A stretch of 64,000 nucleotides of DNA from Chloroflexota bacterium (lineage in GTDB: Bacteria > Chloroflexota > Anaerolineae > Anaerolineales > E44-bin32), in contig JADFRQ010000007.1 in the NCBI GenBank assembly GCA_022561215.1, positions 1 to 64,000 of the forward strand, given 5' to 3'. Positions 1 through 64,000 of the stretch are shown one piece after another; within the stretch, counting starts at the first letter, position 1; each line of letters begins with the position of its first letter. The position numbers were made by a program, and so were the translations under genes. The notes under the pieces are model-generated. The model saw nothing but the letters and a program-made list of their open reading frames with translations, made no database searches and had not been told where the DNA came from.

Positions 1-782
1 CGGGTTTTTGGTTGGCCCCGTGCAATTTCGATGAGGGTCTTGTTGGCCAATACTTTAAAATGCGGTCGGTCCAAGCGTTTTGCTTGCCATTCCCTGAAAA
101 ACGTAATCTCCTGGAGCACGGCCATCTCGCGCGGCTTTAGTTTTCGAGCGCCATGTATTTTCCAGAGACGTTTCTCCGGTGTTTCAACGTCATTTGCATT
201 AAGCGTAGTAAGGCGTTCGAATTCTTCAGCTGCTTCTTCCCAGTTCTGATTTTCTTTCAGCATCAAGGCGAGACGATCGCGCAGCCGCAGAAGATAGTGG
301 GTATCCAATCGGGCGTAATCCAGTAATTCATCCGGCAATGGACGCTGACCCCAATTGGCGCGCTGCCAGCGCTTGTTGACTTTTACCCCAAACTCGTCAG
401 CGAGCACGTCCCCCAATCCAGTGCGCGTGCGCCCCAGTGTGCGAAGAGCAGTCCGTGTATCAAACAAATTTATTACCTGGAAACCGAAATCGCGCTTAAG
501 ACAGCGTAGATCATACTCCGCGGCATGGATAACTTTCTCAACTTTGGGGTCGGTAAAGACATCCTTAAGGGGGCTTAGATCAGGAAGCGTGATGGTATCG
601 AGCAAGTAGTCATGGCCAGGGAAGGAAATCTGGATCAAACATACTTGCTCTTGATAGGCATAAAGGCTGTTCGATTCTGTATCGATGGCGATCTGCGGCT
701 GAGAAGAGAGCTGCATTTTCAGCTTCCGAAGATCGGCTTGTTTGTCGATAAATTCGGGTTTCGGAAGAAAACTCGGAATCAT
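1..782 (-). CDS. rnd: Ribonuclease D (3' end beyond window)
   Basis: This is a 3'-5' exoribonuclease of the DEDD family that trims tRNA and other stable RNA ends in the cytoplasm. The reverse strand reads from ATG at 782 without a stop to position 1, so about 260 residues are visible and the C-terminus is outside the window. The motifs are DTESNSLY (Exo I, residues about 34-41), HAAEYDL (Exo II) and YARLDTHYLL (Exo III), which supply the metal-binding acidic residues. The last part (ARKLKPREMAVLQEITFFRE) fits the start of an HRDC domain. It is transcribed divergently from the Rieske operon. A TATAAT box ends only 7 bases before the ATG, so the transcript may be leaderless. The family assignment is firm. 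The start could be a little further upstream, since the frame stays open to a stop at 825-827. Confidence 0.92.
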   Translation of the reverse strand, partial: MIPSFLPKPEFIDKQADLRKLKMQLSSQPQIAIDTESNSLYAYQEQVCLIQISFPGHDYLLDTITLPDLSPLKDVFTDPKVEKVIHAAEYDLRCLKRDFGFQVINLFDTRTALRTLGRTRTGLGDVLADEFGVKVNKRWQRANWGQRPLPDELLDYARLDTHYLLRLRDRLALMLKENQNWEEAAEEFERLTTLNANDVETPEKRLWKIHGARKLKPREMAVLQEITFFREWQAKRLDRPHFKVLANKTLIEIARGQPKT

Positions 783-789
783 AGCCGTT

Positions 790-795
790 ATTATA
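790..795 (-). promoter_or_regulatory. -10 box for RNase D, possible leaderless start
   Basis: The reverse strand carries a perfect TATAAT. Its downstream edge is 7 bases from the ATG at 782, which would put the transcription start at or next to the start codon. A TTGTCA lies upstream, but with a 21-base spacer, longer than usual. No Shine-Dalgarno sequence is seen at the ATG. Confidence 0.4.
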
Positions 796-815
796 CCTAG
801 CCGCGATCTCGAAAA

Positions 816-844
816 TTGACAACATTAAGCAACCATGTTACAAA
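816..844 (+). promoter_or_regulatory. sigma70-like promoter of the Rieske operon
   Basis: TTGACA (816-821), a 17-base spacer and TACAAA (839-844) form a good sigma70-type promoter. The predicted start is near 851, giving a leader of about 70 bases before the Rieske ATG. It overlaps the upstream region of the divergent RNase D gene, so the two may share regulation. Confidence 0.55.
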
Positions 845-923
845 TAGCGCGCTCGGCTACTGGTGATCGCCGGGCAATCATCCAAGTACCACATTGCTTA
901 ATTAAGGATTTAGGAGAAACTGC

Positions 924-1568
924 ATGACCGAAGAGGCTGCCGTTCAGGCCCCGGTGGAAGCTCCTCTGAGTGTTGCTTTAACACGGCGAGAGTTTCTTTA
1001 CTATTTGTGGGGTGCGTCGATGGCCGTTTTCACGGCCGCCTCCGTTGGAGCCACAATTTGGTTTGTTCTGCCGCGGTTCCGTGAAGGTGAATTTGGTGGA
1101 GCGTTCACTTTCCCAATCTCCGAATTACCGCCACCCGATATTGCGCCAAAGGAATTTGCCCAAGGCCGCTTCTGGCTTGTAAATGTCGGCCAGTTGTCAC
1201 TCGACGATACGCGCAGGCCGTTAGAGTACCCGCTGAATCTGGGAATTCGCGCCATTTTCAAGGTTTGTACACATCTTGGTTGTCTTTACAAATGGAATAC
1301 CATAAATGATCGTTTCGAATGTCCATGCCACGGCTCGAAATTTTTAAAAATGGGAACTCGAATAAGTGGACCTGCGCGGCGCAATCTTGACTTGTTCATC
1401 GTTGAAATATTGGATGCGTCGGGAACGGTGCTCGCGCGCACAGAACCCTCGATGGGCAGCAATGAGGGCACGGCGGTTGAAGTGCCCAGTAATGCAGCAT
1501 CGTTCAGGGTGGATACAGGGCGTACGGTAAAAGGCGCATTGAACTCCAAACCCGGTGGGGGATCCTAG
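924..1568 (+). CDS. Rieske 2Fe-2S protein of the bc/b6f-type complex
   Basis: This is the iron-sulfur subunit (214 aa) that takes electrons from quinol at the cytochrome b Qo site and passes them to cytochrome c. The cluster ligands are in CTHLGC (residues 115-120) and CPCHGS (133-138), in the canonical two-box arrangement of high-potential Rieske proteins. The N-terminus has a twin-arginine motif TRREFL (20-25) followed by a membrane segment (about 27-49), as expected for a Tat-exported, membrane-anchored Rieske protein. The usual GPAPRPL loop appears as GPARRNL. An AGGAG ribosome-binding site sits 9 bases before the ATG. It is the first gene of a three-gene operon, with cytochrome b starting 10 bases after its stop. 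Confidence 0.95.
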   Translation: MTEEAAVQAPVEAPLSVALTRREFLYYLWGASMAVFTAASVGATIWFVLPRFREGEFGGAFTFPISELPPPDIAPKEFAQGRFWLVNVGQLSLDDTRRPLEYPLNLGIRAIFKVCTHLGCLYKWNTINDRFECPCHGSKFLKMGTRISGPARRNLDLFIVEILDASGTVLARTEPSMGSNEGTAVEVPSNAASFRVDTGRTVKGALNSKPGGGS

Positions 1569-1577
1569 GAGGAACCT

Positions 1578-3167
1578 ATGCCAATATTTGAAGTCCACCT
1601 CCCTCTTCTGGATGAAATTAAAACAAAGGGCTTGAAGCTTGCTCTGCAGGGTATGGCTGATAATGCCGTGGAAAGGTTAACATCGGGTCTGGGAATTTCT
1701 GAAGTGCGCGCAGTCATGCGCGATGATCCTCCTCCGAGGCCAAATCCGCGATTAAAGCCGCATGCCGAGGGATTTTGGCTGCACATGCGGCCCACTTATT
1801 ACAACAATTTGCTCGATGGCATCTACCCAAGCTTCTTGCTGGGATGGCTATCTACTTTTTTCTTTACCTTCGAAATTATCACCGGCATTTTCCTCATGGT
1901 TTACTACACGCCATCCCCACTCGTGGCCTATGACAACATGCTCAATATTCTCAGCAACGTCCCCTTTGGCCGCTTAATGCGTGACATGCACAAGCTTGGA
2001 GCCGAGCTGATGGTAGCGATTGTCGCGTTGCACATGTTGCGTACATTTCTCACGGGCTCGTATAAGAAACCGCGCCAATTTACCTGGGCGACCGGATTAA
2101 TCCTGCTATTAGTGACAGCGCTCCTGTCGTTTTCTGGCTATCTGCTTCCCTGGGATCAGCTCAGCCTCTGGGCAGTTACCATTGGCGCTTCCATGGCCGA
2201 AGCCGCGCCGCCAGAAATAGTGGGCAAGACACTTAACCTCATTGTGCGCGGTGCACCTGAATTTGGCGCCGGCGGTCTTTTAAGATTCTATTTATTGCAT
2301 GTGATTTTTCTTCCCCTGGTTGGTTTGCTTGCATTCGGTGTGCATTACTACAAGGTCATTCTTCACGGGCATAGTCTGCCGCCGGAGGCTGAAGAAGTCG
2401 GGGTGGATACTGCCAGAAAAGTACCCATAAAGGTGCGGACTTATTTCATGCCCAGGATCCTCACGCGTGAATTATTTTGGGTCGCTATCCTTTTGGCGAT
2501 CATGGTCCTGTGGAGCGCGTACCTCTTCCATGCTCCACTTGAGCCGCATGCTGAATCCTTGATAACCCCGCTGCATATCATCTCACCCTGGTATTTTCTT
2601 TGGCTGCAAGGCATGCTCAAATTAGGTGACAAAGTGATCTGGGGAGTGATTCTCCCAACGATCTTGATCGGCGGCCTGCTTTTCCTCCCCTATATTGAAG
2701 TGGGTCCAAGTCGACGTTATGGCCATCGCCGGATTGGGCTTTCGGCGGCAATGCTGTTTGTGGCGGGGATAATAATCTTATCGTTTATGGGGACGCCCTT
2801 TTACGGGGTGGATACTTCGCCAGAGCAAGAAGCGGTTGCTGTCTTGGTTCCGGAAACCGAACCTGGCCCACTGCGACTCTCTGATTGGGATGAATTGGAA
2901 ACGGGCGTCTACGAATCGGCTGCATGGAATATCGCACCGAACCGAACGCTGCGCGATCTGCTGCATACTTTTAATGAAGAAATTGAAATTGCCGAATATG
3001 GTGGGCGTACGGGGTGGGAAGGCGTGATGGTTATTGAGGATTGGCAGCCCGGTCTCAAGAAAATTACGCTGCGGGTGCTGTGGATTGATCAAGCAACCGG
3101 CGATCCGGGCGAGTTCAACAATTCTACCTACCTGCATCAAAACAGCGATTACGGACAGGGAGAGTAA
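1578..3167 (+). CDS. Cytochrome b6/subunit IV fusion (529 aa)
   Basis: This is the membrane dihaem core of a quinol:cytochrome c oxidoreductase. Haem ligands are H138 and H152 in the second core helix, and H241 and H256 in the fourth. The 15-residue spacing of the second pair is the b6 pattern rather than the 14 of mitochondrial-type cytochrome b. SGYLLPWDQLS precedes the Qo region. The C-terminal half matches subunit IV, but the PEWY Qo motif reads SPWY (ISPWYFLW), so the glutamate is replaced. A non-membrane N-terminal extension of about 65 residues precedes the haem domain. After the last membrane helices there is a soluble tail of about 120 residues. The ribosome-binding site AGGAGG is close to the ATG. 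The next gene begins 2 bases after the stop. Confidence 0.95.
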   Translation: MPIFEVHLPLLDEIKTKGLKLALQGMADNAVERLTSGLGISEVRAVMRDDPPPRPNPRLKPHAEGFWLHMRPTYYNNLLDGIYPSFLLGWLSTFFFTFEIITGIFLMVYYTPSPLVAYDNMLNILSNVPFGRLMRDMHKLGAELMVAIVALHMLRTFLTGSYKKPRQFTWATGLILLLVTALLSFSGYLLPWDQLSLWAVTIGASMAEAAPPEIVGKTLNLIVRGAPEFGAGGLLRFYLLHVIFLPLVGLLAFGVHYYKVILHGHSLPPEAEEVGVDTARKVPIKVRTYFMPRILTRELFWVAILLAIMVLWSAYLFHAPLEPHAESLITPLHIISPWYFLWLQGMLKLGDKVIWGVILPTILIGGLLFLPYIEVGPSRRYGHRRIGLSAAMLFVAGIIILSFMGTPFYGVDTSPEQEAVAVLVPETEPGPLRLSDWDELETGVYESAAWNIAPNRTLRDLLHTFNEEIEIAEYGGRTGWEGVMVIEDWQPGLKKITLRVLWIDQATGDPGEFNNSTYLHQNSDYGQGE

Positions 3168-3169
3168 GT

Positions 3170-4009
3170 ATGAAGTTGACCGTTGTGCTCGGGACTCTAA
3201 GCTTCTTTGTTCTCGTCATCGCGATTGTCTTCATCGCGGCTAACGAACAAGACCGCATGGAATCCTTTACTCAATCGTACCAATCACGTCAAATTGAAAC
3301 CGGTGCGGCGCTCTTCGAAAACAACTGCATCATTTGTCATGGCCCTCAAGGTAGAGGAATAGATTCCGTCGGCCCGGCAATTAACGCGGCCGATCTCTTT
3401 AATGGTGAAAGGCTGGGGAGTTTCGGTTTCTCTGGCACAGTTGAAAATTATCTGCGTGGTGTGATCTCTGCTGGTCGCCCGGTTCCAAGTGAGGGAACCG
3501 ACTTCCCGGAGAGAATGCCGACCTGGGGTATGGATAACGGCGGCCCAATGCGCGACGATCAAATTAACGCATTGGTTGAGTTCATCATGAATTGGGAGGA
3601 AGTCGCCCTCGCCCGCGGCGAAGATAAGCCGGATGGGGGAACGCCTGGGGAAGGTGTAGGAACCGATATCACGATTGCCTTGCCGGCCGGTGATCCAGAA
3701 GTGGGCGAAGAGCTCATTGCTGGCACTTTGGCGTGTGCGGCCTGCCATGTTTTGGGGCCTGCCGGTCCTGCCTGGGCCGCAGAGGCTGGCATCCCGGGTA
3801 TCGCAACCCGCGCCGAAAGCCGCACTTCGCAGGATGACTACACTGGCGAGGCATCGGATGCAGTGCAGTACCTGATCGAATCGATCCTGCTTTCTGATGC
3901 CTATGTAGTGGATGGGTATCTGTCAGGAATCATGCCCGCCAATTATTCTCAGCGTCTCAATGTGCAGGAGTTAGCGGATATCATTGCCTACCTGCAGAGT
4001 CTCCCCTAG
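3170..4009 (+). CDS. Membrane-anchored dihaem cytochrome c
   Basis: This 279-residue electron carrier probably accepts electrons from the Rieske protein. An uncleaved N-terminal membrane segment (about residues 4-23) anchors it. Two cytochrome c domains follow, with haem-binding motifs CIICH (53-57) and CAACH (189-193). Likely axial methionines lie in ERMPTWG (Met116 region) and in GIMPANYS near the C-terminus. The two domains are joined by a Gly/Pro/acidic linker (about 150-170). The gene begins 2 bases after cytochrome b and ends the operon, followed at once by a strong terminator. Fused di-cytochrome subunits next to b6-type proteins are known in several bacterial phyla. The physiological acceptor is not in this window. 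Confidence 0.93.
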   Translation: MKLTVVLGTLSFFVLVIAIVFIAANEQDRMESFTQSYQSRQIETGAALFENNCIICHGPQGRGIDSVGPAINAADLFNGERLGSFGFSGTVENYLRGVISAGRPVPSEGTDFPERMPTWGMDNGGPMRDDQINALVEFIMNWEEVALARGEDKPDGGTPGEGVGTDITIALPAGDPEVGEELIAGTLACAACHVLGPAGPAWAAEAGIPGIATRAESRTSQDDYTGEASDAVQYLIESILLSDAYVVDGYLSGIMPANYSQRLNVQELADIIAYLQSLP

Positions 4010-4035
4010 ATATAAATAGAACGGACTGTAGGCCG

Positions 4036-4066
4036 CCGCCACCTGCTAACAGGTGGCGGTGTGTTT
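4036..4066 (+). terminator. Rho-independent terminator of the Rieske/cyt b/cyt c operon
   Basis: A perfect 10-bp stem (CCGCCACCTG pairing with CAGGTGGCGG) with a CTAA loop is followed by TGTGTTTT. It lies 26 bases after the cytochrome c stop codon. Confidence 0.85.
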
Positions 4067-4347
4067 TGAGAATGACTGACGATGGACAATCTGCTACGCT
4101 GATCAATTCAGATAGCGTGGTGGGCGCCCCTTCTTTCCTCCACTCAGCGAGAGCAAAGGCGGCCTGTTCTCTTTCTTAGCGCAAGAGGATGAAAGTTACC
4201 CTCATCGCTGCGTAAATTCGCCCTCGGGCATAGCGCTCGAGGAGAGGCCACTGCACCCGCAGATTTACTCGAACCTCGTAGGGGTGTTGGCGCCGGTTGT
4301 GTTTGGCGGGTGGGTGATTTATTATTTGTCGACCTAGAGGAACTCAC
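4067..4347. other. Intergenic stretch, no gene recognised
   Basis: Between the terminator and the next start there is no convincing ORF with a ribosome-binding site. A GGCCACTG stretch near 4245 briefly recalls a cobalamin-riboswitch box, but the rest of that fold is absent. It may be the promoter and leader region of the next gene. Confidence 0.4.
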
Positions 4348-5277
4348 ATGCGCAGACTCATTCCCTTCCAATTGTTCCTCGTTATTCTCAGCGCGTGGAT
4401 GCTACCTACAGCAGCAACTGCGCAACAAGATCCTGTCATTGAAGAATTAGAGATAGCCCTTTGGCCAGAGTTTGATCGTCAGGCGGTTTTGGTTATCTAT
4501 CGCATCCAACTTGCACAAGAAACACAACTGCCGGTATCACTCAGTCTTCCCATTCCTTCGGCAGTTGGTGAACCGCATGCGGTCGCCTGGAAGGTTGAGG
4601 GGGGAGAGCTATTCCTCGCAGATTACACGCGGCAGGAAGAAGGTGAATGGGCGCAGATTACATTTCAGGCGCAGGGATTGGCGACGCAATTGGAGTTCTA
4701 CCAGGAAATTGACACTACCGGTGCCGGCAAACATTTTGTATTTGTTTGGCCAGGAGGCTACGCGGCCAAAAATCTTCATTACGACGTGCAGCAGCCCGTG
4801 GGTTCGAGCGCGATGAATGTGGATCCTCCCTCGGATTCAACAACCCGGGGGGCTTTTGACCTTAACTATTTGCATGCCGATTTGGGTGCGCTCGCCGCGA
4901 ACACTAAATTCATGATTGACGTGAGCTACACGAAGCCAAATGATGCCCTCTCGGTCGACACAGTTTCGACCGGTCCGGTACTTTCTTCCATTCGCAGGGA
5001 AGAAAGTACCCCGGAAGTCGCACAAGATTTCCCCTGGGTGCAAGTAGGTGGTTTGGTGGGTGTTTTGTTGCTGTTCAGTGGTTTTATGTTTATCCGTTAT
5101 CGTCGAAATCACTCGCCAACAAAAATGCGCAGCAAGGCAAAAAGAAGGGCCAAGAAAAGCAAACTTAATCAGCAAACTATTTATAATTCATTATTGTTCT
5201 GCCAGAATTGTGGGACCAAGGCCGCTACTGCGGATCTTTTTTGTCGCAATTGCGGAACCAAGTTGAGACGTGAGTAA
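4348..5277 (+). CDS. Exported beta-rich membrane protein with C-terminal zinc ribbon
   Basis: This 309-residue protein is of unknown function. It has a signal peptide (residues 1-25, ending near TAATAQQ), an extracytoplasmic, probably beta-sandwich region (about 28-205), one membrane helix (about 228-248), a Lys/Arg-rich stretch and a zinc ribbon at the very end. The ribbon reads FCQNCGTK followed by FCRNCGTK, two CXXC pairs, and would face the cytoplasm. A Shine-Dalgarno GAGGAA is 6 bases before the ATG. It lies between the cytochrome operon and the ccm operon. A zinc ribbon also occurs in the CcmI-like protein at 9827-10315, and a beta-region plus membrane helix plus short tail in the dihaem lipoprotein at 10312-12102. 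A role in haem-protein assembly is inferred from context only. Confidence 0.8.
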   Translation: MRRLIPFQLFLVILSAWMLPTAATAQQDPVIEELEIALWPEFDRQAVLVIYRIQLAQETQLPVSLSLPIPSAVGEPHAVAWKVEGGELFLADYTRQEEGEWAQITFQAQGLATQLEFYQEIDTTGAGKHFVFVWPGGYAAKNLHYDVQQPVGSSAMNVDPPSDSTTRGAFDLNYLHADLGALAANTKFMIDVSYTKPNDALSVDTVSTGPVLSSIRREESTPEVAQDFPWVQVGGLVGVLLLFSGFMFIRYRRNHSPTKMRSKAKRRAKKSKLNQQTIYNSLLFCQNCGTKAATADLFCRNCGTKLRRE

Positions 5278-5925
5278 GAAACAATCCCCCCAGTTTTATA
5301 GACCAAAAATAACGAATCGCCGAAATGATCGAGCATTATTTTCCCCCGTCATCGGGAGCTAGTTTGGATTCGAATTTCGTAGTGGAAAAATACACAAAAA
5401 CTGGATTAATTCTGGGCATCCTCGATCTCTTTCCGGACTCACTTTCTTCAGTGCGGCTCTGGCCATTTTCTTTGGGAAATGTCAAGGTTGCGATCCAGGC
5501 CTGTGCAATCTGGCGCATCCTTTGGCTTTTCTTCACTCTGGAAACACAGCGCAGCTTCCTTTGCTGCTGTGGCTACGAATCGCAGCTTTTGACAATCCTT
5601 AACATTAAAACCTAAAGGGCGTGACCCTAAGCTTGCTATGTATTCACTTTCGCGTTGCTGTTGCTATTCCAGTGAGATTGATTGCTTTCTGGCAAAAGAG
5701 GACGAACGTCCCCTTATCATGCCAGTAAGTCTGATGTATAAGTATTTTATTGACTTTTTGCCAACACTTCATCTTGCTTTAATGTAGTTGTGCAAAAATG
5801 CGCAAATAGAGTGTTGAATTTTCGGGTGCATTCATTAGAAGTGGAGCAAGCGAGCAAAGTGATAGAATTGGAGGAGCTGTTGCCGGTGGCCGACAACTTG
5901 ATGTAAGATCATTTTTTACTGTGAG
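5278..5925. other. Long intergenic region before the ccm operon
   Basis: About 650 bases hold no gene I can support. There are two weak overlapping reading frames (plus 5325-5615, minus 5336-5536) without ribosome-binding sites or recognisable domains. The last 70 bases carry a promoter candidate for ccmE. The region is AT-richer than its surroundings from about 5730 to 5830. Confidence 0.4.
5860..5868 (+). promoter_or_regulatory. Extended -10 candidate for the ccm operon
   Basis: TGATAGAAT is an extended -10 element (TGn plus TAGAAT). It places a start near 5875, about 60 bases before the ccmE start. No good -35 is visible. The same nine bases occur upstream of moaA at 47648. Confidence 0.35.
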
Positions 5926-5934
5926 GTGAGATTG

Positions 5935-6456
5935 TTGAGCGAATATTCAGTAGAAGATAGGAAGGGAAGTTCCCCGGGACGCACAAAATTTATGCTTGGG
6001 GGACTATTAATAGTTCTCGCCGTAATCTACTTGATCGCTTCTGCGACTCAAGCGGCAGCTCAATACTATTTGACGATCGACGAATTGATCGCTAAGGGTG
6101 ATAGCTTCGGTGATCGCGATATCAAAGTATCGGGCGCGGTCGACGGCGAGTCGATCGTCTACGATGCGAAATCATTGACACTGCGATTCACGGCGGTCAA
6201 CGTCCCTGCAGATTTGAGTGAAATCGAGGCCGCCGGTGGGCTTGCAAAGGTTTTGTACACGGCATTGCGGGACCCCAACGCCAGCAGGATTGAAATTGAA
6301 TACATCGGCCCAAAGCCTGATCTATTGCGGCACGAAGCCCAGGCAATTGTGACAGGACGGATGGGATCGGATGGCGTATTCCACGCCGATGAATTGCTGC
6401 TGAAATGCCCAACACGCTATGAAGGAGAAATTCCTATCCAATCTGATGAAAGCTAA
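5935..6456 (+). CDS. ccmE: CcmE haem chaperone, CXXXY variant
   Basis: CcmE holds haem covalently outside the membrane and passes it to CcmF for attachment to apocytochromes. The protein (173 aa) has an N-terminal membrane anchor (about residues 18-37 from this start) and an OB-fold region. The conserved C-terminal site, usually HXXXY in proteobacteria (LAKHDENY), reads LLKCPTRY here. The haem-binding His is therefore replaced by Cys (about residue 158), while the Tyr (162) is kept. This CXXXY form is known from archaea, Desulfovibrio and some Gram-positive lineages. I place the start at TTG 5935 because GAGGTGA (5923-5929) is a good ribosome-binding site for it. A GTG at 5926 would lie inside that site. 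It is the first gene of the ccm operon. Confidence 0.9.
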   Translation: MSEYSVEDRKGSSPGRTKFMLGGLLIVLAVIYLIASATQAAAQYYLTIDELIAKGDSFGDRDIKVSGAVDGESIVYDAKSLTLRFTAVNVPADLSEIEAAGGLAKVLYTALRDPNASRIEIEYIGPKPDLLRHEAQAIVTGRMGSDGVFHADELLLKCPTRYEGEIPIQSDES

Positions 6457-6564
6457 CATAAAGGCGGATGGGAACGTTGCTATTTGCAATCCGGGCTGGA
6501 TTTCCAGCCCGGTCCGTATATTCGACGCCAGGATGAATACTGTCAATGGCTTAAGGGGGGCTTC

Positions 6565-8631
6565 TTGAATACATTCGTGGTGCCCAACATTGGCCTTTTT
6601 TCCTTATTCTTAGCATTTCTTGTCGCGATTTATGCCGCAGTGGCGGCAGTTTTCGGCGTCCGACAGCAGAATCCAAAGTGGATTGAAAGTGGGCGCGCGG
6701 CGATGCTGCTTACGTTCCCATTGTTAAGTATCGCCTGCGTGGCCCTCATTTTCTTGCTTGTCACCGGGCGTTATGAGTTTAAGTATGTTGCCTCGGTGAC
6801 CAGCGATACAATGCCTACCTACTTGAGAATCACGTCTTTGTGGGGAGGCCAAGCGGGATCATTGCTCTTTTGGTCGTGGTTAATGGCGGCCTTTACCGGC
6901 GCGGTTGGTTTGCGGAAATGGGATCGTGATCGCGAATTCTTGCCTTGGGTAATCTTAGTGACTATGGGTACTTTGGCATTTTTTCTATTGCTCGTCGTAT
7001 TCATTGAGAATCCCTTTGCACGTCTCTGGCAGTCGCTAGACGGAAGTCAGATCGCGGCGCCATTCCGACCTCGCGGCGCCGTTCCGCTATTTCCTAGCGA
7101 TGGTATAGGATTAAATCCCCTGCTCCGTCATCTCGGAATGATCATTCATCCTCCAATGCTCTATTTGGGATTTGTCTCCTATGTTATTCCGTACGCATTC
7201 GCTATCGCCGCATTGGCGACTGGGAGAACCGATGCACGCTGGATAAAGCTCACCCGCCGTTGGTCGCTGGTTGCTTGGCTTTTCCTTTCGCTCGGGCTCA
7301 TCCTCGGTGGTCGATGGGCATACGATGTCCTGGGTTGGGGAGGCTATTGGGGTTGGGATCCAGTTGAGATTGCGGCTTTAATGCCCTGGTTGGCGGGCAC
7401 AGCATTTTTACACTCTGTGATGATTCAAGAAAAACGTGGGATATTGAAACATTGGAACATGCTGCTTATCATTCTCACCTATGCGCTGGTAATATTCGGG
7501 ACATTCCTTACTCGATCAGGCGTACTATCTTCGGTGCATGCTTTTGCTCAGTCAGCCATGGGGCCGCTATTCTTGGGGTTCATCGGCGTCACTTTTATTT
7601 CCTCCGTCGCGCTCCTGATTCATCGCTGGAGCGATTTGAAGGGAGAGAATCATCTTGATTCCGTGATTTCCCGGGAATCCTTATTCCTCCTAAATAATTT
7701 GCTCTTCATGGGTATTCTAGTCATATGTTTTTGGGGGGTGCTATTCCCACTTATTTCGGAATTGTTCACGGGGCAGAAAGTGACGGTGGGCCCGATTTTT
7801 TACAAAAGGGCAACTGCCCCACTCTGGGGTGGGATACTTCTTTTAATGGGGATTGCACCGCTCTCTGTTTACGGGCGCACCTCATGGCAGCGATTGGGAA
7901 GTGCGCTCTGGAAACCTGCCCTGGCCGCGCTGATTTTCGAATTTATTCTTGTTGTTCAAGGAGTGCGCAGTATCGCGGCCCTTATTGGTTATGGGCTCGC
8001 TGCCTTTGTTGCATTTGTGACACTTTACGAATTTTGGAGGGGAACGAAAGCGCGCCGTAAGAGACATAAGGAAAGCTTTCCTACGGCGCTCTGGCGAATG
8101 GCGCGTCGAAATCGACGCCGTTATGGGGGCTATGTCATTCACCTGGGGATTGTCCTGATGGCATTTGGGATTATAGGGATTGAAATGTTTCAGACAGAGA
8201 CGCAAGCCACACTTGCGCAAGGCGAGCAGCTAACCCTCGGCAGGTACACGATGGTCTTCGATTCGCTGAGTGAATGGGATACCAATGAGGGTCGCAATGT
8301 AGCCCGCGCAGTTGTTCAGATTTACCGGGAGGATAAATTTTTAGGCGAACTTTACCCTAGAAGAGATTTCTATTATGCCTCGCAGCAGTCCATGACCATT
8401 CCCGGTGTGAGATCGACTCTAGAAGATGATTTTTATGTGCTGCTTGTCGGTTGGGAACCAATCGCGGCGCAAGGCACGACCTTTAAGGTCTATCACAATC
8501 CGCTGGTGAACTTTATTTGGATGGGTGGTTTTGTTTTTATTTTGGGCACTCTGGTCGCGGCTTGGCCGGAACGAGAGTCGCTCCCAAGTCGAAAAAGAGT
8601 CTCCACTCGTGGAGCTTTGATGCGAGCCTAG
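6565..8631 (+). CDS. ccmF: CcmF haem lyase subunit
   Basis: CcmF is the integral membrane haem-lyase component that ligates haem to apocytochrome c with CcmH. The 688-residue protein has many membrane helices, the tryptophan-rich WWD signature (GWGGYWGWDPVE) and conserved histidines in IIHPPMLYLG and AFLHSVMIQEKRG. It ends with a long periplasmic region and a last helix before the cytoplasmic tail, as in the family. The frame is open further upstream, to a TTG at 6484. TTG 6565 is preferred because AAGGGGGG lies just before it and translation then begins directly at the first helix (NTFVVPNIGLFSLFL). The ccmH ATG follows 11 bases after the stop. Confidence 0.95.
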   Translation: MNTFVVPNIGLFSLFLAFLVAIYAAVAAVFGVRQQNPKWIESGRAAMLLTFPLLSIACVALIFLLVTGRYEFKYVASVTSDTMPTYLRITSLWGGQAGSLLFWSWLMAAFTGAVGLRKWDRDREFLPWVILVTMGTLAFFLLLVVFIENPFARLWQSLDGSQIAAPFRPRGAVPLFPSDGIGLNPLLRHLGMIIHPPMLYLGFVSYVIPYAFAIAALATGRTDARWIKLTRRWSLVAWLFLSLGLILGGRWAYDVLGWGGYWGWDPVEIAALMPWLAGTAFLHSVMIQEKRGILKHWNMLLIILTYALVIFGTFLTRSGVLSSVHAFAQSAMGPLFLGFIGVTFISSVALLIHRWSDLKGENHLDSVISRESLFLLNNLLFMGILVICFWGVLFPLISELFTGQKVTVGPIFYKRATAPLWGGILLLMGIAPLSVYGRTSWQRLGSALWKPALAALIFEFILVVQGVRSIAALIGYGLAAFVAFVTLYEFWRGTKARRKRHKESFPTALWRMARRNRRRYGGYVIHLGIVLMAFGIIGIEMFQTETQATLAQGEQLTLGRYTMVFDSLSEWDTNEGRNVARAVVQIYREDKFLGELYPRRDFYYASQQSMTIPGVRSTLEDDFYVLLVGWEPIAAQGTTFKVYHNPLVNFIWMGGFVFILGTLVAAWPERESLPSRKRVSTRGALMRA

Positions 8632-8642
8632 TGGGAAGGTCA

Positions 8643-9128
8643 ATGCGCGATTCATTCGTGCGCGTCTTTGGATTGGCCCTTGTGTTAATTGCACTTGTGG
8701 CTGCTCCTGCATTTGCTCAGGATCCAGAACCCTCTGACGATGAAGTTAATCGGATTGCCAAGCAACTCTATTGTCCGGTGTGTCCGAATACCCCATTGGA
8801 TGTTTGTTCCACACAGGCGTGTGCGCAGTGGCGCGCAACGATTCGTGAACAGCTTGAACTTGGTTGGAATGAAGATCAAATACGACAATATTTCGTCGAG
8901 CAATATGGAGATCGAGTGCTTGCAACACCGCCGGCGAGGGGCATTAATTGGCTTATTTATGTACTTCCCCCTGTAGTGATTATTGTTGGCGGTCTATTGC
9001 TTTTGCGGACCATCAGAAGCTGGATCGGGACAAATAATGGGCGACTTGTTCAAGAAGAACTGTTACCAGAGAAGGATGTTTATGTGAACCAACTTGAAGA
9101 TGAACTTCGACGAAGAGAGTCAGGTTAA
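8643..9128 (+). CDS. ccmH: CcmH apocytochrome thioreductase subunit
   Basis: CcmH keeps the CXXCH cysteines of apocytochromes reduced and presents them to CcmF. The 161-residue protein has a cleavable signal peptide (ending near PAFAQDP). The family motif LYCPVCPNTPLDVC contains the redox CPVC pair, at about residues 40-43. Two further cysteines (VCSTQAC) are not typical of CcmH. One C-terminal membrane helix (about 102-122) is followed by a charged cytoplasmic helix. The ATG at 8643 has GGGAAGG ahead of it and begins the signal peptide. The longer frame upstream overlaps ccmF and is not likely used. Confidence 0.93.
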   Translation: MRDSFVRVFGLALVLIALVAAPAFAQDPEPSDDEVNRIAKQLYCPVCPNTPLDVCSTQACAQWRATIREQLELGWNEDQIRQYFVEQYGDRVLATPPARGINWLIYVLPPVVIIVGGLLLLRTIRSWIGTNNGRLVQEELLPEKDVYVNQLEDELRRRESG

Positions 9129-9158
9129 AGGTTTCCCGTCCTGCAAGGCCGAGTTCAA

Positions 9159-9734
9159 ATGGAAAAACTGAGTGGAATACAAGAAAACAGAGAGTTTGTT
9201 GAAGCGCGCGAGACTTCGCGAAATTGGGGGACGATGCTTGTCTGGGCGTTGGTGCTCGGATTGTTGGCCATTCTCGGTTTAGGCCTCGCACGAGCGCAGG
9301 AGGGCCCAATTGGCATTGGAAGAAACGTTCCGGAATTTACACTAACCACATTTGATGGCGAGCAGCTAAACATCAATAAATCCCGAGGAAAAGTGGTCCT
9401 CGTAAATTTCTGGGCGTCGTGGTGCAAACCCTGCCAGCAAGAGGCAGCTGAGCTTGAAGAGGCTTATCAAAATTTCAAAGATAGAGATGTTATTTTTCTG
9501 GGGGTCGATTACGTTGATACCGAAAAAGAGGCCCTGGCATACTTGGAAAAATTCCAAATTACGTATGCAAATGGACCGGACCTAGGAACAAAGATCTCGC
9601 AAGCTTTTCGAATTCGCGGTGTCCCTGAAACCTTCATTATCGATCGAAATGGAATCATCGTCGATATTAAGATAGGTCCCTATACATCCCTTGCGGAAAT
9701 TGAGAATGCCCTGCAGACTGCGCTCGAGCAGTAG
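9159..9734 (+). CDS. ccmG: CcmG/DsbE-type thioredoxin-like protein
   Basis: This is a membrane-anchored periplasmic thiol-disulfide oxidoreductase (191 aa) that donates electrons to CcmH or apocytochrome. It has an N-terminal cytoplasmic stretch, one membrane helix (about residues 28-46) and a thioredoxin fold with the active site WASWCKPC (CXXC near residue 90). The later cis-Pro segment is RGVPETFIID. The redox-partner role fits its position just after ccmH in the ccm operon. TlpA/ResA-like proteins look similar, and context is the reason for calling it CcmG. Confidence 0.88.
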   Translation: MEKLSGIQENREFVEARETSRNWGTMLVWALVLGLLAILGLGLARAQEGPIGIGRNVPEFTLTTFDGEQLNINKSRGKVVLVNFWASWCKPCQQEAAELEEAYQNFKDRDVIFLGVDYVDTEKEALAYLEKFQITYANGPDLGTKISQAFRIRGVPETFIIDRNGIIVDIKIGPYTSLAEIENALQTALEQ

Positions 9735-9826
9735 AAGATCGAATGCTGCTTAACTTCCAGGAGTCTCTCGCCGGGAATCGATCAGATAAAGAGATTAAAT
9801 TCGAATATTTTCAAGGATGTTAATGC

Positions 9827-10315
9827 ATGGATATAGGTTCGATTATGGCAATCTTTGCATTGGGGATATTCGTTTTTACCTTTATAGCCCGTCCATTCTT
9901 TGAAAAAAAAGGCGTCAAGGATACCTATTATGGGAGGCAACTTTCGAGCCTGCTTGCCGAGCGCGACCGGATCCTGACCATATTGCAGGAATTGGACCTG
10001 GACTATGCGATGGGGAAAATTATCGAGCGCGATTATGCTGATCAACGATCAACGCTGGTAACACGCGGCGCAACCGTATTAAAAAATATCGACCTGCAGC
10101 AGGAAGAATTTGATCTTCGAAAGGAATCGGGCAATGCGCTCATTGCCACGGAGCAAGTCGATTCACTGATCGAAGCTGCAATCACACTGAAGCGAAAAAC
10201 GAAACGCGGAGCATTAAGCAACTACTGCGGCCAATGTGGGAATGCTCTGCAAGCCGGAGGTCAATTCTGCTCGCGCTGCGGTGAGCCGATCGTCGTCATG
10301 GAGGCCGAGGCGTGA
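9827..10315 (+). CDS. CcmI-like membrane protein with zinc ribbon
   Basis: This 162-residue protein starts with a membrane helix (about residues 5-24). Next comes a helical segment containing LAERDRILTILQELDLDY and GKIIERDYADQRSTL, which resembles the N-terminal cytoplasmic region of CcmI (an ELdxdyaxGKixexDYxxxR pattern). It ends in a zinc ribbon, YCGQCGNAL then FCSRCGEPI. CcmI chaperones apocytochrome in other bacteria, but its TPR domain is missing here and replaced by the ribbon. The gene sits between ccmG and a dihaem lipoprotein gene, whose GTG start overlaps its stop by 4 bases. A role in cytochrome c assembly is inferred from motif and operon position. Confidence 0.8.
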   Translation: MDIGSIMAIFALGIFVFTFIARPFFEKKGVKDTYYGRQLSSLLAERDRILTILQELDLDYAMGKIIERDYADQRSTLVTRGATVLKNIDLQQEEFDLRKESGNALIATEQVDSLIEAAITLKRKTKRGALSNYCGQCGNALQAGGQFCSRCGEPIVVMEAEA

Positions 10316-12102
10316 GGTCGCTCGGTATTTGCTCCACATTTCTTGCCATCTTAATCACTGGTTGCAGCCTGGCCGGCGATATTACCCCACCTGTCGCATC
10401 TCAACCTGAGGTTATTTCCAGTCGCGAGCCAGGCCCTGCGGTCGAAGCGATATTGGCGCCACCTCCGAATGTGCAACCTGATCTCACGCGTGGGGCGGAA
10501 ATCTTCTCCGAAAAATGCGCTTCTTGTCATGGCGATTTGGGCCGCGGAGGAGGTTCTTTAGCGAGCAATTTGCTCCCCGATTTTCCGCCCGCTCCAATTG
10601 GGGATCCCGATTACGCGCGCGCGGCAAAACCCGAGGATTGGTTTCAAGTCGTGAGTATCGGAGTTGCCGACAGGCTTATGCCTGGCTTTGCCAGTTTAAG
10701 CGCCAGAGAACGGTGGGATGTCGTCGGCTACGCTTTCTGGCTGGCGCTTTCAAACGAAGTTTCCGATTCAATGGATGAAGTCTTCACCGCAAATTGCCTG
10801 GACTGCCATCGTGATGAGGATTTAAGTACATCGCCTTTCGCATCACTTTCCGGAGCGAGCGTGGATGATCTTTATCAATCGATCTCCAACGGAGTTGCGC
10901 CTGGGATGCCGGCTTTTGAAGCACTTATTCCAGAGGATCAGCGCCATATCCTGGCAGCTTACTTCATGCTCCGCAGCCTCGTGGGAAATGATGACACGAC
11001 AGCTCTCGCGGATACCGATATTGAGCCAACGCTACGAACTATTCGAGGGCAGGTAGTAAATCGAACTACAGGTGGCTCCATTGCGCAGGGTTTGCAATCG
11101 ACATTGCATGTATTTGCGGATGGATTGGAGGTCCAGACTGAGCAAAGCACCCTGGATGCGAATGGCGAATTTAATTTCGAAGATGTAGAAATTATGGCTG
11201 ACCAAACGATTATCGTCACGGTGGAATTTCAAGGAGTGCTCTATGGGACGCAGTTTATCCAAAGCGCGCCGCAAGAAGATCAATCCCTGACGTTGGATAT
11301 TTATCAATCGACAACGGATATGACCAAGATTGTTGTTGATCGACTGCATGTTATTTTTAGCCAACCAGAACAAGGGATTTTGGAAGTCACCGAACTGTGG
11401 ATCGTTTCCAATCGAGGAGATGAGACGGTTGCAAATGTGAGTGGCGAAGGTGTTTTGCAGGTGAACCTCCCCGAAGGAGTTTCGAACTTAAAGTTTGAGA
11501 ACGGCGGCATAGGTGATCGTTTTCAACTTGGCGACTCCGGGTTTGTTGATAGGATCCCTTTGCGACCGGGGGAACCAAATCATGAAATTGTATTCTCATT
11601 TGAGATGGCTTACGATGAGGAGCTAGAATTTTCACAATTGGTGCAATATCCGGTGCAAGCCATCGTTATCCTATCACCCGAATCTGGGCCAGAATTATCC
11701 GGGAAAAAGTTACAGGATCTGGGATTTCAGGAGCTTAATGGCGCAACCCTTCATAACTACAGTACACCTCCATTAACACCGGGAGATAGGCTCACTATAA
11801 CCGTAAGCGCAAGCACCTCTGCACCGGCTGAGCGCACCGATTTGCTTCTGGGAGGAATTGCTTTGGCTGCAGCGCTATTTGGTGCTGGTTTTTGGTGGTC
11901 GAGGATGGATAGGAAACTTGTCGCGGCAGAACCTCAGGATGTGCAATCGATTTTGAAATCTCAGGATCCTCTTATTCAGCGAATTGCGGATCTAGACGAT
12001 GCATTTGACAGTGGGGAAATCAAGGAAAATGATTATCTTAAACAAAGAACATTGTTGAAGGAGAAACTTCACCGTGTGTTAAGAGAAGAATTGGATGATT
12101 GA
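10312..12102 (+). CDS. Dihaem cytochrome c lipoprotein with CcmI-like cytoplasmic tail
   Basis: This 596-residue protein begins with a lipoprotein signal (LAILITGC, Cys18). Two c-type haem motifs follow, CASCH (69-73) and CLDCH (162-166). A large beta-rich extracytoplasmic region (about 235-500) leads to one membrane helix (about 515-535). The cytoplasmic tail contains IADLDDAFDSGEIKENDY, the same pattern as in the CcmI-like neighbour. The start is GTG 10312, overlapping the upstream stop as GTGA, with GGAGG ahead. Its last 8 bases overlap ccmA. An architecture with an exported haem domain, membrane helix and CcmI-like tail inside a ccm operon is unusual. It could be a haem-attachment partner or an electron carrier matured in cis. 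The function is unknown. Confidence 0.85.
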   Translation: MRSLGICSTFLAILITGCSLAGDITPPVASQPEVISSREPGPAVEAILAPPPNVQPDLTRGAEIFSEKCASCHGDLGRGGGSLASNLLPDFPPAPIGDPDYARAAKPEDWFQVVSIGVADRLMPGFASLSARERWDVVGYAFWLALSNEVSDSMDEVFTANCLDCHRDEDLSTSPFASLSGASVDDLYQSISNGVAPGMPAFEALIPEDQRHILAAYFMLRSLVGNDDTTALADTDIEPTLRTIRGQVVNRTTGGSIAQGLQSTLHVFADGLEVQTEQSTLDANGEFNFEDVEIMADQTIIVTVEFQGVLYGTQFIQSAPQEDQSLTLDIYQSTTDMTKIVVDRLHVIFSQPEQGILEVTELWIVSNRGDETVANVSGEGVLQVNLPEGVSNLKFENGGIGDRFQLGDSGFVDRIPLRPGEPNHEIVFSFEMAYDEELEFSQLVQYPVQAIVILSPESGPELSGKKLQDLGFQELNGATLHNYSTPPLTPGDRLTITVSASTSAPAERTDLLLGGIALAAALFGAGFWWSRMDRKLVAAEPQDVQSILKSQDPLIQRIADLDDAFDSGEIKENDYLKQRTLLKEKLHRVLREELDD

Positions 12103-12793
12103 GGCGAAGAAGGTAGTTAAGCGGTTTGGTTTAAAAGTTATCTTGAAGGGGGTTGATTTTCATGTTAAGCGGGGTGAATTTGTGGTATTGGTGGGCCCCA
12201 ATGGCGCGGGGAAAACAACCTTCCTGCGCATTCTGGCAACCCTTTCGCGTGCCAACATGGGCGAAATTAAAATCGGCGGATTTCATCTTCCTCGAGATGC
12301 GGCAAGTGTGCGAAAAATCCTGGGTGTAGTTTCTCATCAACCCTTGCTGTATGGGGATCTTACCGCCGAAGAAAATTTGGAATTCTACGCTCGAATGTAC
12401 AACCTACAGAATGTCTCTGAGCGCGTGCAGGAAGTGCTCGTGTTGGTAGGCCTTCAGGTGCGTCGCAAAGACTTGTTGCGTGAATTTTCGCGCGGTATGC
12501 AGCAGCGTTTGGCCATCGGGAGAGCAATACTTCATAATCCCACATTGCTGCTCTTCGATGAGCCGCATAGCGGTCTGGATCAAGAGGCGGCAGCGATGTT
12601 AGACAATCTTCTGCGCGAAGTTGCGGCGCAGGGCAGGACGGTTGTAATGACCTCCCATGATCTTTTGCGGACCCCCGGTCTAGCGAGCCGTGTCGATATC
12701 CTTTCCAAAGGCGTCATCCATGTTTCGCTTCGTGGCGCAGATCTGGAGCCCCAGAAGTTTCCCGAATTGTATCGGTCGGCAGTTAATGATTGA
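12095..12793 (+). CDS. ccmA: CcmA haem-exporter ATPase
   Basis: This is the ABC ATPase (232 aa) that with CcmB and CcmC releases holo-CcmE during cytochrome c maturation. It has Walker A GPNGAGKTT (about residues 33-41), the signature FSRGMQQR, Walker B LLLFDEP, and the switch histidine in TSHDLL. Its length is typical for CcmA. The ATG overlaps the end of the preceding lipoprotein gene, and its own end overlaps ccmB by 8 bases, which suggests translational coupling. Confidence 0.93.
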   Translation: MIEAKKVVKRFGLKVILKGVDFHVKRGEFVVLVGPNGAGKTTFLRILATLSRANMGEIKIGGFHLPRDAASVRKILGVVSHQPLLYGDLTAEENLEFYARMYNLQNVSERVQEVLVLVGLQVRRKDLLREFSRGMQQRLAIGRAILHNPTLLLFDEPHSGLDQEAAAMLDNLLREVAAQGRTVVMTSHDLLRTPGLASRVDILSKGVIHVSLRGADLEPQKFPELYRSAVND

Positions 12794-13520
12794 GCCCTCG
12801 CGATCAATGGGGCAGGCCCCCGTTACTCCAAGTAGACGCCATGCAGCAAAAGCCTATCTAAGAGCTCTGGGTGCGGTCCTCTGGAAGGACGTAGCCGCGG
12901 AATTAAGGAGCCGGGAATTGGTGGGCGCAATGCTGATCTTCGGATTCCTTGTAATCCTTATTTTTAATTTTGCGCTTAGTTTGGATGCGCGCACCAGAGG
13001 GACTGTTACGGCTGGAGTCCTTTGGGTAACCTTCGCATTCTCCGGGACGCTGGGGTTAAATCGTTCCATGGCCATCGAAAAGGAGCGTGGCTGCTTCGAT
13101 GGTCTGCTATTGGCGCCAGTGGATCGTAGCGCGATTTACTTTGGAAAGGTCCTTGGAAATCTTCTTTTCATGTTGATTGTCGAATTGTTGGTCATTCCGC
13201 TATACTCCATCCTTTACAATATTAATCTCTTCATCCCTGAATTGTTCCTGGTCATCTTGCTTGGCTCGATTGGTTATACGGTGGTTGGCACGTTGCTATC
13301 CTCAATGGCGGTTCAAGCGCGAACACGCGATTTACTTTTGCCGATTCTGCTTTTCCCCGTCGTCCTTCCGCTTCTTATTGCCGCGGTTAATGCGAGCAAG
13401 GGGATTCTTCAAGGATTCGAACGATCCGAAATCATGTTTTGGCTCAATATCTTGATCGTATATGACATTATTTTTACTGCGGTAGGTTTTATGGCGTTTG
13501 ATTATGTGGTAGAGGAGTGA
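12786..13520 (+). CDS. ccmB: CcmB haem-exporter permease
   Basis: This is a membrane subunit (244 aa) of the CcmABC complex with six predicted helices. Family features include the early WKDVAAELRSRE segment and the LLLAPVDRSAIYFGK region after the second helix. The start is ATG 12786, in an ATGATTGA overlap with the ccmA stop. A longer frame upstream lies wholly inside ccmA and is unlikely. It is followed by about 140 bases with a short imperfect repeat before ccmC. Confidence 0.92.
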   Translation: MIEPSRSMGQAPVTPSRRHAAKAYLRALGAVLWKDVAAELRSRELVGAMLIFGFLVILIFNFALSLDARTRGTVTAGVLWVTFAFSGTLGLNRSMAIEKERGCFDGLLLAPVDRSAIYFGKVLGNLLFMLIVELLVIPLYSILYNINLFIPELFLVILLGSIGYTVVGTLLSSMAVQARTRDLLLPILLFPVVLPLLIAAVNASKGILQGFERSEIMFWLNILIVYDIIFTAVGFMAFDYVVEE

Positions 13521-13526
13521 TGGAAG

Positions 13527-13586
13527 ATCAGGAAACGGGAATCAGTAAAAAGGCATCAGTAAACGGGTATAAGGAATCAGTTAACA
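13527..13586 (+). repeat. Short imperfect ATCAG repeats between ccmB and ccmC
   Basis: The pentamer ATCAG, mostly followed by KWAAmcgg-like bases, recurs at 13527, 13541, 13555 and 13576 (steps of 14, 14 and 21). It lies in a 143-base gap inside the operon. It may be a small tandem duplication. No function is evident. Confidence 0.5.
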
Positions 13587-13663
13587 TGGAGCGAAGAGCA
13601 GGATATGGAATTCCCTGATCACGGGTCCCATTCGCTCTCTATAGAACTTTATTGGAGGAGGTT

Positions 13664-14365
13664 ATGAATCGCGTGCCGAAAACGCTAAAAACTTTGAATA
13701 GGATCACCAGTATAAGTTTCGCCGTCGCGCTCTACTTGGTGTTTTTTTATGCGCCACGTGAGGCAATTATGGGCGATGTTCAGCGTATATTTTATTTTCA
13801 CGTGGCAAGTTTTTGGGTTGCCGCACTTGGTTTTCTCGGGGCCGCCATTGCAGGTGGGATCTATCTCTCCCGTAGGACTAGAAAATGGGATCAGGTAGCG
13901 CTGGCCTCCATCGAGGTCGGCGTAGTCTTCACCTTTATTAATATTGTCTCTGGATCAATCTGGGCGCGTCCAGCCTGGAATACGTGGTGGACCTGGGATC
14001 CACGGCTGGTGACGGCGACAATCGTGGAACTCATTTACTTCGCCTACATCATGCTTCGACAAGGAATTGAAGATCTCGATCGCCGGGCGAGATTCGGCGC
14101 GGTCTACGCGATTGTGGGCTTCATCAGCGTTCCCATTACATTTCTCTCCATCCGCTATTTGCGCACCATTCACCCAGTTGTTATTGGCAGTGCGAATCCG
14201 AATGCAGAAGGTGGTTTTGACATGACCTCCAGGATGCGCGTAACCTTCTTTTTCAGTCTCATCACCTTTTCCCTGTTATACGCAACTTTGTTATGGCATC
14301 GGCTGCGCTTAGAAAGAATCGGGGAGAAAGTCCAAGCTTTGAAGATGAAAATTCTTTCAGCCTGA
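13664..14365 (+). CDS. ccmC: CcmC haem-handling permease
   Basis: CcmC (233 aa) loads haem onto CcmE. Six membrane helices are expected. The WWD signature appears as WARPAWNTWWTWDPRL, flanked by conserved histidines in FYFHVASFW and RTIHPVVIG that ligate haem. The ribosome-binding site GGAGGAGG lies 4-10 bases before ATG 13664. A TTG 12 bases further upstream would overlap that site. The 1.1-kb order ccmA-B-C is the classical one. Confidence 0.95.
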   Translation: MNRVPKTLKTLNRITSISFAVALYLVFFYAPREAIMGDVQRIFYFHVASFWVAALGFLGAAIAGGIYLSRRTRKWDQVALASIEVGVVFTFINIVSGSIWARPAWNTWWTWDPRLVTATIVELIYFAYIMLRQGIEDLDRRARFGAVYAIVGFISVPITFLSIRYLRTIHPVVIGSANPNAEGGFDMTSRMRVTFFFSLITFSLLYATLLWHRLRLERIGEKVQALKMKILSA

Positions 14366-14468
14366 GCCATCACTGAATAGGCTTAGTTAGTGCAGTCGCC
14401 AAATTGCTTGGAAAAGGTATGGAAGACATGCTTCAAATCGATCAATTGAATTTTCAAGGAGCGCGATA

Positions 14469-14630
14469 ATGCTTTTGCAAGAAGGACCGGCGCAAACATT
14501 TAATTTCATGGTTCTTGGCTACGGTTTTATGCTGGGGACAATCGCCTTATTCATACTCAGCTTGCGCGTGCGTTTTCGAAATTTTGAGCGGGACGTCGAT
14601 GCCCTGGAGCAACTTGAGCAAGAAGAATAA
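14469..14630 (+). CDS. ccmD: CcmD-like small membrane protein (53 aa)
   Basis: CcmD stabilises CcmABC and holo-CcmE release. It is a single-helix protein of 40-70 residues and is often missed in annotation. This ORF of 53 residues has AAGGAG 8 bases before ATG and one membrane helix (about residues 13-33, GYGFMLGTIALFILSLRVRF). A charged tail (RNFERDVDALEQLEQEE) follows, matching the usual layout of helix, Arg cluster, and an acidic coiled segment. It directly follows ccmC. The call rests on size, topology and position, because CcmD sequence conservation is weak. Confidence 0.75.
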   Translation: MLLQEGPAQTFNFMVLGYGFMLGTIALFILSLRVRFRNFERDVDALEQLEQEE

Positions 14631-14939
14631 TGTGCGGTTGAACACTACCCTGTGTTCTCCATTCGAGAATGACTCGTGGCGGGGTCGATCCTGAAATTGA
14701 AGAGTAGAACATCACGCTTCTGTGAATAAGACGCCAAAGCTTCCTCCCCGCTACCTCGGCCAATGTTAATCGCAGCTTGAATATTGGAAGGTTTACCCCG
14801 AGACAATCTCAGGGACTTCGTCGATAGAGAATTCGCCAATTTATTCGGAAAATCATCCTTGATCGTTGAGCTGCTTGTTTCGATTGAAATCGGATCATGG
14901 GATGGGAGCTGCAAGCTTAATGAGGCTCGCCGCGGATGA
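14631..14939. other. Convergent intergenic region
   Basis: The stretch lies between ccmD and the broken universal stress gene. The minus strand stays open across it in the frame that continues the stress-protein C-terminus after a shift (see the pseudogene entry). It also contains a clear A/G-rich decay pattern but no separate gene. No terminator with a T-run was seen. Confidence 0.4.
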
Positions 14940-15733
14940 TCAATATAGAGCGATGCGTCCTCTGAGCAGGCGATTGACGAGCGTGTGTGATGTTGGTGCT
15001 CCGAGCACCACCAGGTGTTGAGGGTATACATCGGTTGAGCGTAGGATTTCTTCGATCACCAATCCGTGCCTGAGTTCGAAATTAGCATGCACACCTTCCT
15101 TCTCCGCCAAAGCCGCCGCATCCTTCAGATGGTGGGCCAAGGGAATGTCCCGAGATAAAAGCTCCGAGAGATCTTGCTCCAAGGCCTGCAATCCAGTGTA
15201 CATCGTGGGAGCGCTGGAAACGACATGCAATATGGTTACTTGTTCCTCTATCGCTTTTGCCAGCTGGATACCCCATGTGATTGAAAGATCTGATGTGGAA
15301 TGACCCCCGGTGCAAACAAGGATTTTCTTAACTTCTTCGGGAGGATTGCGCATCAATAATGCGCTGACTTTTACGCGATTGGCAATATCCTGGCTTAATC
15401 GCGTAGGAGCTAATTCAGGCTCGCGCAGGGTCGTTCCCAGGATAATGATTTTATACTCCTTCCGATCAAGTTCTTGTACGATTGCATCTTTTACATTTCC
15501 TTGAACGACTCTTAGCTCGGCGTTTTCCATCCCGAGATATTCCTGAATCTCCGCCAGTAGGAGACGCGTCTCTTTGTTGGGAGCCGGCGAAGAAGAGGCA
15601 TGGAAATTATGGGAAGCAAGCGCATTGCTTGGACAATATCTTTCGTAAATTTAAGGGCGTTGGGATCAAATTGTCCTGCCCCGACACATATCATCGCGCG
15701 GTCCACTCGTTTTGACGGGCTTGAATTTTCCAT
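14940..15733 (-). pseudogene. Universal stress protein, frameshifted
   Basis: This UspA-type protein, probably with two tandem domains, is split over two frames. Frame one runs from ATG 15733 (good ribosome-binding site GGAAGG) with RAMICVGAGQFDPNALKFTK, the first strand and helix of a Usp fold. The continuation lies in another frame, with NKETRLLLAEIQEYLGMENA and then a second domain (KKILVCTGGHSTSDLSI, VVLGAPTSHTLVNRL). The shift lies near 15585-15603, in a CTTCTTCG-rich stretch. At the 3' end the frame stops at ALY (14940), while the next frame reads IDHPRRASL, like the conserved last Usp strand, so a second shift near 14945 is possible. It is third in a minus-strand operon after a small membrane protein and TauE. 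A start at 15530 would give a 196-residue truncated form. Confidence 0.75.
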
Positions 15734-15747
15734 ACAACCTTCCTTCC

Positions 15748-16676
15748 CTAGGTTATCATCCTGATCAGCACAAGTATTGCGGCAGCGAGAGGCAGAACGG
15801 AGAAAAATAAGCGTATTGTTGAACCAGAAAAATATCGCGTCGCCGCGGAACCAATTTGCGCCCCAAATGCAGCTCCGCTAAGCATCGTGATGGCGATCAT
15901 AAAATCAACATTTCCCTTTAAGGAATGGGTTAACGTACCGAATCCGGCTGAAATAACAATTTCGAAAAGATCGGTCCCCACGGCGACATGGGTTGGGATG
16001 GCAAGCACATAAACCATAAGCGGCATACGCAAAAAGCCGCCGCCGACCCCGAGCATTCCTGCCAGGACACCAGTCCCCAATCCGACCAGTAGAATGATCC
16101 ACACCGAGACATCTTTGACACCGGAAACGGGGAGCCGGATTAGAGGGGGAATACGTAAAGGCCGGGAACGATGAACCAAGCTTTTAACGCCGATAACTTC
16201 TTGAGCTTCAAGCTGATCCGTGCGTTTAACGCGAATGGCACGAATGCTCTCCCACATGGTGAAAGACCCAACCGCGGTTAGTATGACAACATAAGAAATC
16301 CCAACCACCAGCTCGACGGTGCCGAGATCTTTCAGGCGCTCGATGATCTGGGCGCCTATTTCAACCCCTGGCACGGTGCCAAGGATCATCATTGCAGCCA
16401 GCCTGAAATCAACATGACCGAGAGCGCGGTGGCTGCGCGTGGCCACCATCGAACTTCCCGTCATGTGGGCGCCAGGTCCGTTCCCACGACAAAGTTGATC
16501 GGAACACCGATCCAGATCATCAAGGGTCCTGCTAGAAAACCACCACCTACACCGAAGAAACCGCCCAGCGCACCTATCGTAAATCCGGCCAGCGCAAGGA
16601 GAATGGGGCTGACGACAACACCCGAAATGGGAAATTCCTTAGCTAGTTCCTCAGCCCGATGCGACGCAGAAGCCAT
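15748..16676 (-). pseudogene. TauE/SafE-family permease, frameshifted
   Basis: This sulfite/organosulfonate exporter-like membrane protein (about 309 aa if joined) has two homologous halves. Both carry the family glycine motif, GGFFGVGGGFLAGPLM in the first and AGMLGVGGGFLRMPLM in the second, each followed by VGTDL. Translation from ATG 16676 ends at TGA in an ATGA overlap at 16461-16464. The next frame begins MTGSSMVATRSHRALGHVDF, exactly what should follow VGTDLA in this family. The lesion is at GGCGCCCACATG. A one-base loss or two-base gain explains it. The halves could be re-initiated at the ATGA, but a split after the second helix is not a known functional form. Confidence 0.82.
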
Positions 16677-16912
16677 GAGATAACGATCTCGAGAAAGACC
16701 GCTTGCGAGACGAGAATGGCGAGGCCAAAGAAGCCATAGCCGACGGGTTGTTCAGCGAAGAGGCGGATCAATGGTTCCTGGGCAAATCGTATGAGAATGA
16801 GAAAATATATTGTTGCGAGGGGAATATAGACGATCAAATCTATGGCAAAACTTTTCATCAATGGCTTGAAAGAGGGATCCATTTCCTGAATCGAATTGTG
16901 TTTTTTGGTCAT
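16643..16912 (-). CDS. Small two-helix membrane protein
   Basis: The 89-residue protein is of unknown function. It has two predicted membrane helices (about residues 22-42 and 54-78) and charged ends. The gene overlaps the start of the TauE-like gene by 34 bases in another frame, which implies coupled translation and a possible accessory role for the permease. No strong ribosome-binding site is seen before ATG 16912. I do not recognise a family. Confidence 0.6.
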   Translation of the reverse strand: MTKKHNSIQEMDPSFKPLMKSFAIDLIVYIPLATIYFLILIRFAQEPLIRLFAEQPVGYGFFGLAILVSQAVFLEIVISWLLRRIGLRN

Positions 16913-17120
16913 GGGTAATTTTCAATTTCAGGCTCTGCCGGGAATAGGTGGTCAACCACGGTACATTTCTCCGTGGCGTCTATGCATATCACAGGTTGGG
17001 TGAAAGTGCGCTAATCGAACCAGAGGATTGCAAATGACTCGCCTCGAGGATTCTTAAGAATTTTAGCCTCAACTTGGCCGTATGATAAGCCCTTAAAATA
17101 CATGTTACACTGCGCCTGCC

Positions 17121-19475
17121 ATGAATAGGAAGACATTGGATCGGCTCGAATTCAGGGCTATTCTCGCCAAGCTCGCCGGTTTTGCGGCTTTTTCCGCTTC
17201 CAAGGAACTGGCCCTACAATTGCGCCCTTCAACCGATTTCGATGAGGTTCTCGAAACACAAAAAGGCACCACAGAAGCGCGCCTATTCTTGACCAAAAAC
17301 CCTGGAGCGACGATCGGCGGCGCGCACGATATTCGTGATCTGGTTCAAGCTGCTCAGCATGATTCCACCCTTGAAGTAGACGATTTCCTCGATATTCGCA
17401 GCACCCTGATCGCCGCCAGAAATATAAAGCGCAAGTTGGCAGACTACGTGGAAGAACTTCCGCACCTTGCGCAGCGTGCCGCGGCTATCCCCCCCATCAC
17501 AGGTCTTGTTTCGGCAATCTCCAAGGTGCTCGACGATCGTGGAAATATTAAGGATAACGCATCCAAAAATCTGGCAGAAATTCGCCGCGACTTGGGTAGC
17601 GCGCGTGCACGTCTGGTTTCCAAAATGGATCGCTTGGTGAGCGACCCGAAGATCATCCCTATTCTACAAGAACCGATTGTCACGCAGCGCGATGGCCGTT
17701 TTGTGATTCCGCTGCGTGCCGAATTTAAGGGCCGCATCAAGGCAGTGATACACGATCGCTCCAGTTCAGGAGCGACGTTATTCGTTGAACCGCTCACCGT
17801 GGTTGATCTGAATAATGAGTGCAGGGAGTTGGAGCTGGCGGAACGTGACGAAATGCGCCGCATTCTCCGCGAGTTATCCGCGTTGATAGCTGATCAGGCT
17901 GCCGATTTGATCCGCTCCGTCGAAGGACTGGCAGCCATCGATTTCATGTTTGCAAAAGCAGGTTATGCCGATGAGCTCGGGGCAAGTGAACCCACAATGA
18001 TCCCCTGGCCAAGTGAAGAATCAGGCGCTCATTCGGGCTCACGCATACGTCTGCGTTCCGCGCGCCATGCCTTGCTTGATCCTGAGACTGTTGTTCCCAT
18101 CGATGTCGTTCTGGAAGAATTGATCTATGCCTTGGTGATCACCGGTCCAAATACGGGTGGCAAGACCGTTGCGCTTAAGACGGTCGGTTTATGTGTACTC
18201 ATGGCGCAAAGTGGGCTGCATATCCCCGCGCTCCCAGATTCGGCGTTATCCGTGTTCAGCGGCGTGTATGCAGATATTGGTGATGAACAATCCATCGAAC
18301 AGTCGCTTTCGACTTTCTCGGCACACATCGCCAATATTATCTCGATTTTGAAATCGGCAGATTCACATGCGCTGGTTTTGTTGGATGAACTTGGATCGGG
18401 AACAGACCCGCAGGAGGGAGCGGCTCTGGCAAAGGCCCTGTTGATGGAGTTTCTGGATAAAAATATCACCACTTTTGTGGCCACTCATTTTCCAGTGTTG
18501 AAAACATTTGCACATACCACGCCTGGGGTTCTCAACGCCAGCGTTGAATTCGATCTCGAGAACCTGCAGCCAACTTTCCATTTGATCGTCGGTTTACCCG
18601 GTCGCTCGAATGCGTTAGCGATTGCCGAGCGTCTGGGACTCGATGAGGGCGTCGTCGCCCGCGCGCGATCGCAAATAGCTCCCTCTGATCTACAGGCCGA
18701 CGATCTACTGGATGTGATCCAGCGCCAAAGGAAGACCACGCGCGAAGAACTGGGGCAGGCCCAGGAAAGTAATCGGATAGCCCAGCATTTGCAGGAAACT
18801 TTGCAACAGCGTCTGACAGGAATCGAAGATGAACGGCGCGCTATTCTCGATCAGGCGAGGAACGCCTCGGCTGATGAGTTGGATACGATCCGTGACGAAA
18901 TTGCCAGCCTGAAGCGCAAGCTGCGCGCGGCTGGGCAGCCGCTTGAAGTCATCGAGAGTTTGAAGGAAGCGGCTGAAGAGGTCCAGGAATTTGAGCTGCC
19001 ACCACCTGCAGATAGAGTGCCGGAGACGTTCAATCTCGGCGATCAGGTGCTCCTGAAGACGATCAGGGCGGAGGGTGTGATTACGGATCTGCGATCCGAT
19101 CAGGTTGAGGTGCAGGTGGGACGATTGCGGGTACGCGCGAAAATAGATGAATTGCAGCACGCGATCGATAAGCCTGCACGGGATATGGAACGAATCTCCA
19201 CTATGAATAAAGGCGATGGACAGATGGGTGGCCCCCCGCCGCTCGTGTTGGACTTGCGCGGGTTGGTCGTGGATGATGCACTTGAGGCTCTGGAACGCCG
19301 TTTGGATGCCGCCTATCTGGCAAGCGTGCCCATCATCCGGGTCATTCATGGCAAGGGTAGCGGCCGTCTTCGCGAGGCTACCCGTGAGGCGCTGCGCGGA
19401 AATCGCTATGTAGCCGCCTTCGAAGCAGAAGATGCAAACACAGGCGTGACTGTCGTGCACATGGCGAATGTTTAG
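17121..19475 (+). CDS. mutS2: MutS2 endonuclease/ribosome rescue ATPase
   Basis: MutS2 is a MutS homologue without the mismatch-reading domain. It acts on branched DNA and, in Bacillus, in splitting collided ribosomes. The 784-residue protein has the core and clamp helices, the ATPase with Walker A GPNTGGKT (about 340) and Walker B LVLLDELGSGTDPQEGAAL. A coiled region (about 510-630) is followed by a C-terminal Smr nuclease domain, LDLRGLVVDDALEAL and VIHGKGSGRLREATR. Length and domain order are standard and the gene is intact. It stands alone, divergent from the minus-strand operon at 14940-16912. Confidence 0.96.
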   Translation: MNRKTLDRLEFRAILAKLAGFAAFSASKELALQLRPSTDFDEVLETQKGTTEARLFLTKNPGATIGGAHDIRDLVQAAQHDSTLEVDDFLDIRSTLIAARNIKRKLADYVEELPHLAQRAAAIPPITGLVSAISKVLDDRGNIKDNASKNLAEIRRDLGSARARLVSKMDRLVSDPKIIPILQEPIVTQRDGRFVIPLRAEFKGRIKAVIHDRSSSGATLFVEPLTVVDLNNECRELELAERDEMRRILRELSALIADQAADLIRSVEGLAAIDFMFAKAGYADELGASEPTMIPWPSEESGAHSGSRIRLRSARHALLDPETVVPIDVVLEELIYALVITGPNTGGKTVALKTVGLCVLMAQSGLHIPALPDSALSVFSGVYADIGDEQSIEQSLSTFSAHIANIISILKSADSHALVLLDELGSGTDPQEGAALAKALLMEFLDKNITTFVATHFPVLKTFAHTTPGVLNASVEFDLENLQPTFHLIVGLPGRSNALAIAERLGLDEGVVARARSQIAPSDLQADDLLDVIQRQRKTTREELGQAQESNRIAQHLQETLQQRLTGIEDERRAILDQARNASADELDTIRDEIASLKRKLRAAGQPLEVIESLKEAAEEVQEFELPPPADRVPETFNLGDQVLLKTIRAEGVITDLRSDQVEVQVGRLRVRAKIDELQHAIDKPARDMERISTMNKGDGQMGGPPPLVLDLRGLVVDDALEALERRLDAAYLASVPIIRVIHGKGSGRLREATREALRGNRYVAAFEAEDANTGVTVVHMANV

Positions 19476-19550
19476 AATTATTCGCCGGAATATACAACAA
19501 GAAAGTTCTCAATACAGATTTCAAGTAACCTGGGTCATAGGAGATATCTG

Positions 19551-20117
19551 ATGAGTGAAGATATCCAACGCTGTTGGGGTGATGACGATCCGCTGATGGA
19601 AAAATATCATGATGAGGAATGGGGTACTCCGGTGCATGACGATCGACTGCTTTTTGAACACCTGCTCCTGGATAGCTTCCAGGCTGGTCTCTCATGGCGC
19701 ACGATCCTCAATAAACGCGAAAACTTCCGCGGCGCCTTTGACAACTTTGATCCCCATAAAATCGCAAGGTATACGGATAAGGATCAGGAGCGGCTGCTTG
19801 GTGACGCGGGGATCATACGCAATCGACTGAAGATAAAGGCGGCCATCAGCAACGCGGTCGCCACTATGGAAATCATCGAAGAATTTGGCAGTTTTGATGC
19901 CTACCTTTGGTCCTTTACTGGAAATAAGACGCTGCATGGATCTCGCGCCACAAAGTGGCAAGACCTGCGCACGACGAGTGAAGAATCGGATGCCATGTCC
20001 AAGGATTTGAAAGCGCGCGGCTTTAAATTTGTTGGCACAACGATCTGCTATGCATTTATGCAGGCGGTTGGAATGGTCGATGATCATATGCTGGGGTGTT
20101 TCAAATACAAAAGGTGA
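19551..20117 (+). CDS. tag: DNA-3-methyladenine glycosylase I
   Basis: This base-excision enzyme removes 3-methyladenine from alkylated DNA. The 188-residue protein carries the Tag hallmarks: the N-terminal RCWG, the YHDEEWGTPVHDDRLLFE segment, DSFQAGLSWRTIL, and zinc ligands Cys8, His20 and, at the end, His and Cys in VDDHMLGCF. A ribosome-binding site AGGAGAT is 7 bases before the ATG. It is separated from mutS2 by 75 bases and may be co-transcribed with it. Confidence 0.95.
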   Translation: MSEDIQRCWGDDDPLMEKYHDEEWGTPVHDDRLLFEHLLLDSFQAGLSWRTILNKRENFRGAFDNFDPHKIARYTDKDQERLLGDAGIIRNRLKIKAAISNAVATMEIIEEFGSFDAYLWSFTGNKTLHGSRATKWQDLRTTSEESDAMSKDLKARGFKFVGTTICYAFMQAVGMVDDHMLGCFKYKR

Positions 20118-20199
20118 TGCGAATTGGATTGCGAGCCCGCACGATTCGTATTACCGTCTTGTTTTTCCTTTATGCTCATTGAAAACTTCTCAGGCAGCT

Positions 20200-20246
20200 C
20201 CCCGTAGGGGCGATGCGAGCTGAAGCTCGGGCCAGTCGCCCTTTCG
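20200..20246. repeat. GGGCGA/TCGCCC palindromic repeat
   Basis: CCCGTAGGGGCGA pairs with TCGCCC at the far end, and an inner CGAGC-TGAA-GCTCG hairpin fills the centre. The half GGCCAGTCGCCCTT is shared with a perfect palindrome at 59335-59358. It is a short dispersed intergenic repeat. Confidence 0.55.
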
Positions 20247-20290
20247 ATTCTGGGGATGAGTTCGCAAACAAGGCAAGCAGAAACCCTTTA

Positions 20291-20384
20291 TGTCATGCTG
20301 AAGAATCTCGTTTTCCGTGGGGTAAGTGCCGTGCTTGTGAGAAACGAGATTCTTCGCTTCATTGCATTACGCTCAGAATGACAT
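20291..20384. repeat. GTCATTCTGAG-type palindromic repeat, copy 1
   Basis: A 94-base element begins TGTCATGCTGA and ends CTCAGAATGACAT, and its inner arms GAAGAATCTCGTTTT and GAAACGAGATTCTTC are complementary, so it folds into a long hairpin. Related copies lie at 29522-29669 and 53813-53857. With the GGGCGA repeat it fills the 470-base gap between tag and the phospholipase D gene, which holds no gene. Confidence 0.75.
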
Positions 20385-20588
20385 TAATTATGAAGGCCCT
20401 TAGTGCCTCAGAATATCGGTGCAATCGATAGTTGTAAGGTACAACCTGCTAATTGCTCGCACACTTTAGTCGCCGAATAAACCTCCGGGAGGTGATGAAA
20501 ATACGGTGATGAAGCCTAAAACCTCTCCTTTGGAAATCCAATATGAATGTATACTGATAGAAGTTCCTCATTGCATTTAATTGAGTTT

Positions 20589-21668
20589 ATGATCCGCCGA
20601 CTTTCCTCATTCTCCTATTTACCCCTCATCCCCTTACTTTTTATCATCATTCTTTTTGTTGCTTTCCAATACCAGCCGCCAATCCCAATCCAGGATCCAG
20701 TAGCCATCGGAGTGCAAAGCAATAGCCTATGGGAGCTTTATTTCAGTCGCCCGCAGGACCCATCGGCGAGGACATTCCGCGGTGGACCGGAGCAGGCTTT
20801 GGTCGAAGCGATTGATAATGCACGCTTCTCAGTGCATATGGCCATCTATCATCTCAATCTATGGAGTGTACGTGATGCTTTGATCCGTGCCCACAGCCGT
20901 GGCGTGGAAGTGCGCATTGTGACGGAAAGCAGTTTCGTCGCGGAACGCGAGATCCGCCAGCTCGCCAATGCCGGGATTGAAGTACATGAGGATCGACGGC
21001 CTCCCTTAATGCATCATAAGTTTGTGGTTGTGGATCGCCTTGAGGTTTGGACGGGATCGATGAACTTGACCATAAACGGTGCCTATAAAAACGATAACAA
21101 TCTCATCCGAATATCCTCATCCGTACTGGCAAAAAATTACGAACAGGAATTTGAGGAGATGTTTTCTGAGGATCGCTTCGGGGGTCTCTCGCTCGCAGAC
21201 ACGCTTCAGCCAATCCTGCAGCTCGGCAACATCACCGTCGAGAATTATTTTTCACCGGACGATGGAGTCGAAGCGCAGATTCTTAAATTGCTGGATGGCG
21301 CGCAAAAGAAAGTAGATTTCCTGGCGTTCACGTTCACCTCGGATGCCCTCACGACCAGCCTGATCCAGCTGCATCAAAGGGGAATTCGCGTGCGAGGTAT
21401 TGTCGAGGCTTCACAGATTAATGCTTCCGGCGCAGATTTCCAAACGATGCTTGAGGCGGGACTTGATGTGCGCCCGGATGGAAACCCCAATAAGATGCAC
21501 CATAAAGTGATTGTCATCGATGATCGCACGGTGATTCTGGGATCCTACAACTTTACGCGCAGCGCGGAAGAAAAGAATGACGAGAATGTTCTTGTCGTCC
21601 ATGATCCCAGTTTGGCAGCCTTGTTCCTGTTAGAATTCGACCGGCTGTATCAACTTGCAGCCCATTAA
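20589..21668 (+). CDS. Phospholipase D-like protein with two HKD motifs
   Basis: This phosphodiesterase-fold protein is anchored at the membrane by an N-terminal helix (about residues 8-27). The two catalytic motifs are MHHKFVVVDRLEVWTGSMN and MHHKVIVIDDRTVILGSYN, each with H-x-K-x4-D. The full pair is needed for one active site, so the enzyme looks active. The substrate may be phospholipid or nucleic acid; exported PLD-like nucleases look the same. I prefer ATG 20589, just before the signal anchor. An in-frame ATG at 20547 precedes a TATACT box (20550-20555) that could be the -10 of this gene. Confidence 0.88.
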   Translation: MIRRLSSFSYLPLIPLLFIIILFVAFQYQPPIPIQDPVAIGVQSNSLWELYFSRPQDPSARTFRGGPEQALVEAIDNARFSVHMAIYHLNLWSVRDALIRAHSRGVEVRIVTESSFVAEREIRQLANAGIEVHEDRRPPLMHHKFVVVDRLEVWTGSMNLTINGAYKNDNNLIRISSSVLAKNYEQEFEEMFSEDRFGGLSLADTLQPILQLGNITVENYFSPDDGVEAQILKLLDGAQKKVDFLAFTFTSDALTTSLIQLHQRGIRVRGIVEASQINASGADFQTMLEAGLDVRPDGNPNKMHHKVIVIDDRTVILGSYNFTRSAEEKNDENVLVVHDPSLAALFLLEFDRLYQLAAH

Positions 21669-21692
21669 AATGGAATGCGGCTGGAAAAAACT

Positions 21693-24142
21693 ATGAGCAA
21701 AGACGAATACAAAGGGAAGTTCTATATTGGTCGCGAGTATGACTTGAGCAAGGGGAAACTTAAATCCAAACCCCATCTTGTATGATCCAGATGACCTGAC
21801 CACCCACGGCGTCGTCGTGGGTATGACGGGTTCGGGAAAAACGGGATTATGTATTGACATTCTCGAAGAGGCAGCCCTCAACGGTATTCCCGCCATCGTG
21901 ATTGATCCCAAGGGTGATATCGCCAACTTGCTCCTGCATTTTCCGGATTTAAAGAGTGAGGATTTTGAACCCTGGGTAGATCCTGATATTGCCCGCCGCG
22001 ATGGAAAATCGACCACGCAGGCTGCGGCAGAAACTGCCAAGCTTTGGAAGGATGGCCTGGCACAATGGGGAATCGAATCCGAACGTATTACAAAAGTCCT
22101 CCAGGCAGTGGAGTACGCCAACTATACTCCTGGCTCGGATGCCGCCTTGCAAATCAGTATCCTTGCCTCCCTAAACGCCCCTCCAATTCCCTGGGATGAA
22201 AATCGCGAATTGATGCGCGAGAAAATTTCAAGCACGGCCACGGCATTGCTCGGTCTTGTGGGTGTGGAAGGGGACCCCATGCGCTCGAAGGAGCATATCC
22301 TACTGGCGAACATATTTGAAGCCGCATGGAAAAAGGGCGATGATCTCGATCTGGCAGGGCTGATTCACCAGGTTCAAAACCCACCATTTGAAAAATTGGG
22401 CGCATTGCAGCTGGAGCAATTCATTCCCGAGGCAGATCGTTTTGAGCTGGCAACGGCGCTCAACAGCTTCCTGGCATCGCCTTCATTTCAAGCCTGGACG
22501 GAAGGTGAAGAACTTGATCCGCAGCGCATGTTATGGACCGCGGAAGGAAAACCGCGCCACACCATCTTTTATCTTGCACATTTAAGTGAGTTGGAGCGCA
22601 TGTTCTTCGTCACGCTGCTTTTATCATCTGTCGAAACATGGATGCGAACGCAGCCGGGTTCATCTTCCCTTAAAGCGTTGATCTATTTCGATGAGGTGCT
22701 TGGATTTTTACCGCCGGTAAAAGAACCGCCCTCCAAGGCGCCACTTATTCGACTGCTCAAACAAGCGCGCGCTTTCGGGCTTGGAATTCTGCTCACGACT
22801 CAAAATCCGGTTGACCTCGATTACAAAGCTCTCAGCAATGCCGGCACCTGGTTTATCGGGAGACTGCAAACGGCTCAGGATAAAGCCAGGCTGCTGGATG
22901 GGCTAGAATCTGCGACAGGCCAAAAGGGTGGTTTTAAACGAAAAGACGCGGACAAGGCCATTTCAAACCTTAAGAAAAGAGTATTTCTGCTGCACAATGT
23001 GCATACCAGCAATCCCCAGATCTTCCACACGCGTTGGGCAATGGCCTATCTCAGGGGCCCGATCACGCGCATTCATCTTAAGATGCTCAACCTCTTGGCC
23101 GGAGTCAGACCTCGCAAGCAAAGCGAAATTCCTCCCACGGCACAGACGCCTTCTGCAGGGCTCGATGACGCGGGTACAACACTTACTCGTCAGGCAGTTT
23201 CGCCGGGGATTGGAGAATATTTCGTTCCCAATAACCTCACTGTGGCAGAATCCTTGAAGCGCATGCAGCGTGAAACTTCCGCAGTGCAGACGCTGGGGTT
23301 GGTCTATCAGCCGGTCCTCATTGCACAAGCCACGGCGAGGATATTGGATCGCAAAGCTGAGATCGACTTTGATCAGCAAATCAGTGCCCTTATATTGAAC
23401 CCCGATCGCCGAGGTGTCGTGCGCTGGAAAAACCATCGTCATGCACCATTCTAATGAAGACTTGATGGATAAAACACCCGTGGCAGACGCACGCTTCGCG
23501 GATCTTCAGGCGCCGCTGACGGGAGCCAAGATCTTGCGAGCTCTTGAAAAAGATTTTCTGGACTATGTCTACCGCGAGGTCGAACTCGTGGTGCAGGTAA
23601 ATAAGGCTTTGGGTCTTATCGCGCAGCCGGAGACTACAAAAGCCGAATTCCGAGCTCAGGTTGCGGAAGCCTCCCGTGAGGCGCGCGAGGATGAGGTCGA
23701 TGAAGCAAAAGAAAAATATCTGAAGAAAATATAGGCAATTCAAAAAAAACTTACCCGGGAGCACAGGGAATTGGGAGAAGATGAAGCCGAACATTCGGCG
23801 CGTAAAATGGAAGAAATGGCCACACATTTTGAAAATATACTCGGCATATTTGGAGGATCGCGAAGCAGGAGGCGTATTTCGAGTTCGATGACCAAACGCA
23901 GATTAACCGCTAAGGCAAAAGCAGATATCGAGGAATCGCGTGATGCGATCGAAGAGTTTGAACGTGATCTCGTGGAATTAGAGATTGAAATGCAAGAAAA
24001 AATTAACGATATCGAAACGCGCTGGGATGATGCAGCGGGCGAGGTGGAGGAGAAGACTTTTAGACCACTCAAGAAAAATATCCTCCTCGATCTATTCGGT
24101 GTAGCCTGGCTCCCAAATTGGCGTTTAAAAAGATGGGGATGA
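21693..24142 (+). pseudogene. HerA-like ATPase, broken by two frameshifts and a stop
   Basis: This large ATPase of the HerA/FtsK type has Walker A GMTGSGKTG, the following strand IPAIVIDPKGDIANLL, and Walker B ALIYFDEVLGF. The reading starts at ATG 21693 (MSKDEYKGKFYIGREYDLSK) and shifts at a CCCC run near 21770; removing one C gives SKPILYDPDDL. It then runs intact to about 23450, where dropping one T continues into NEDLMDKTPVADARFADLQ. An in-frame TAG at 23732-23734 interrupts a helical C-terminal part that goes on with AIQKKLTREHRELGEDE and ends at 24142. The tail is charged and probably coiled coil. The middle 558 residues could still be made from the TTG at 21778. Confidence 0.8.
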
Positions 24143-24193
24143 TGTTTTCGACGTGCCGGGTTTTGACATGAATGAGAGTAGCTAACGAGGCAA

Positions 24194-24325
24194 GAAGCCA
24201 CTCGCTTGGCTGGATGCCGTCGCCGACAACAAAAATGTCCAAGCTACTTGATCAACACCCACTATCTTGGATGATCCGAGCTACGCAGGAGCTATTGAGC
24301 GATGAATGGCGGATAACGGGAGATT
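24194..24325 (+). pseudogene. Coding remnant with two in-frame TGA codons
   Basis: One frame reads KKPLAWLDAVADNKNVQAT, stop, STPTILDDPSYAGAIER, stop, MADNGRLW. The composition is protein-like and the frame is kept across two TGA codons, so it looks like the decayed C-terminal end of some gene. I do not recognise the family. It sits between two other broken genes. Confidence 0.35.
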
Positions 24326-24690
24326 ATGGAACAACTCAACTACGATCCTAGACGCGCCCTGCGAAGGATTCTGGGGACTTTGTTCATTGCGCAGAGTCTC
24401 TACCGCGCGGTCATCATCATAACCTTCACCGTAGGATCCATATTGGTTGTTCAAATGGGTGATGGGAATAGCCGCTGGACGGGAGTTCCCAGCAACTTGC
24501 AGTTATTCGGTGCGGCATTGATTGCTTATCCCATGCGCCGTCTGATGGATCGCATCGGGCGACGAAATGGGCTTTCTTTGGGTTTTTAGCGATGAGTTGG
24601 GGAACTATCCTTATTGCCTCGATCCCCTTCTTTCTGGCCGTCCGGTGGGGAATAAGGCGTCAAAATTATCCGCTTGGGAAAGCGGTGTAG
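24326..24690 (+). pseudogene. MFS transporter remnant with internal deletion
   Basis: The first 87 codons encode two membrane helices and the MFS motif A region (YPMRRLMDRIGRRNGLSLGF). The frame then stops at TAG 24587. One more T in the TTTTT run would continue LAMSWGTILIASIPFFLAV and end with RRQNYPLGKAV, which looks like the final helix and tail of a transporter. The whole is about 120 codons, against about 400 for the family, so most of the gene has been deleted. A ribosome-binding site GGGAGA precedes the ATG. Confidence 0.6.
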
Positions 24691-24848
24691 TTTTAATAGA
24701 ATGCACAACGCAAATCCAGAGCATAAGGAAGCGGCTCAAACCCTAGTGACTAGCGAAAACAGCAAGCGCAAATAAGATTGAGGCCACACATCCACCTACA
24801 ATCAGAAAAATTACATCCAAGAGGGTTTGTCATTCATTGGGAGAACAA

Positions 24849-25289
24849 ATGATTATCACGCGGAAACGTAATCTGCTCAGCCTTTTAATACCCCTGGTAG
24901 CCTTCACGATGTTTATAACCGCCTGTGCAACGAACGAGAACGTTGAGGAGCTTGGGCCCGATGTGCTCGTGGCCGAAGCACAGATCGAAAGTTTGGATAT
25001 CTTGCTATTGGAAAGCTTTCCGGTCCAGGTTAAAGCGCTTGTTCGTTGGAGACTGCCGGATGATTGCACCGTGATCTTCAAGATAACGAATGAAAAGATT
25101 GAGGATATTTTTCAGATGAGGATTCTCACGAAACGTCCCGCGGATAAAGATTGCGCCCAGGAGATCTCAATTGTTGAAGAGACGTTCACGCTTGATGTTT
25201 ATGGGTTGGATCGAGGAACCTACACCGTTGACGTCAATGGCATGTTTGGGGAATTTACGTTGGATATCAAAAATGAGCTGCCGGAATAG
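24849..25289 (+). CDS. Small lipoprotein, unknown function
   Basis: This 146-residue exported protein has a lipobox, FITAC, about 24 residues after ATG 24849, which has GGGAG ahead. The mature part is acidic and beta-rich with three cysteines, including the lipid-bearing one. The other two (DDCTVIF and DKDCAQE) could form a disulfide. An in-frame TTG lies 12 bases upstream. Lipoproteins of this shape (TFTLDVYGLDRGTYTVDVNG) occur in Chloroflexota, but I do not assign a family. Confidence 0.75.
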   Translation: MIITRKRNLLSLLIPLVAFTMFITACATNENVEELGPDVLVAEAQIESLDILLLESFPVQVKALVRWRLPDDCTVIFKITNEKIEDIFQMRILTKRPADKDCAQEISIVEETFTLDVYGLDRGTYTVDVNGMFGEFTLDIKNELPE

Positions 25290-25329
25290 GGGAATAAGCC
25301 AAATCCCCGTAAGCTCTCTGTGGGGATGC

Positions 25330-25427
25330 ATAGAAGATAGGGGTTTTGGTGTTGAAGCTGCTCTATTGGCTATTCCGCGGATGGTACCCATCCGATGAGG
25401 AACCTCGCTGCAAACTGCGAGGTTCTT
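25330..25427. repeat. Two-hairpin intergenic element, copy A
   Basis: The core CTCTATTGGCTATTCCGCGG followed by ATGGTACCCATCCGATGA (25361-25398) recurs with three mismatches at 35005-35042. It contains a hairpin CGGATGG-TAC-CCATCCG. A second hairpin follows (GAACCTCGC with GCGAGGTTC, 25400-25425), whose sequence differs between copies although the fold is kept. The second hairpin ends in TTCTTT and may also terminate transcription of the lipoprotein gene. Confidence 0.65.
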
Positions 25428-25756
25428 TACATAAACTCGCTTTTCGTACGTGTTGATGGGGCTGTAATGCGTAGAAAATTACGTCCTCCCGCAATGTTGG
25501 GTACGATCCAGACCTCCGCATCTTTTTCCAATTGAGTACCTGCATTTCCCTGCACGCGTTCCTTTTTGTGGCTGACAAAGATATTGACATAACGGCGTAT
25601 GCTACCGTCCGGTTCGATTAAGCGTTCGGCCATCCCCGGGAAGTTTTTATCCAATTCGCGAACCAATTCAGCGATGCTCGCGGCGTTTACTTGCACAACC
25701 GAGTCGCTATGAAATAGCCGGCGCAATAGGGAGGGGATATGGACTTTCGTTGCCAT
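25427..25756 (-). CDS. MoaD/ThiS-family protein with C-terminal extension
   Basis: This ubiquitin-like sulfur carrier-type protein (109 aa) has the beta-grasp pattern (VHIPSLLRRLF, AELVRELDKNFPGM, VNIFVSHKK) and the terminal signature VWIVPNIAGG. In active carriers the chain ends at GG, so that it can be thiocarboxylated. Here 19 more residues follow (RNFLRITAPSTRTKSEFM). It would need processing, as reported for QbsE-like carriers, or works without thiocarboxylation. The start is ATG 25756, 4 bases after the stop of the BNR-repeat gene, so the two are surely co-transcribed. It is not next to moaE or other molybdopterin genes; moaA is 22 kb away. Confidence 0.82.
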   Translation of the reverse strand: MATKVHIPSLLRRLFHSDSVVQVNAASIAELVRELDKNFPGMAERLIEPDGSIRRYVNIFVSHKKERVQGNAGTQLEKDAEVWIVPNIAGGRNFLRITAPSTRTKSEFM

Positions 25757-25760
25757 CACG

Positions 25761-26858
25761 CTACGCAATGATTGCGGTTGATACGGAATAAACAGGTGGA
25801 AGAAAATCGGCCATTAGTTCCCAATTATCTCCTTCATCGGCACTGAAGAATAGCTGCCCGGTTTGTGTGCCCACATAAACCCCACAGGGATGCGCTTCAT
25901 CGACCGCCAAATTTTCCCTCAGTATCGTGAGATAGGCTCCCTTCGGCAGACCACGAGTAAGATGTTCCCATGACTCACCTCGATCTCGGCTGCGCCAAAC
26001 AGACATATCTCCATCAGCAACATAACGCCGATCATCACCAACAAGTGGCACGATATAAACGGTATCTGGATCATGGGCATGAATACTGAGCGGAAAACCA
26101 AAGCGCGAGGGAAGTTCGTCTCCGATGTCGATCCAATGATCGCCTCGATCGTCGCTACGATACATCCCGCAGTGATTTTGCTGGTAGAGAATATCTGGTT
26201 TCGTAGGATGCAGGGTGAATTTATGCACGCATTGTCCTACCTCCGGATAAGGATCAGATAAAAAATCAGCACGTACATTCTTGTTCTTCGGCGCCCATGT
26301 TTTGCCACCGTCATCCGTCCGAAAGACTCCCGCCGCCGATATTCCCACATACATGCGCTGGTCATCCCGGGGATCGAGCACGATGGAGTGCAATATCAGG
26401 CCGCCACCGCCCGGTTTCCACAGCTCACTGGTCGCATGGTTATTGAGTGAATCGACACTCTCCCAATGGGTTCCTTTATCATCGCTGACAAAAAGTCCTG
26501 CACGTTCGACACCAGCATATATTCGATTGGGGGCTGATTGTGGGCCTGGTTCAATATGCCATATTTTTCGAACGCGATGTTCGGAATCTGATGAATAATC
26601 CAATTTTTCGTTGTGATGCTCCCAGGTCCCGCCAAAATCGGGAGATCTTTGTACCAAACCCCCGAACACCTCGCCATTCGTCGCGCTATAGATTTCATTA
26701 TTGCGCCTATCGTAAATCATATGATGAACCATCCAGCCCTCATGATGAAAGCTGCGCTTCCACTGCTTCCTCTTTTGATCGCTCCAGAATAAGAACGATC
26801 CCTTGCGCGTGCCAACCATTACAAGCACATCGCCTGATTGTGGATTTGAGTCAGTCAC
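25761..26858 (-). CDS. BNR-repeat (sialidase-like beta-propeller) protein
   Basis: The 365-residue protein has repeated Asp-box (BNR) motifs: SPDFGGTWEH, SDDKGTHWES, TDDGGKTWAP, SDDRGDHWID, SRDRGESWEH and SADEGDNWEL. It is therefore a six-bladed propeller of the sialidase/VPS10 type. There is no signal peptide, so it is likely cytoplasmic, and no clear sialidase Arg triad or FRIP motif was found. Catalysis is unproven. The start is GTG 26858 because GGAGG lies 9 bases upstream. The open frame continues into tsaD but without support. It pairs with the MoaD-like gene just downstream. Confidence 0.85.
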   Translation of the reverse strand: MTDSNPQSGDVLVMVGTRKGSFLFWSDQKRKQWKRSFHHEGWMVHHMIYDRRNNEIYSATNGEVFGGLVQRSPDFGGTWEHHNEKLDYSSDSEHRVRKIWHIEPGPQSAPNRIYAGVERAGLFVSDDKGTHWESVDSLNNHATSELWKPGGGGLILHSIVLDPRDDQRMYVGISAAGVFRTDDGGKTWAPKNKNVRADFLSDPYPEVGQCVHKFTLHPTKPDILYQQNHCGMYRSDDRGDHWIDIGDELPSRFGFPLSIHAHDPDTVYIVPLVGDDRRYVADGDMSVWRSRDRGESWEHLTRGLPKGAYLTILRENLAVDEAHPCGVYVGTQTGQLFFSADEGDNWELMADFLPPVYSVSTAIIA

Positions 26859-26910
26859 TTGGCTACCCTCCAGAACATGCAACGCCTTGCAATATATTAA
26901 CTGGCGATGA

Positions 26911-27957
26911 CTAGGACAGTGTGCTGTTGATCGGCCATGTCGGCAGCACGTCGATGTCGAGTGCATCGCGCTGTCCGGAAAGAAAGCGCTGATGGCCGAC
27001 CGAAGCAATCATTGCAGCATTATCGGTACAGAGTTCGATTGGTGGAGTATGAACGGGAATTTTTGATTGAGCCAGAAAAGCCTTTCGCAGGTTTCGATTT
27101 GCGGAAACACCACCAGCAACCACGATATCTTTCGCAGAAAAGTGCTCCGCTGCTGATAATGTTTTTCCAACCAGAACATCATTCACGGCAGCTTGAAATG
27201 AAGCTGCTAAATCCGCAATAGGAAGCCCCGGCCGAGGAGCTTCCACGGCTGCCTTTAAATCCGGCTGATGCTTGCGTACTTCGCGCAGCACGGCCGTCTT
27301 AAGGCCGCTGAATGAAAAGTCCCAGGTGCCCGGCAGCCAGGCGCGCGGGAATTTATAAGCCTGAGGATCACCGCCCTCGGCAGTCTCTTGAATGGCCGGT
27401 CCTCCAGGATAAGCAAGCCCAAGCAAACGCGCGATTTTATCGAAGGCCTCACCGGCGGCGTCATCGAGCGATCCACCCAGTCTTTCATAGGAAAGATGAT
27501 CTTTCATCAGGATTAATTCCGTATGCCCACCTGATACTACCAGGCTGAGGAGGGGAAATTCAGGCTCATCTTGATCTTCAACGAGCCAGATTGAATAAAG
27601 ATGCGCCTCGATATGGTTGATGCCTAACAGGGGTAGGCCAGAGGCGATGGCCAATCCCTTGGCCATATTCATACCCACAACCAGGGATCCGCTCAGTCCC
27701 GGCCCCCTCGTGACGGCAATGGCATCTAAAGAATTCAAACCAACATGCGCAGCGGAAAGGGCTGTTGACACAATAGGATAGATGGTCTCAATGTGAAGTC
27801 GAGAAGCCACCTCCGGGAAGACTCCGCCAAATTTTGCGTGGGTCTTAGCCTGGGATGCGACTTCACTGGAGAGGATGTGATGGCCGTTCTCTACCACCGC
27901 GGCGGCGGTTTCATCACAAGATGTTTCGATGCCCAATATGCGAGTTTCATTCATCAT
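26911..27957 (-). CDS. tsaD: tRNA t6A synthesis protein TsaD
   Basis: This is the catalytic subunit for N6-threonylcarbamoyladenosine at position 37 of ANN-decoding tRNAs. The ASKHA-fold protein (348 aa) has metal-binding HIEAH (NHIEAHLYS), GIETSCDETAAAVV at the N-terminus, SFSGLKTAVLR, and VAGGVSANRNLR near the end. Either of two adjacent ATGs (27957 or 27954) can start it. No clear Shine-Dalgarno sequence is seen. It appears first in a minus-strand unit with the BNR and MoaD-like genes (52-base gap to the BNR start). Confidence 0.95.
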   Translation of the reverse strand: MMNETRILGIETSCDETAAAVVENGHHILSSEVASQAKTHAKFGGVFPEVASRLHIETIYPIVSTALSAAHVGLNSLDAIAVTRGPGLSGSLVVGMNMAKGLAIASGLPLLGINHIEAHLYSIWLVEDQDEPEFPLLSLVVSGGHTELILMKDHLSYERLGGSLDDAAGEAFDKIARLLGLAYPGGPAIQETAEGGDPQAYKFPRAWLPGTWDFSFSGLKTAVLREVRKHQPDLKAAVEAPRPGLPIADLAASFQAAVNDVLVGKTLSAAEHFSAKDIVVAGGVSANRNLRKAFLAQSKIPVHTPPIELCTDNAAMIASVGHQRFLSGQRDALDIDVLPTWPINSTLS

Positions 27958-28033
27958 TCGTAATGTGTCAATTGGAAAATATGGACACACGTAAAAGTGT
28001 GAAAGCGTAAAAACGTTTATGGGCAATACGAAA

Positions 28034-28061
28034 ATTATTTGTCATGGTTATTGCTTGACAA
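28034..28061 (-). promoter_or_regulatory. sigma70-like promoter candidate for tsaD
   Basis: On the reverse strand TTGTCA (28061-28056), a 16-base spacer and AATAAT (28039-28034) match the sigma70 consensus well. The predicted start is near 28027, 70 bases before tsaD. The leader contains a short ACG-rich repeat (ACGTTTTTACG, TTTTACGTGTG). Confidence 0.45.
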
Positions 28062-28113
28062 CATAATTGGCGTTTATCACATTAACCCTTTCACTCCTAT
28101 ACACATTTACTTC

Positions 28114-29349
28114 TCAACTTTTTATCGGCAGTATGAGATCCATAGCATAATTCGCAAGTGTCTCAAGTTTACCATCCGGCCGAACCCAAACTGTATTTTC
28201 AATCCGTACGCCCAATCCTTGCTCTGGGTAGTAAAGGCCCGGCTCCACAGTGATCACGGAACCCGGCTGCAGAATATCCTCGTTCCCTTCTTCCTGACGA
28301 AAGCGGGGAGCCTCATGAATATCCAATCCCAGACCATGGGCGATGCTGTGAACATACCCTATTTCAGTGCCAGGAGTATTGAGCACTGTAGGATGGTTGC
28401 GTGCCTCAAAAAGCTCGCAGGTAAGTTTTTGAAAGTCCGTACACAGTTTCCCGGGTTCAAGCGCGGCATACACTTTCTGGTATACGTCAAAAACATCCTG
28501 ATAGATTTGCGAGACATGATCCGGCGCATAGGCGAGACACCAGGTACGTGTAAGATCGAAAAAGTAACCACCGCCATCTTCACTGGGGAAAATGTCGAAA
28601 ACAATCGGCTTTCCTATTTCAACAGGCTGATCGTCGACCCCCGTGCTGTGCGGGACTCCGGCATCGGCCCCAATCGCAAAAATGGTTCCCTCGGTATTTT
28701 CTGCGCCCCGCTGAGCAAGCCAATAATTAATCTGGCGCTTTACCTCGCCAATAGTGAGCACATCGCCATCGCCATTGACCAGGTGCCCGTGCTTGGCTTT
28801 GTGGGAGCTAAGAAATTGGGCTGTTTCGGCGACAACTTCCGTGGTCACTTCTCCCATCTTTCGAATGCGCGCCACTTCTTCTTCATCCTTGGTAATTCGC
28901 GCTCGTGAAAGCACAGATGACGTGCGTGGCTCAACAACAAGTTCAACCTCTGCGATCAGGTCTTTGGTCGTTTGGAACAAACCATAAAAGGCGCCCACAT
29001 CACCAATCCCATAGATGGATACGCGCCCTTTAACCGCAAACTCATCGAATATTTGTTTGAGGCGCATTGCCCGCGCAAGCACTCTGTTGCCTTCAGCTTT
29101 CTTCAGGAGCTTCGCAGAATCATAATCTTCCAGATTTTTGATCTGCATGTCCGTTCGAGCGGCTTCATCGCGTTCCATGGGAAAATGAAAAAGTATAGGT
29201 TCGTGGTTTCTTTTTTTCAAGACATAACCATCGGAAACGTGCACAATGCCGGTGAAGTATGTCATCGCTGCGTTATGGCGTGCGGAGCCGACGATTAAGA
29301 GAGCATCAATATCGGATTCCTGCATAAAACGGTCGATATCTGATTTCAT
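28114..29349 (-). CDS. M24 metallopeptidase (Xaa-Pro aminopeptidase family)
   Basis: This cytoplasmic pita-bread-fold peptidase (411 aa) has a creatinase-like N-terminal domain and a catalytic domain. The five metal ligands are visible: Asp in VFDIFP, Asp in YFFDLTR, His in AHGLGLDIHE, Glu in TVEPGLYY and Glu in VRIENTVWV. It probably cleaves N-terminal residues before proline or acts as a dipeptidase; specificity cannot be read from sequence. ATG 29349 has GGGG 6 bases ahead and is preferred over an in-frame start 27 bases upstream. Confidence 0.92.
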   Translation of the reverse strand: MKSDIDRFMQESDIDALLIVGSARHNAAMTYFTGIVHVSDGYVLKKRNHEPILFHFPMERDEAARTDMQIKNLEDYDSAKLLKKAEGNRVLARAMRLKQIFDEFAVKGRVSIYGIGDVGAFYGLFQTTKDLIAEVELVVEPRTSSVLSRARITKDEEEVARIRKMGEVTTEVVAETAQFLSSHKAKHGHLVNGDGDVLTIGEVKRQINYWLAQRGAENTEGTIFAIGADAGVPHSTGVDDQPVEIGKPIVFDIFPSEDGGGYFFDLTRTWCLAYAPDHVSQIYQDVFDVYQKVYAALEPGKLCTDFQKLTCELFEARNHPTVLNTPGTEIGYVHSIAHGLGLDIHEAPRFRQEEGNEDILQPGSVITVEPGLYYPEQGLGVRIENTVWVRPDGKLETLANYAMDLILPIKS

Positions 29350-29521
29350 AACGAACCCCTGGTTAATACCTTGCACCCACTGCTATGCGTGATCCGGTTG
29401 GACCTTGGTGGAACCCATTCACCACGTGCTTCCAAACGCTAAGATGGCGGAAACTGCCGAGATTCTCTTGTGATGCATTCCTAACCCTCGCTAGTGGCTT
29501 GTCACGATGAATACGATGGGC

Positions 29522-29669
29522 TGTCATTCTGAGCCGAAGCGTAGCGGATGCAAAGGCCTTTCAAAGAACGAAAGGATCTCGTTGCTCACGGGCGAGGGAC
29601 TTTCTCATCGGAAAACGAGATTCTTCGTCGCTTCGGATTATGAAGCGCCTTCGCTCCTCAGAATCACAT
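29522..29669. repeat. GTCATTCTGAG-type palindromic repeat, copy 2
   Basis: This 148-base element is bounded by TGTCATTCTGAGC and CTCAGAATCACAT. Inner arms include AAAGGATCTCGTTGC and AAAACGAGATTCTTCG. It occupies the 320-base gap between selA and the M24 peptidase gene, where I see no gene. It is longer than copy 1 because of extra sequence in the loop. Confidence 0.72.
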
Positions 29670-29698
29670 TAATTTATCAGGATCATCTTGACTGAGTA

Positions 29699-31048
29699 CT
29701 AGTCGCTTAATAAGGTAGCGAGCGCTCGCAGGAGCTCTTCTTCTTGAGACGGAAGGACGGTTCTTGGGTCTAGGAGCACGTGATTATCTTCAATTCTGGC
29801 GATGATTGGCACATGCCATTGGCGCAAACGTTTGGTGAAATGGTCGGGTTTGGGAATCACAATTTTCAGGTGCCATGTCTTTTGAGTCTCTTCCGGCAGG
29901 CTCCCTCCGCCAACGGTCGATGCCCCAGCGGCAACTTCTCCAGCACCAATTGTCTCCACCCAATGTTCGGCGCGCTGTTTGAGCACTTGTTCATCCGCAG
30001 CAATCATTTGCCAGATTGGAATTTCCTGTAGTGCTTCATTTTTCAAATAATGCTGCAAGGTTGCTACGAGTGCGGCGAGTGCGATTTTGTCGGGCCGCAC
30101 GGCGCGGGCGAGGGGATGTACCCGCAGTTTATCGATCAGTGATTTTTTCCCAACCAATATTCCCGCTTGTGGTCCGCCCAGCAGTTTATCCCCCGAGAAG
30201 GCCACCAATTGGGCGCCGGCAGCAATCGATTCCTGAACCGTCGGCTCATGGGCCATTCCGAATTGTGCTGTGTCGAGAAGGGCTCCTGATCCGAGATCGT
30301 GCAAGACGGGAATATCAAACCGTTTCCCTAGGGATACAAGCTCGTCCAGCGAAGGTTCGGTTGTAAAACCAACGATCTTAAAATTGGAGTGGTGGGCGAG
30401 CAGGATTAAGGCCGTGCGCGTTTCAATCGCAGATTCAAAATCATGCAAGTGTGTGCGGTTGGTTGTTCCCACCTCAATTAATTTTGCCCCCGACTGTTTC
30501 AATACGTCCGGGATGCGGAAGCCGCCTCCAATTTCAATCAATTGTGAACGTGAAATCAAGACTGTTTTTCGCTTGGCCAGCGCCGTAAGCGAGAGCAGGA
30601 TCGCGGCTGCATTGTTGTTCACGACAATCCCTGCTTCGGCGTGCGTAATCTGGCGAAGCAATATTTCGCAATGTTGTTCGCGTTTGCCACGTTTGCCGCG
30701 ATCGAGGTCATATTCAATTGTGCTGTAGCCCTGGGCGATCTTTCTAATCGCTTCGATGGCTGCTTGGCTGAGCGGGGATCTGCCCAAATTCGTGTGGATC
30801 ACGACTCCAGTTGCATTAATCACGGGTTGCAGGGTCGAAGATAGCCAGGATTCGAGCAGCTCTTCGCTCGCGGCAATCAGGCCCTCGTTGGAGATGATCT
30901 CGCCTCCATTCTGCAGGGATGCTCTTGCGGAATCAATACTCTCTCGAACAGCTTCCACAAGAAGCGGCCGGCCATAACGAACAATGAGATCAGCGGCGCT
31001 ATCGATCTGTAACAATCGATCGACCGAGGGAAGAGAACGCATGTTCAT
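29699..31048 (-). CDS. selA: L-seryl-tRNA(Sec) selenium transferase
   Basis: SelA is the PLP enzyme that converts seryl-tRNA(Sec) to selenocysteyl-tRNA(Sec). The 449-residue protein contains the PLP lysine segment FSGDKLLGGPQAGILVG. Other SelA-specific stretches are NATGVVIHTNLGRSPLS, NNNAAAILLSLTALA, EIGGGFRIPDVLKQSGA and VRPDKIALAALVATLQHYL. The start ATG 31048 overlaps the stop of the preceding membrane-protein gene as TGATG. No selB, selC or selD lies in this window, and I saw no convincing selenoprotein here. Intact length supports an active Sec pathway elsewhere in the genome. Confidence 0.93.
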   Translation of the reverse strand: MNMRSLPSVDRLLQIDSAADLIVRYGRPLLVEAVRESIDSARASLQNGGEIISNEGLIAASEELLESWLSSTLQPVINATGVVIHTNLGRSPLSQAAIEAIRKIAQGYSTIEYDLDRGKRGKREQHCEILLRQITHAEAGIVVNNNAAAILLSLTALAKRKTVLISRSQLIEIGGGFRIPDVLKQSGAKLIEVGTTNRTHLHDFESAIETRTALILLAHHSNFKIVGFTTEPSLDELVSLGKRFDIPVLHDLGSGALLDTAQFGMAHEPTVQESIAAGAQLVAFSGDKLLGGPQAGILVGKKSLIDKLRVHPLARAVRPDKIALAALVATLQHYLKNEALQEIPIWQMIAADEQVLKQRAEHWVETIGAGEVAAGASTVGGGSLPEETQKTWHLKIVIPKPDHFTKRLRQWHVPIIARIEDNHVLLDPRTVLPSQEEELLRALATLLSD

Positions 31049-31440
31049 CAACCCGTTTTCCATACGTTGCGCTCAAGAAGACGCAAAAGCCATTCAATAA
31101 CAAAAAGGCCCGCGGCAAGGAGTAGTGCCAGCGTCAAACTGAGCATGCGGTTCAACTGAAGCCAGAGAGAGGTAGAAGCAAATAATCCGACGAGTAAACT
31201 TTCTCGAAGAAGGACGTTGGGAGGCGCATACGATTCTGACCGAAAGCGACGATTAAGCATCCAGAGGAACGGGATGGAACTTCCAGTAGTTGCCGCGCTC
31301 CACAAAAAAAAGAATAACCAGCGTGGACCAAGGGTTGGAAGCGTGTTGCCTGTCACGAGGAACAGGCCAAACCATCCCCCAAACGCTAGAATAATCGCGG
31401 CAAGAATAAGTCCTTTGTAATCATGCGGATTCTGCGCCAT
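31048..31440 (-). CDS. Small four-helix membrane protein upstream of selA
   Basis: The 130-residue protein of unknown function has four predicted membrane helices (about residues 12-30, 40-58, 83-101 and 103-122) and short Arg-rich loops. ATG 31440 has AAGGAC upstream. Earlier in-frame starts overlap the promoter. Its stop overlaps the selA start, so the two are translated together. That coupling is the only hint to function. Confidence 0.65.
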   Translation of the reverse strand: MAQNPHDYKGLILAAIILAFGGWFGLFLVTGNTLPTLGPRWLFFFLWSAATTGSSIPFLWMLNRRFRSESYAPPNVLLRESLLVGLFASTSLWLQLNRMLSLTLALLLAAGLFVIEWLLRLLERNVWKTG

Positions 31441-31467
31441 TCGCTTTGTCCTTGTTGATCGTCTGCC

Positions 31468-31497
31468 ATTATAGCCCAGCGCGTATGCCGCTGAAAA
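31468..31497 (-). promoter_or_regulatory. Promoter candidate for the membrane protein-selA unit
   Basis: On the reverse strand a perfect TATAAT (31473-31468) is preceded after 18 bases by TTTTCA. The predicted start is about 20 bases before ATG 31440, leaving room for the AAGGAC ribosome-binding site. Confidence 0.45.
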
Positions 31498-31528
31498 TCG
31501 TATTAGAATTGATTCACCAGCCTTGGGG

Positions 31529-31534
31529 TATAAT
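31529..31534 (+). promoter_or_regulatory. -10 box of the ABC-F gene
   Basis: A perfect TATAAT lies 14 bases before the ATG at 31549, which would leave a leader of only about 8 bases. There is no Shine-Dalgarno sequence in that space. TTGATT occurs upstream but with a short 14-base spacer. Confidence 0.4.
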
Positions 31535-31548
31535 CCTTCGCTGATTGA

Positions 31549-33441
31549 ATGTCCCTCATCCAAGCAACAGACCTTTCCAGATCATACGGCGCGCAGGATG
31601 TTTTTTCTGACGTAACGGTCCGTATTGCCAATGCTGCGCGCATTGCCCTCGTTGGGCCAAACGGGATTGGCAAGACAACTCTGCTCAGGCTGCTCACCGG
31701 AGACGAACAGCCTGACGAAGGGAAAATCCATCGCGCGCGTAATACAAAAATCGGCTATCTTGTTCAAGAAACCAGTTATTCGCGATCGCGACAGGAAAAC
31801 CTCAACCAAACACTTTGGGATACTTGCCTAACAGCATTCGGGATACTGTTGCAACAGGAAAAAAAATTATTCCAGCTTGAGGCCCAAATGGCTGATGCAA
31901 ATCGGGGATCTGCGCTCCTGGAACGTTATGGAAAGCTGCAAGCAGCCTTTGATGCAGGCGGTGGATACACTTATCCGCATCGCATAAGAAAAGTGCTGAG
32001 TGGCTTAGGTTTTTCTCCTGGTGATCATAGCAGGACTTTATCCGAATTTTCCGGTGGTGAACAAGCGCGCGCTTTTTTTGCCCGGCTTCTGCTTGAAGAA
32101 CCGGATCTTCTTATCCTCGACGAGCCGACGAATCATCTCGATATTCGCGCCATTGAATGGCTGGAAGATTGGATTAATAGTTGGTCTGGAGCCGTGCTTA
32201 TCGTCTCGCATGATCGCTATTTCCTTGATCGTACTGTCACGACTGTATGGGAACTTTCCGCCCGCGGTGTTGAAAATTATCGCGGCAATTTCACGGCCTA
32301 CATACACCAGCGTGAAGAACGCCGCGAATATCAAAGTGCAATGTATCGCGCCCAGCAGAAATATATCGAAAAAGAGCAAGACTATATTCGCAAGAATATT
32401 GCCGGTCAGAACACAAAACAAGCTCAAGGTCGACAAAAGCGTCTCATGCGGAAACTACATGATCACAAGATTGATCAGCCGTTCGAGCGCAAAAAGGTAA
32501 AAATTGATTTCGCCCCCTCCACGCGCTCCGGCAATATCATTCTTGAAACTCACAATCTTGAAATTGGTCTTCCTGATGATGCCGGCCCCTTATTCAAAGT
32601 TCCTGATCTCGTCCTCTTGCGTGGAGAAAGCGTAGCCATCATCGGGCCCAACGGAGCAGGGAAAACGACACTATTAAAGACGTTGATTAATGAAGTGCCG
32701 CCCTACTCCGGCCAATTGCATATGGGAGCCAATCTTAAGTTGGGCTATTTCGCCCAGACCCATGAAGATCTAGATCCCAATCGAACGCTTCTCGAGGAAG
32801 TACAAAGCCTTGATCGGCGAATGGGTCAGAATGAGGCGCGCAGCATTCTGGGGCGTTTTCTTTTTTTCGGTGATGAGGTCTTCAAGAAGATCGAAATGCT
32901 TTCAGGGGGTGAGCGGGGAAGACTTGCCCTGGCGAAACTGGTCCTCGGCGGCGCAAACTTATTAATTCTTGACGAGCCCACGAACCACCTTGATATCCCT
33001 TCCCAGGAAAATCTTCAAGCTGCCTTGGAGCAATTCCCTGAAACTACTCTGCTCGTATCGCATGACCGCTATCTAATAGATCGCCTGGCCAGCCAAATTT
33101 GGTCCATAATTCCCGAGGAGGGAATTATGGAGACTCACCGCGGAAGTTATTCGACATACGCTGCGGAAAAAAAACGAAAGGCTCAACCACGGAAATCCAT
33201 TAAAATAGTCTCCAAGAACCGCGCGCCAAAAGGTGCAGCGCCAGAAAAGGAAATTTCTATCGAAGATCTAGAGCAGCATATCATGGAGAAAGAGCAGGCA
33301 TTGGCGCGTGTCGGCGAACGTGTGGTTGAAGCCGGAAAAGATGTTGAACATGTTAAAATTCTTGGCCAGGAATATGCGCTTCTTGAAGAGGATTTGCGTA
33401 AGGCAATAGAAACATGGGAACGAATTGTTAACCGCGCATGA
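31549..33441 (+). CDS. ABC-F family ATPase (ribosome-associated)
   Basis: This cytoplasmic protein (630 aa) has two ABC domains and no membrane part. ABC-F proteins bind the ribosomal E site in translation control, ribosome maturation or antibiotic protection. Walker A is GPNGIGKTT in the first domain and GPNGAGKTT in the second. The signatures are LSEFSGGEQARA and LSGGERGRLALAKL, and both Walker B motifs read LILDEPTNHLDI. A Lys/Arg-rich linker (about 255-330) separates the domains. A C-terminal coiled coil (about 565-625) makes it Uup-like. The subtype (Uup, EttA or other) cannot be fixed by eye. Confidence 0.93.
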   Translation: MSLIQATDLSRSYGAQDVFSDVTVRIANAARIALVGPNGIGKTTLLRLLTGDEQPDEGKIHRARNTKIGYLVQETSYSRSRQENLNQTLWDTCLTAFGILLQQEKKLFQLEAQMADANRGSALLERYGKLQAAFDAGGGYTYPHRIRKVLSGLGFSPGDHSRTLSEFSGGEQARAFFARLLLEEPDLLILDEPTNHLDIRAIEWLEDWINSWSGAVLIVSHDRYFLDRTVTTVWELSARGVENYRGNFTAYIHQREERREYQSAMYRAQQKYIEKEQDYIRKNIAGQNTKQAQGRQKRLMRKLHDHKIDQPFERKKVKIDFAPSTRSGNIILETHNLEIGLPDDAGPLFKVPDLVLLRGESVAIIGPNGAGKTTLLKTLINEVPPYSGQLHMGANLKLGYFAQTHEDLDPNRTLLEEVQSLDRRMGQNEARSILGRFLFFGDEVFKKIEMLSGGERGRLALAKLVLGGANLLILDEPTNHLDIPSQENLQAALEQFPETTLLVSHDRYLIDRLASQIWSIIPEEGIMETHRGSYSTYAAEKKRKAQPRKSIKIVSKNRAPKGAAPEKEISIEDLEQHIMEKEQALARVGERVVEAGKDVEHVKILGQEYALLEEDLRKAIETWERIVNRA

Positions 33442-33498
33442 TAGGTTGCGCGAGTTTATCTGAGAATTACCATTGCGGATAAGGGGACGGAAGATAAG

Positions 33499-34941
33499 AT
33501 GAATCGGAACCCGATGCCAGAGCCGATTAACCCAAGAGGTGCGCGTAATCCGCGTCTTGTAGGGATTGTGATCGTTGTGCTGGCCATTGGATTTGGCGCT
33601 TTCATTTTTAATGTCGTGCGTAATCTTGTTTCCGGTTGGTCGACTGGATCGCCGAACCCCTTCGGCTTCAACGGGCAAGAAACCGAGTTGGGTGCAGACA
33701 ACCCAATTTTTGACATTGAATTAATAGAGACACCCATCGCCTGGGACGGAACGGCGAGGGTAACCATCTTGTTTATGGGGTTGGATTTCAAGGATTGGAA
33801 ATTGGATCAAGGTCCACCACGCACGGACACAATGGTTTTATTTACAATTGATCCCATCACCAAGAGCGCTGGGATGCTCTCCATCCCGCGCGATCTGTGG
33901 GTAGAAATTCCTGGGTATGAGTACAATCGCATAAATACGGCCTATTTCCTGGGCGAGACATACAAGGTCCCTGGAGGTGGGCCAGCGCTTGCCATGCGAA
34001 CCATTGAGAACCTGCTTGGTGTTCCCATTCAATATTATGTGATTCTCGAATTTTCCGCATTTGAGCGCATGATCGATGAAATTGGCGGGATCGATGTGCT
34101 GGTGAAACAGCGCGTAAAAATCTCGCCCATTGGACGTCTTAGTCTCTGGCTGGAGGAAAAGCCCTATCACCTCGATGGTCCGGAGACCTTGGCTTACGCA
34201 AGAGCCCGGAATACAGAAGGCAGTGACTTTGATCGCGCGGAACGTCAACAGCAAGTCGCGCTGGCGATCCGCGATCGCCTGGTCGGTTTTGAAATAATCC
34301 CCGTATTGATTGCAAAAGCCCCGGTTTTGTACCAGGAATTTCGCAGCGGGATAAGAACGAACCTCATTGATGTCAATGCGCCTCCGGGCCAACTCCTCGA
34401 CCAAATTCAGCAATTGATCAGCCTTGGACTCTTGGCCATGGATATCGATCCAACCACCATCAAGAAAGGCGTGATCGGCCCTCCCGACATGGTCACATTT
34501 TCGATTTTGCCGAGCGGGGCCGATGTCCTCAAACCAGTTCCCGACCAGATCCGCATCCTGAGGGACGAAATATTTGCCTCTACGAGCGCGCTGGGTCCTT
34601 CGATTGATTTAGGTGATCCCCTGGAGGCGGCCAGGCTTGAAGGGGCGACTCTGGGCATCTACAATGGTGCAGGCATCGAAGGGTTGGCTGGCAGAACAGC
34701 TCAATTTTTCGAGGATAATGGACTTAGCGTCCTCGATGTGGGAAATGCACAGCGCTCAGATTACCTGAGGACTCTGGTTATTGATTACACCGGCAATCCG
34801 TACATGCGCCAATTCCTGATGGAATTAGGCAATATCTCTGAAAGCCAAATCCTTAGCCAGATTGATCCTGAAAGCGAAGTTGACATCGCACTAATTCTTG
34901 GTGCTGATTGGTTTATGGTAAATAGTCAAAGTACGCAGTAG
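33499..34941 (+). CDS. LytR-CpsA-Psr (LCP) cell-wall transferase
   Basis: LCP proteins transfer undecaprenyl-linked glycopolymers to the cell wall or other carriers outside the membrane. The 480-residue protein has an N-terminal membrane helix (about 20-40) and an LCP domain (TILFMGLD, PRTDTMVLFTIDP, GMLSIPRDLWVEIPG, RINTAY, and the Arg-rich RARNTEGSDFDRAERQQQ). The C-terminal LytR_C domain (TLGIYNGAGIEGLAGRTAQ) is also present. Key Asp and Arg residues for pyrophosphate binding are kept. It has its own ribosome-binding site GGGGACGGAAG and follows the ABC-F gene by 57 bases. Confidence 0.92.
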   Translation: MNRNPMPEPINPRGARNPRLVGIVIVVLAIGFGAFIFNVVRNLVSGWSTGSPNPFGFNGQETELGADNPIFDIELIETPIAWDGTARVTILFMGLDFKDWKLDQGPPRTDTMVLFTIDPITKSAGMLSIPRDLWVEIPGYEYNRINTAYFLGETYKVPGGGPALAMRTIENLLGVPIQYYVILEFSAFERMIDEIGGIDVLVKQRVKISPIGRLSLWLEEKPYHLDGPETLAYARARNTEGSDFDRAERQQQVALAIRDRLVGFEIIPVLIAKAPVLYQEFRSGIRTNLIDVNAPPGQLLDQIQQLISLGLLAMDIDPTTIKKGVIGPPDMVTFSILPSGADVLKPVPDQIRILRDEIFASTSALGPSIDLGDPLEAARLEGATLGIYNGAGIEGLAGRTAQFFEDNGLSVLDVGNAQRSDYLRTLVIDYTGNPYMRQFLMELGNISESQILSQIDPESEVDIALILGADWFMVNSQSTQ

Positions 34942-34982
34942 CTCACTACGGTGCAGCATGCAGCAGGGATGAATTGATAAGC

Positions 34983-35085
34983 GGAAGATTGGGGGCGGCG
35001 GTCCCTCTATTGGCTTTTCCGCCGATGGTGCCCATCCGATGAATATTCCCCCGCAACAAGCTGCGGGAGTTGGGATGCTTCACGT
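34983..35085. repeat. Two-hairpin intergenic element, copy B
   Basis: The core CTCTATTGGCTTTTCCGCCG followed by ATGGTGCCCATCCGATGA (35005-35042) matches copy A at 25361-25398 with three differences. A hairpin GATGG-TGC-CCATC lies within it. The second hairpin here is CCCGCA-ACAAGC-TGCGGG (35049-35066), unlike that of copy A in bases but at the same place. Both copies continue with a similar CTTYACRTA tail. The rest of the 34942-35297 gap holds no gene. Confidence 0.65.
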
Positions 35086-35297
35086 ATAGACGGTACGCTG
35101 CATCATGCCACTCGCCTGGAATTTATGCTAAGCATTAGTACATCAAAGTTCTTCTCGCCCTAGATATTTTCACTTTTCGACACGTGGAGATCCCCAATAA
35201 TCCCATTTGGGAAACCTTTTGGGAATGGTCCCCATACGAGAACCAGAACAGCATAAGCCTAATGTCTTTCCAATTTCATTATTAAGGAGGCGTTTGA

Positions 35298-36086
35298 ATG
35301 GACCTTGGTTTGAAAGATAAAGTGGCACTCGTTGCTGCCGCATCGCGCGGATTGGGCAAGGCCGCGGCAATGGCACTAGCTAAAGAAGGCACGAAAGTAT
35401 CCATTTTTTCACGCACGGAGAAAATTCACGATACTGCTCAAGAGATTCAGAAGGAAACTGGAATGGAGACGCTGGCCTTCCAGGCCGATGTCAAAGACTC
35501 AAAAGCGATTGAGGAACTCGTGGCGGCCACCATCGCCCATTTCGGAAAGATTGATATTCTAATTGTGAATGCTGGTGGTCCTCCCTCGGGAAGTTTTATC
35601 GACCTAACTCCTAAAGATTGGCAATCAGCCATCGACCTGACCATCATGAGTGCAGTTAACCTTTGTTACAGTGTCGTTCCGCATATGATTGAAAACGGGT
35701 TTGGAAGCATTGTTGCTACAGAATCGTACTCAATCAAACATCCGCTAGAAAATCTAATCCTCTCCAACTCGCTGCGCATGGCAGTGATTGGCATGTTGAA
35801 GAGCATGGCAACTGAACTCGGACCGCAGGGTATCCGAGTAAACTCTATCAATCCGGGCTGGACGATGACGGAGCGGGTTCAAGAGTTGATGGAAGATCGA
35901 GCTGCCCGCAACAATAGCACGGTTGAGGAAGAAGCCGCAAAAGTAGTCGAATCTGTGCCTCTGGGTCGAATGGCGACAGTCGAGGAGTATGGCAAAACCA
36001 TTGCTTGGCTCGCCTCGCCTGCAGCCTCTTTCATCCATGGCCATGCATTGATGTTCGACGGGGGTGCAACCAGGGCTGCTCTCTAG
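35298..36086 (+). CDS. SDR-family oxidoreductase with altered active site
   Basis: This NAD(P)-binding Rossmann protein (262 aa) is of the 3-oxoacyl-ACP reductase-like type. The cofactor motif is reduced to AAASRGLGKAAAMALA (TGxxxGxG variant), and VNAGGPPSG replaces NNAG. At the catalytic site the usual YxxxK reads SNSLR (in LILSNSLRMAVIG), so both Tyr and Lys are replaced. A subset of SDR proteins keeps a similar LSNSxR segment, so this may be a family trait. The C-terminal MFDGG loop is present. AAGGAGG lies 8 bases before the ATG. The substrate is unknown. Confidence 0.9.
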   Translation: MDLGLKDKVALVAAASRGLGKAAAMALAKEGTKVSIFSRTEKIHDTAQEIQKETGMETLAFQADVKDSKAIEELVAATIAHFGKIDILIVNAGGPPSGSFIDLTPKDWQSAIDLTIMSAVNLCYSVVPHMIENGFGSIVATESYSIKHPLENLILSNSLRMAVIGMLKSMATELGPQGIRVNSINPGWTMTERVQELMEDRAARNNSTVEEEAAKVVESVPLGRMATVEEYGKTIAWLASPAASFIHGHALMFDGGATRAAL

Positions 36087-36142
36087 GCTGGGGCGAGTTG
36101 ATTCTGTGTAAGCAAAAATTCGGATTGAATATTCCCCAATCC

Positions 36143-36658
36143 TTATGCGAAGATGATCTGCCAGGCGATTGCTATAGCAAATCCTAAAAGACCACCGGCA
36201 AGTACATCGGAAATATAATGCAGGCCCATGGCGACTCTTGCGAGTGAAACCAGCGGGGCCCATAGGATCAAGGGAGCGATGAGTGCGGAAGGTCCAATAA
36301 ATGGTACCAAGGTCGCAAGCATGAGCGCGCGTGCCGCATGACCGGAGGGAAAGGAGTGCGGATCGTTTTTCCGATAGATGGAACCCCACTCGCCTTCCGG
36401 GCGCTCTCGACGCACCAGCAGCTTGATGGCCATTACCGCCAGAGCAGTAACCACAATAGCGGCAAATAAATGCACGGACCAACGCTTGGTGAACTCGTTG
36501 CCAAGCAGCCAGGCAATGCCTAATCCGATTCCCCAAAACCATGAATCCCCAGAATGGGCAACAATCGCCGCCGCGTTCCGCAAAACCCCAGGATTTTCGG
36601 CGATTCTGAACTTTGCCGAAACTCTGCGATCCACCTCAAGCCAGGCTGCTTCATTCAC
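36143..36658 (-). CDS. PAP2-family phosphatase
   Basis: This is an integral-membrane acid phosphatase (171 aa), possibly acting on undecaprenyl pyrophosphate or phosphatidic acid. The three conserved motifs are present: KLLVRRERP, SFPSGHAARA and SLARVAMGLHYISDVLAGG. The catalytic histidines are in the SGH and GLHYISD segments. The start is GTG 36658; a poor ribosome-binding site makes it uncertain. It is convergent with the SDR gene (56 bases between stops). Confidence 0.92.
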   Translation of the reverse strand: MNEAAWLEVDRRVSAKFRIAENPGVLRNAAAIVAHSGDSWFWGIGLGIAWLLGNEFTKRWSVHLFAAIVVTALAVMAIKLLVRRERPEGEWGSIYRKNDPHSFPSGHAARALMLATLVPFIGPSALIAPLILWAPLVSLARVAMGLHYISDVLAGGLLGFAIAIAWQIIFA

Positions 36659-36909
36659 CGGTCTGATCTCAGGCCCCGCATTATCATAGCTTTGAGAAAA
36701 TCTCCATTGAGTAATTATTTTCTATTGTTCACTAACCAACGAACCAGTAGAGCATGCACCACAATCAGTAGAGGAAGGATTTTACACCCCAGGATTGATT
36801 TTGACTTGCTGACAAGCTAATCATCCTGTAGCAATTTCCATGCTTCTTATGGAAGAAAACCAGAATACGCCGCAGCTCGCCGCAGGACGGCTTGCTGCGG
36901 GTTGCTTCA

Positions 36910-37278
36910 CTATATCTTATTTATCCATCGATACTTTTCGAGGGAGATGCCTCCGTCCCGGTTAAAGATCACACCCTCCTGCTCCAATAGAACACGCTGA
37001 ACCTGAGGGCCATGCCCTACACGATGGCTGATCCGCCCTTTGTTATTCACCACTCGCCACCAAGGGACATCCAGGGGACATTTCTTGAGCGCGTAGCCAA
37101 TCCAACGAGCACGGATACGTTGATAAACGAATGCATCGACCCCTTTTGGAAGAGGGATTTCCCGGGCGACATCCCCGTAGGCCATTACCATCCCCGATGG
37201 AATTTGGCGTATCAAGATAAAAGTTTGTTCACGAAAAAGGTGAAAAGCTGTTTCTTCGTCAGCATGTGCAGCGGGCAT
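36910..37278 (-). CDS. Alkyltransferase-like protein (MGMT fold, Cys replaced by Trp)
   Basis: The 122-residue protein matches the DNA-binding and active-site domain of O6-methylguanine-DNA methyltransferase: IPSGMVMAYGDVA, ARWIGYALKKCP and VPWWRVVNNKGRIS. The alkyl-accepting PCHRV motif reads PWWRV, so the Cys is Trp. That is the hallmark of alkyltransferase-like (ATL) proteins, which bind O6-alkylguanine and flag it for nucleotide excision repair. The helix-turn-helix and the recognition residues look intact. Another DNA-alkylation repair gene (tag) lies at 19551. Confidence 0.9.
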   Translation of the reverse strand: MPAAHADEETAFHLFREQTFILIRQIPSGMVMAYGDVAREIPLPKGVDAFVYQRIRARWIGYALKKCPLDVPWWRVVNNKGRISHRVGHGPQVQRVLLEQEGVIFNRDGGISLEKYRWINKI

Positions 37279-37442
37279 TCGATAACGTCCAGGGGCTTTC
37301 TTGAGAGATTTTCGAGTTGCTGGGCAATTGGGTGCTCCCTATTGCGCTATGAAAAAAGGATTTCATAGGAAAAGCTACTGTACCGCGCGTTTTTTTGCAA
37401 AATCCCCCGCGTGGACCGCCGCGGACGAAAATGATCCAGCAT

Positions 37443-38708
37443 TCAAGGCAGGCTGGCAAGTATGGGCTCGTCCCCTCGATATTTTCCGAGTTGGGGGAAG
37501 CGCTTTGCGATCCACGCCACCGCAAGCAGCGAACCAACTCCACCACCTACCACAGAAAATGTCACCCCAAAAAGTTGAGCCACGATTCCAGCCTCAACCT
37601 CACCCAGCAGCGGACCTCCCATAAAGAAGATCTGGTTAACGCTGGTCATCCTGCCCCGCAAATGATCGGGTGTCTGAATTTGGCGAATCGTATTGCGGAT
37701 AATTGCGCTCAGCCCATCCGTCGCTCCTGTCATCGCCAAAGCAAAAAATGTAAGCCAATAATTGCGTGAAATCCCGAAAAGAATTGTGGCCAAGCCGTAG
37801 CCTATCACGGCGCGATAGATCGTTTTTCCTTGCTTGCCGATTGAAGAGCGAAAGGATAACAAAATAGCAACAAGCCCCGCGCCAACGGCCGGCGCCGCGG
37901 AGAGAAGGCCGTAACCTTGTACCCCCACGAACAGAATATCTTTCGCGAAAATGGGGAGCAGGGTAATGGCATTGGAAAAAAAGGTCACAAAAAAATCAAG
38001 CAGCATGCTGGATAAGATAATGGGTTGATTGAATACAAAGCCCAATCCTTCGCGCACGGAAGAAAGCAGCGACGTTTCGGGTTTGGCGGCCTTGGAACCC
38101 TGATCGTCTTTTCTTCGCGTTTGGTCCACCGGTCCCATGAGCAGGAGCGCAATAATCACCCCAAGAAAGGAGAAGGCATTGAGATAGTAGGCATAGGCAA
38201 TCCCCCATTTTGCTAAAACCAGTCCTGCAGCCGCGGGCCCAGCGATAGAACCCACCTGTAGAGATATGGATGTCAGGCTAAACGCATTGGTCAAGATTTC
38301 TTTCGGCACCAAGTTTGGAACCAGCGACTGGCGAGCGGGCAAATCGAAGGAGGATGCCGCCGCACTAAGCGCCAGAACTGCATATATCGCAGGCAATGAA
38401 TCGCGCCCAGAGTGCGTGAGAATACCGAGCAATGCCGCCAGGGCCGCCAGGACGATCTGTGTGAAAAACATTAAATGCCGACGATTGATAACGTCGGCCA
38501 CAGCCCCCGCAAACAAAGAAAATAGGACAATCGGGAGAATGCGAACAAGGCCGACACCAGCCAGGGCAAGCGGCAATCCACTGATTTCATTGACATGCCA
38601 TAACACCGTCGTAGTTTGCATCTGCGTTCCGGCGATTGAAACCATCATGCCTAGCCAAAGATAACGAAATTTTTTGTGCCGCAACGCAGGCGGAATTTTT
38701 GTCAGCAT
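37443..38708 (-). CDS. MFS transporter (EntS/MFS_3 type)
   Basis: This twelve-helix major facilitator (421 aa) has motif A-like LFAGAVADVINRRHLMFF after the second helix and a second copy, GATDGLSAIIRNTIRQIQTP then LRGRMTSVNQIFFMG, in the C-terminal half. The closest general type is the enterobactin exporter/MFS_3 group. The substrate is unknown. The gene overlaps the end of the nitrilase remnant by 7 bases, so it may have been part of an operon with it and the Lgt-like gene. Confidence 0.88.
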   Translation of the reverse strand: MLTKIPPALRHKKFRYLWLGMMVSIAGTQMQTTTVLWHVNEISGLPLALAGVGLVRILPIVLFSLFAGAVADVINRRHLMFFTQIVLAALAALLGILTHSGRDSLPAIYAVLALSAAASSFDLPARQSLVPNLVPKEILTNAFSLTSISLQVGSIAGPAAAGLVLAKWGIAYAYYLNAFSFLGVIIALLLMGPVDQTRRKDDQGSKAAKPETSLLSSVREGLGFVFNQPIILSSMLLDFFVTFFSNAITLLPIFAKDILFVGVQGYGLLSAAPAVGAGLVAILLSFRSSIGKQGKTIYRAVIGYGLATILFGISRNYWLTFFALAMTGATDGLSAIIRNTIRQIQTPDHLRGRMTSVNQIFFMGGPLLGEVEAGIVAQLFGVTFSVVGGGVGSLLAVAWIAKRFPQLGKYRGDEPILASLP

Positions 38709-38977
38709 ATTTGCAGAACAGGCCTGTTCGGAATATCGATTTCTTTGCCCGCATCAATTAAATGACGGAACATAAACTTGTTCACACTGGGCTGGTGTGC
38801 TACCGAAGATGTGAGATCTTGAATAATACAGCCCGCGAGTGAGAGACCGGGGAAGATAATCAAATCCGAGCCTTGAGACCGAGCCTGCTTGATGAGGTGG
38901 AGATATTTATCAAGGGCCGCGACGACTTCCCCAAGTTTTGTGTGAATCGGCGCGAGAGAAAGATCTAATCGTGACAC
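38702..38977 (-). pseudogene. N-terminal remnant of a nitrilase-family amidohydrolase
   Basis: The 91 codons encode the first strands and helices of a carbon-nitrogen hydrolase (LSLAPIHTKLGEVVAALDKY, GSDLIIFPGLSLAGCIIQDL). The family has about 270 residues, and the Lys and Cys of the catalytic triad are missing because the frame ends. The catalytic Glu of the FPE motif is Gly here (FPGLSLAG). The remnant is thus doubly inactive. It starts 16 bases after the Lgt-like gene and overlaps the MFS start. Confidence 0.7.
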
Positions 38978-38993
38978 GCATTTTTCTCCGGGA

Positions 38994-39722
38994 TTAGTGG
39001 ATTTTTGCTCGAGAGATTAAGCCTCCCAAGCTGAGCACAATAAGGGGTATGGTGGCAATCGCATCCAGCCGGATACCGGCTACAAGTCGTACCGAATCCC
39101 CGCGGAAAAAAAGGAGAATGAAATTGCTGAGCGAAATTAGTGAAAAGCTAACCCCAGCCAGCACACCCTCGCGAATTTTTCGCTGCCTGAGCACGCCAAG
39201 ATAAGGCAGAAGCAGCAAGAGGAAAATTGCCCCCACCCCCTGCACAGGGTAACGCATGGCTTCGGCGCCAAATACATCGGATGATGGGGGAGTTAAAATC
39301 CCGAAATCGGCGATCTTTCCGTAACCACAACCGTCGAGCAGACAGCCAAACCAACTTGCGAACCCAATCACAACAGCAGGAATAGCGATGGAATCAAGTA
39401 AAAACCAAAAGGATTGTTTCTTGGCAGATGCAAGCGCAAGCATACTTATTACTGCGCCAAGCATTCCTCCAATCCAGGACAATCCACCATCCCACATCCA
39501 TAAAATCTGAATGGGATTATTCTGATAGGCTGCCAGGTTGGGTAAGACATAAGCCAGCCGGGCACCAATTACGGCAAATACCAGGGCGATCATACCGCGA
39601 TCGATGCGCGCGATCGATTTTTTTATGGAAGGATTCTGTGTGGTAGATGCCTTCACGCTGCTGAGCCACAGCAAAGAAGCCAGGATCGCCAACGACATGA
39701 TGATCGGATAGGCGTTTGACAT
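38994..39722 (-). CDS. Degenerate Lgt-like membrane protein
   Basis: This seven-helix protein (242 aa) is related to prolipoprotein diacylglyceryl transferase: GARLAYVLPNLAAYQNNP, WDGGLSWIGGMLGA and a late GCLLDGCGYG. Canonical Lgt has HGG in the second motif and an Arg before GxxxxGxxYG. Here the His is Ile (WIGG) and the Arg position is Trp or Phe. It may lack classical activity or use another substrate. GGAGAGGGG precedes ATG 39722. A true Lgt is expected elsewhere, since lipoproteins are encoded nearby. Confidence 0.75.
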   Translation of the reverse strand: MSNAYPIIMSLAILASLLWLSSVKASTTQNPSIKKSIARIDRGMIALVFAVIGARLAYVLPNLAAYQNNPIQILWMWDGGLSWIGGMLGAVISMLALASAKKQSFWFLLDSIAIPAVVIGFASWFGCLLDGCGYGKIADFGILTPPSSDVFGAEAMRYPVQGVGAIFLLLLLPYLGVLRQRKIREGVLAGVSFSLISLSNFILLFFRGDSVRLVAGIRLDAIATIPLIVLSLGGLISRAKIH

Positions 39723-39803
39723 ACCCCTCTCCACGAGCTAAGAAAAATGATACCACCTGTCGAACAGCCCTGAAAATTGTTATTCGAGAGCGCCTCGCAG
39801 TTG

Positions 39804-39809
39804 TATAAT
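39804..39809 (+). promoter_or_regulatory. -10 box candidate for the GNAT gene
   Basis: A perfect TATAAT lies 94 bases before ATG 39904. No well-spaced -35 is seen (TTGTTA is 21 bases away). Confidence 0.3.
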
Positions 39810-39903
39810 CAGTCGAGAAGTCCAGGATCCGCTACGGTTTCACATTCATCAAAAGCGCACCACCCTATAAATAAATTTTTATTCCCATCCAAGGAGCAAG
39901 CAG

Positions 39904-41049
39904 ATGACGGATCTGACAGTGTCGAGTGTTGAGACCAAGGACGAATTATTGGAATTTATTTCTTTTCCGTGGGAGGTTTACAAAGACAATTCTTTTTGGG
40001 TTCCTCCCTTAATTTCCGAACGCAAAGAATTCCTGGATGCGGAGGAAAACCCTTTTTTTGAACATGCCAGGGCGGAGTACTTTATTGCGCGCCGTGGCGA
40101 TAAAGTTGTCGGCACGGTGGCGGCGCTCACGAACGATAAATACAATGAATTTCAGCAAACGAATGTTGGTTTTTTTGGTTTTTTCGAAGTTCTCGAGGAT
40201 GTTGAAGCAGCAGAGCGCCTGTTATCAACGGCGGTTGAATGGGCGAGAAAAGCCGGCCATGACAGCATAATCGGCCCGGTCCAATTTTCGACGAATGATG
40301 AAGTTGGGCTGCTGGTGGATGGTTTTGACGACCGCCCTCGGATTTTGATGACCTACAACCCTCGGCGTTATCTGGAATATTATGAAAGCGCCGGATTGCA
40401 GAATGTTATGGATTTGTTGGCATACGAGATCAACCTTAAGGACTTCCTTAAGAATGTGACCGAAAAATTGACGCGCGTCCTAGAAAAGGTGCGCGCCCGA
40501 AAGAATTTCCACATTCGCACCATTAGATTAAAGGAGTATGACGCCGAAATTGATCGAATTAAGAAAATCTACAACAAATCTTGGGAGCCCAATTGGGGCT
40601 TTGTTCCCATGACAGATCGGGAATTTAGCAAATTGGCGAAAAATCTTAAGCCTCTCATCGATCCTAAAATCGCCCTCATTGTTGAAAAGGACGGCGAAGC
40701 AGTTGGTTTCGCACTCACAATGCCGGATTTAAACCAGCCTTTGCATTTGGCTTATCCGAAACCGGGAACCCCGGAACCTGTCACTATGATGAAACTCCTG
40801 TGGCACTGGAAGATACGCAAACGAATCGATTGGATTCGGGTTTTGGCGCTCGGCATCCTTCCCGAATTTCGGGGCAGTGGGGTGGATGCGCTGATGTATC
40901 TAGAGACGGTTAAGGCGGCAGCTAGGGGCGGCTATAAAATGGCAGAGGGAAGCTGGATCTTGGAAAATAACGTGATGATGAACAGAGGGATCCGATCTAT
41001 CGGTGGAAAAGTATATAAAACCTATCGAATGTTCGAAAAGAAACTCTAA
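39904..41049 (+). CDS. GNAT-superfamily acetyltransferase-like protein (381 aa)
   Basis: This cytoplasmic protein has two GNAT-like halves. The N-terminal half includes FIARRGDKVVGTVAALTND, and the C-terminal half includes ALIVEKDGEAVGFALTMPD and then ALGILPEFRGSGVDALMYLE, the acetyl-CoA loop (R/Q-x-x-G-x-A position read as RGSGVDA). Such large double-domain proteins occur in Anaerolineae and other environmental bacteria and have no assigned substrate. The ribosome-binding site AAGGAGC precedes the ATG. Confidence 0.82.
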   Translation: MTDLTVSSVETKDELLEFISFPWEVYKDNSFWVPPLISERKEFLDAEENPFFEHARAEYFIARRGDKVVGTVAALTNDKYNEFQQTNVGFFGFFEVLEDVEAAERLLSTAVEWARKAGHDSIIGPVQFSTNDEVGLLVDGFDDRPRILMTYNPRRYLEYYESAGLQNVMDLLAYEINLKDFLKNVTEKLTRVLEKVRARKNFHIRTIRLKEYDAEIDRIKKIYNKSWEPNWGFVPMTDREFSKLAKNLKPLIDPKIALIVEKDGEAVGFALTMPDLNQPLHLAYPKPGTPEPVTMMKLLWHWKIRKRIDWIRVLALGILPEFRGSGVDALMYLETVKAAARGGYKMAEGSWILENNVMMNRGIRSIGGKVYKTYRMFEKKL

Positions 41050-41176
41050 ATTATGATCGCGAAAATCAGTGCCCAAAACAGGCGCTGTCAAGTTCAAAGG
41101 AAACCGTCGGCTTAATGTCGGCATGTTATCAAGCGCATAAACTGGTGGTAACGAACCAACGTAAAGGGTGTGCATT

Positions 41177-42079
41177 ATGTCCACGATCCCTGTAGGCTTG
41201 TTGCCAAATTTGTTCTATATCCTATTGATAGCCAGTGTCTGGAGCGCAACATTTGCCATTATCACGCCGGGCACGGGTGTGTTCGAGTTGATGGCGCTCT
41301 TCGCCCTGGGAGGCACTGGAATAGGTTTGTTTTATGTTCCCTATAACCTTTGGGCTCTGGTTCCGCTGATTCTTGGTATTAGCGCATTTATTTTCGCATT
41401 GTGGAAAAAGGAATTTGCGAATGTTTCCCTTGGTCTCTCGGTTATTCTGATAAGTCTCGGATCGATACTTCTATTTGGATCGGAGAGCGGACGTGTGGCA
41501 TTAAACCCCTTGCTGGCGACCGTCGTTACTTTGTTTACCCTGCTTCTTTATTGGGTTGGAATTCGTCAGATAATTGCCGCCCATCGTCTGCGTACTGCGT
41601 ACGATCCTTCTCTGATTTTGGAGCACGTCGGCGAGGTTCGGACTGCGCTTGATCCCGTCGGCACCGTTTATGTGAAAGGTGAATTGTGGTCGGCAGAAGC
41701 TGATGAGAAAATTCTTGAAGGTGAGCAAATCCAAGTGACAGGCCGGAAAGGATTAATGTTATTTGTGGCTCAACTAGAAAGACGAGCGCGGGTCAAAAGA
41801 AGGAGACACATGGTGGATGATGTCACACTTACTTTTTTAGCCTGCATATTTATTGCTCTGGTACTAGTGGTCCTGTCGGCGCTCGCCAGTGCAATCCGCG
41901 TTATTCAGGAGTATGAACGTTTGGTGGTCTTTCGGCTTGGCCGAAGTGTTGGCGAGAAGGGGCCCGGGCTTATCCTGCTGTGGCCCGTTATTGAGCGCGG
42001 GGTGAAGGTGGATTTGCGTGAGCATAGTGAGGGAAATTCCGCACCAGACTTCAATCACCCTGGACAATGCACCCATTGA
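41177..42079 (+). CDS. NfeD-like membrane protein, reading through into slipin
   Basis: The first 210 residues are an NfeD protein: four membrane helices (about 8-130), then an OB-fold ([31 protein letters not shown]). NfeD proteins work with slipins in membrane microdomains. The frame has no stop at the usual end of NfeD and goes on through [10 protein letters not shown] into the slipin start ([10 protein letters not shown]), ending at 42079 only because of the frameshift in slipin. Whether the fusion is real or the NfeD stop was lost is unclear. A TAG lies in the next frame at the expected end. The start is ATG 41177 rather than the GTG 9 bases before. Confidence 0.75.
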
Positions 42080-42710
42080 CATTGATTTCCTCTGGTACTA
42101 CAAGGTTGTGAATGCTCAACTAAGCATCATCGCGGTTGGAAACTTTGAAAAGGCTGCACAAGGTATGGCGGTAACGACCTTACGTTCGGTGATTGGCGGG
42201 ATCCCCTTGGGCGATGTGCTTTCGCAGCGTGATCATATCAACCAGGTGCTGCGCACGAAGCTAGATGAGGTGACGGAGCGGTGGGGTGTGAAAGTCACCA
42301 ACGTGGAAATCAGAGAGATTATTCCGCCCAAAGATGTTAAGGACGCGATGAATCGTCAAATGACCGCTGAACGCGTGCGACGCGCCGTTGTGACCGAATC
42401 GACTGGTCAGCGAGATGCGGAAATAAATGTTGCGCAAGGTGAGAAAAAGTCAGCCATTCTTCGTGCGGAAGGGGATCGAGAGTCGAATATGATTCGAGCT
42501 GAAGGAGATCGCCAAGCCCAGCTTCTGCGCGCGGAAGGGTTTGCCTCGGCATTGAAGCGCATCTCATCGGTGGCGCAGGATATCGATCAGAAGACCATGA
42601 CACTGCAATATTTCGAAACGTTGAAGGATATGGGAAGCGGAGCATCGACGAAATTAATTTTCCCGATGGAGTTCACCAGCCTTCTCGAAAATTTTCTGAA
42701 GAAGGAGTAG
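41810..42710 (+). pseudogene. Slipin/stomatin (SPFH) protein, frameshifted
   Basis: This membrane-microdomain protein of the SPFH/band-7 family would be about 300 aa. It has its own ribosome-binding site AAGAAGGAG before ATG 41810, one membrane helix and then [20 protein letters not shown]. Around 42022-42024 the frame must shift: GVKVDLRE should go on with [20 protein letters not shown], which is in the next frame. Dropping one C restores it. The rest is typical, with TLRSVIGGIPLGDVLSQRD, NVEIREIIPPKDVKDAMNRQ and Ala/Glu-rich repeats (RAEGDRESNMIRAEGDRQAQ). It could also be initiated at GTG 42018. Confidence 0.82.
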
Positions 42711-42720
42711 TCCGGTAAAT

Positions 42721-43179
42721 TTGGAAAGTGTTAACACAATAACGCAAGAAGTCTCGCTTCACAAAGCAACCTGGCGCGACTTCCGCGCGATAATGGATCT
42801 TGAACGCCGGTGCTTCCTAAAAGATGCGTGGCCATGGATGGATGTCCTCGCTTCGTTAACATTTCCGCGCACGGTGCGTATAAAGGCGGAGATAGATGAT
42901 ATTGTGGCGGGATTTGTTATTGGTGATCAGCGCAGAAAGATTGGATGGATTGCGTCGATTGGCGTCCTGCCCAATGTCCGCCGCCAGGGGATCGGTGCAT
43001 TATTGTTAGCTGCATGTGAGAGAGAACTGCGCACACCCATCATCCGGCTAATTTTACGTCCCTCCAATCATAGCGCCAGGAGCCTTTATCTTAAAAGCGG
43101 ATATGTGGAAGTCGAGATCAAGCGCCGATATTACGCGGGTGGGGAAGATGGGCTGATAATGGAGAGGGTAATCGGATAG
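42721..43179 (+). CDS. RimI-like GNAT acetyltransferase
   Basis: The 152-residue N-acetyltransferase has motif A (IASIGVLPNVRRQGIGALLL) with the Q/RxxGxG/A acetyl-CoA loop. A later motif (ILRPSNHSARSLYLKSGYVE) resembles RimI/ribosomal-protein acetyltransferases. The substrate is not known. The start is TTG 42721 with a distant GGAG, 10 bases after the slipin stop. It is the last gene before bL9. Confidence 0.85.
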   Translation: MESVNTITQEVSLHKATWRDFRAIMDLERRCFLKDAWPWMDVLASLTFPRTVRIKAEIDDIVAGFVIGDQRRKIGWIASIGVLPNVRRQGIGALLLAACERELRTPIIRLILRPSNHSARSLYLKSGYVEVEIKRRYYAGGEDGLIMERVIG

Positions 43180-43203
43180 CCGGAATCCTGAACGAAAACC
43201 TCT

Positions 43204-43232
43204 TTGACCCCAGCTGCAGGATTTGGTAGAAT
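43204..43232 (+). promoter_or_regulatory. sigma70 promoter of rplI
   Basis: TTGACC (43204-43209), a 17-base spacer and TAGAAT (43227-43232) give a near-consensus promoter. The start is about 43239, with a 75-base leader that can form a small AGGG/CCCT hairpin near 43242-43257. Confidence 0.65.
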
Positions 43233-43314
43233 TCCGTTTCCAGGGCGTTGTACCCTTCGCCTCGAGCGCTACTTTCCTTGGCACTCAAATTTTATTGAAA
43301 GGGCTTGATTCTCC

Positions 43315-44235
43315 ATGAGAGTAATGTTATTAAAAGATGTCTATAACCTTGGTCGCGCGGGTGATATTAAAAGGGTGGCCGATGGTTATGGACGAAATTT
43401 CTTAATTCCTCAAGGTTTGGCGACGTTAGCAACCGTAGGTGCAATGAAACAATCCACGCACATTAGGGAAATTGCGGCGGAACAGCGCGAAGTTCTTAAT
43501 CAAGAGTTGGGATCCGTCGCGGAGAAACTCGAGGGATTGGAATTGGTTTTTCCAGTTAAATCTGGTCAGACGGGCAGGCTCTATGGTTCGGTCACCACGG
43601 GGATGATCGTAGAATCCATTCATGAAAAAACAGGAATGGATATCGAACGCCGGCAGATCGACAGCCAACCCATTAAGCTAATTGGTGTGCATAAGGCAAA
43701 CGTACGGCTTACCATCGATCTCATTCCCGAGCTTACGATCGTGGTTCATCCTGAGGGTGAATCGCCGGAGTCTGTTAAATCTGAGGAGACCCTAGCGGAG
43801 GAAGAACCCACAGAAGCCTTTGCCGAATTGCAGGAAGAACTTGACAGTCTGGAAGAGCAAGCGGCTAGAGAAGCAGCAGATGCAAAGGCGGAAGAAGAAG
43901 CGCAAGAACTCCTTACACGCTCAGCAGATGCAAAGGCAGAGGAAGTTGAAGCGAGTATAGAGGAATCGGAAGAAACAACGCCCGCTGAAGAGAATATACT
44001 CGAAGAGCAGCTCCAGGAGGGAGATGGGGAGATGGAATCTCTCCTCGCCGAGCCCACGGATTTAACCGAAGAGCAAGAAATTTTGGCAGACTCGGCAGAA
44101 TCCAATAAAGAAGAATCGGGTCCAGACGGATTGGAAGAAACAGCCCATTTTGAAGACAACATGCTCGAGGAGCAGCTCCAAGAGGAGGGAGAAGAGATGG
44201 AATCTCTCCCCGAAGAGCCCGCGGCAGAGGAATAA
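43315..44235 (+). CDS. rplI: Ribosomal protein bL9 with long acidic C-terminal tail
   Basis: This large-subunit protein at the L1 stalk base matches bL9 over residues 1-150: MRVMLLKDVYNLGRAGD, VADGYGRNFLIPQGLA, SGQTGRLYGSVTTGMI, and the C-terminal globular domain ending ELTIVVHPEG. About 155 further residues follow, very rich in Glu, Asp, Ala and Ser and almost free of hydrophobic blocks. The tail has internal repeats: ADAKAEE occurs twice, and ENILEEQLQEGDGEMESL is echoed by DNMLEEQLQEEGEEMESL. Normal bL9 has about 150 residues. The tail is in frame, without a new start. The terminator follows closely. Confidence 0.93.
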   Translation: MRVMLLKDVYNLGRAGDIKRVADGYGRNFLIPQGLATLATVGAMKQSTHIREIAAEQREVLNQELGSVAEKLEGLELVFPVKSGQTGRLYGSVTTGMIVESIHEKTGMDIERRQIDSQPIKLIGVHKANVRLTIDLIPELTIVVHPEGESPESVKSEETLAEEEPTEAFAELQEELDSLEEQAAREAADAKAEEEAQELLTRSADAKAEEVEASIEESEETTPAEENILEEQLQEGDGEMESLLAEPTDLTEEQEILADSAESNKEESGPDGLEETAHFEDNMLEEQLQEEGEEMESLPEEPAAEE

Positions 44236-44252
44236 ATCGAGGGCAGCCAGAG

Positions 44253-44294
44253 CCACCGGCCGAGCAGGAATATAGTGCAAGCCGGTGGTTTTTT
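44253..44294 (+). terminator. Rho-independent terminator of rplI
   Basis: An 8-bp stem CCACCGGC/GCCGGTGG with a 20-base loop is followed by six T. It lies 17 bases after the rplI stop and just before the RodZ-like gene. Confidence 0.8.
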
Positions 44295-44311
44295 GTATAC
44301 CCCGGAAGCCT

Positions 44312-45235
44312 ATGGAATCAATCGGCAATAGACTGCAAGAAACGCGCGAACGTCTTGGTATATCGCTTGAGGAGGCGGAACGCAGCACGCGTATTCGCAG
44401 GCATCATCTGGAAGCAATCGAGAGAGGGGATTTTGAAATGCTTCCCTCCGCGGTTCAAGCGCGTGGGTTTTTGCGTAATTATGCTGAATTTCTAGGTTTG
44501 GAGGCACATGATGTCCTTCTCGATTATGCCGATAAAATCCAGTCTAAACATGTTAAGCGGGAAATCACCGCCTATCGCGAACCGCAAACACGACCCTCGG
44601 TTCAAGTTCGATCACGAAGATCGAGATGGCTCTCTGCAGACATCATCGTTGCCGCCGGAATTACCTTGGCGATAGTAACCGTTCTCGTTTGGGGAGGCAG
44701 TCGGATCATGAGTTCGCTGCGCGAAAACTCAGCGGCAGAAAATTTGGCGAATGGGTTTCTCATTGCGACGCTAACCCCTACGCCGGCACAAATTAATAGT
44801 AGCCCAGAAGCAAGCCCGCCAATCGCGCAGATCGAACCAACAATCGCCGAACCTATCCCTACTACGGTTATAATTGTGCCCTCCAGTCAGGTGAACATCC
44901 GATTGGTTATTGAAATTCGCACCTGGCTGCGCGTAACAGTTGATGGTGAAGAGATATTTCTTGGCCGTATGAAAGCGGGAGAGACATTAACACTTATTGC
45001 GGAGAACCTAATTGAAATCTCTACTGGAAACGCGGCCGGGGTGAGAATATTTTTTAATGAGCAAGATCAAGGAGTTCTCGGTGAACTGGGGCAAGTGGTG
45101 ACGAGGCTATGGACCTTAGCGGGTCCCATCACTCCCACGCCGACACAAACGCCCACCTCGACGATTACTCCGACTGTTACGAATACACCCGTCGCTTCCA
45201 CCACTCCCCTTCCAACATTGGGTGGCGGAGGGTAA
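44312..45235 (+). CDS. RodZ-like HTH membrane protein with DUF4115-type domain
   Basis: This cell-shape/cytoskeleton-type protein (307 aa) has a cytoplasmic helix-turn-helix (GNRLQETRERLGISLEEAER, RIRRHHLEAIERGDFEMLPS, then RGFLRNYAEFLGLE), one membrane helix (about 108-128), a Pro/Thr-rich linker and an extracytoplasmic domain (LRVTVDGEEIFLGRMKAGET). It ends in a low-complexity TPTPTQTPTSTITPTVTNT tail. RodZ links MreB to the membrane in rod-shaped cells; no mreB is in this window. ATG 44312 follows GGAAG. The stop is 2 bases before the rimO ATG. Confidence 0.88.
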   Translation: MESIGNRLQETRERLGISLEEAERSTRIRRHHLEAIERGDFEMLPSAVQARGFLRNYAEFLGLEAHDVLLDYADKIQSKHVKREITAYREPQTRPSVQVRSRRSRWLSADIIVAAGITLAIVTVLVWGGSRIMSSLRENSAAENLANGFLIATLTPTPAQINSSPEASPPIAQIEPTIAEPIPTTVIIVPSSQVNIRLVIEIRTWLRVTVDGEEIFLGRMKAGETLTLIAENLIEISTGNAAGVRIFFNEQDQGVLGELGQVVTRLWTLAGPITPTPTQTPTSTITPTVTNTPVASTTPLPTLGGGG

Positions 45236-45237
45236 AC

Positions 45238-46611
45238 ATGAGCGCAACCAGTTTTCACCTTATTTCCCTCGGATGCGCCAAAAACACGGTCGATTCTGAG
45301 TCTATGGCAACGCTGCTCATGAGGGAAGGTTATACCTATCGTGATTCTGTGGAAGAGGCGCAGGTGATAATCGTAAATACCTGCGGATTTATCGGCCCGG
45401 CAAAACAGGAATCGCTCGATGTATTGCGTGATCTTTCAAGTAACAAAAGAGATGATCAGCTATTAATTGCCGCAGGATGCCTTACGCAACGCTACGGTGC
45501 GGATATTGCTCTTCAAGTACCTGGATTGGATGGAATACTGGGCACGCGACGTTGGATGGATATTGTTCATGTAGTGCGGTCACTACGTGAATCGAAAAAT
45601 AAGCCGCTCTATCATTTGCCAGATGTGAGGACGGTAGGCACCGATGAGCAGGGCGTCCTGCGCAGCGCAATCCATGGGGCAAGCGCTTATTTGAAAATCG
45701 CCGATGGCTGCAGAAGACCCTGTGCATTTTGCGCGATTCCGGGCATCAAAGGAACTGCAGTCAGCCGACCATTGGAAGTCATCAAGCTGGAGGCCCAGCG
45801 TTTGCAGGATATGGGTGTCAAGGAAATAATCCTGATTGCACAAGATACGACCGACTATGGGCATGATCTGGGGATCAAGAACGGATTGGCCGTACTCTTG
45901 AAACAAATCGTAGTCGCAGCTCCCGAAATTGAATGGATGCGAATTTTGTATGCGTTCCCTGGTTATGTCACCGAGGAATTAATGGAAGTGATGGCGGCAC
46001 ACGATCAGATTCTTCCTTACCTCGATATGCCTCTGCAGCACGCCCATAGCGACACCTTAAAAAGGATGCGCAGACCAGCCAATATGGAATGGGTACGCAA
46101 GACGATCGCAAAAATGCGGGCAATGATGCCCGATCTCGCGCTGCGAACAACGTTTATTGTTGGATATCCAGGGGAAACGGAAGAGGAGTTTCAAACGTTG
46201 CTGGATTTTGTATCCGAAACAAAGTTTGATCGCGTGGGCGTATTCACATTTTCATTTGAGCCGGGAACAACGAGCGAAGAGCTGGGTGATCCAATTCCCC
46301 TGGAAGTAAAAGAAGAACGTAAAGATCGTTTGATGCGTTTGCAGCAGAAAATTTCATTGGTCAAGAATCAATCCTTCATTGGCAGGACTCTTCCAGTGCT
46401 TATTGAAGGCCATGCCGATGGGATTTCGATTGGACGAAGCTATCGTGATGCGCCAGAGATTGATGGCATGGTCATCGTCGAAGGTGAAGTTGCCGTGGAT
46501 GATTTTGTACAAGTGCGCATCAATGGGGCATTAGAATACGATCTTACCGGCAGCCCAGAGCTGGAACGAACCCCCCTCATTCCTTTGCCGGTGCTGCCTG
46601 CCACCGACTGA
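45238..46611 (+). CDS. rimO: Ribosomal protein S12 methylthiotransferase RimO
   Basis: This radical-SAM enzyme methylthiolates uS12 Asp88. The 457-residue protein has an N-terminal UPF0004 domain with three cluster cysteines (SLGCAKNTVDSE, VNTCGFIG, AAGCLTQRYG). The radical-SAM CxxxCxxC motif is CRRPCAFCAIPGIKG, and the C-terminal TRAM-like domain ends in DDFVQVRINGALEYDLTG. The LGCAKNTVD sequence separates RimO from MiaB. ATG 45238 has GGAGGG ahead and follows the RodZ-like stop by 2 bases, so the two genes are translated together. Confidence 0.95.
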   Translation: MSATSFHLISLGCAKNTVDSESMATLLMREGYTYRDSVEEAQVIIVNTCGFIGPAKQESLDVLRDLSSNKRDDQLLIAAGCLTQRYGADIALQVPGLDGILGTRRWMDIVHVVRSLRESKNKPLYHLPDVRTVGTDEQGVLRSAIHGASAYLKIADGCRRPCAFCAIPGIKGTAVSRPLEVIKLEAQRLQDMGVKEIILIAQDTTDYGHDLGIKNGLAVLLKQIVVAAPEIEWMRILYAFPGYVTEELMEVMAAHDQILPYLDMPLQHAHSDTLKRMRRPANMEWVRKTIAKMRAMMPDLALRTTFIVGYPGETEEEFQTLLDFVSETKFDRVGVFTFSFEPGTTSEELGDPIPLEVKEERKDRLMRLQQKISLVKNQSFIGRTLPVLIEGHADGISIGRSYRDAPEIDGMVIVEGEVAVDDFVQVRINGALEYDLTGSPELERTPLIPLPVLPATD

Positions 46612-46646
46612 GATTAAATACGCGCCCGGCATAAGGCAACCAAAAA

Positions 46647-47174
46647 TTAGGTGTTCGCAAGCAGTTTCCCAAAGATGTGAAAAAGTGCACTGAGGATAAT
46701 GAAGTATTCAATCCTGACATAGGGGCTCGCTTCGTATAAACGTTTCCATTGCATGCCACGCGCATTTAGCTTTCCTATCCCGACCATCCTGCGGCTGAAC
46801 GGCCAGGCAATCATTATTCCATCTCCACTTCCTACCATATCGAGCAATAGATGAACGATAACGGAAGAAAACGCGGTGATGCCGGCATGCAGGAATGCCG
46901 CGGCTGCATTGGCGGGACGCGCATGATAGAACAGCAGCGCGGCAAGAAAATAAGGTGGAAAGGTATGCGAGACCCAGTGATGATGGACAAAGTCGTCGTC
47001 GAAGATTAACTTTTTCTTGCGCGCAAAATAATAGAGCACATCAAGATCTGGAAATATCCCTGCGGCGATTCCCAGGATTGTCAGCGCGAGCTGTTCTTCA
47101 GCAGGAGCGGCCATAAGCCCGATTACGGCTTGCGAGACGAGGTAACCTGCGGCAATATGGCCCTGTGGACGCAT
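46647..47174 (-). CDS. YdjM-type membrane-bound metal-dependent hydrolase family
   Basis: This membrane protein (175 aa) has several helices and conserved His/Asp positions: GHIAAGYLV, IFPDLDVLYYF, HHHWVSHTFPPYF, and HLLLDMVGSGDGIMIAWPFS. These are typical of the DUF457/YdjM family, whose reaction is not established. The gene converges with rimO and lies 63 bases after a DUF1232-like gene on the same strand. Confidence 0.82.
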   Translation of the reverse strand: MRPQGHIAAGYLVSQAVIGLMAAPAEEQLALTILGIAAGIFPDLDVLYYFARKKKLIFDDDFVHHHWVSHTFPPYFLAALLFYHARPANAAAAFLHAGITAFSSVIVHLLLDMVGSGDGIMIAWPFSRRMVGIGKLNARGMQWKRLYEASPYVRIEYFIILSALFHIFGKLLANT

Positions 47175-47237
47175 GTCAAGTTAATATGTTTCAGGTTGGA
47201 TTAAATAGTCAGAATTGAATACCGCAGTGGGAAATAC

Positions 47238-47600
47238 TTATTCGTCAAGATCGTGCCATTCACCATCAACGACCTGCGTAAGATCATCCATGTGCTCTTG
47301 GACTACGTTTACGGGACATAGTTCAACGAACATCGAAGTCCCTAGCCAGAAAAGAAAGGCATCATCAATTGGCCCCGGCAGAAAATCCGGAATAATAAAA
47401 TAGAGCAGCGATCCAATTGGCAGCAGCTTAAGCAGGGGATGCACACGCGAGTCGCGCATTAATCGCAGGATCAGCTTTGCCCTTAATGTGAACCCACCAA
47501 GGAGACCCTTTCGGTTTCGAGAATCAAGGTCGTGATCTTGTTCACTCTTCAATTTCCTGCCTCGCCGGAAAGATACAGGCATTATACTCTTGATGGGCAT
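47238..47600 (-). CDS. DUF1232 (YkvA-like) small membrane protein
   Basis: The 120-residue protein has the DUF1232 core LLPIGSLLYFIIPDFLPGPI followed by DDAFLFWLGTSMFVELCP, with two membrane segments and a basic N-terminus. Its function is unknown. The start is uncertain: GTG 47630, ATG 47624, ATG 47600 and ATG 47582 are in frame and none has a good ribosome-binding site. It is divergent from moaA. Confidence 0.75.
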   Translation of the reverse strand: MPIKSIMPVSFRRGRKLKSEQDHDLDSRNRKGLLGGFTLRAKLILRLMRDSRVHPLLKLLPIGSLLYFIIPDFLPGPIDDAFLFWLGTSMFVELCPVNVVQEHMDDLTQVVDGEWHDLDE

Positions 47601-47647
47601 GTGATTCTCGTGCTCGAAGCGCATATTCACGGATCGTGTTTGCCTTG

Positions 47648-47656
47648 TGATAGAAT
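47648..47656 (+). promoter_or_regulatory. Extended -10 candidate for moaA
   Basis: TGATAGAAT is an extended -10. A TTCACG lies 19 bases before TAGAAT. The predicted start near 47663 leaves an 80-base leader with a CCGCC/GGGCGG hairpin at about 47658-47690. Confidence 0.4.
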
Positions 47657-47745
47657 GCCGCCTAATGGGTTATTCGCTTATGGGCGGAAGAATTGGTTTG
47701 GCTTGAATCTTTGCTCGGTTCCCGCGCCAAGCTCTGGAGATAATT

Positions 47746-48750
47746 GTGGTTCAGTCGGATAAACTTGGTCGCAATATTCGTGACCTGCGAATCAGTGTTA
47801 CCGATCGCTGTAATTTTCGCTGTGTGTACTGTATGCCCAAGGAAATTTTCGGAAGGAAGTATGAGTTTCTTAACCGCTCAGAGCTATTAACCTTTGAGGA
47901 AATTAAAAAAGTCGCTAAGATTTTTACTTTGATGGGGGTGACCAAAGTGAGGATCACTGGGGGAGAGCCGCTTGTCCGCAAGGAGATTGAACGGCTTATC
48001 GCAATGTTGTCGCAGATCCCAAAAATAGACCTCACAATGACCACCAACGGTGCGCTGTTGCCCGAAAAAGCGCAGATGCTTAAAGACGCCGGTCTGGATC
48101 GCATTACGGTAAGTCTTGACTCACTCGATGACCGTATTTTCATGGAAATGAATGATGTCGACTATCCTGTGAGTGGAGTGCTTAAAGGAATTGACGCCGC
48201 GCATGCTGCCGGGCTTACACCCATTAAGATCAATATGGTGGTTAAGCGTGGCGTAAATGAGGAGAGCATCCTTCCCATGGCGCGTCATTTTAGGAATTCG
48301 GGATACATCCTGCGTTTTATTGAATTTATGGATGTGGGTACCACGAATGGCTGGAGATTGGACCAGGTCGTTCCTGCGGAAGAGATCATCGAGCTAATTG
48401 ATGCTGAATTCCCGATTGAGCCTGCAGAAGCGAACTACCCTGGCGAGGTCGCAAAACGCTGGCGCTATAGGGATGGAGCTGGGGAAATCGGGGTGATTGC
48501 TTCGGTCACACAACCTTTTTGTGGTGCCTGTTCCAGAATTCGGCTTTCCGCGGAGGGACTTCTTTATACATGTTTATTTGCCACCCACGGACATAACCTG
48601 CGCGCATTGTTGCGCGACAATGCGAACGATAATGAAATTCTTCAATTTCTTAATGGCTTATGGGGAAAACGTGAAGATCGCTATTCCGAAATTCGCAGCT
48701 CAGAAACTGCTGAACTAAAGAAAGTTGAGATGTCGTATATTGGCGGCTAG
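47746..48750 (+). CDS. moaA: GTP 3',8-cyclase MoaA
   Basis: MoaA is the radical-SAM enzyme that starts molybdenum cofactor synthesis by cyclising GTP with MoaC. The 334-residue protein has the N-terminal cluster motif [12 protein letters not shown] and [13 protein letters not shown]. The C-terminal cluster cysteines are [18 protein letters not shown]. The chain ends in Gly-Gly (SYIGG), whose flexible tail is needed for catalysis. The start is GTG 47746 with GGAG ahead. Other moa genes are not here, apart from the distant MoaD-like gene at 25427. Confidence 0.94.
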
Positions 48751-48849
48751 AGCAGTCTTTCGACCCCCTGGGATTGCATTGAATGCCCTGGTGCGTTTTC
48801 CTGCCAAGTGTAAATAACACCTTCTCTACTCACAATAATCTACTGAGGT

Positions 48850-49587
48850 ATGAACATTCTTTCCCCGCCAATTTCATCTGTCTTTTTCGATTATGACGGG
48901 ACACTACGCGAGAACGAACCACGCGGGGCGGATGTCTTTCAAGAATTTGCAATCGAATATGGCCTTGAGATCGGCGACGAACGGCGCTTTGAAGCAGAGC
49001 GTTGGCTGCATTACTATTGGGCACAATCGGATGAATTGCTGCGTGATTTAGAGCTGTATGGCGGCTCGGATAATGGCGATTTTTGGAGGCAACATGCTCG
49101 GCGTCAGCTTACGGTGCTGGGCGCTTCTCAAGATAAGCTTGATAAACTCTCGGAACAACTTGTCGCGAAAATGCAGGAAGATTATCAGCCGCGAGATAAG
49201 ATCGCCGATGATGTCCATCCTACCCTGAAATATCTAGTGAATGCAGGTTATGTGTTGGGCGTTGTATCGAATCGAGAAGGCGGATTAAGCGTCGAACTTG
49301 AGAAGTTCGCGCTGGCCCAATATTTCGAAACCGTCATCGCCGCCGGCGAGGTGGGATGGTGGAAACCCGATCCGCGCTTACTGCGGCACGCGATAAATCT
49401 GGCCGGGTTGCAATCATCAGAAACGGCATACGTTGGGGATAACTACTATGCTGATGTCCTTGGTGCCGAAGCCGCCGGATTGCAGGCCGTGTTGCTTGAC
49501 CCGCTCGACCTCTATGCCTCAAAGCGTACGTTAAGCATCAATGCGCTTGGTGAGCTGCTCGCTTTACTTCCCGAATCTCATAATTGA
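48850..49587 (+). CDS. HAD-superfamily phosphatase
   Basis: The 245-residue hydrolase has motif I DYDGTLR (nucleophile Asp), motif II VVSNREGG, motif III Lys in WWKPDPRLL, and motif IV YVGDNYYADVLGA. A helical cap (about 25-115) makes it subclass I, like phosphoglycolate phosphatases or nucleotidases. The substrate is not known. An ATG at 48850 begins 99 bases after moaA, preceded by ACTGAGGT, a modest ribosome-binding site. Confidence 0.9.
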   Translation: MNILSPPISSVFFDYDGTLRENEPRGADVFQEFAIEYGLEIGDERRFEAERWLHYYWAQSDELLRDLELYGGSDNGDFWRQHARRQLTVLGASQDKLDKLSEQLVAKMQEDYQPRDKIADDVHPTLKYLVNAGYVLGVVSNREGGLSVELEKFALAQYFETVIAAGEVGWWKPDPRLLRHAINLAGLQSSETAYVGDNYYADVLGAEAAGLQAVLLDPLDLYASKRTLSINALGELLALLPESHN

Positions 49588-49628
49588 CGCATATGAATTA
49601 CCCTGAATGAGCGAATAGCGACCGTAGA

Positions 49629-49657
49629 TTGACTTCCTTTCTCTGCGCGCGTATACT
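49629..49657 (+). promoter_or_regulatory. Strong sigma70 promoter of a short transcript/leader
   Basis: TTGACT (49629-49634), an exact 17-base spacer and TATACT (49652-49657) give the best promoter match in the region. The start is about 49664. A terminator lies only about 90 bases downstream, so the main product may be a short RNA. Confidence 0.65.
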
Positions 49658-49683
49658 GGAATTAGCGGAGAGGAAAAGCCGTT

Positions 49684-49737
49684 ATGCGCGGATTTGGAGA
49701 AAATCGAAGGAATCCGAACAAGCACGTGGAGATTTAA
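49684..49737 (+). CDS. Putative 17-aa leader peptide before the SWIM gene
   Basis: ATG follows a GGAGAGGA ribosome-binding site by 9 bases and encodes MRGFGENRRNPNKHVEI. Its last codons lie inside the left arm of the terminator hairpin at 49720-49748, the classical layout of attenuation. It is basic, with three Arg and three Asn. The ORF may be fortuitous. A small RNA is the other reading. Confidence 0.35.
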   Translation: MRGFGENRRNPNKHVEI

Positions 49738-49754
49738 GCCGCGTGCTTTTTTGA
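49720..49754 (+). terminator. Intrinsic terminator/attenuator in the leader of the SWIM gene
   Basis: AAGCACG pairs with CGTGCTT across a 15-base loop, followed by six T. It lies between the promoter at 49629 and the SWIM gene at 49784. It could cut off a roughly 90-base RNA or regulate readthrough. A second hairpin, GGATT/AATCC, lies just before it. Confidence 0.6.
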
Positions 49755-49783
49755 TTCCTCCTTGAGCAACAGGAGCAGAAAAA

Positions 49784-50029
49784 ATGGATTATGGGATGAT
49801 CGGCAAGATTGAAAAGGCAAAGCGTTACGCGGAAGAGCGCGAGCGCATTCAGTTTGCAACATTCCATGCAACGTTTGAAGGGACCAATAATCCTCATCGT
49901 GTAGAGTTTGAGGAAGGGAACTGGATGTGCGATTGCGGTTTCTTCTTAACCAGGGGAGTTTGTAGCCATACGATGGCGTTAGAGCGCATCCTGGAGAAAA
50001 TGCTTCCCGAACCTGTTAAAGCGAGTTAA
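49784..50029 (+). CDS. Small SWIM zinc-finger protein (81 aa)
   Basis: The protein carries one SWIM-type zinc motif, MCDCGFFLTRGVCSHTMALE, in which C-x-C and C-x-H are the ligands. SWIM domains bind DNA or proteins. Here the domain stands alone behind a charged N-terminal helix (KIEKAKRYAEERERI). The protein is close to the SWIM-domain size, so it is not a fragment of the large SWIM/SNF2 proteins. GGAG lies 9 bases before the ATG. A strong terminator follows. Its leader holds a candidate attenuator. Confidence 0.8.
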   Translation: MDYGMIGKIEKAKRYAEERERIQFATFHATFEGTNNPHRVEFEEGNWMCDCGFFLTRGVCSHTMALERILEKMLPEPVKAS

Positions 50030-50047
50030 TCCTAAATGCTTTTACCG

Positions 50048-50082
50048 ACCGGGTGCAAAAACTTGCACCCGGTTTTGTTTTT
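50048..50082 (+). terminator. Rho-independent terminator of the SWIM gene
   Basis: A perfect 11-bp stem, ACCGGGTGCAA with TTGCACCCGGT, and a 4-base loop are followed by TTTTGTTTTT. It begins 18 bases after the stop codon. Confidence 0.9.
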
Positions 50083-50089
50083 CCATGCA

Positions 50090-50098
50090 TGGTAGAAT
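50090..50098 (+). promoter_or_regulatory. Extended -10 candidate for the flippase-oxidoreductase operon
   Basis: TGGTAGAAT is an extended -10 (TGn TAGAAT). The predicted start near 50105 is about 40 bases before GTG 50148. Confidence 0.4.
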
Positions 50099-50147
50099 GC
50101 GGATTGCGGCGGGGTAAGTATTGCCCCGCTGTCTCTATGGAGGGTAT

Positions 50148-51161
50148 GTGAAACGCTGGTATTTTTGGCTAGGCCTTTCCATAAGTGTATTGTTTCTGTG
50201 GCAAGCACTCCGATCACTGCGTCTCGCAGAAGTAGGGCAGGTATTACGAGACGCACAATACTTATGGCTAATTCCCGGCATTGCAGTATATTTTCTTGCA
50301 GTTTGGGCGCGATCGTGGCGCTGGCATTATCTTCTACGCCCTCTCAAGCAAATCCCTACGATGACGATGTTTCCTATTGTTGCCATCGGTTACATGGGAA
50401 ATAATATCTACCCCGCACGCGCCGGGGAATTGCTCAGGGCTTATATTCTTCGTGATCGTGAGTCTATCCCCATAGCGGCATCGTTGGCAACGATCGTCAT
50501 TGAGCGCGCCTTTGATGGCATCGTAATGCTCGCATTCGTCTTTCTCAATATATCCGAATTGATGCGCCAAACGGGAGAATCGGGCTTTCTCGGAAACATC
50601 CGTAATTTGGCGATCTTTGGGGCGGCCTTCTTTCTTATGGCGTTGATAGTTTTTCTTCTAATGGCCCTCTATCCAACCCAAGCTACACGAATAATAGAAT
50701 CCGTCATAAACATTTTCGTCCCGACCAAATTCCGAGATTCGTTGAAAAGCATGAGCGCACGCTTTCTCACCGGCTTATCCGCAATGCGTTCCCCTGCTGA
50801 CATATTTATGGTGTTGTCAACATCGGTCGTAATATGGCTCTTCGAAACAGGGAAATATTGGTTTCTAATGCAGGCTTTTCCATTCGAAGTGAGTTTTTAT
50901 GCGCTGATGCTCATGAATGGAATAGTTAATTTGGCAACCACTATCCCTTCGGCGCCCGGCTATATCGGCACATTTGATGCCCCCGGGATCGCGGTCTTGG
51001 AAGCATATGGCGTGCCGGGCGAGATCGCCGCAGGTTATACGCTGGCACTTCACGCGGCACTGCTCCTGCCAATTACACTCTTGGGCGCTTATTTCATGAC
51101 TCGCGAACAGTTAAGTTGGCAGAAGATTAAAGTGGAAATTGCGCAGGAGCGAGCGGGGTGA
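50148..51161 (+). CDS. YbhN/UPF0104 flippase-like membrane protein
   Basis: This polytopic membrane protein (337 aa) is of the lysylphosphatidylglycerol synthase transmembrane/UPF0104 group, which includes lipid flippases. Conserved stretches are WARSWRWHYLLRPLK, GYMGNNIYPARAGELLRAYI, ATIVIERAFDGIVML and IPSAPGYIGTFDAPGI. The start is GTG 50148 with GGAGGG ahead. The stop overlaps the GTG of the next gene (GTGA), so the pair is translated together. Its lipid substrate is unknown. Confidence 0.9.
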   Translation: MKRWYFWLGLSISVLFLWQALRSLRLAEVGQVLRDAQYLWLIPGIAVYFLAVWARSWRWHYLLRPLKQIPTMTMFPIVAIGYMGNNIYPARAGELLRAYILRDRESIPIAASLATIVIERAFDGIVMLAFVFLNISELMRQTGESGFLGNIRNLAIFGAAFFLMALIVFLLMALYPTQATRIIESVINIFVPTKFRDSLKSMSARFLTGLSAMRSPADIFMVLSTSVVIWLFETGKYWFLMQAFPFEVSFYALMLMNGIVNLATTIPSAPGYIGTFDAPGIAVLEAYGVPGEIAAGYTLALHAALLLPITLLGAYFMTREQLSWQKIKVEIAQERAG

Positions 51162-52516
51162 AAATTGCTATTATCGGCGCAGGCGCGGGGGGACTTGCGG
51201 CAGCGTTTGACCTCTTGAACTGGGGCCACGAAGTTACGCTTTACGAAGCGTCAGAACAAGTTGGAGGTCTGGCTGCTGGCTTCAAAGAGCCTCAGTGGGA
51301 GTGGTCCGTCGAGCAATATTATCACCATTGGTTTGCGTCGGATAAGTACATCCTCTCGTTGATCGAGGAACTTGGGCTATCCGATAAGGTGTTATTTCAA
51401 TGGCCAACAACTGTGGTATTTCATCGAGAGCGCTTCTATCCTCTCGATGGCCCACTCAGCGCAATCTACCCCCGCATGCCATGGTTGGATAAACTTCCTG
51501 GCGCCGGCACATTAGCCCGGGGAGTACACTTGCTCCGCTTTCCCGCCTTGTCCCTGGTGGAAAAAGCGCGCTACGCGTTTGCCGCTCTTTATCTTTTGCT
51601 CGTGCCTTCCTGGAAGTCTTTTGAAAAAGTAACAGCTTATGACTGGCTCGGACGATGGATGGGAAAAAGGGTTCTACAATCGCTCTGGGAACCGCTGCTC
51701 GTTGGGAAATTTGGGCCACACTACAAGAATGTCAACATGGCCTGGTTTTGGGCGCGCGTTAAAGCTCGAACCCCGCGCCTGGGCACTTTTGAAGGAGGGT
51801 TTCAGGCGTTTATGGACGCCTTTGCAGATCACTTGAAAGAAAATGGTGCCGAGATAAAGCTGGGAACGCCCGTACTGCGTATCGAGGAAACAGGCGATGA
51901 TCAGTTACGCGTGGAAACCCAAAAAGGAAGCGAAATCTTCGATCAATGTTTGGTGACCTCGTCGCCAACAATCCTCACACGTATCGTGCCGACTCTGCCT
52001 CAGGATTACCTGGGACGTCTGCAGAACTTGAAGTCGATGGGAGCCGTTGTGCTAGTCCTCGCACTGCGCCATCGACTCTCAGAAGATGGCGTGTATTGGC
52101 ATAATTTGCCCAAGAGCGCAGGATTCCCGTTTCTGGCGATGGTAGAGCATACTAATTTTCTCTCTCCAGAATATTTTGGCGGCGACCATATTATTTACTG
52201 CGGGGACTATCTTGAACCCGATCATGAATACTTCGAATTTTCGAAAGAGCAACTGCTCGATCTTTATCTGGCGGCTTTGCCGCGTTTCAATCCAGCGTTT
52301 AAGCCGGACTGGGTAAGGAAGTCCTGGTTGTTTCGCACACCATACGCACAACCGGTTCCTCCCTTGAATCATTCCGCATCCATTCCCGATTTGAAAACGC
52401 CGATTGCGGGGCTATGGTTTGCAAGTATGAGCCAGGTTTACCCCTGGGATCGAGGCACAAATTTCGCGGTAGGCATCGGCAGGCGCGCAGCGCGAAGGAT
52501 GGTTGCCGAGGCGTGA
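51158..52516 (+). CDS. FAD-dependent oxidoreductase (amine oxidase/UGM-like)
   Basis: This flavoprotein of 452 residues begins with the Rossmann motif IAIIGAGAGGLAAAFDLL and GHEVTLYEASEQVGGLAAG. The C-terminal FAD motif (GLWFASMSQVYPWDRGTNFA) is present. It belongs to the amine-oxidase/UDP-galactopyranose mutase/protoporphyrinogen oxidase superfamily. Proteins of this kind often sit with glycosyl or lipid genes. The start is GTG 51158, overlapping the flippase stop. The likely substrate is a glycan or lipid; this is inferred from the neighbour only. Confidence 0.88.
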   Translation: MKIAIIGAGAGGLAAAFDLLNWGHEVTLYEASEQVGGLAAGFKEPQWEWSVEQYYHHWFASDKYILSLIEELGLSDKVLFQWPTTVVFHRERFYPLDGPLSAIYPRMPWLDKLPGAGTLARGVHLLRFPALSLVEKARYAFAALYLLLVPSWKSFEKVTAYDWLGRWMGKRVLQSLWEPLLVGKFGPHYKNVNMAWFWARVKARTPRLGTFEGGFQAFMDAFADHLKENGAEIKLGTPVLRIEETGDDQLRVETQKGSEIFDQCLVTSSPTILTRIVPTLPQDYLGRLQNLKSMGAVVLVLALRHRLSEDGVYWHNLPKSAGFPFLAMVEHTNFLSPEYFGGDHIIYCGDYLEPDHEYFEFSKEQLLDLYLAALPRFNPAFKPDWVRKSWLFRTPYAQPVPPLNHSASIPDLKTPIAGLWFASMSQVYPWDRGTNFAVGIGRRAARRMVAEA

Positions 52517-52590
52517 ATTCGGTACGGCCACAGCCATGATTGTGTTGGCATGCAACCATGCTTCCACTAACTACCAACTTTAGGAGGATA

Positions 52591-53715
52591 ATGGACATTC
52601 GCATTACACGCATGGCCGAGTTACTTACGGGTTATTCGGCACAAATTCGAGAAGGGGATCGTGTCCTTATCGAAGCGGAGACAGCAGCTGAGCCATTGGT
52701 GCGCGCGCTTTTCGAATCCGTCCTTAAACATGGTGCGCATCCCTTCCTGCAGATTAGCTTATCCGGGCAAGTATCAAGCACCGGTCTCGACGATATCTTC
52801 TTCGAGCAAGCCAACAGCGACCAACTTAATCACCCGGCTACCTTTCGCCAACTTGCATACGATGAATTCGAAGCACGTTTTTTTATCCACTCTTCTTCCA
52901 ATACGCGCAGTTTGACAAATATTGACCCAAAACGAGTCGCTCAAAGACGTAAAGCCTTGAAGCCTATTTTGAGCACACAGCTCGAGAGGGACGATCGGGG
53001 CGAATTCTCGTGGGTTTCGACTCTGTATCCCACTGCGGCGCATGCACAAGAAGCGGATATGAGTCTCGAAGCGTATGAAGATTTTGTCTTCATGGCATGC
53101 CACGTTCATACATCCGATAAAAACGCGGTGGATTATTGGAAGGACATAGAAAAGAACCAGCAAAAATGGGTGGATGTTTTTGCCGGACATGACATGCTGG
53201 CTGTTCGCGGACCGAATTGCGATTTACGTTTCTCAATCAAGGAGCGTACATTTATAAATGCTTCCGGCCGGAGAAATATGCCTGACGGCGAAATTTTTAC
53301 CGGACCGGTCGAAGATTCTGTGAATGGCTGGATAATGTTCACCCTGCCAATTGTATTTCGAGGCATCGAACTGCAAGATGTAAGAATCACTTTTGAAAAT
53401 GGAAGAGCGCTTGTAATCGAAGCGCAAAATAATCAGCAATTTCTTATTGAAACCCTACAGACAGATGCCGGTGCCAGCTTCCTGGGAGAGTTCGGAATTG
53501 GCACAAATTATAGGATCGGGCGCCACACGAAAAATACGCTCTTCGATGAAAAAATGGGCGGCACCTTCCACGTTGCTTTTGGGGCAGGATACCCAAAAAC
53601 AGGGAGCAAAAATAAAAGCGCAATCCATTGGGATATGGTTTGTGACGTTAGGGAAGAATCGGAAATGATCCTCGACGGTGAAGTTATCTATCGAGATGGG
53701 GCATTTTTGGACTGA
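52591..53715 (+). CDS. M29-family aminopeptidase
   Basis: This cobalt/zinc aminopeptidase of the AmpS/thermophilic aminopeptidase T family has 374 residues. The conserved metal-site segments are GEIFTGPVEDSVNG, LGEFGIGTN, IGRHTKNTLFDEKMGGTFHV with AFGAGYP, and AIHWDMVCD. Together they give the Glu, His, Tyr and Asp ligands. TAGGAGG lies 4 bases before ATG 52591. It stands alone after the FAD gene. It releases N-terminal residues from peptides in the cytoplasm. Confidence 0.93.
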   Translation: MDIRITRMAELLTGYSAQIREGDRVLIEAETAAEPLVRALFESVLKHGAHPFLQISLSGQVSSTGLDDIFFEQANSDQLNHPATFRQLAYDEFEARFFIHSSSNTRSLTNIDPKRVAQRRKALKPILSTQLERDDRGEFSWVSTLYPTAAHAQEADMSLEAYEDFVFMACHVHTSDKNAVDYWKDIEKNQQKWVDVFAGHDMLAVRGPNCDLRFSIKERTFINASGRRNMPDGEIFTGPVEDSVNGWIMFTLPIVFRGIELQDVRITFENGRALVIEAQNNQQFLIETLQTDAGASFLGEFGIGTNYRIGRHTKNTLFDEKMGGTFHVAFGAGYPKTGSKNKSAIHWDMVCDVREESEMILDGEVIYRDGAFLD

Positions 53716-54048
53716 TCATCGTTTTTAGGCAAAAGAAAGGGGGAAAGAATCATAGGTAGGATTCCTCGGTCGGTTTCCATCGGAATGAGATTAATATCTC
53801 CCTCTGCTTGCCGTCATTCTGAGGATAGTGAAATAGAGCGAAGAATCTCGTTGCTCGCAAGCAATGAAAATCGCACCCGAGCTACGGATTCCTTCTGCCG
53901 CAATCCGAAGAGTGTCGATTTGGGTTGCAAGGAAGGCGCAAGGTAATAATTTTCCCCACAGCGCTAGAATGAGAACATCTGCGGCGCGGCGAATAATATA
54001 CATGGGTAACCGTAAAATTCAGGTAGCGGGAAAAGTGGCGCCTGCTGG
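53716..54048. other. Intergenic region with a repeat half
   Basis: No gene is seen. The strand 53813-53857 carries one arm of the GTCATTCTGAG repeat (GTCATTCTGAGG, then GCGAAGAATCTCGTTGC), and the other arm is lost. The remainder is unremarkable. Confidence 0.5.
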
Positions 54049-57000
54049 ATGGCAAGGGAGGATACGATCAATACATCTGCCCCAATAATCCCACTTGCGC
54101 TCGACGAATCGATTCAGGAGACGCTAACCGAGATCGCTTTAAAGCCAGAGGCTACCCCCAGTGGCCTGCTGCGATCACTTGCGGAAATTCTATCAGCAAG
54201 CGGAAAAGGCTTCGCAATTCTCGAATTCCAGACGAAGGAACAATCGCAGATCGTGCGTACGGTTTTTGCTCCGGACGGCACCAGTTATCTCCAGGGAATG
54301 CCTGACTCGACCTCTGAAAATCACCCTATTGAATTTGCGATTGAAGTCATCCAAAGGCTTGATCTGGGTGAGGTGCTTTTCTTTGATGCCCTCGATAGCA
54401 TGCTTTTGGATCAGGCTTCCACGCACGAGAACATTCTCCAGCGGGCGTTCAAGGATCTCCCATTATTGGCAATCAAGTTGCGTTGGGGCCGGGAAAATGA
54501 AGGTCTTTTCCTCCTGGCAGGAGCGGGTCTCAACAAGTGGCATGCTGACGACATGCGCAGCACTGCTAATAAACTCTCGCTGGCCATGGAGATCGTGCGT
54601 ATGAAAGGGAAACTGGAGAGGGTGGAAGCCAAGCACGATCGAATGTTTCAGGTCTCCGAGGTTGCCCTCCTGCTGATAAGCCCCAATGCGATTGTTGAAG
54701 AATTGAACACGAAGGCCATTCAATTATTTGGCCTCCCGCGCGATGAGAGTCTCGGGGTTCAAATCACGCAACTTATCCCTGAATTACGTGACTGGTATGA
54801 AGTTCAACAACGAAGAGACCACGATAGTGAATGCCCATCCTTGGAAATTGAATTTACGACGCAAGATCTGGGGTTAAGACATTTACGACTGGAACTCTTA
54901 TCGCTCTCTATTGCCGAGGAAGGCAGCAAGTTGTTGAGGATCACCGACCTCTCAGAAATCTGGCGGCTAGAAGAAATGGTTCGTCGTTTGGACCACATGA
55001 AGGACGGAATGGCCGATCACATGTCCGTAGGTATGTTCTTGCAGGATGCCAAGGGTAATTTTCGCACATGTGAACCAGGCGGTTTCTCAGATGCTGGGTT
55101 ACGAGGAAGTGGAGCTCTTGGGTGAACACTGGACAATCGTTTTTCCAGAAGATCAGCACTCGCTGATTCGTAAGGCACTTGGGCGCCGCATACGGGGTGA
55201 GAGTAATCGCTATGAAATTCAAATGCTTCACAAGTCCGGAAAAAGATTGGATGTACTGGTTAGTGAAAATCCCTATGAAGAGAATGGTCAATTCGCGGGA
55301 ACCTTCACGTTTGTAACGGATCTAACTGATTTACGCGAAGCCGAAGCGAAGGTTTTACAAAAGAATCTCGATCTCGAGCGCGCATTACAACGGATAACTG
55401 CGCTCAATCAGGCTGCTTCGGGAGCACTGCAAACCATTGATGAAGAAAGTATGATGAAAGCTGTAGGGGATGAACTTCATCACTTGACGATGAACTGTTT
55501 GATCGCCACCTTGGATTCGCGGCATAAGCATTGGCTTGTGCGTCATTAGACAGACCGCGTTGAAGTACTGTCCGTGGGTAGAAGGGTATTCCGCGCGGGG
55601 GAGTCCTTCCGTATTCCCGCTGATATGAACAGCGCCTGGGCGGATTTGCTTCAATCCGGCGAGACCCTGTTCCTAGACCCTTCAGGGAATGCATTGGAGG
55701 GGCTGATATCTTTCGAAGCTCCATTGGAATTTAAAATGAAGGGGTTTGATAGCGGTCCCCGAATTCTTGCACCTCTACGCGCGGGGGAAAGGATGTTCGG
55801 CGTCCTAATTGTTTCTGGTGAAGATCTAAGTCAGGATGATGTACCCGCGATCACGGCCTTTTCCAATCACTTGTCGATTGCAATGGAAAAAGCACGCTTG
55901 CTCGAAAACACAATAACCCAGGCAAAGCTGGGGCATGTATTGGCAGAAATTGCCGCGGCGGCGAGCAGTGAGTCGGATATGGCCCGGCTTATGGAAGTTA
56001 CCGGACTCCTTATGTTGCAGGCACTCGAGTTTGCTTGCTGTACCTTCTCTGTTTACGATGAATCAACGCGGACTGTCAGTACATTGCTGTCGATTACCAA
56101 CCCGGAAAACGCAGCGGCCTGGAATCTACCGCATCCTGGATCGATCGTAGAATTGCAGTCAAATCCGGCTGTGCGTCGGGTTCTCTCCTCGGGAACACTT
56201 CTGTGGCTGCGGGGATCGAACGAAGTACGGGTTTCTGATGATGGCCCGGCCCCAGCGCCACTACAGGTGATTGTGCCGATGGCTGCATCCGGAAAAATTA
56301 GAGGGCTGGGGACGTTTTATCTTGACCAACCGGAAAGAAGACTTTCCCCCGACCAGATGATTTTTCTTCAAACCGGAATGGAACAAATCACCATGGCGTT
56401 GGATAAAGCTCGGCTCGCGGCAGAAGCGGAAATTCAAGGTCAAATTGATCGTTCCCTGGCAAAATTAGTGGAACGAACTTTAGCTAGCCGCGATATGAAC
56501 GAGGTGGTAGCGGCCGCTCTGGATGGAATATCTGATCTCATTCCATGCAATTTGACTTTATTAATCAGCTTCGATATTGGGATGAATTCAGCTCAAATTC
56601 TCGGAATGCGTGGTGCAAAAAGCCAGATATTGGATGGAGGACAAGTCATCGCTTTGGGCGATTGGCGCGAAGCTCCCGAATATGCAATGCAGTCTGAAAC
56701 CGTGTTGTGGGGCAAGGAGCCCATTCGTTCAACCGAATCTTTGGGAGGGAAATTATTGCAACATGGAATTGATTCCTGGGCGACTCTTCCCTTAGTTTTC
56801 CAGGATGTAGTCATTGGAAATTTGTTCATTGGAACACGAGCGCCAGAAGGATTCGGTTCTGAACATATTAGCGTGGCAAAACGATTCGCCAATCATCTCG
56901 CCGTTGCGCTCGCCAATGCCGCCAATTACGAAAGTGCACAACGCAAAGCGAATGAGTTGACGGCACTCTATGACCTGGCTATGGATATCGCCGGAGAGCT

Positions 57001-59082
57001 GGAACTGCGCCCTCTCTTAAAGAAGTCACTCCGCCGAGCAACGGAGCTATTGGGCAGCATGATGGGCGCGATTTTTCTTGTGGACCCTGCCATTGATGAA
57101 ATCACGCTGATTGCCGACTACCATTTGCCTGATCCTCCTTCAATATTAAATCTAAAAAAAGGCAAGGGGTTGGCCGGAAAAGTTTGGGCGGAAGCTCAGG
57201 CGACAGCCTTGGCGCAAACGCGCATATTTGGAGATCCTCATTGGTTGCAATTGTGCTACGCCTCCGGTGCTGCGCTGGCAGTTCCTCTTCTTTGGGAAGG
57301 CGAGGTGCGAGGGGTGTTGGCAGTATTCGAACCGAGCACCTCAAGGAAATTCAACCGCGATGAAGCCCTCTTATTGGAACGTATGGCCGCTCAAATTTCG
57401 CTGGGCATTGAAAATGTCGAAAAACACGAACAAATAAACCGCCGCGTAAACCAACTGCGGGTTGTTAACGACGTTGCAAGGCGCATCAATATTCTTCTTG
57501 ATCAGGAGCAATTGTTCGATGATGTCGTGCGAAGAGTAGCACACTCGCTCAATTTGGAGCTGGTCGTTCTTTTCTTGGTTGATGGAGATCTGCTAATTGA
57601 GAAGGCATCCTATTACCTGCCCGATGATCGCCACGGCGCAGGGGATCCGCTGCAGCTAAGGATCGGTGAGCAGGGAATTTCAGGAGAAGCTGCCCTAAGT
57701 GGAAATCCAGTTCTCGTTCCCAATGTATCCAAGAATAGGGACTATATCCGTCTTTTGCCCTTCGAACGCAAGGTACGTTCTGCAGTGGCGATACCTTTGA
57801 AACTAAAGGGAACAGTGATCGGGGTACTTCTGGCGGAAAGCGAACGCCTGGCTGCCTTCGATCAGACCGATGTTGATGCCTTGCAGGCACTCGGCGCACA
57901 CATTTCGACAAGTATTGAAAATGCACGCCTGTACGCGGAGACGGTACAGGTTCGCAATAGGATGACAGAATCCGAAAAACTGCGCTCCCTGGGTCTTATG
58001 ACGAGCGGAATTGCGCATGATTTCAACAACCTGCTTTCCATAATCCTCGCACACGCCGAATTGGCGCTCGAACAAATCACCGACGAGCAAGTCCGGGCTC
58101 ATCTTGAGCAGGTCATCGCATCTGCCAGAGATGGAGGCGAAACGATCCACCGACTTCAAGATTTTGCGCGTACTCGCAAAGAACCATCAGAATTTGTTGG
58201 AGTCGATATCAATCAAATCGTCGAACAGGCCATCGAGCTAAGCGCGCCAAAGTGGAAGGATCAGGCTCAAAGCCAAGGAATTGATATTGTAGGTCGTAGC
58301 CGATTTACAGGCGCAGGAAATGGTGCAGGGAGCTGCCGTACAGCTCCGCGAGGTCATGGTCAATCTTATTTTTAACGCAGTTGAGGCCATGCAAGAAGGG
58401 GGAAGCATTACGATTCGTACTTCAACCAACGCGCACGGCGCGGAACTGCAAATTTCGGATACGGGATCGGGAATGACGCAAGAAGTAAAGCGGCAAATTT
58501 CTGTTCCGTTCTTTACCACCAAACATTCTGGTACAGGTCTGGGTTTATCGATGGTTTACGGAGTCATGCAAAGGCACGGTGGCCGCGTCGATATTATCAG
58601 CTCGCCAGGCGAGGGCACCACGGTATCCTTGTTGTTTCCACGTTTCCCCATATCTGGATAATGATCTAGAAACGCTGCAAAATCTTGATGAAATCCGCGC
58701 ATTGGAACCGGTCTCGATCCTGGTGGTGGAAGATGAAGAATCTATTCGTGAGGGATTGATTCAGGCGTTCACCGGGGCAGGACATAATGTTCTTGAAGCT
58801 TCAAATGGTGCGGAAGGCCTGGAATTATTTTTCAATGAAGAAAATCTGGACATCGTCTTCACCGATTTGGGAATGTCTCAATTGAGCGGCTGGGAGATGA
58901 TTGAACGGCTTCATAATCATGATTCTTCCATACCCATCGTTGTTCTTTCCGGCTGGGGGGATGACGTGAACCTTGAGATGATGAAGAAATTTGGTGTGGT
59001 TAAAGTAATCCAAAAACCCTTTTCCATAATCGAGTTGCATACGGCCTTATACGAAGTCATCTCCCTCAAAAAAACTGCCTGA
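54049..59082 (+). pseudogene. Hybrid multi-GAF/PAS histidine kinase with receiver, broken at four sites
   Basis: If joined this would be one sensor kinase of about 1670 residues: an N-terminal GAF-like region and PAS (54049-55060), a second PAS (55046-55380), several GAF domains (55400-57950), HisKA (GLMTSGIAHDFNNLLSIILA, phospho-His in AHDFNN), HATPase (LIFNAVEAMQEGG, DTGSGM, GTGLGLSMVYGV) and a receiver (SILVVEDEESIREGL, FTDLGMSQLSG, IQKP). Lesions are an extra base near 55063 (GNF should meet AHVNQAVSQMLGYEEVEL), an in-frame TAG at 55547, an extra base near 58290, and one near 58655 (FPIS should meet DNDLETLQNLDEIRALE). The receiver frame may still be expressed alone. The longest open part is 933 codons. 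The TAG replaces a residue between VRH and TDRVEV. Confidence 0.82.
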
Positions 59083-59189
59083 GATTGGTGCCGCACCCCT
59101 TCTGCGGCGATTGACAAATTGACAAGCGTTTCCCTTCTGATGGATGAAATGTATTTACGCTTGGGACGTAGAGATAATAGATACTCTTA

Positions 59190-59235
59190 GAAAGGTTCGA
59201 GTTCTGCGTCCAACGCACCGTCGCGAGAACCTTTC
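59190..59235. repeat. Inverted repeat after the kinase locus
   Basis: GAAAGGTTC (59190-59198) and GAACCTTTC (59227-59235) are exact 9-bp inverted arms with a 28-base loop. No T-run follows, so a terminator role is weak. Confidence 0.4.
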
Positions 59236-59260
59236 GGTAATGGCACTCCTCGATTGCTTA

Positions 59261-59412
59261 GAGGCTGTCCTAAAAGTCATATCAGATCTAACATTGCTGA
59301 CTTCTTGAAGATGCTCGGCAATTACCCCAGATGCAAGGGCGACTGGCCAGTCGCCCTTACGGCCGATTTTCGAAGAGGGAACATCACAAAATAGCGCTTT
59401 TGCGACAGCCCC
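59261..59412. mobile_element. MITE-like insertion with GGCTGTC terminal repeats
   Basis: A 152-base block is bounded by GAGGCTGTCCTAAAAG and, inverted, GGGGCTGTCGCAAAAG (13 of 16 identical). GGCTGTC-AAAAG ends are typical of several IS families. It encodes no transposase. It contains a perfect 24-base palindrome at 59335-59358 (AAGGGCGACTGG and its complement). The rest of 59083-59576 has no gene. Confidence 0.6.
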
Positions 59413-59576
59413 ATACGACTGGAAAATGGATGAAGCGAAATGAATAGGATCGCTTTTTCGATACCCCTCCTGATCCTCGGCCTGACAATCCCCAATGCGA
59501 TGATGAACAAGAGCAGGGCGTTTATACTTCAACAATTACGCAATCCGTTGCGGGATCACGCATAAGGAAATCTGCT

Positions 59577-60773
59577 GTGCACAATGATGAAATGCGCGCC
59601 TTGACCCATCTTCGCCGCTGGTGGATGCTATGCGTATTGCTCTCAGCCAGCATCTTGGTGGGGGCGGCCATCTTGCTCTCGCATATATGGCTTGCAAACA
59701 ACGTGCTGCGCTGGACGATAATCACGGCAAGTGTTTTGCTGCTCATGCTAGGAATTTTATGGAAAAATCTTCAACATAACCGAGACTTGGAAACAGGAAA
59801 ATTGCGCGCTCATTTCGGCGCCGGAAACTGGCTCAGCCTGGCCCGCGGGATGTTAATCGCATTGCTCGCCGGATTTCTTTTTTCACCACTTCCCGTTGGT
59901 GTTTGGGCCTGGCTGCCGGCAATTCTCTACACCTTGGCCGCCGTAAGCGACTATTTCGACGGCTTCCTCGCACGCATTTCACATTCCGTGAGCGAGCTGG
60001 GAGAGATTTTAGATCTTGAGTGGGATGCACTCGGACTGTTAATTGCCGTATCACTATCCATCGGGTATGGGTTTCTATCCGTCTGGTTCTGGCTGTTTGG
60101 GTTCGCACGTTATCTGTACATTTTTACGCTCTGGATCCACCGCAAGGCAGGAGGAAAGGTGCTTGAGCTGCCACAGAGTGTTGCCCGGCGACCGATTGCG
60201 GCGTTGACAATGGGATTCATGACCGTAATGCTTTGGCCCATAATCTCGCAACCCTCGACAACGTTGGCGGCTGGGATCTTCGCCATCCCGTTCACGGCCA
60301 GTTTCTTGCGGGATTGGATGGTGGTAACCGGCAGGCTGGATGTTAATGGTGCGAACTACAAACGCCTGAAGAGCAATCTGGAGCCCTTTTTATTCGATAA
60401 AATTCCCGTTGTTTTGCGTATGCTCGTATTGATCGCTGTGCTTCCGGAATTATTCCGTTTGGGACCTTCGCGCCAGGTACTCACACAATCCTTCACACTG
60501 CTTAACGGCGAACTTCTGGATGGCTTTCTCTGGATTTTGTTGGGTATCAAATGGGTCAGCATAATCATGATCTCTATTGGCGCTGCAGGCAGAACTGCTG
60601 CGTTTTCCCTGCTTATACCACTCGGCCTAACGATAGTGGGCTCGCAGTTAACATTGTCGAGAGCTGTGGGCCTCGCGGCAACACTAGGTATCATGATTGT
60701 TGGGAGCGGATCCTGGTCGCTGTGGAAACCGGAGGAGAAAATTTTCCGGCGACGAGCTGCGGAAAAGGGATGA
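59577..60773 (+). CDS. CDP-alcohol phosphatidyltransferase family protein
   Basis: This integral-membrane enzyme joins a CDP-activated lipid to an alcohol (or the reverse) in phospholipid synthesis. The motif D-x2-DG-x2-AR-x8-G-x3-D-x3-D is present as SDYFDGFLARISHSVSELGE followed by ILDLEWDALG. It is larger (398 aa) than the usual about 200 because of membrane helices before and after the catalytic part. The start is GTG 59577 with AAGGA upstream. It lies convergent to the minus-strand methyltransferase-glycosyltransferase set. The exact alcohol is unknown. Confidence 0.85.
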   Translation: MHNDEMRALTHLRRWWMLCVLLSASILVGAAILLSHIWLANNVLRWTIITASVLLLMLGILWKNLQHNRDLETGKLRAHFGAGNWLSLARGMLIALLAGFLFSPLPVGVWAWLPAILYTLAAVSDYFDGFLARISHSVSELGEILDLEWDALGLLIAVSLSIGYGFLSVWFWLFGFARYLYIFTLWIHRKAGGKVLELPQSVARRPIAALTMGFMTVMLWPIISQPSTTLAAGIFAIPFTASFLRDWMVVTGRLDVNGANYKRLKSNLEPFLFDKIPVVLRMLVLIAVLPELFRLGPSRQVLTQSFTLLNGELLDGFLWILLGIKWVSIIMISIGAAGRTAAFSLLIPLGLTIVGSQLTLSRAVGLAATLGIMIVGSGSWSLWKPEEKIFRRRAAEKG

Positions 60774-61010
60774 TCCTGTTGCTCGATCCGACCAACATTT
60801 TTCGCCTTTCAGGCGGTAGGATTTTCCGCAGTCGATGGTGTAAACGTGGTGCTCCTATTACGATCGCGCGATCTTTTCTTCGGAGGGCTGGGTCAGCGTT
60901 TGGTGAGTGCGTTTACCGGGGTCGAGAGTAGGAAGAGGATGAAGGAGTGAGCGTATTCATGTGTGGAAAGTGGCGAGAATGACGCGTTGAATTTCGTTTT
61001 AATCCTACGC

Positions 61011-61961
61011 TTATGCAGGGGTCCGGCCGACAAAATCCAATTGGTGTGCGATGTACACGAGTTCATGTTGCTCAATTTGTGCGCGCCTCTTGGCGATCCA
61101 TGTGGCAAAGATATCCTGATCGAGAGCAGACGAATGTGATAATTGCTTCTCGATGGTGGTGATGGTGAAATGCAGAAAATAGGCTTCTGCATGCACATAC
61201 TTTCCCTTTTGCGGGTAAATGACCCAATCTGAAGCGCCCACTTCTGCTATTTCCCCTCCATACGAATGAAGCGTTTCGAATAAATGCCGTCCGGTTTTGC
61301 TGTCGCCCGACGGGCTTCCCTTGACGATGCGCTGATCCATGCTTTCGTGATAAAGATCGAGTACCAGCGAATCAAAAAGCGGATCGATTGCAGGCTCGAA
61401 TATGCTGAGGCCATCGAAATTCAGCGTGAAATAAAAGAGCCCCCCAGGTTTCAGAAGGGAAAATATATGCCCAATGGCTGAGGAAAGATCAACCAGATCG
61501 AGAAATGCATGCGCCACAACCAGATCCCAAAGCGGGCCAATTTGGTCAGATTGAAAAGCGAAAAAATCGACTGTATTAAGCTGAATATTAAAGTGAGCGC
61601 CAGTCTTGGTGAAAATGAGTCGATCATTCGTTTCTTGGCCAATTTCGAATCCATGATCATTGGCCCAGCTTCGAAGTCTCCGATTCGCCTGCGCAATATT
61701 CGTGTAGGAGCTATCGAGAGCCGTAATCTTCGCTGCGGGAAGTAGTTCCCACTCCATGATGCGCTCGATCATCGTTCCAATCCCAGTGCCAATTTCCAAT
61801 ACAGACGCTGCTTGATCAGCATGTTCGTCCGCGAGCATTTGTTTGAGCCGCTCCCAAACCAGGCGATTCAGCGCGCGATCATCAACCGTCTTCTTCGCCG
61901 CTAAATATATCTGAAAGGCGTCGTTTTCACTAGTTGCGCGCATTGCACCAAGTGAATTCAT
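61011..61961 (-). CDS. Class I SAM-dependent methyltransferase
   Basis: The 316-residue methyltransferase has motif I SVLEIGTGIGTMIERIM (SAM-binding GxGxG variant), acidic motif II ITALDSSYTNI, and a later DLVVAHAFLDLVDLSSAIGH plus LLKPGGLFYFTLNF, typical of the Methyltransf_11/25 type. The substrate is unknown. The start is ATG 61961; a longer frame upstream overlaps the small membrane gene. It is last in a minus-strand cluster with a membrane protein, GT4 glycosyltransferase and QueD-like gene. Confidence 0.88.
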   Translation of the reverse strand: MNSLGAMRATSENDAFQIYLAAKKTVDDRALNRLVWERLKQMLADEHADQAASVLEIGTGIGTMIERIMEWELLPAAKITALDSSYTNIAQANRRLRSWANDHGFEIGQETNDRLIFTKTGAHFNIQLNTVDFFAFQSDQIGPLWDLVVAHAFLDLVDLSSAIGHIFSLLKPGGLFYFTLNFDGLSIFEPAIDPLFDSLVLDLYHESMDQRIVKGSPSGDSKTGRHLFETLHSYGGEIAEVGASDWVIYPQKGKYVHAEAYFLHFTITTIEKQLSHSSALDQDIFATWIAKRRAQIEQHELVYIAHQLDFVGRTPA

Positions 61962-61983
61962 AATTTCGCTACGCTCTGATATT

Positions 61984-62331
61984 TTAGCTTGCTTCGGGTT
62001 CCTCTGGCAGTCGGTAATGCAGAATAAGCGCGATGACGAGCACCAGCTCATCGACTTTCGTGGCATAGCCTTGGAAATCGCGTCCGCCACTCGGGATCCA
62101 AGCGATGATAGTAAGGACGGCATAGGCTGCAAAGGCAAGCGTGACTAGATTTTTTCTCTCTCGAAGGAACGCAAGGTTAAGGAAAAATACAGCCAACAAG
62201 CCAAGGTAACCGACCGCGTTCAGCGTAAACAGAGGGCTGAATTCCCCAATTACGACATTGAGGTAAAGATGGGATAGAGCCGTCACTAAGCCGGTGATGA
62301 AGATTAAATTGCGTAAAGTCGATCGTTTCAT
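61984..62331 (-). CDS. Small four-helix membrane protein
   Basis: The 115-residue protein has four predicted helices and no recognised family. A strong ribosome-binding site, GGAGGAAC, lies ahead of the ATG. It starts 24 bases after the glycosyltransferase stop and ends 22 bases before the methyltransferase start, so it is part of the same transcription unit. Confidence 0.75.
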   Translation of the reverse strand: MKRSTLRNLIFITGLVTALSHLYLNVVIGEFSPLFTLNAVGYLGLLAVFFLNLAFLRERKNLVTLAFAAYAVLTIIAWIPSGGRDFQGYATKVDELVLVIALILHYRLPEEPEAS

Positions 62332-62355
62332 TTTGTTCCTCCGTCTGATTTGTGA

Positions 62356-63477
62356 TTAGTGAATTGCCGGCTCAACCTGAATTTTATTTTTAATTGCTCG
62401 CTCGCCGAATTGATGCAAGAAAGCTCTTGATCTTAGTGTGTTTTCTCGCCATGTAGGATGCTGGTCGAAGGTTTTGCGTGCCGCCAAGCCGATTTGCGCC
62501 AGCGCATCGCGGTTGCGGCAGAGATCGCGGATGGTTCTGGCAAGCTGCGTGTAGTCGCCTGGCGTGATGAGATAGCCGTTGATCTTGTGTTGAATAAATT
62601 CAGATGCACCACCCGCGGAAGAGGCGATCACGGCTAGCCCAAACCCCATCGCTTCCAAATAGGCGATGCCATAGCCCTCATAAAGTGATGGGATGACAAG
62701 TACATGCTGCTCGGCAAGCAAATTGGCAATGGAACCACTGGATTTGGAACCCAAAAGCTTTACACGCTCTACCAGCCCATAGCGTGCAATCGCTTGCTTG
62801 ATTTTCTTGGTATATGTTAAGTTCACACGATCATCACCGACAATCTGCAGCTGCCAAGGTTCTGCATGCAGCTCCGCCAGAGCTTGCAGGAGGACATGCA
62901 ATCCTTTGCGCGGAATCAGATTGCCCAAGAAGAGAAGCTTAAGCTCGCCCTCGCTCTGAGCGCGCTCCAAGATTTGATCTGTGTTATTCCTTGGATTTAA
63001 GTGGTCTCCGGCGGGAAGTGAAACCAGCGATGGCTTCTGAGAGCCCACCAAGGATTCGACGCTCTCTTTCGTGCTCTGACTATTAAATACGAAGCCATCG
63101 ACATGTTTAAGATATTGCAGCTCAACCAAGCGGTAAAACCAATTCAAGGCAAGCGAATTGGGTTCGCTCGAACGCAGGTGATGAACGATGGAAATAATTG
63201 GAAATTCGCCCGCAGCCTTGAGCCGTTGGTTGAGAATAAAGAGCGAAGGATGGTTTAATTCATCTTGCAGAAGGAGATCGATCGAATGTCGTCGAAGGTC
63301 CCAGATTAGCGAGCTTGAAAAGTTATGTGCGAGATTGCGCCAATAGCCGTGTGAATTAATGGAGAAAACTGTAACCTGGTCGCCTGAATTTCTCAGATGA
63401 CGTACCAGCATGCGATCATATAAATATCCCCCAGTTTGTATGTCGAGATCGCCATAAATGAGCAGTCCGATCTTCAT
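62356..63477 (-). CDS. GT4-family glycosyltransferase
   Basis: This retaining glycosyltransferase (373 aa, GT-B fold) has LLFLGNLIPRKGLHVLLQAL and the donor-binding E-x7-E in PSLYEGYGIAYLEAMGFG. The N-terminal GGYLYDRMLVRHLRNSGDQV is the acceptor side. The sugar donor and acceptor are not predictable; its neighbours suggest a lipid or small-molecule acceptor. The ATG overlaps the QueD-like stop (ATGA, 63474-63477). The downstream membrane protein and methyltransferase complete the unit. Confidence 0.9.
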   Translation of the reverse strand: MKIGLLIYGDLDIQTGGYLYDRMLVRHLRNSGDQVTVFSINSHGYWRNLAHNFSSSLIWDLRRHSIDLLLQDELNHPSLFILNQRLKAAGEFPIISIVHHLRSSEPNSLALNWFYRLVELQYLKHVDGFVFNSQSTKESVESLVGSQKPSLVSLPAGDHLNPRNNTDQILERAQSEGELKLLFLGNLIPRKGLHVLLQALAELHAEPWQLQIVGDDRVNLTYTKKIKQAIARYGLVERVKLLGSKSSGSIANLLAEQHVLVIPSLYEGYGIAYLEAMGFGLAVIASSAGGASEFIQHKINGYLITPGDYTQLARTIRDLCRNRDALAQIGLAARKTFDQHPTWRENTLRSRAFLHQFGERAIKNKIQVEPAIH

Positions 63478-63854
63478 TTAAGCTCCTGAATGTACTCAGC
63501 CCAGGCGATCTCGTCTTCCCATAATCGAAGCGTCAGGGACTTGACATTTGTACTTTCGTAGGGGGCAGCAAAAGTTAAACAAAAGATACGAGCAAAATTT
63601 TCGATACTGGGGTTAAGGCCCGCGAATTCTGCCAAATCATTAAGCGTGAGATCACGGTAGCGTTTGATCAGCGAATTAAGATGATCTTCCAACTTTACAA
63701 TATCCACGAGATAACCATGCTCATTTAATACTTGGCCTTCAAGCCTAATTTCCACCTTATAGCTGTGAGAATGAAGATCGTTTTCAGGCCCCCAATCCTC
63801 GCCCACAAGAAAATGCTGGGCGACGAAGGATCGCCGCAAACCTAATGCGTACAT
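63474..63854 (-). CDS. QueD/PTPS-family protein lacking the usual Cys
   Basis: This T-fold protein (126 aa) resembles 6-pyruvoyltetrahydropterin synthase/6-carboxytetrahydropterin synthase. The zinc ligands are His14 region (FVAQHFL) and the two His of HSHSYKVEI. The catalytic Glu is likely in LWEDEIAWAEY. The family CxxxHGH motif has no Cys here (ENDLHSHSY), so it probably does not carry out the standard reaction in the standard way. It is first in a minus-strand unit with GT4, membrane protein and methyltransferase genes; queuosine genes are not seen. Confidence 0.82.
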   Translation of the reverse strand: MYALGLRRSFVAQHFLVGEDWGPENDLHSHSYKVEIRLEGQVLNEHGYLVDIVKLEDHLNSLIKRYRDLTLNDLAEFAGLNPSIENFARIFCLTFAAPYESTNVKSLTLRLWEDEIAWAEYIQELK

Positions 63855-63961
63855 AGTTTCTGCCCTATCTTCGCAAGAGTGTGGTCGCCAATTCGGTTAG
63901 TAAGTAGAAACGCAAAAGACAAGGAAAAGTTGCGCGCTAAACGCAGCCGGATCACAGGCTT

Positions 63962-64000
63962 TTAGCTCTCATAGCGCAGCAGAACCTGGATTGTTTTCGC
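63962..64000 (-). CDS. Possible C-terminal end of an upstream gene
   Basis: The reverse strand at the window edge reads AKTIQVLLRYES then TAA. It could be the end of a gene that enters from beyond 64000, for example a dehydrogenase, since such ends are common. Twelve codons are too few to decide. Confidence 0.25.
   Translation of the reverse strand, partial: AKTIQVLLRYES

Follow-up and report, generated by a model that had tools for sequence, protein, structure and literature searches.

The question raised by this locus is by which residue a CcmE with cysteine in place of the usual histidine would hold haem, and whether the operon around it, in which ccmH and a ccmG-like gene are also present, has to be considered a special case among the known Ccm systems. 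The window, i.e. the whole stretch of 64,000 nucleotides that was analysed, belongs to a Chloroflexota genome close to the Anaerolineales and contains ten genes which follow each other on the same strand in the order given below; the motif under study is listed directly after its gene.

The ccm operon and the haem-binding position of CcmE

5926..6456, + strand: ccmE, haem chaperone with a CPTRY (CXXXY) site (PF03100, E 4.7e-21)
6406..6420, + strand: CPTRY motif, Cys161 to Tyr165 (sequence and aligned column, see below)
6484..8631, + strand: ccmF, haem lyase subunit with the WWD segment WGGYWGWDPVE (PF16327, E 1.4e-54; PF01578, E 2.3e-36)
8646..9128, + strand: ccmH, four-cysteine variant (PF03918, E 5.3e-24)
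9159..9734, + strand: ccmG-like thioredoxin-fold gene with WCKPC (PF00578, E 1.3e-24; ResA/DsbE models below cut-off)
9827..10315, + strand: small protein with a C-terminal zinc ribbon (weak zinc-ribbon matches; position kept in most named loci)
10312..12102, + strand: c-type cytochrome in which CXXCH occurs twice, at positions 69 and 162 of the protein (PF13442, E 1.9e-20)
12095..12793, + strand: ccmA, ABC ATPase (TIGR01189, 140.2 bits, cut-off 131.6)
12789..13520, + strand: ccmB (PF03379, E 5.2e-30; frame taken from 12789)
13652..14365, + strand: ccmC with a WWTWDPR segment (PF01578, E 6.2e-28; TIGR01191, E 4.4e-34, below cut-off)
14469..14630, + strand: likely ccmD, a short protein containing a single hydrophobic segment (position and size)

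The first-pass annotation had described a full ccm set. This description holds for ccmF, ccmH, ccmB and ccmC, which were assigned by Pfam, and for ccmA, assigned by TIGR01189 (drrA and further ABC models of NCBIfam outscore the latter). It does not hold to the same degree for the remaining two genes: The ccmG-like gene stays below the NCBIfam cut-offs (TIGR00385 dsbE, 70.4 bits at a cut-off of 123.15; ResA model, 102.6 at a cut-off of 170) and is, judged by its sequence, a ResA/DsbE-type thioredoxin. The reading frame at 14469-14630 has no family match in Pfam or NCBIfam and is likely ccmD, a name which was given according to position. The true start of ccmB is probably the ATG at 12807. Upstream of ccmE, the genes for a Rieske protein, for a cytochrome b, and for a cytochrome c with two CXXCH motifs are located at 924-4009. 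Within the operon, a further two-CXXCH cytochrome gene is located between the ccmG-like gene and ccmA, and it is so placed in most of the named loci described below. The zinc-ribbon protein (9827-10315) has no family match; by eye, we take its coiled middle to resemble the start of CcmI.

The ccmE reading frame comprises 176 residues from a GTG start (a TTG at 5935 is an alternative possible start), and its PF03100 score of 75.4 bits in the Pfam profile search is above the curated cut-off of 24.6. The C-terminal stretch is LLLKCPTRYEGE, and the protein ends with LLLKCPTRYEGEIPIQSDES; the codon of Cys161 is found at 6406-6408, the one of Tyr165 at 6418-6420. When aligned to CcmE proteins of solved structure, Cys161 coincides with the histidine of KHDENY in 1j6q and with the cysteine of KCP in the D. 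vulgaris protein 2kct, with weak whole-sequence matches in both cases (E 0.24 and E 0.36, respectively). An alignment of 145 Chloroflexota CcmE rows gave a strictly bipartite column at this position, which consists of 111 Cys and 34 His and contains no third residue. According to these alignments, Cys161 occupies the haem-binding position, and the annotated exchange of the haem-binding histidine for cysteine is borne out. The AlphaFold model of CcmE (mean pLDDT 91.5) begins with helix 2-21, which is followed by a beta barrel, i.e. an OB-fold domain preceded by a single transmembrane helix; solved CcmE structures take the first four places among its PDB matches, the best being 8ce8_E (E 2.6e-06). 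One stretch of the barrel (6184-6294) varies in length: it comprises 36 residues in the families f1, f2, f3, and f10, which thus contain about 25 extra residues, versus 11-16 in nearly all other families and 21 in f4.

A cysteine codon at this position could also originate from a sequencing or assembly error. The relatives refute this explanation and leave it a negligible chance: CPTRY is present in 120/120 of the CcmE homologues listed (the best 120 of 5491), and the same residue recurs in loci which share the operon. For the latter comparison, 80 named loci were retrieved with the CcmH of the window as bait, using search patterns outside its cysteine motif. All 80 are Chloroflexota by title, many of them being titled Anaerolineae or Anaerolineales. 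A ccmE gene is present in 71 of these loci, and the residue is Cys in all 71. All ten genes occur in the window's order in 49 of the 80 loci; most of the remaining ones are truncated at the end of a contig, and a small number deviate, for instance by a CcmA-like match before ccmE or by one undetected gene.

Cys- and His-type CcmE in the Chloroflexota

Searches in a phylum sample of 201 Chloroflexota genomes gave a CcmE match in 141 and a CcmH match in 110 cases. The residue table was compiled without G034, whose CcmE is cut at a contig end; the second, identical-ended CcmE copy of G155 was merged and a third, short CcmE fragment of G002 was left out. Among the 140 readable of the 141 CcmE-bearing genomes, 106 are of Cys and 34 of His type. 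None of these 140 genomes mixed both types among the copies read, five genomes with two distinct copies included, and no family in the sample holds both. In the source's class, all 22 readable CcmE proteins possess the cysteine, and CcmH was found in 22 of the 23 genomes with a CcmE match, G197 being the one without it.

These data bear on the idea that a His-type CcmE encoded elsewhere does the work and that the copy with cysteine is a paralogue which has decayed. As the source assembly is 90.8% complete, a second copy could be missing from it; however, the one PF03100 match in the genome is the Cys-type CcmE, the motif is strongly conserved among the 120 best homologues, and the separation of both types in the sample includes those genomes that contain two copies. 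We regard a decayed paralogue as very unlikely. A misaligned cysteine or a second, His-type CcmE that is always present in related genomes were the two observations which the first-pass annotation had named as contrary to its reading; the analysis of this assembly found the cysteine at the aligned position and a single CcmE match.

CcmH is encoded in 73 of the 106 Cys-type genomes versus 34/34 His-type genomes (9 families). It is absent from 33 Cys-type genomes (12 families), so that all sampled genomes with CcmE but without CcmH are of Cys type. The control genome of Methanosarcina acetivorans was matched by the CcmE search and was unmatched by the CcmH search. For the absence of CcmH (33/106 versus 0/34), Fisher's test gave p-values of 4e-05 by genome and 0.088 by family; because the test ignores shared ancestry, the link with Cys-type CcmE is suggestive only. 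A ccmG-like reading frame was found in the retrieved stretches of 81 of the 106 Cys-type versus 15 of the 34 His-type genomes, which are soft counts due to unequal stretch lengths and the breadth of this family. One close relative from the window's order (G197; loci L114 and L197) possesses a Cys-type CcmE and has no CcmH match genome-wide; it is an exception with respect to the other 14 members of the order with CcmE, all of which encode CcmH.

A CcmE tree was computed with a quick method from 145 rows and 141 columns, after removal of the motif columns; note that the columns are few and the branches long. This tree needs three Cys/His changes, one of which is forced by well-supported branches, and eight changes in the presence of CcmH. 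An independent-pairs test on the tree detected no significant link between the CcmE residue and the presence of CcmH: one supported pair (three in all) pointed one way and four (eight) the other way, which are too few pairs with both characters differing.

The first-pass annotation had further proposed that the operon is a useful intermediate for understanding how haem is held and passed on. This proposal is not supported, because the pairing of Cys-type CcmE with CcmH is standard in the lineage and has been in print since 2011. Cys is the commoner type in the phylum sample, the majority of Cys-type genomes (73/106) encode CcmH, and the tree does not fix a direction of change.

As candidate markers of the Cys/His switch, residues of CcmC and CcmF were inspected and rejected: two CcmF and three CcmC columns differ in their majority residue, none of them cleanly. 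At position 122 in the WWD segment of CcmC, threonine occurs in 35 of 57 Cys-type and valine in 25 of 29 His-type genomes, with both letters in both groups.

Known systems and predicted haem transfer

According to a review from 2011 (PMC3601427), Cys-type CcmE occurs in the delta-proteobacteria, the Chloroflexi, and the Firmicutes, with CPSKY as its most frequent motif. In the same source, CcmH is reported for about one third of the bacteria with Cys-type CcmE; therefore, the absence of CcmH is not characteristic and does not define the variant. The pairing observed in the window was thus already noted in 2011 and leaves the picture unchanged. The annotated statement that the Desulfovibrio system is described without CcmG and CcmH agrees with PMC3601427.

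A comparison with three known systems locates the operon. System I* of Desulfovibrio and archaea (PMC3601427, PMC9084895) shares the CXXXY CcmE, CcmABC, CcmF, and the predicted chemistry, but is described as being without CcmH, and in Desulfovibrio also without CcmG, whereas ccmH is present in the Chloroflexota operon together with a gene resembling ccmG. With classical System I of E. coli (His-type CcmE, CcmA-H), the Chloroflexota operon shares a near-complete gene set in which CcmH and also a CcmG-like protein are encoded; in contrast, it has cysteine for the haem-binding histidine and a four-cysteine CcmH. For Geoglobus and Ferroglobus, a CXXXY CcmE is reported together with an atypical, cysteine-rich CcmH without LRCXXC (PMC4600277). 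Both features, a Cys-type CcmE and an atypical cysteine-rich CcmH, are shared, but the CcmH motif of these archaea is LX[SN]C[EDH]C and stands beside a duplicated CcmF, whereas the Chloroflexota CcmH combines the canonical CxxC with a second pair. With cysteine in CXXXY, CcmE fits System I*, and Cys161 separates it from classical System I, which is characterized by histidine. The narrow original definition of System I* by lack of CcmH does not cover the operon, as ccmH is encoded beside ccmE. Judged by the CcmE residue, protein and operon belong to the known System I* type, of which they are an ordinary case. With respect to System II, no ResB match was found in the genome (90.8% complete assembly).

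Our preferred reading is that of a Cys-type (System I*) CcmE in an operon also encoding CcmF, CcmH, a CcmG-like protein, CcmA, CcmB, CcmC, and likely CcmD, and we predict with considerable confidence that Cys161 carries haem covalently instead of histidine. It is very likely that CcmE functions as a haem chaperone of the Cys type. CcmABCD would bring haem to the external face of the membrane, and the WWD segment of CcmC would present it to CcmE. The thiol of Cys161 is likely bonded to a haem vinyl as a thioether, with Tyr165 being the putative iron ligand. CcmF and CcmH would then hand haem on to CXXCH motifs, which would be kept reduced by the CcmG-like protein and a CcdA/DsbD-type protein. 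Three DsbD_TM-family matches were found in the genome, one of them below cut-off; these proteins could supply reductant.

Alternatively, CcmE might act as a non-covalent shuttle whose cysteine ligates the haem iron without forming a covalent bond. Non-covalent binding of ferric haem through the Cys has been reported for D. vulgaris CcmE (PMC3884852). However, binding is reported as covalent in D. desulfuricans (PMC3601427, PMC3884852), and in Methanosarcina acetivorans the haem staining of CcmE requires the equivalent Cys (PMC9084895). Given these reports, a non-covalent shuttle appears improbable, and covalent attachment to Cys161 remains the prediction. In which way thioether-bound haem could leave CcmE for the apocytochrome is a question that PMC3601427 raises as open. 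A lineage that pairs Cys-type CcmE with CcmH and a CcmG-like protein is a test system for this step, and Ardenticatena maritima is a named species which carries a four-cysteine CcmH, of whose 42 homologues 38 contain the motif as well.

A CcmH with four cysteines

The CcmH of the window contains Cys43, Cys46, Cys54, and Cys59 (codons 8772, 8781, 8805, and 8820), which form the motif CPVC-x7-C-x4-C. The nearest solved structures are 2hl7 and 2kw0, and CPVC corresponds to the CxxC of the three-helix periplasmic CcmH domain; the best match of the fold model (pLDDT 87.1, pTM 0.54) is the solved CcmH 2hl7 (Foldseek E 2.4e-03). The second cysteine pair (region 8772-8822, CxxC-x7-C-x4-C) aligns with the SVADSxSxLA stretch of two-cysteine CcmH. 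The four-cysteine motif was found in 80/80 named loci and in 120/120 homologues (the best 120 of 1425). All four cysteines are invariant in 15 four-cysteine CcmH proteins from ten families, which were chosen for that motif.

Among the 73 Cys-type genomes with CcmH, 42 possess a two-cysteine form, 24 the four-cysteine form, four a CQCGC form, and three a divergent one; the CcmH of the His-type genomes is of the two-cysteine form in 34/34 cases. Four rows were read by eye, with G086 assigned to the two-cysteine form, G078 having no CxxC, and G167 and G189 being divergent. Extra cysteines thus occur in 28/73 Cys-type versus 0/34 His-type genomes (Fisher p-values of 3e-06 by genome and 0.018 by family), a link with Cys-type CcmE which, for the reason given above, is likewise suggestive only.

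In the open-access literature searched, we found no description of a four-cysteine CcmH, and this detail may be new. As a tentative and rather unlikely interpretation, the four-cysteine CcmH could be a partner specialised for Cys-type CcmE, in which Cys54 and Cys59 help to free haem from the CcmE cysteine or guard the latter, e.g. via a mixed disulphide between CcmH and CcmE or a metal site. The operon would then stand between the His type and the Cys type without CcmH, as a third working variant of System I.

Two further deviations of CcmH were observed beside Cys-type CcmE. The third form, CQCGC-x(n)-CxC, is encoded in the four genomes G002, G017, G026, and G110 (loci L187, L188, L189, L194, and L143), in one of them beside a two-cysteine copy. 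The divergent CcmH of G078 (L195) reads LICPTASG, and the one of G189 (L196) reads CPCCGQDIGSCTC.
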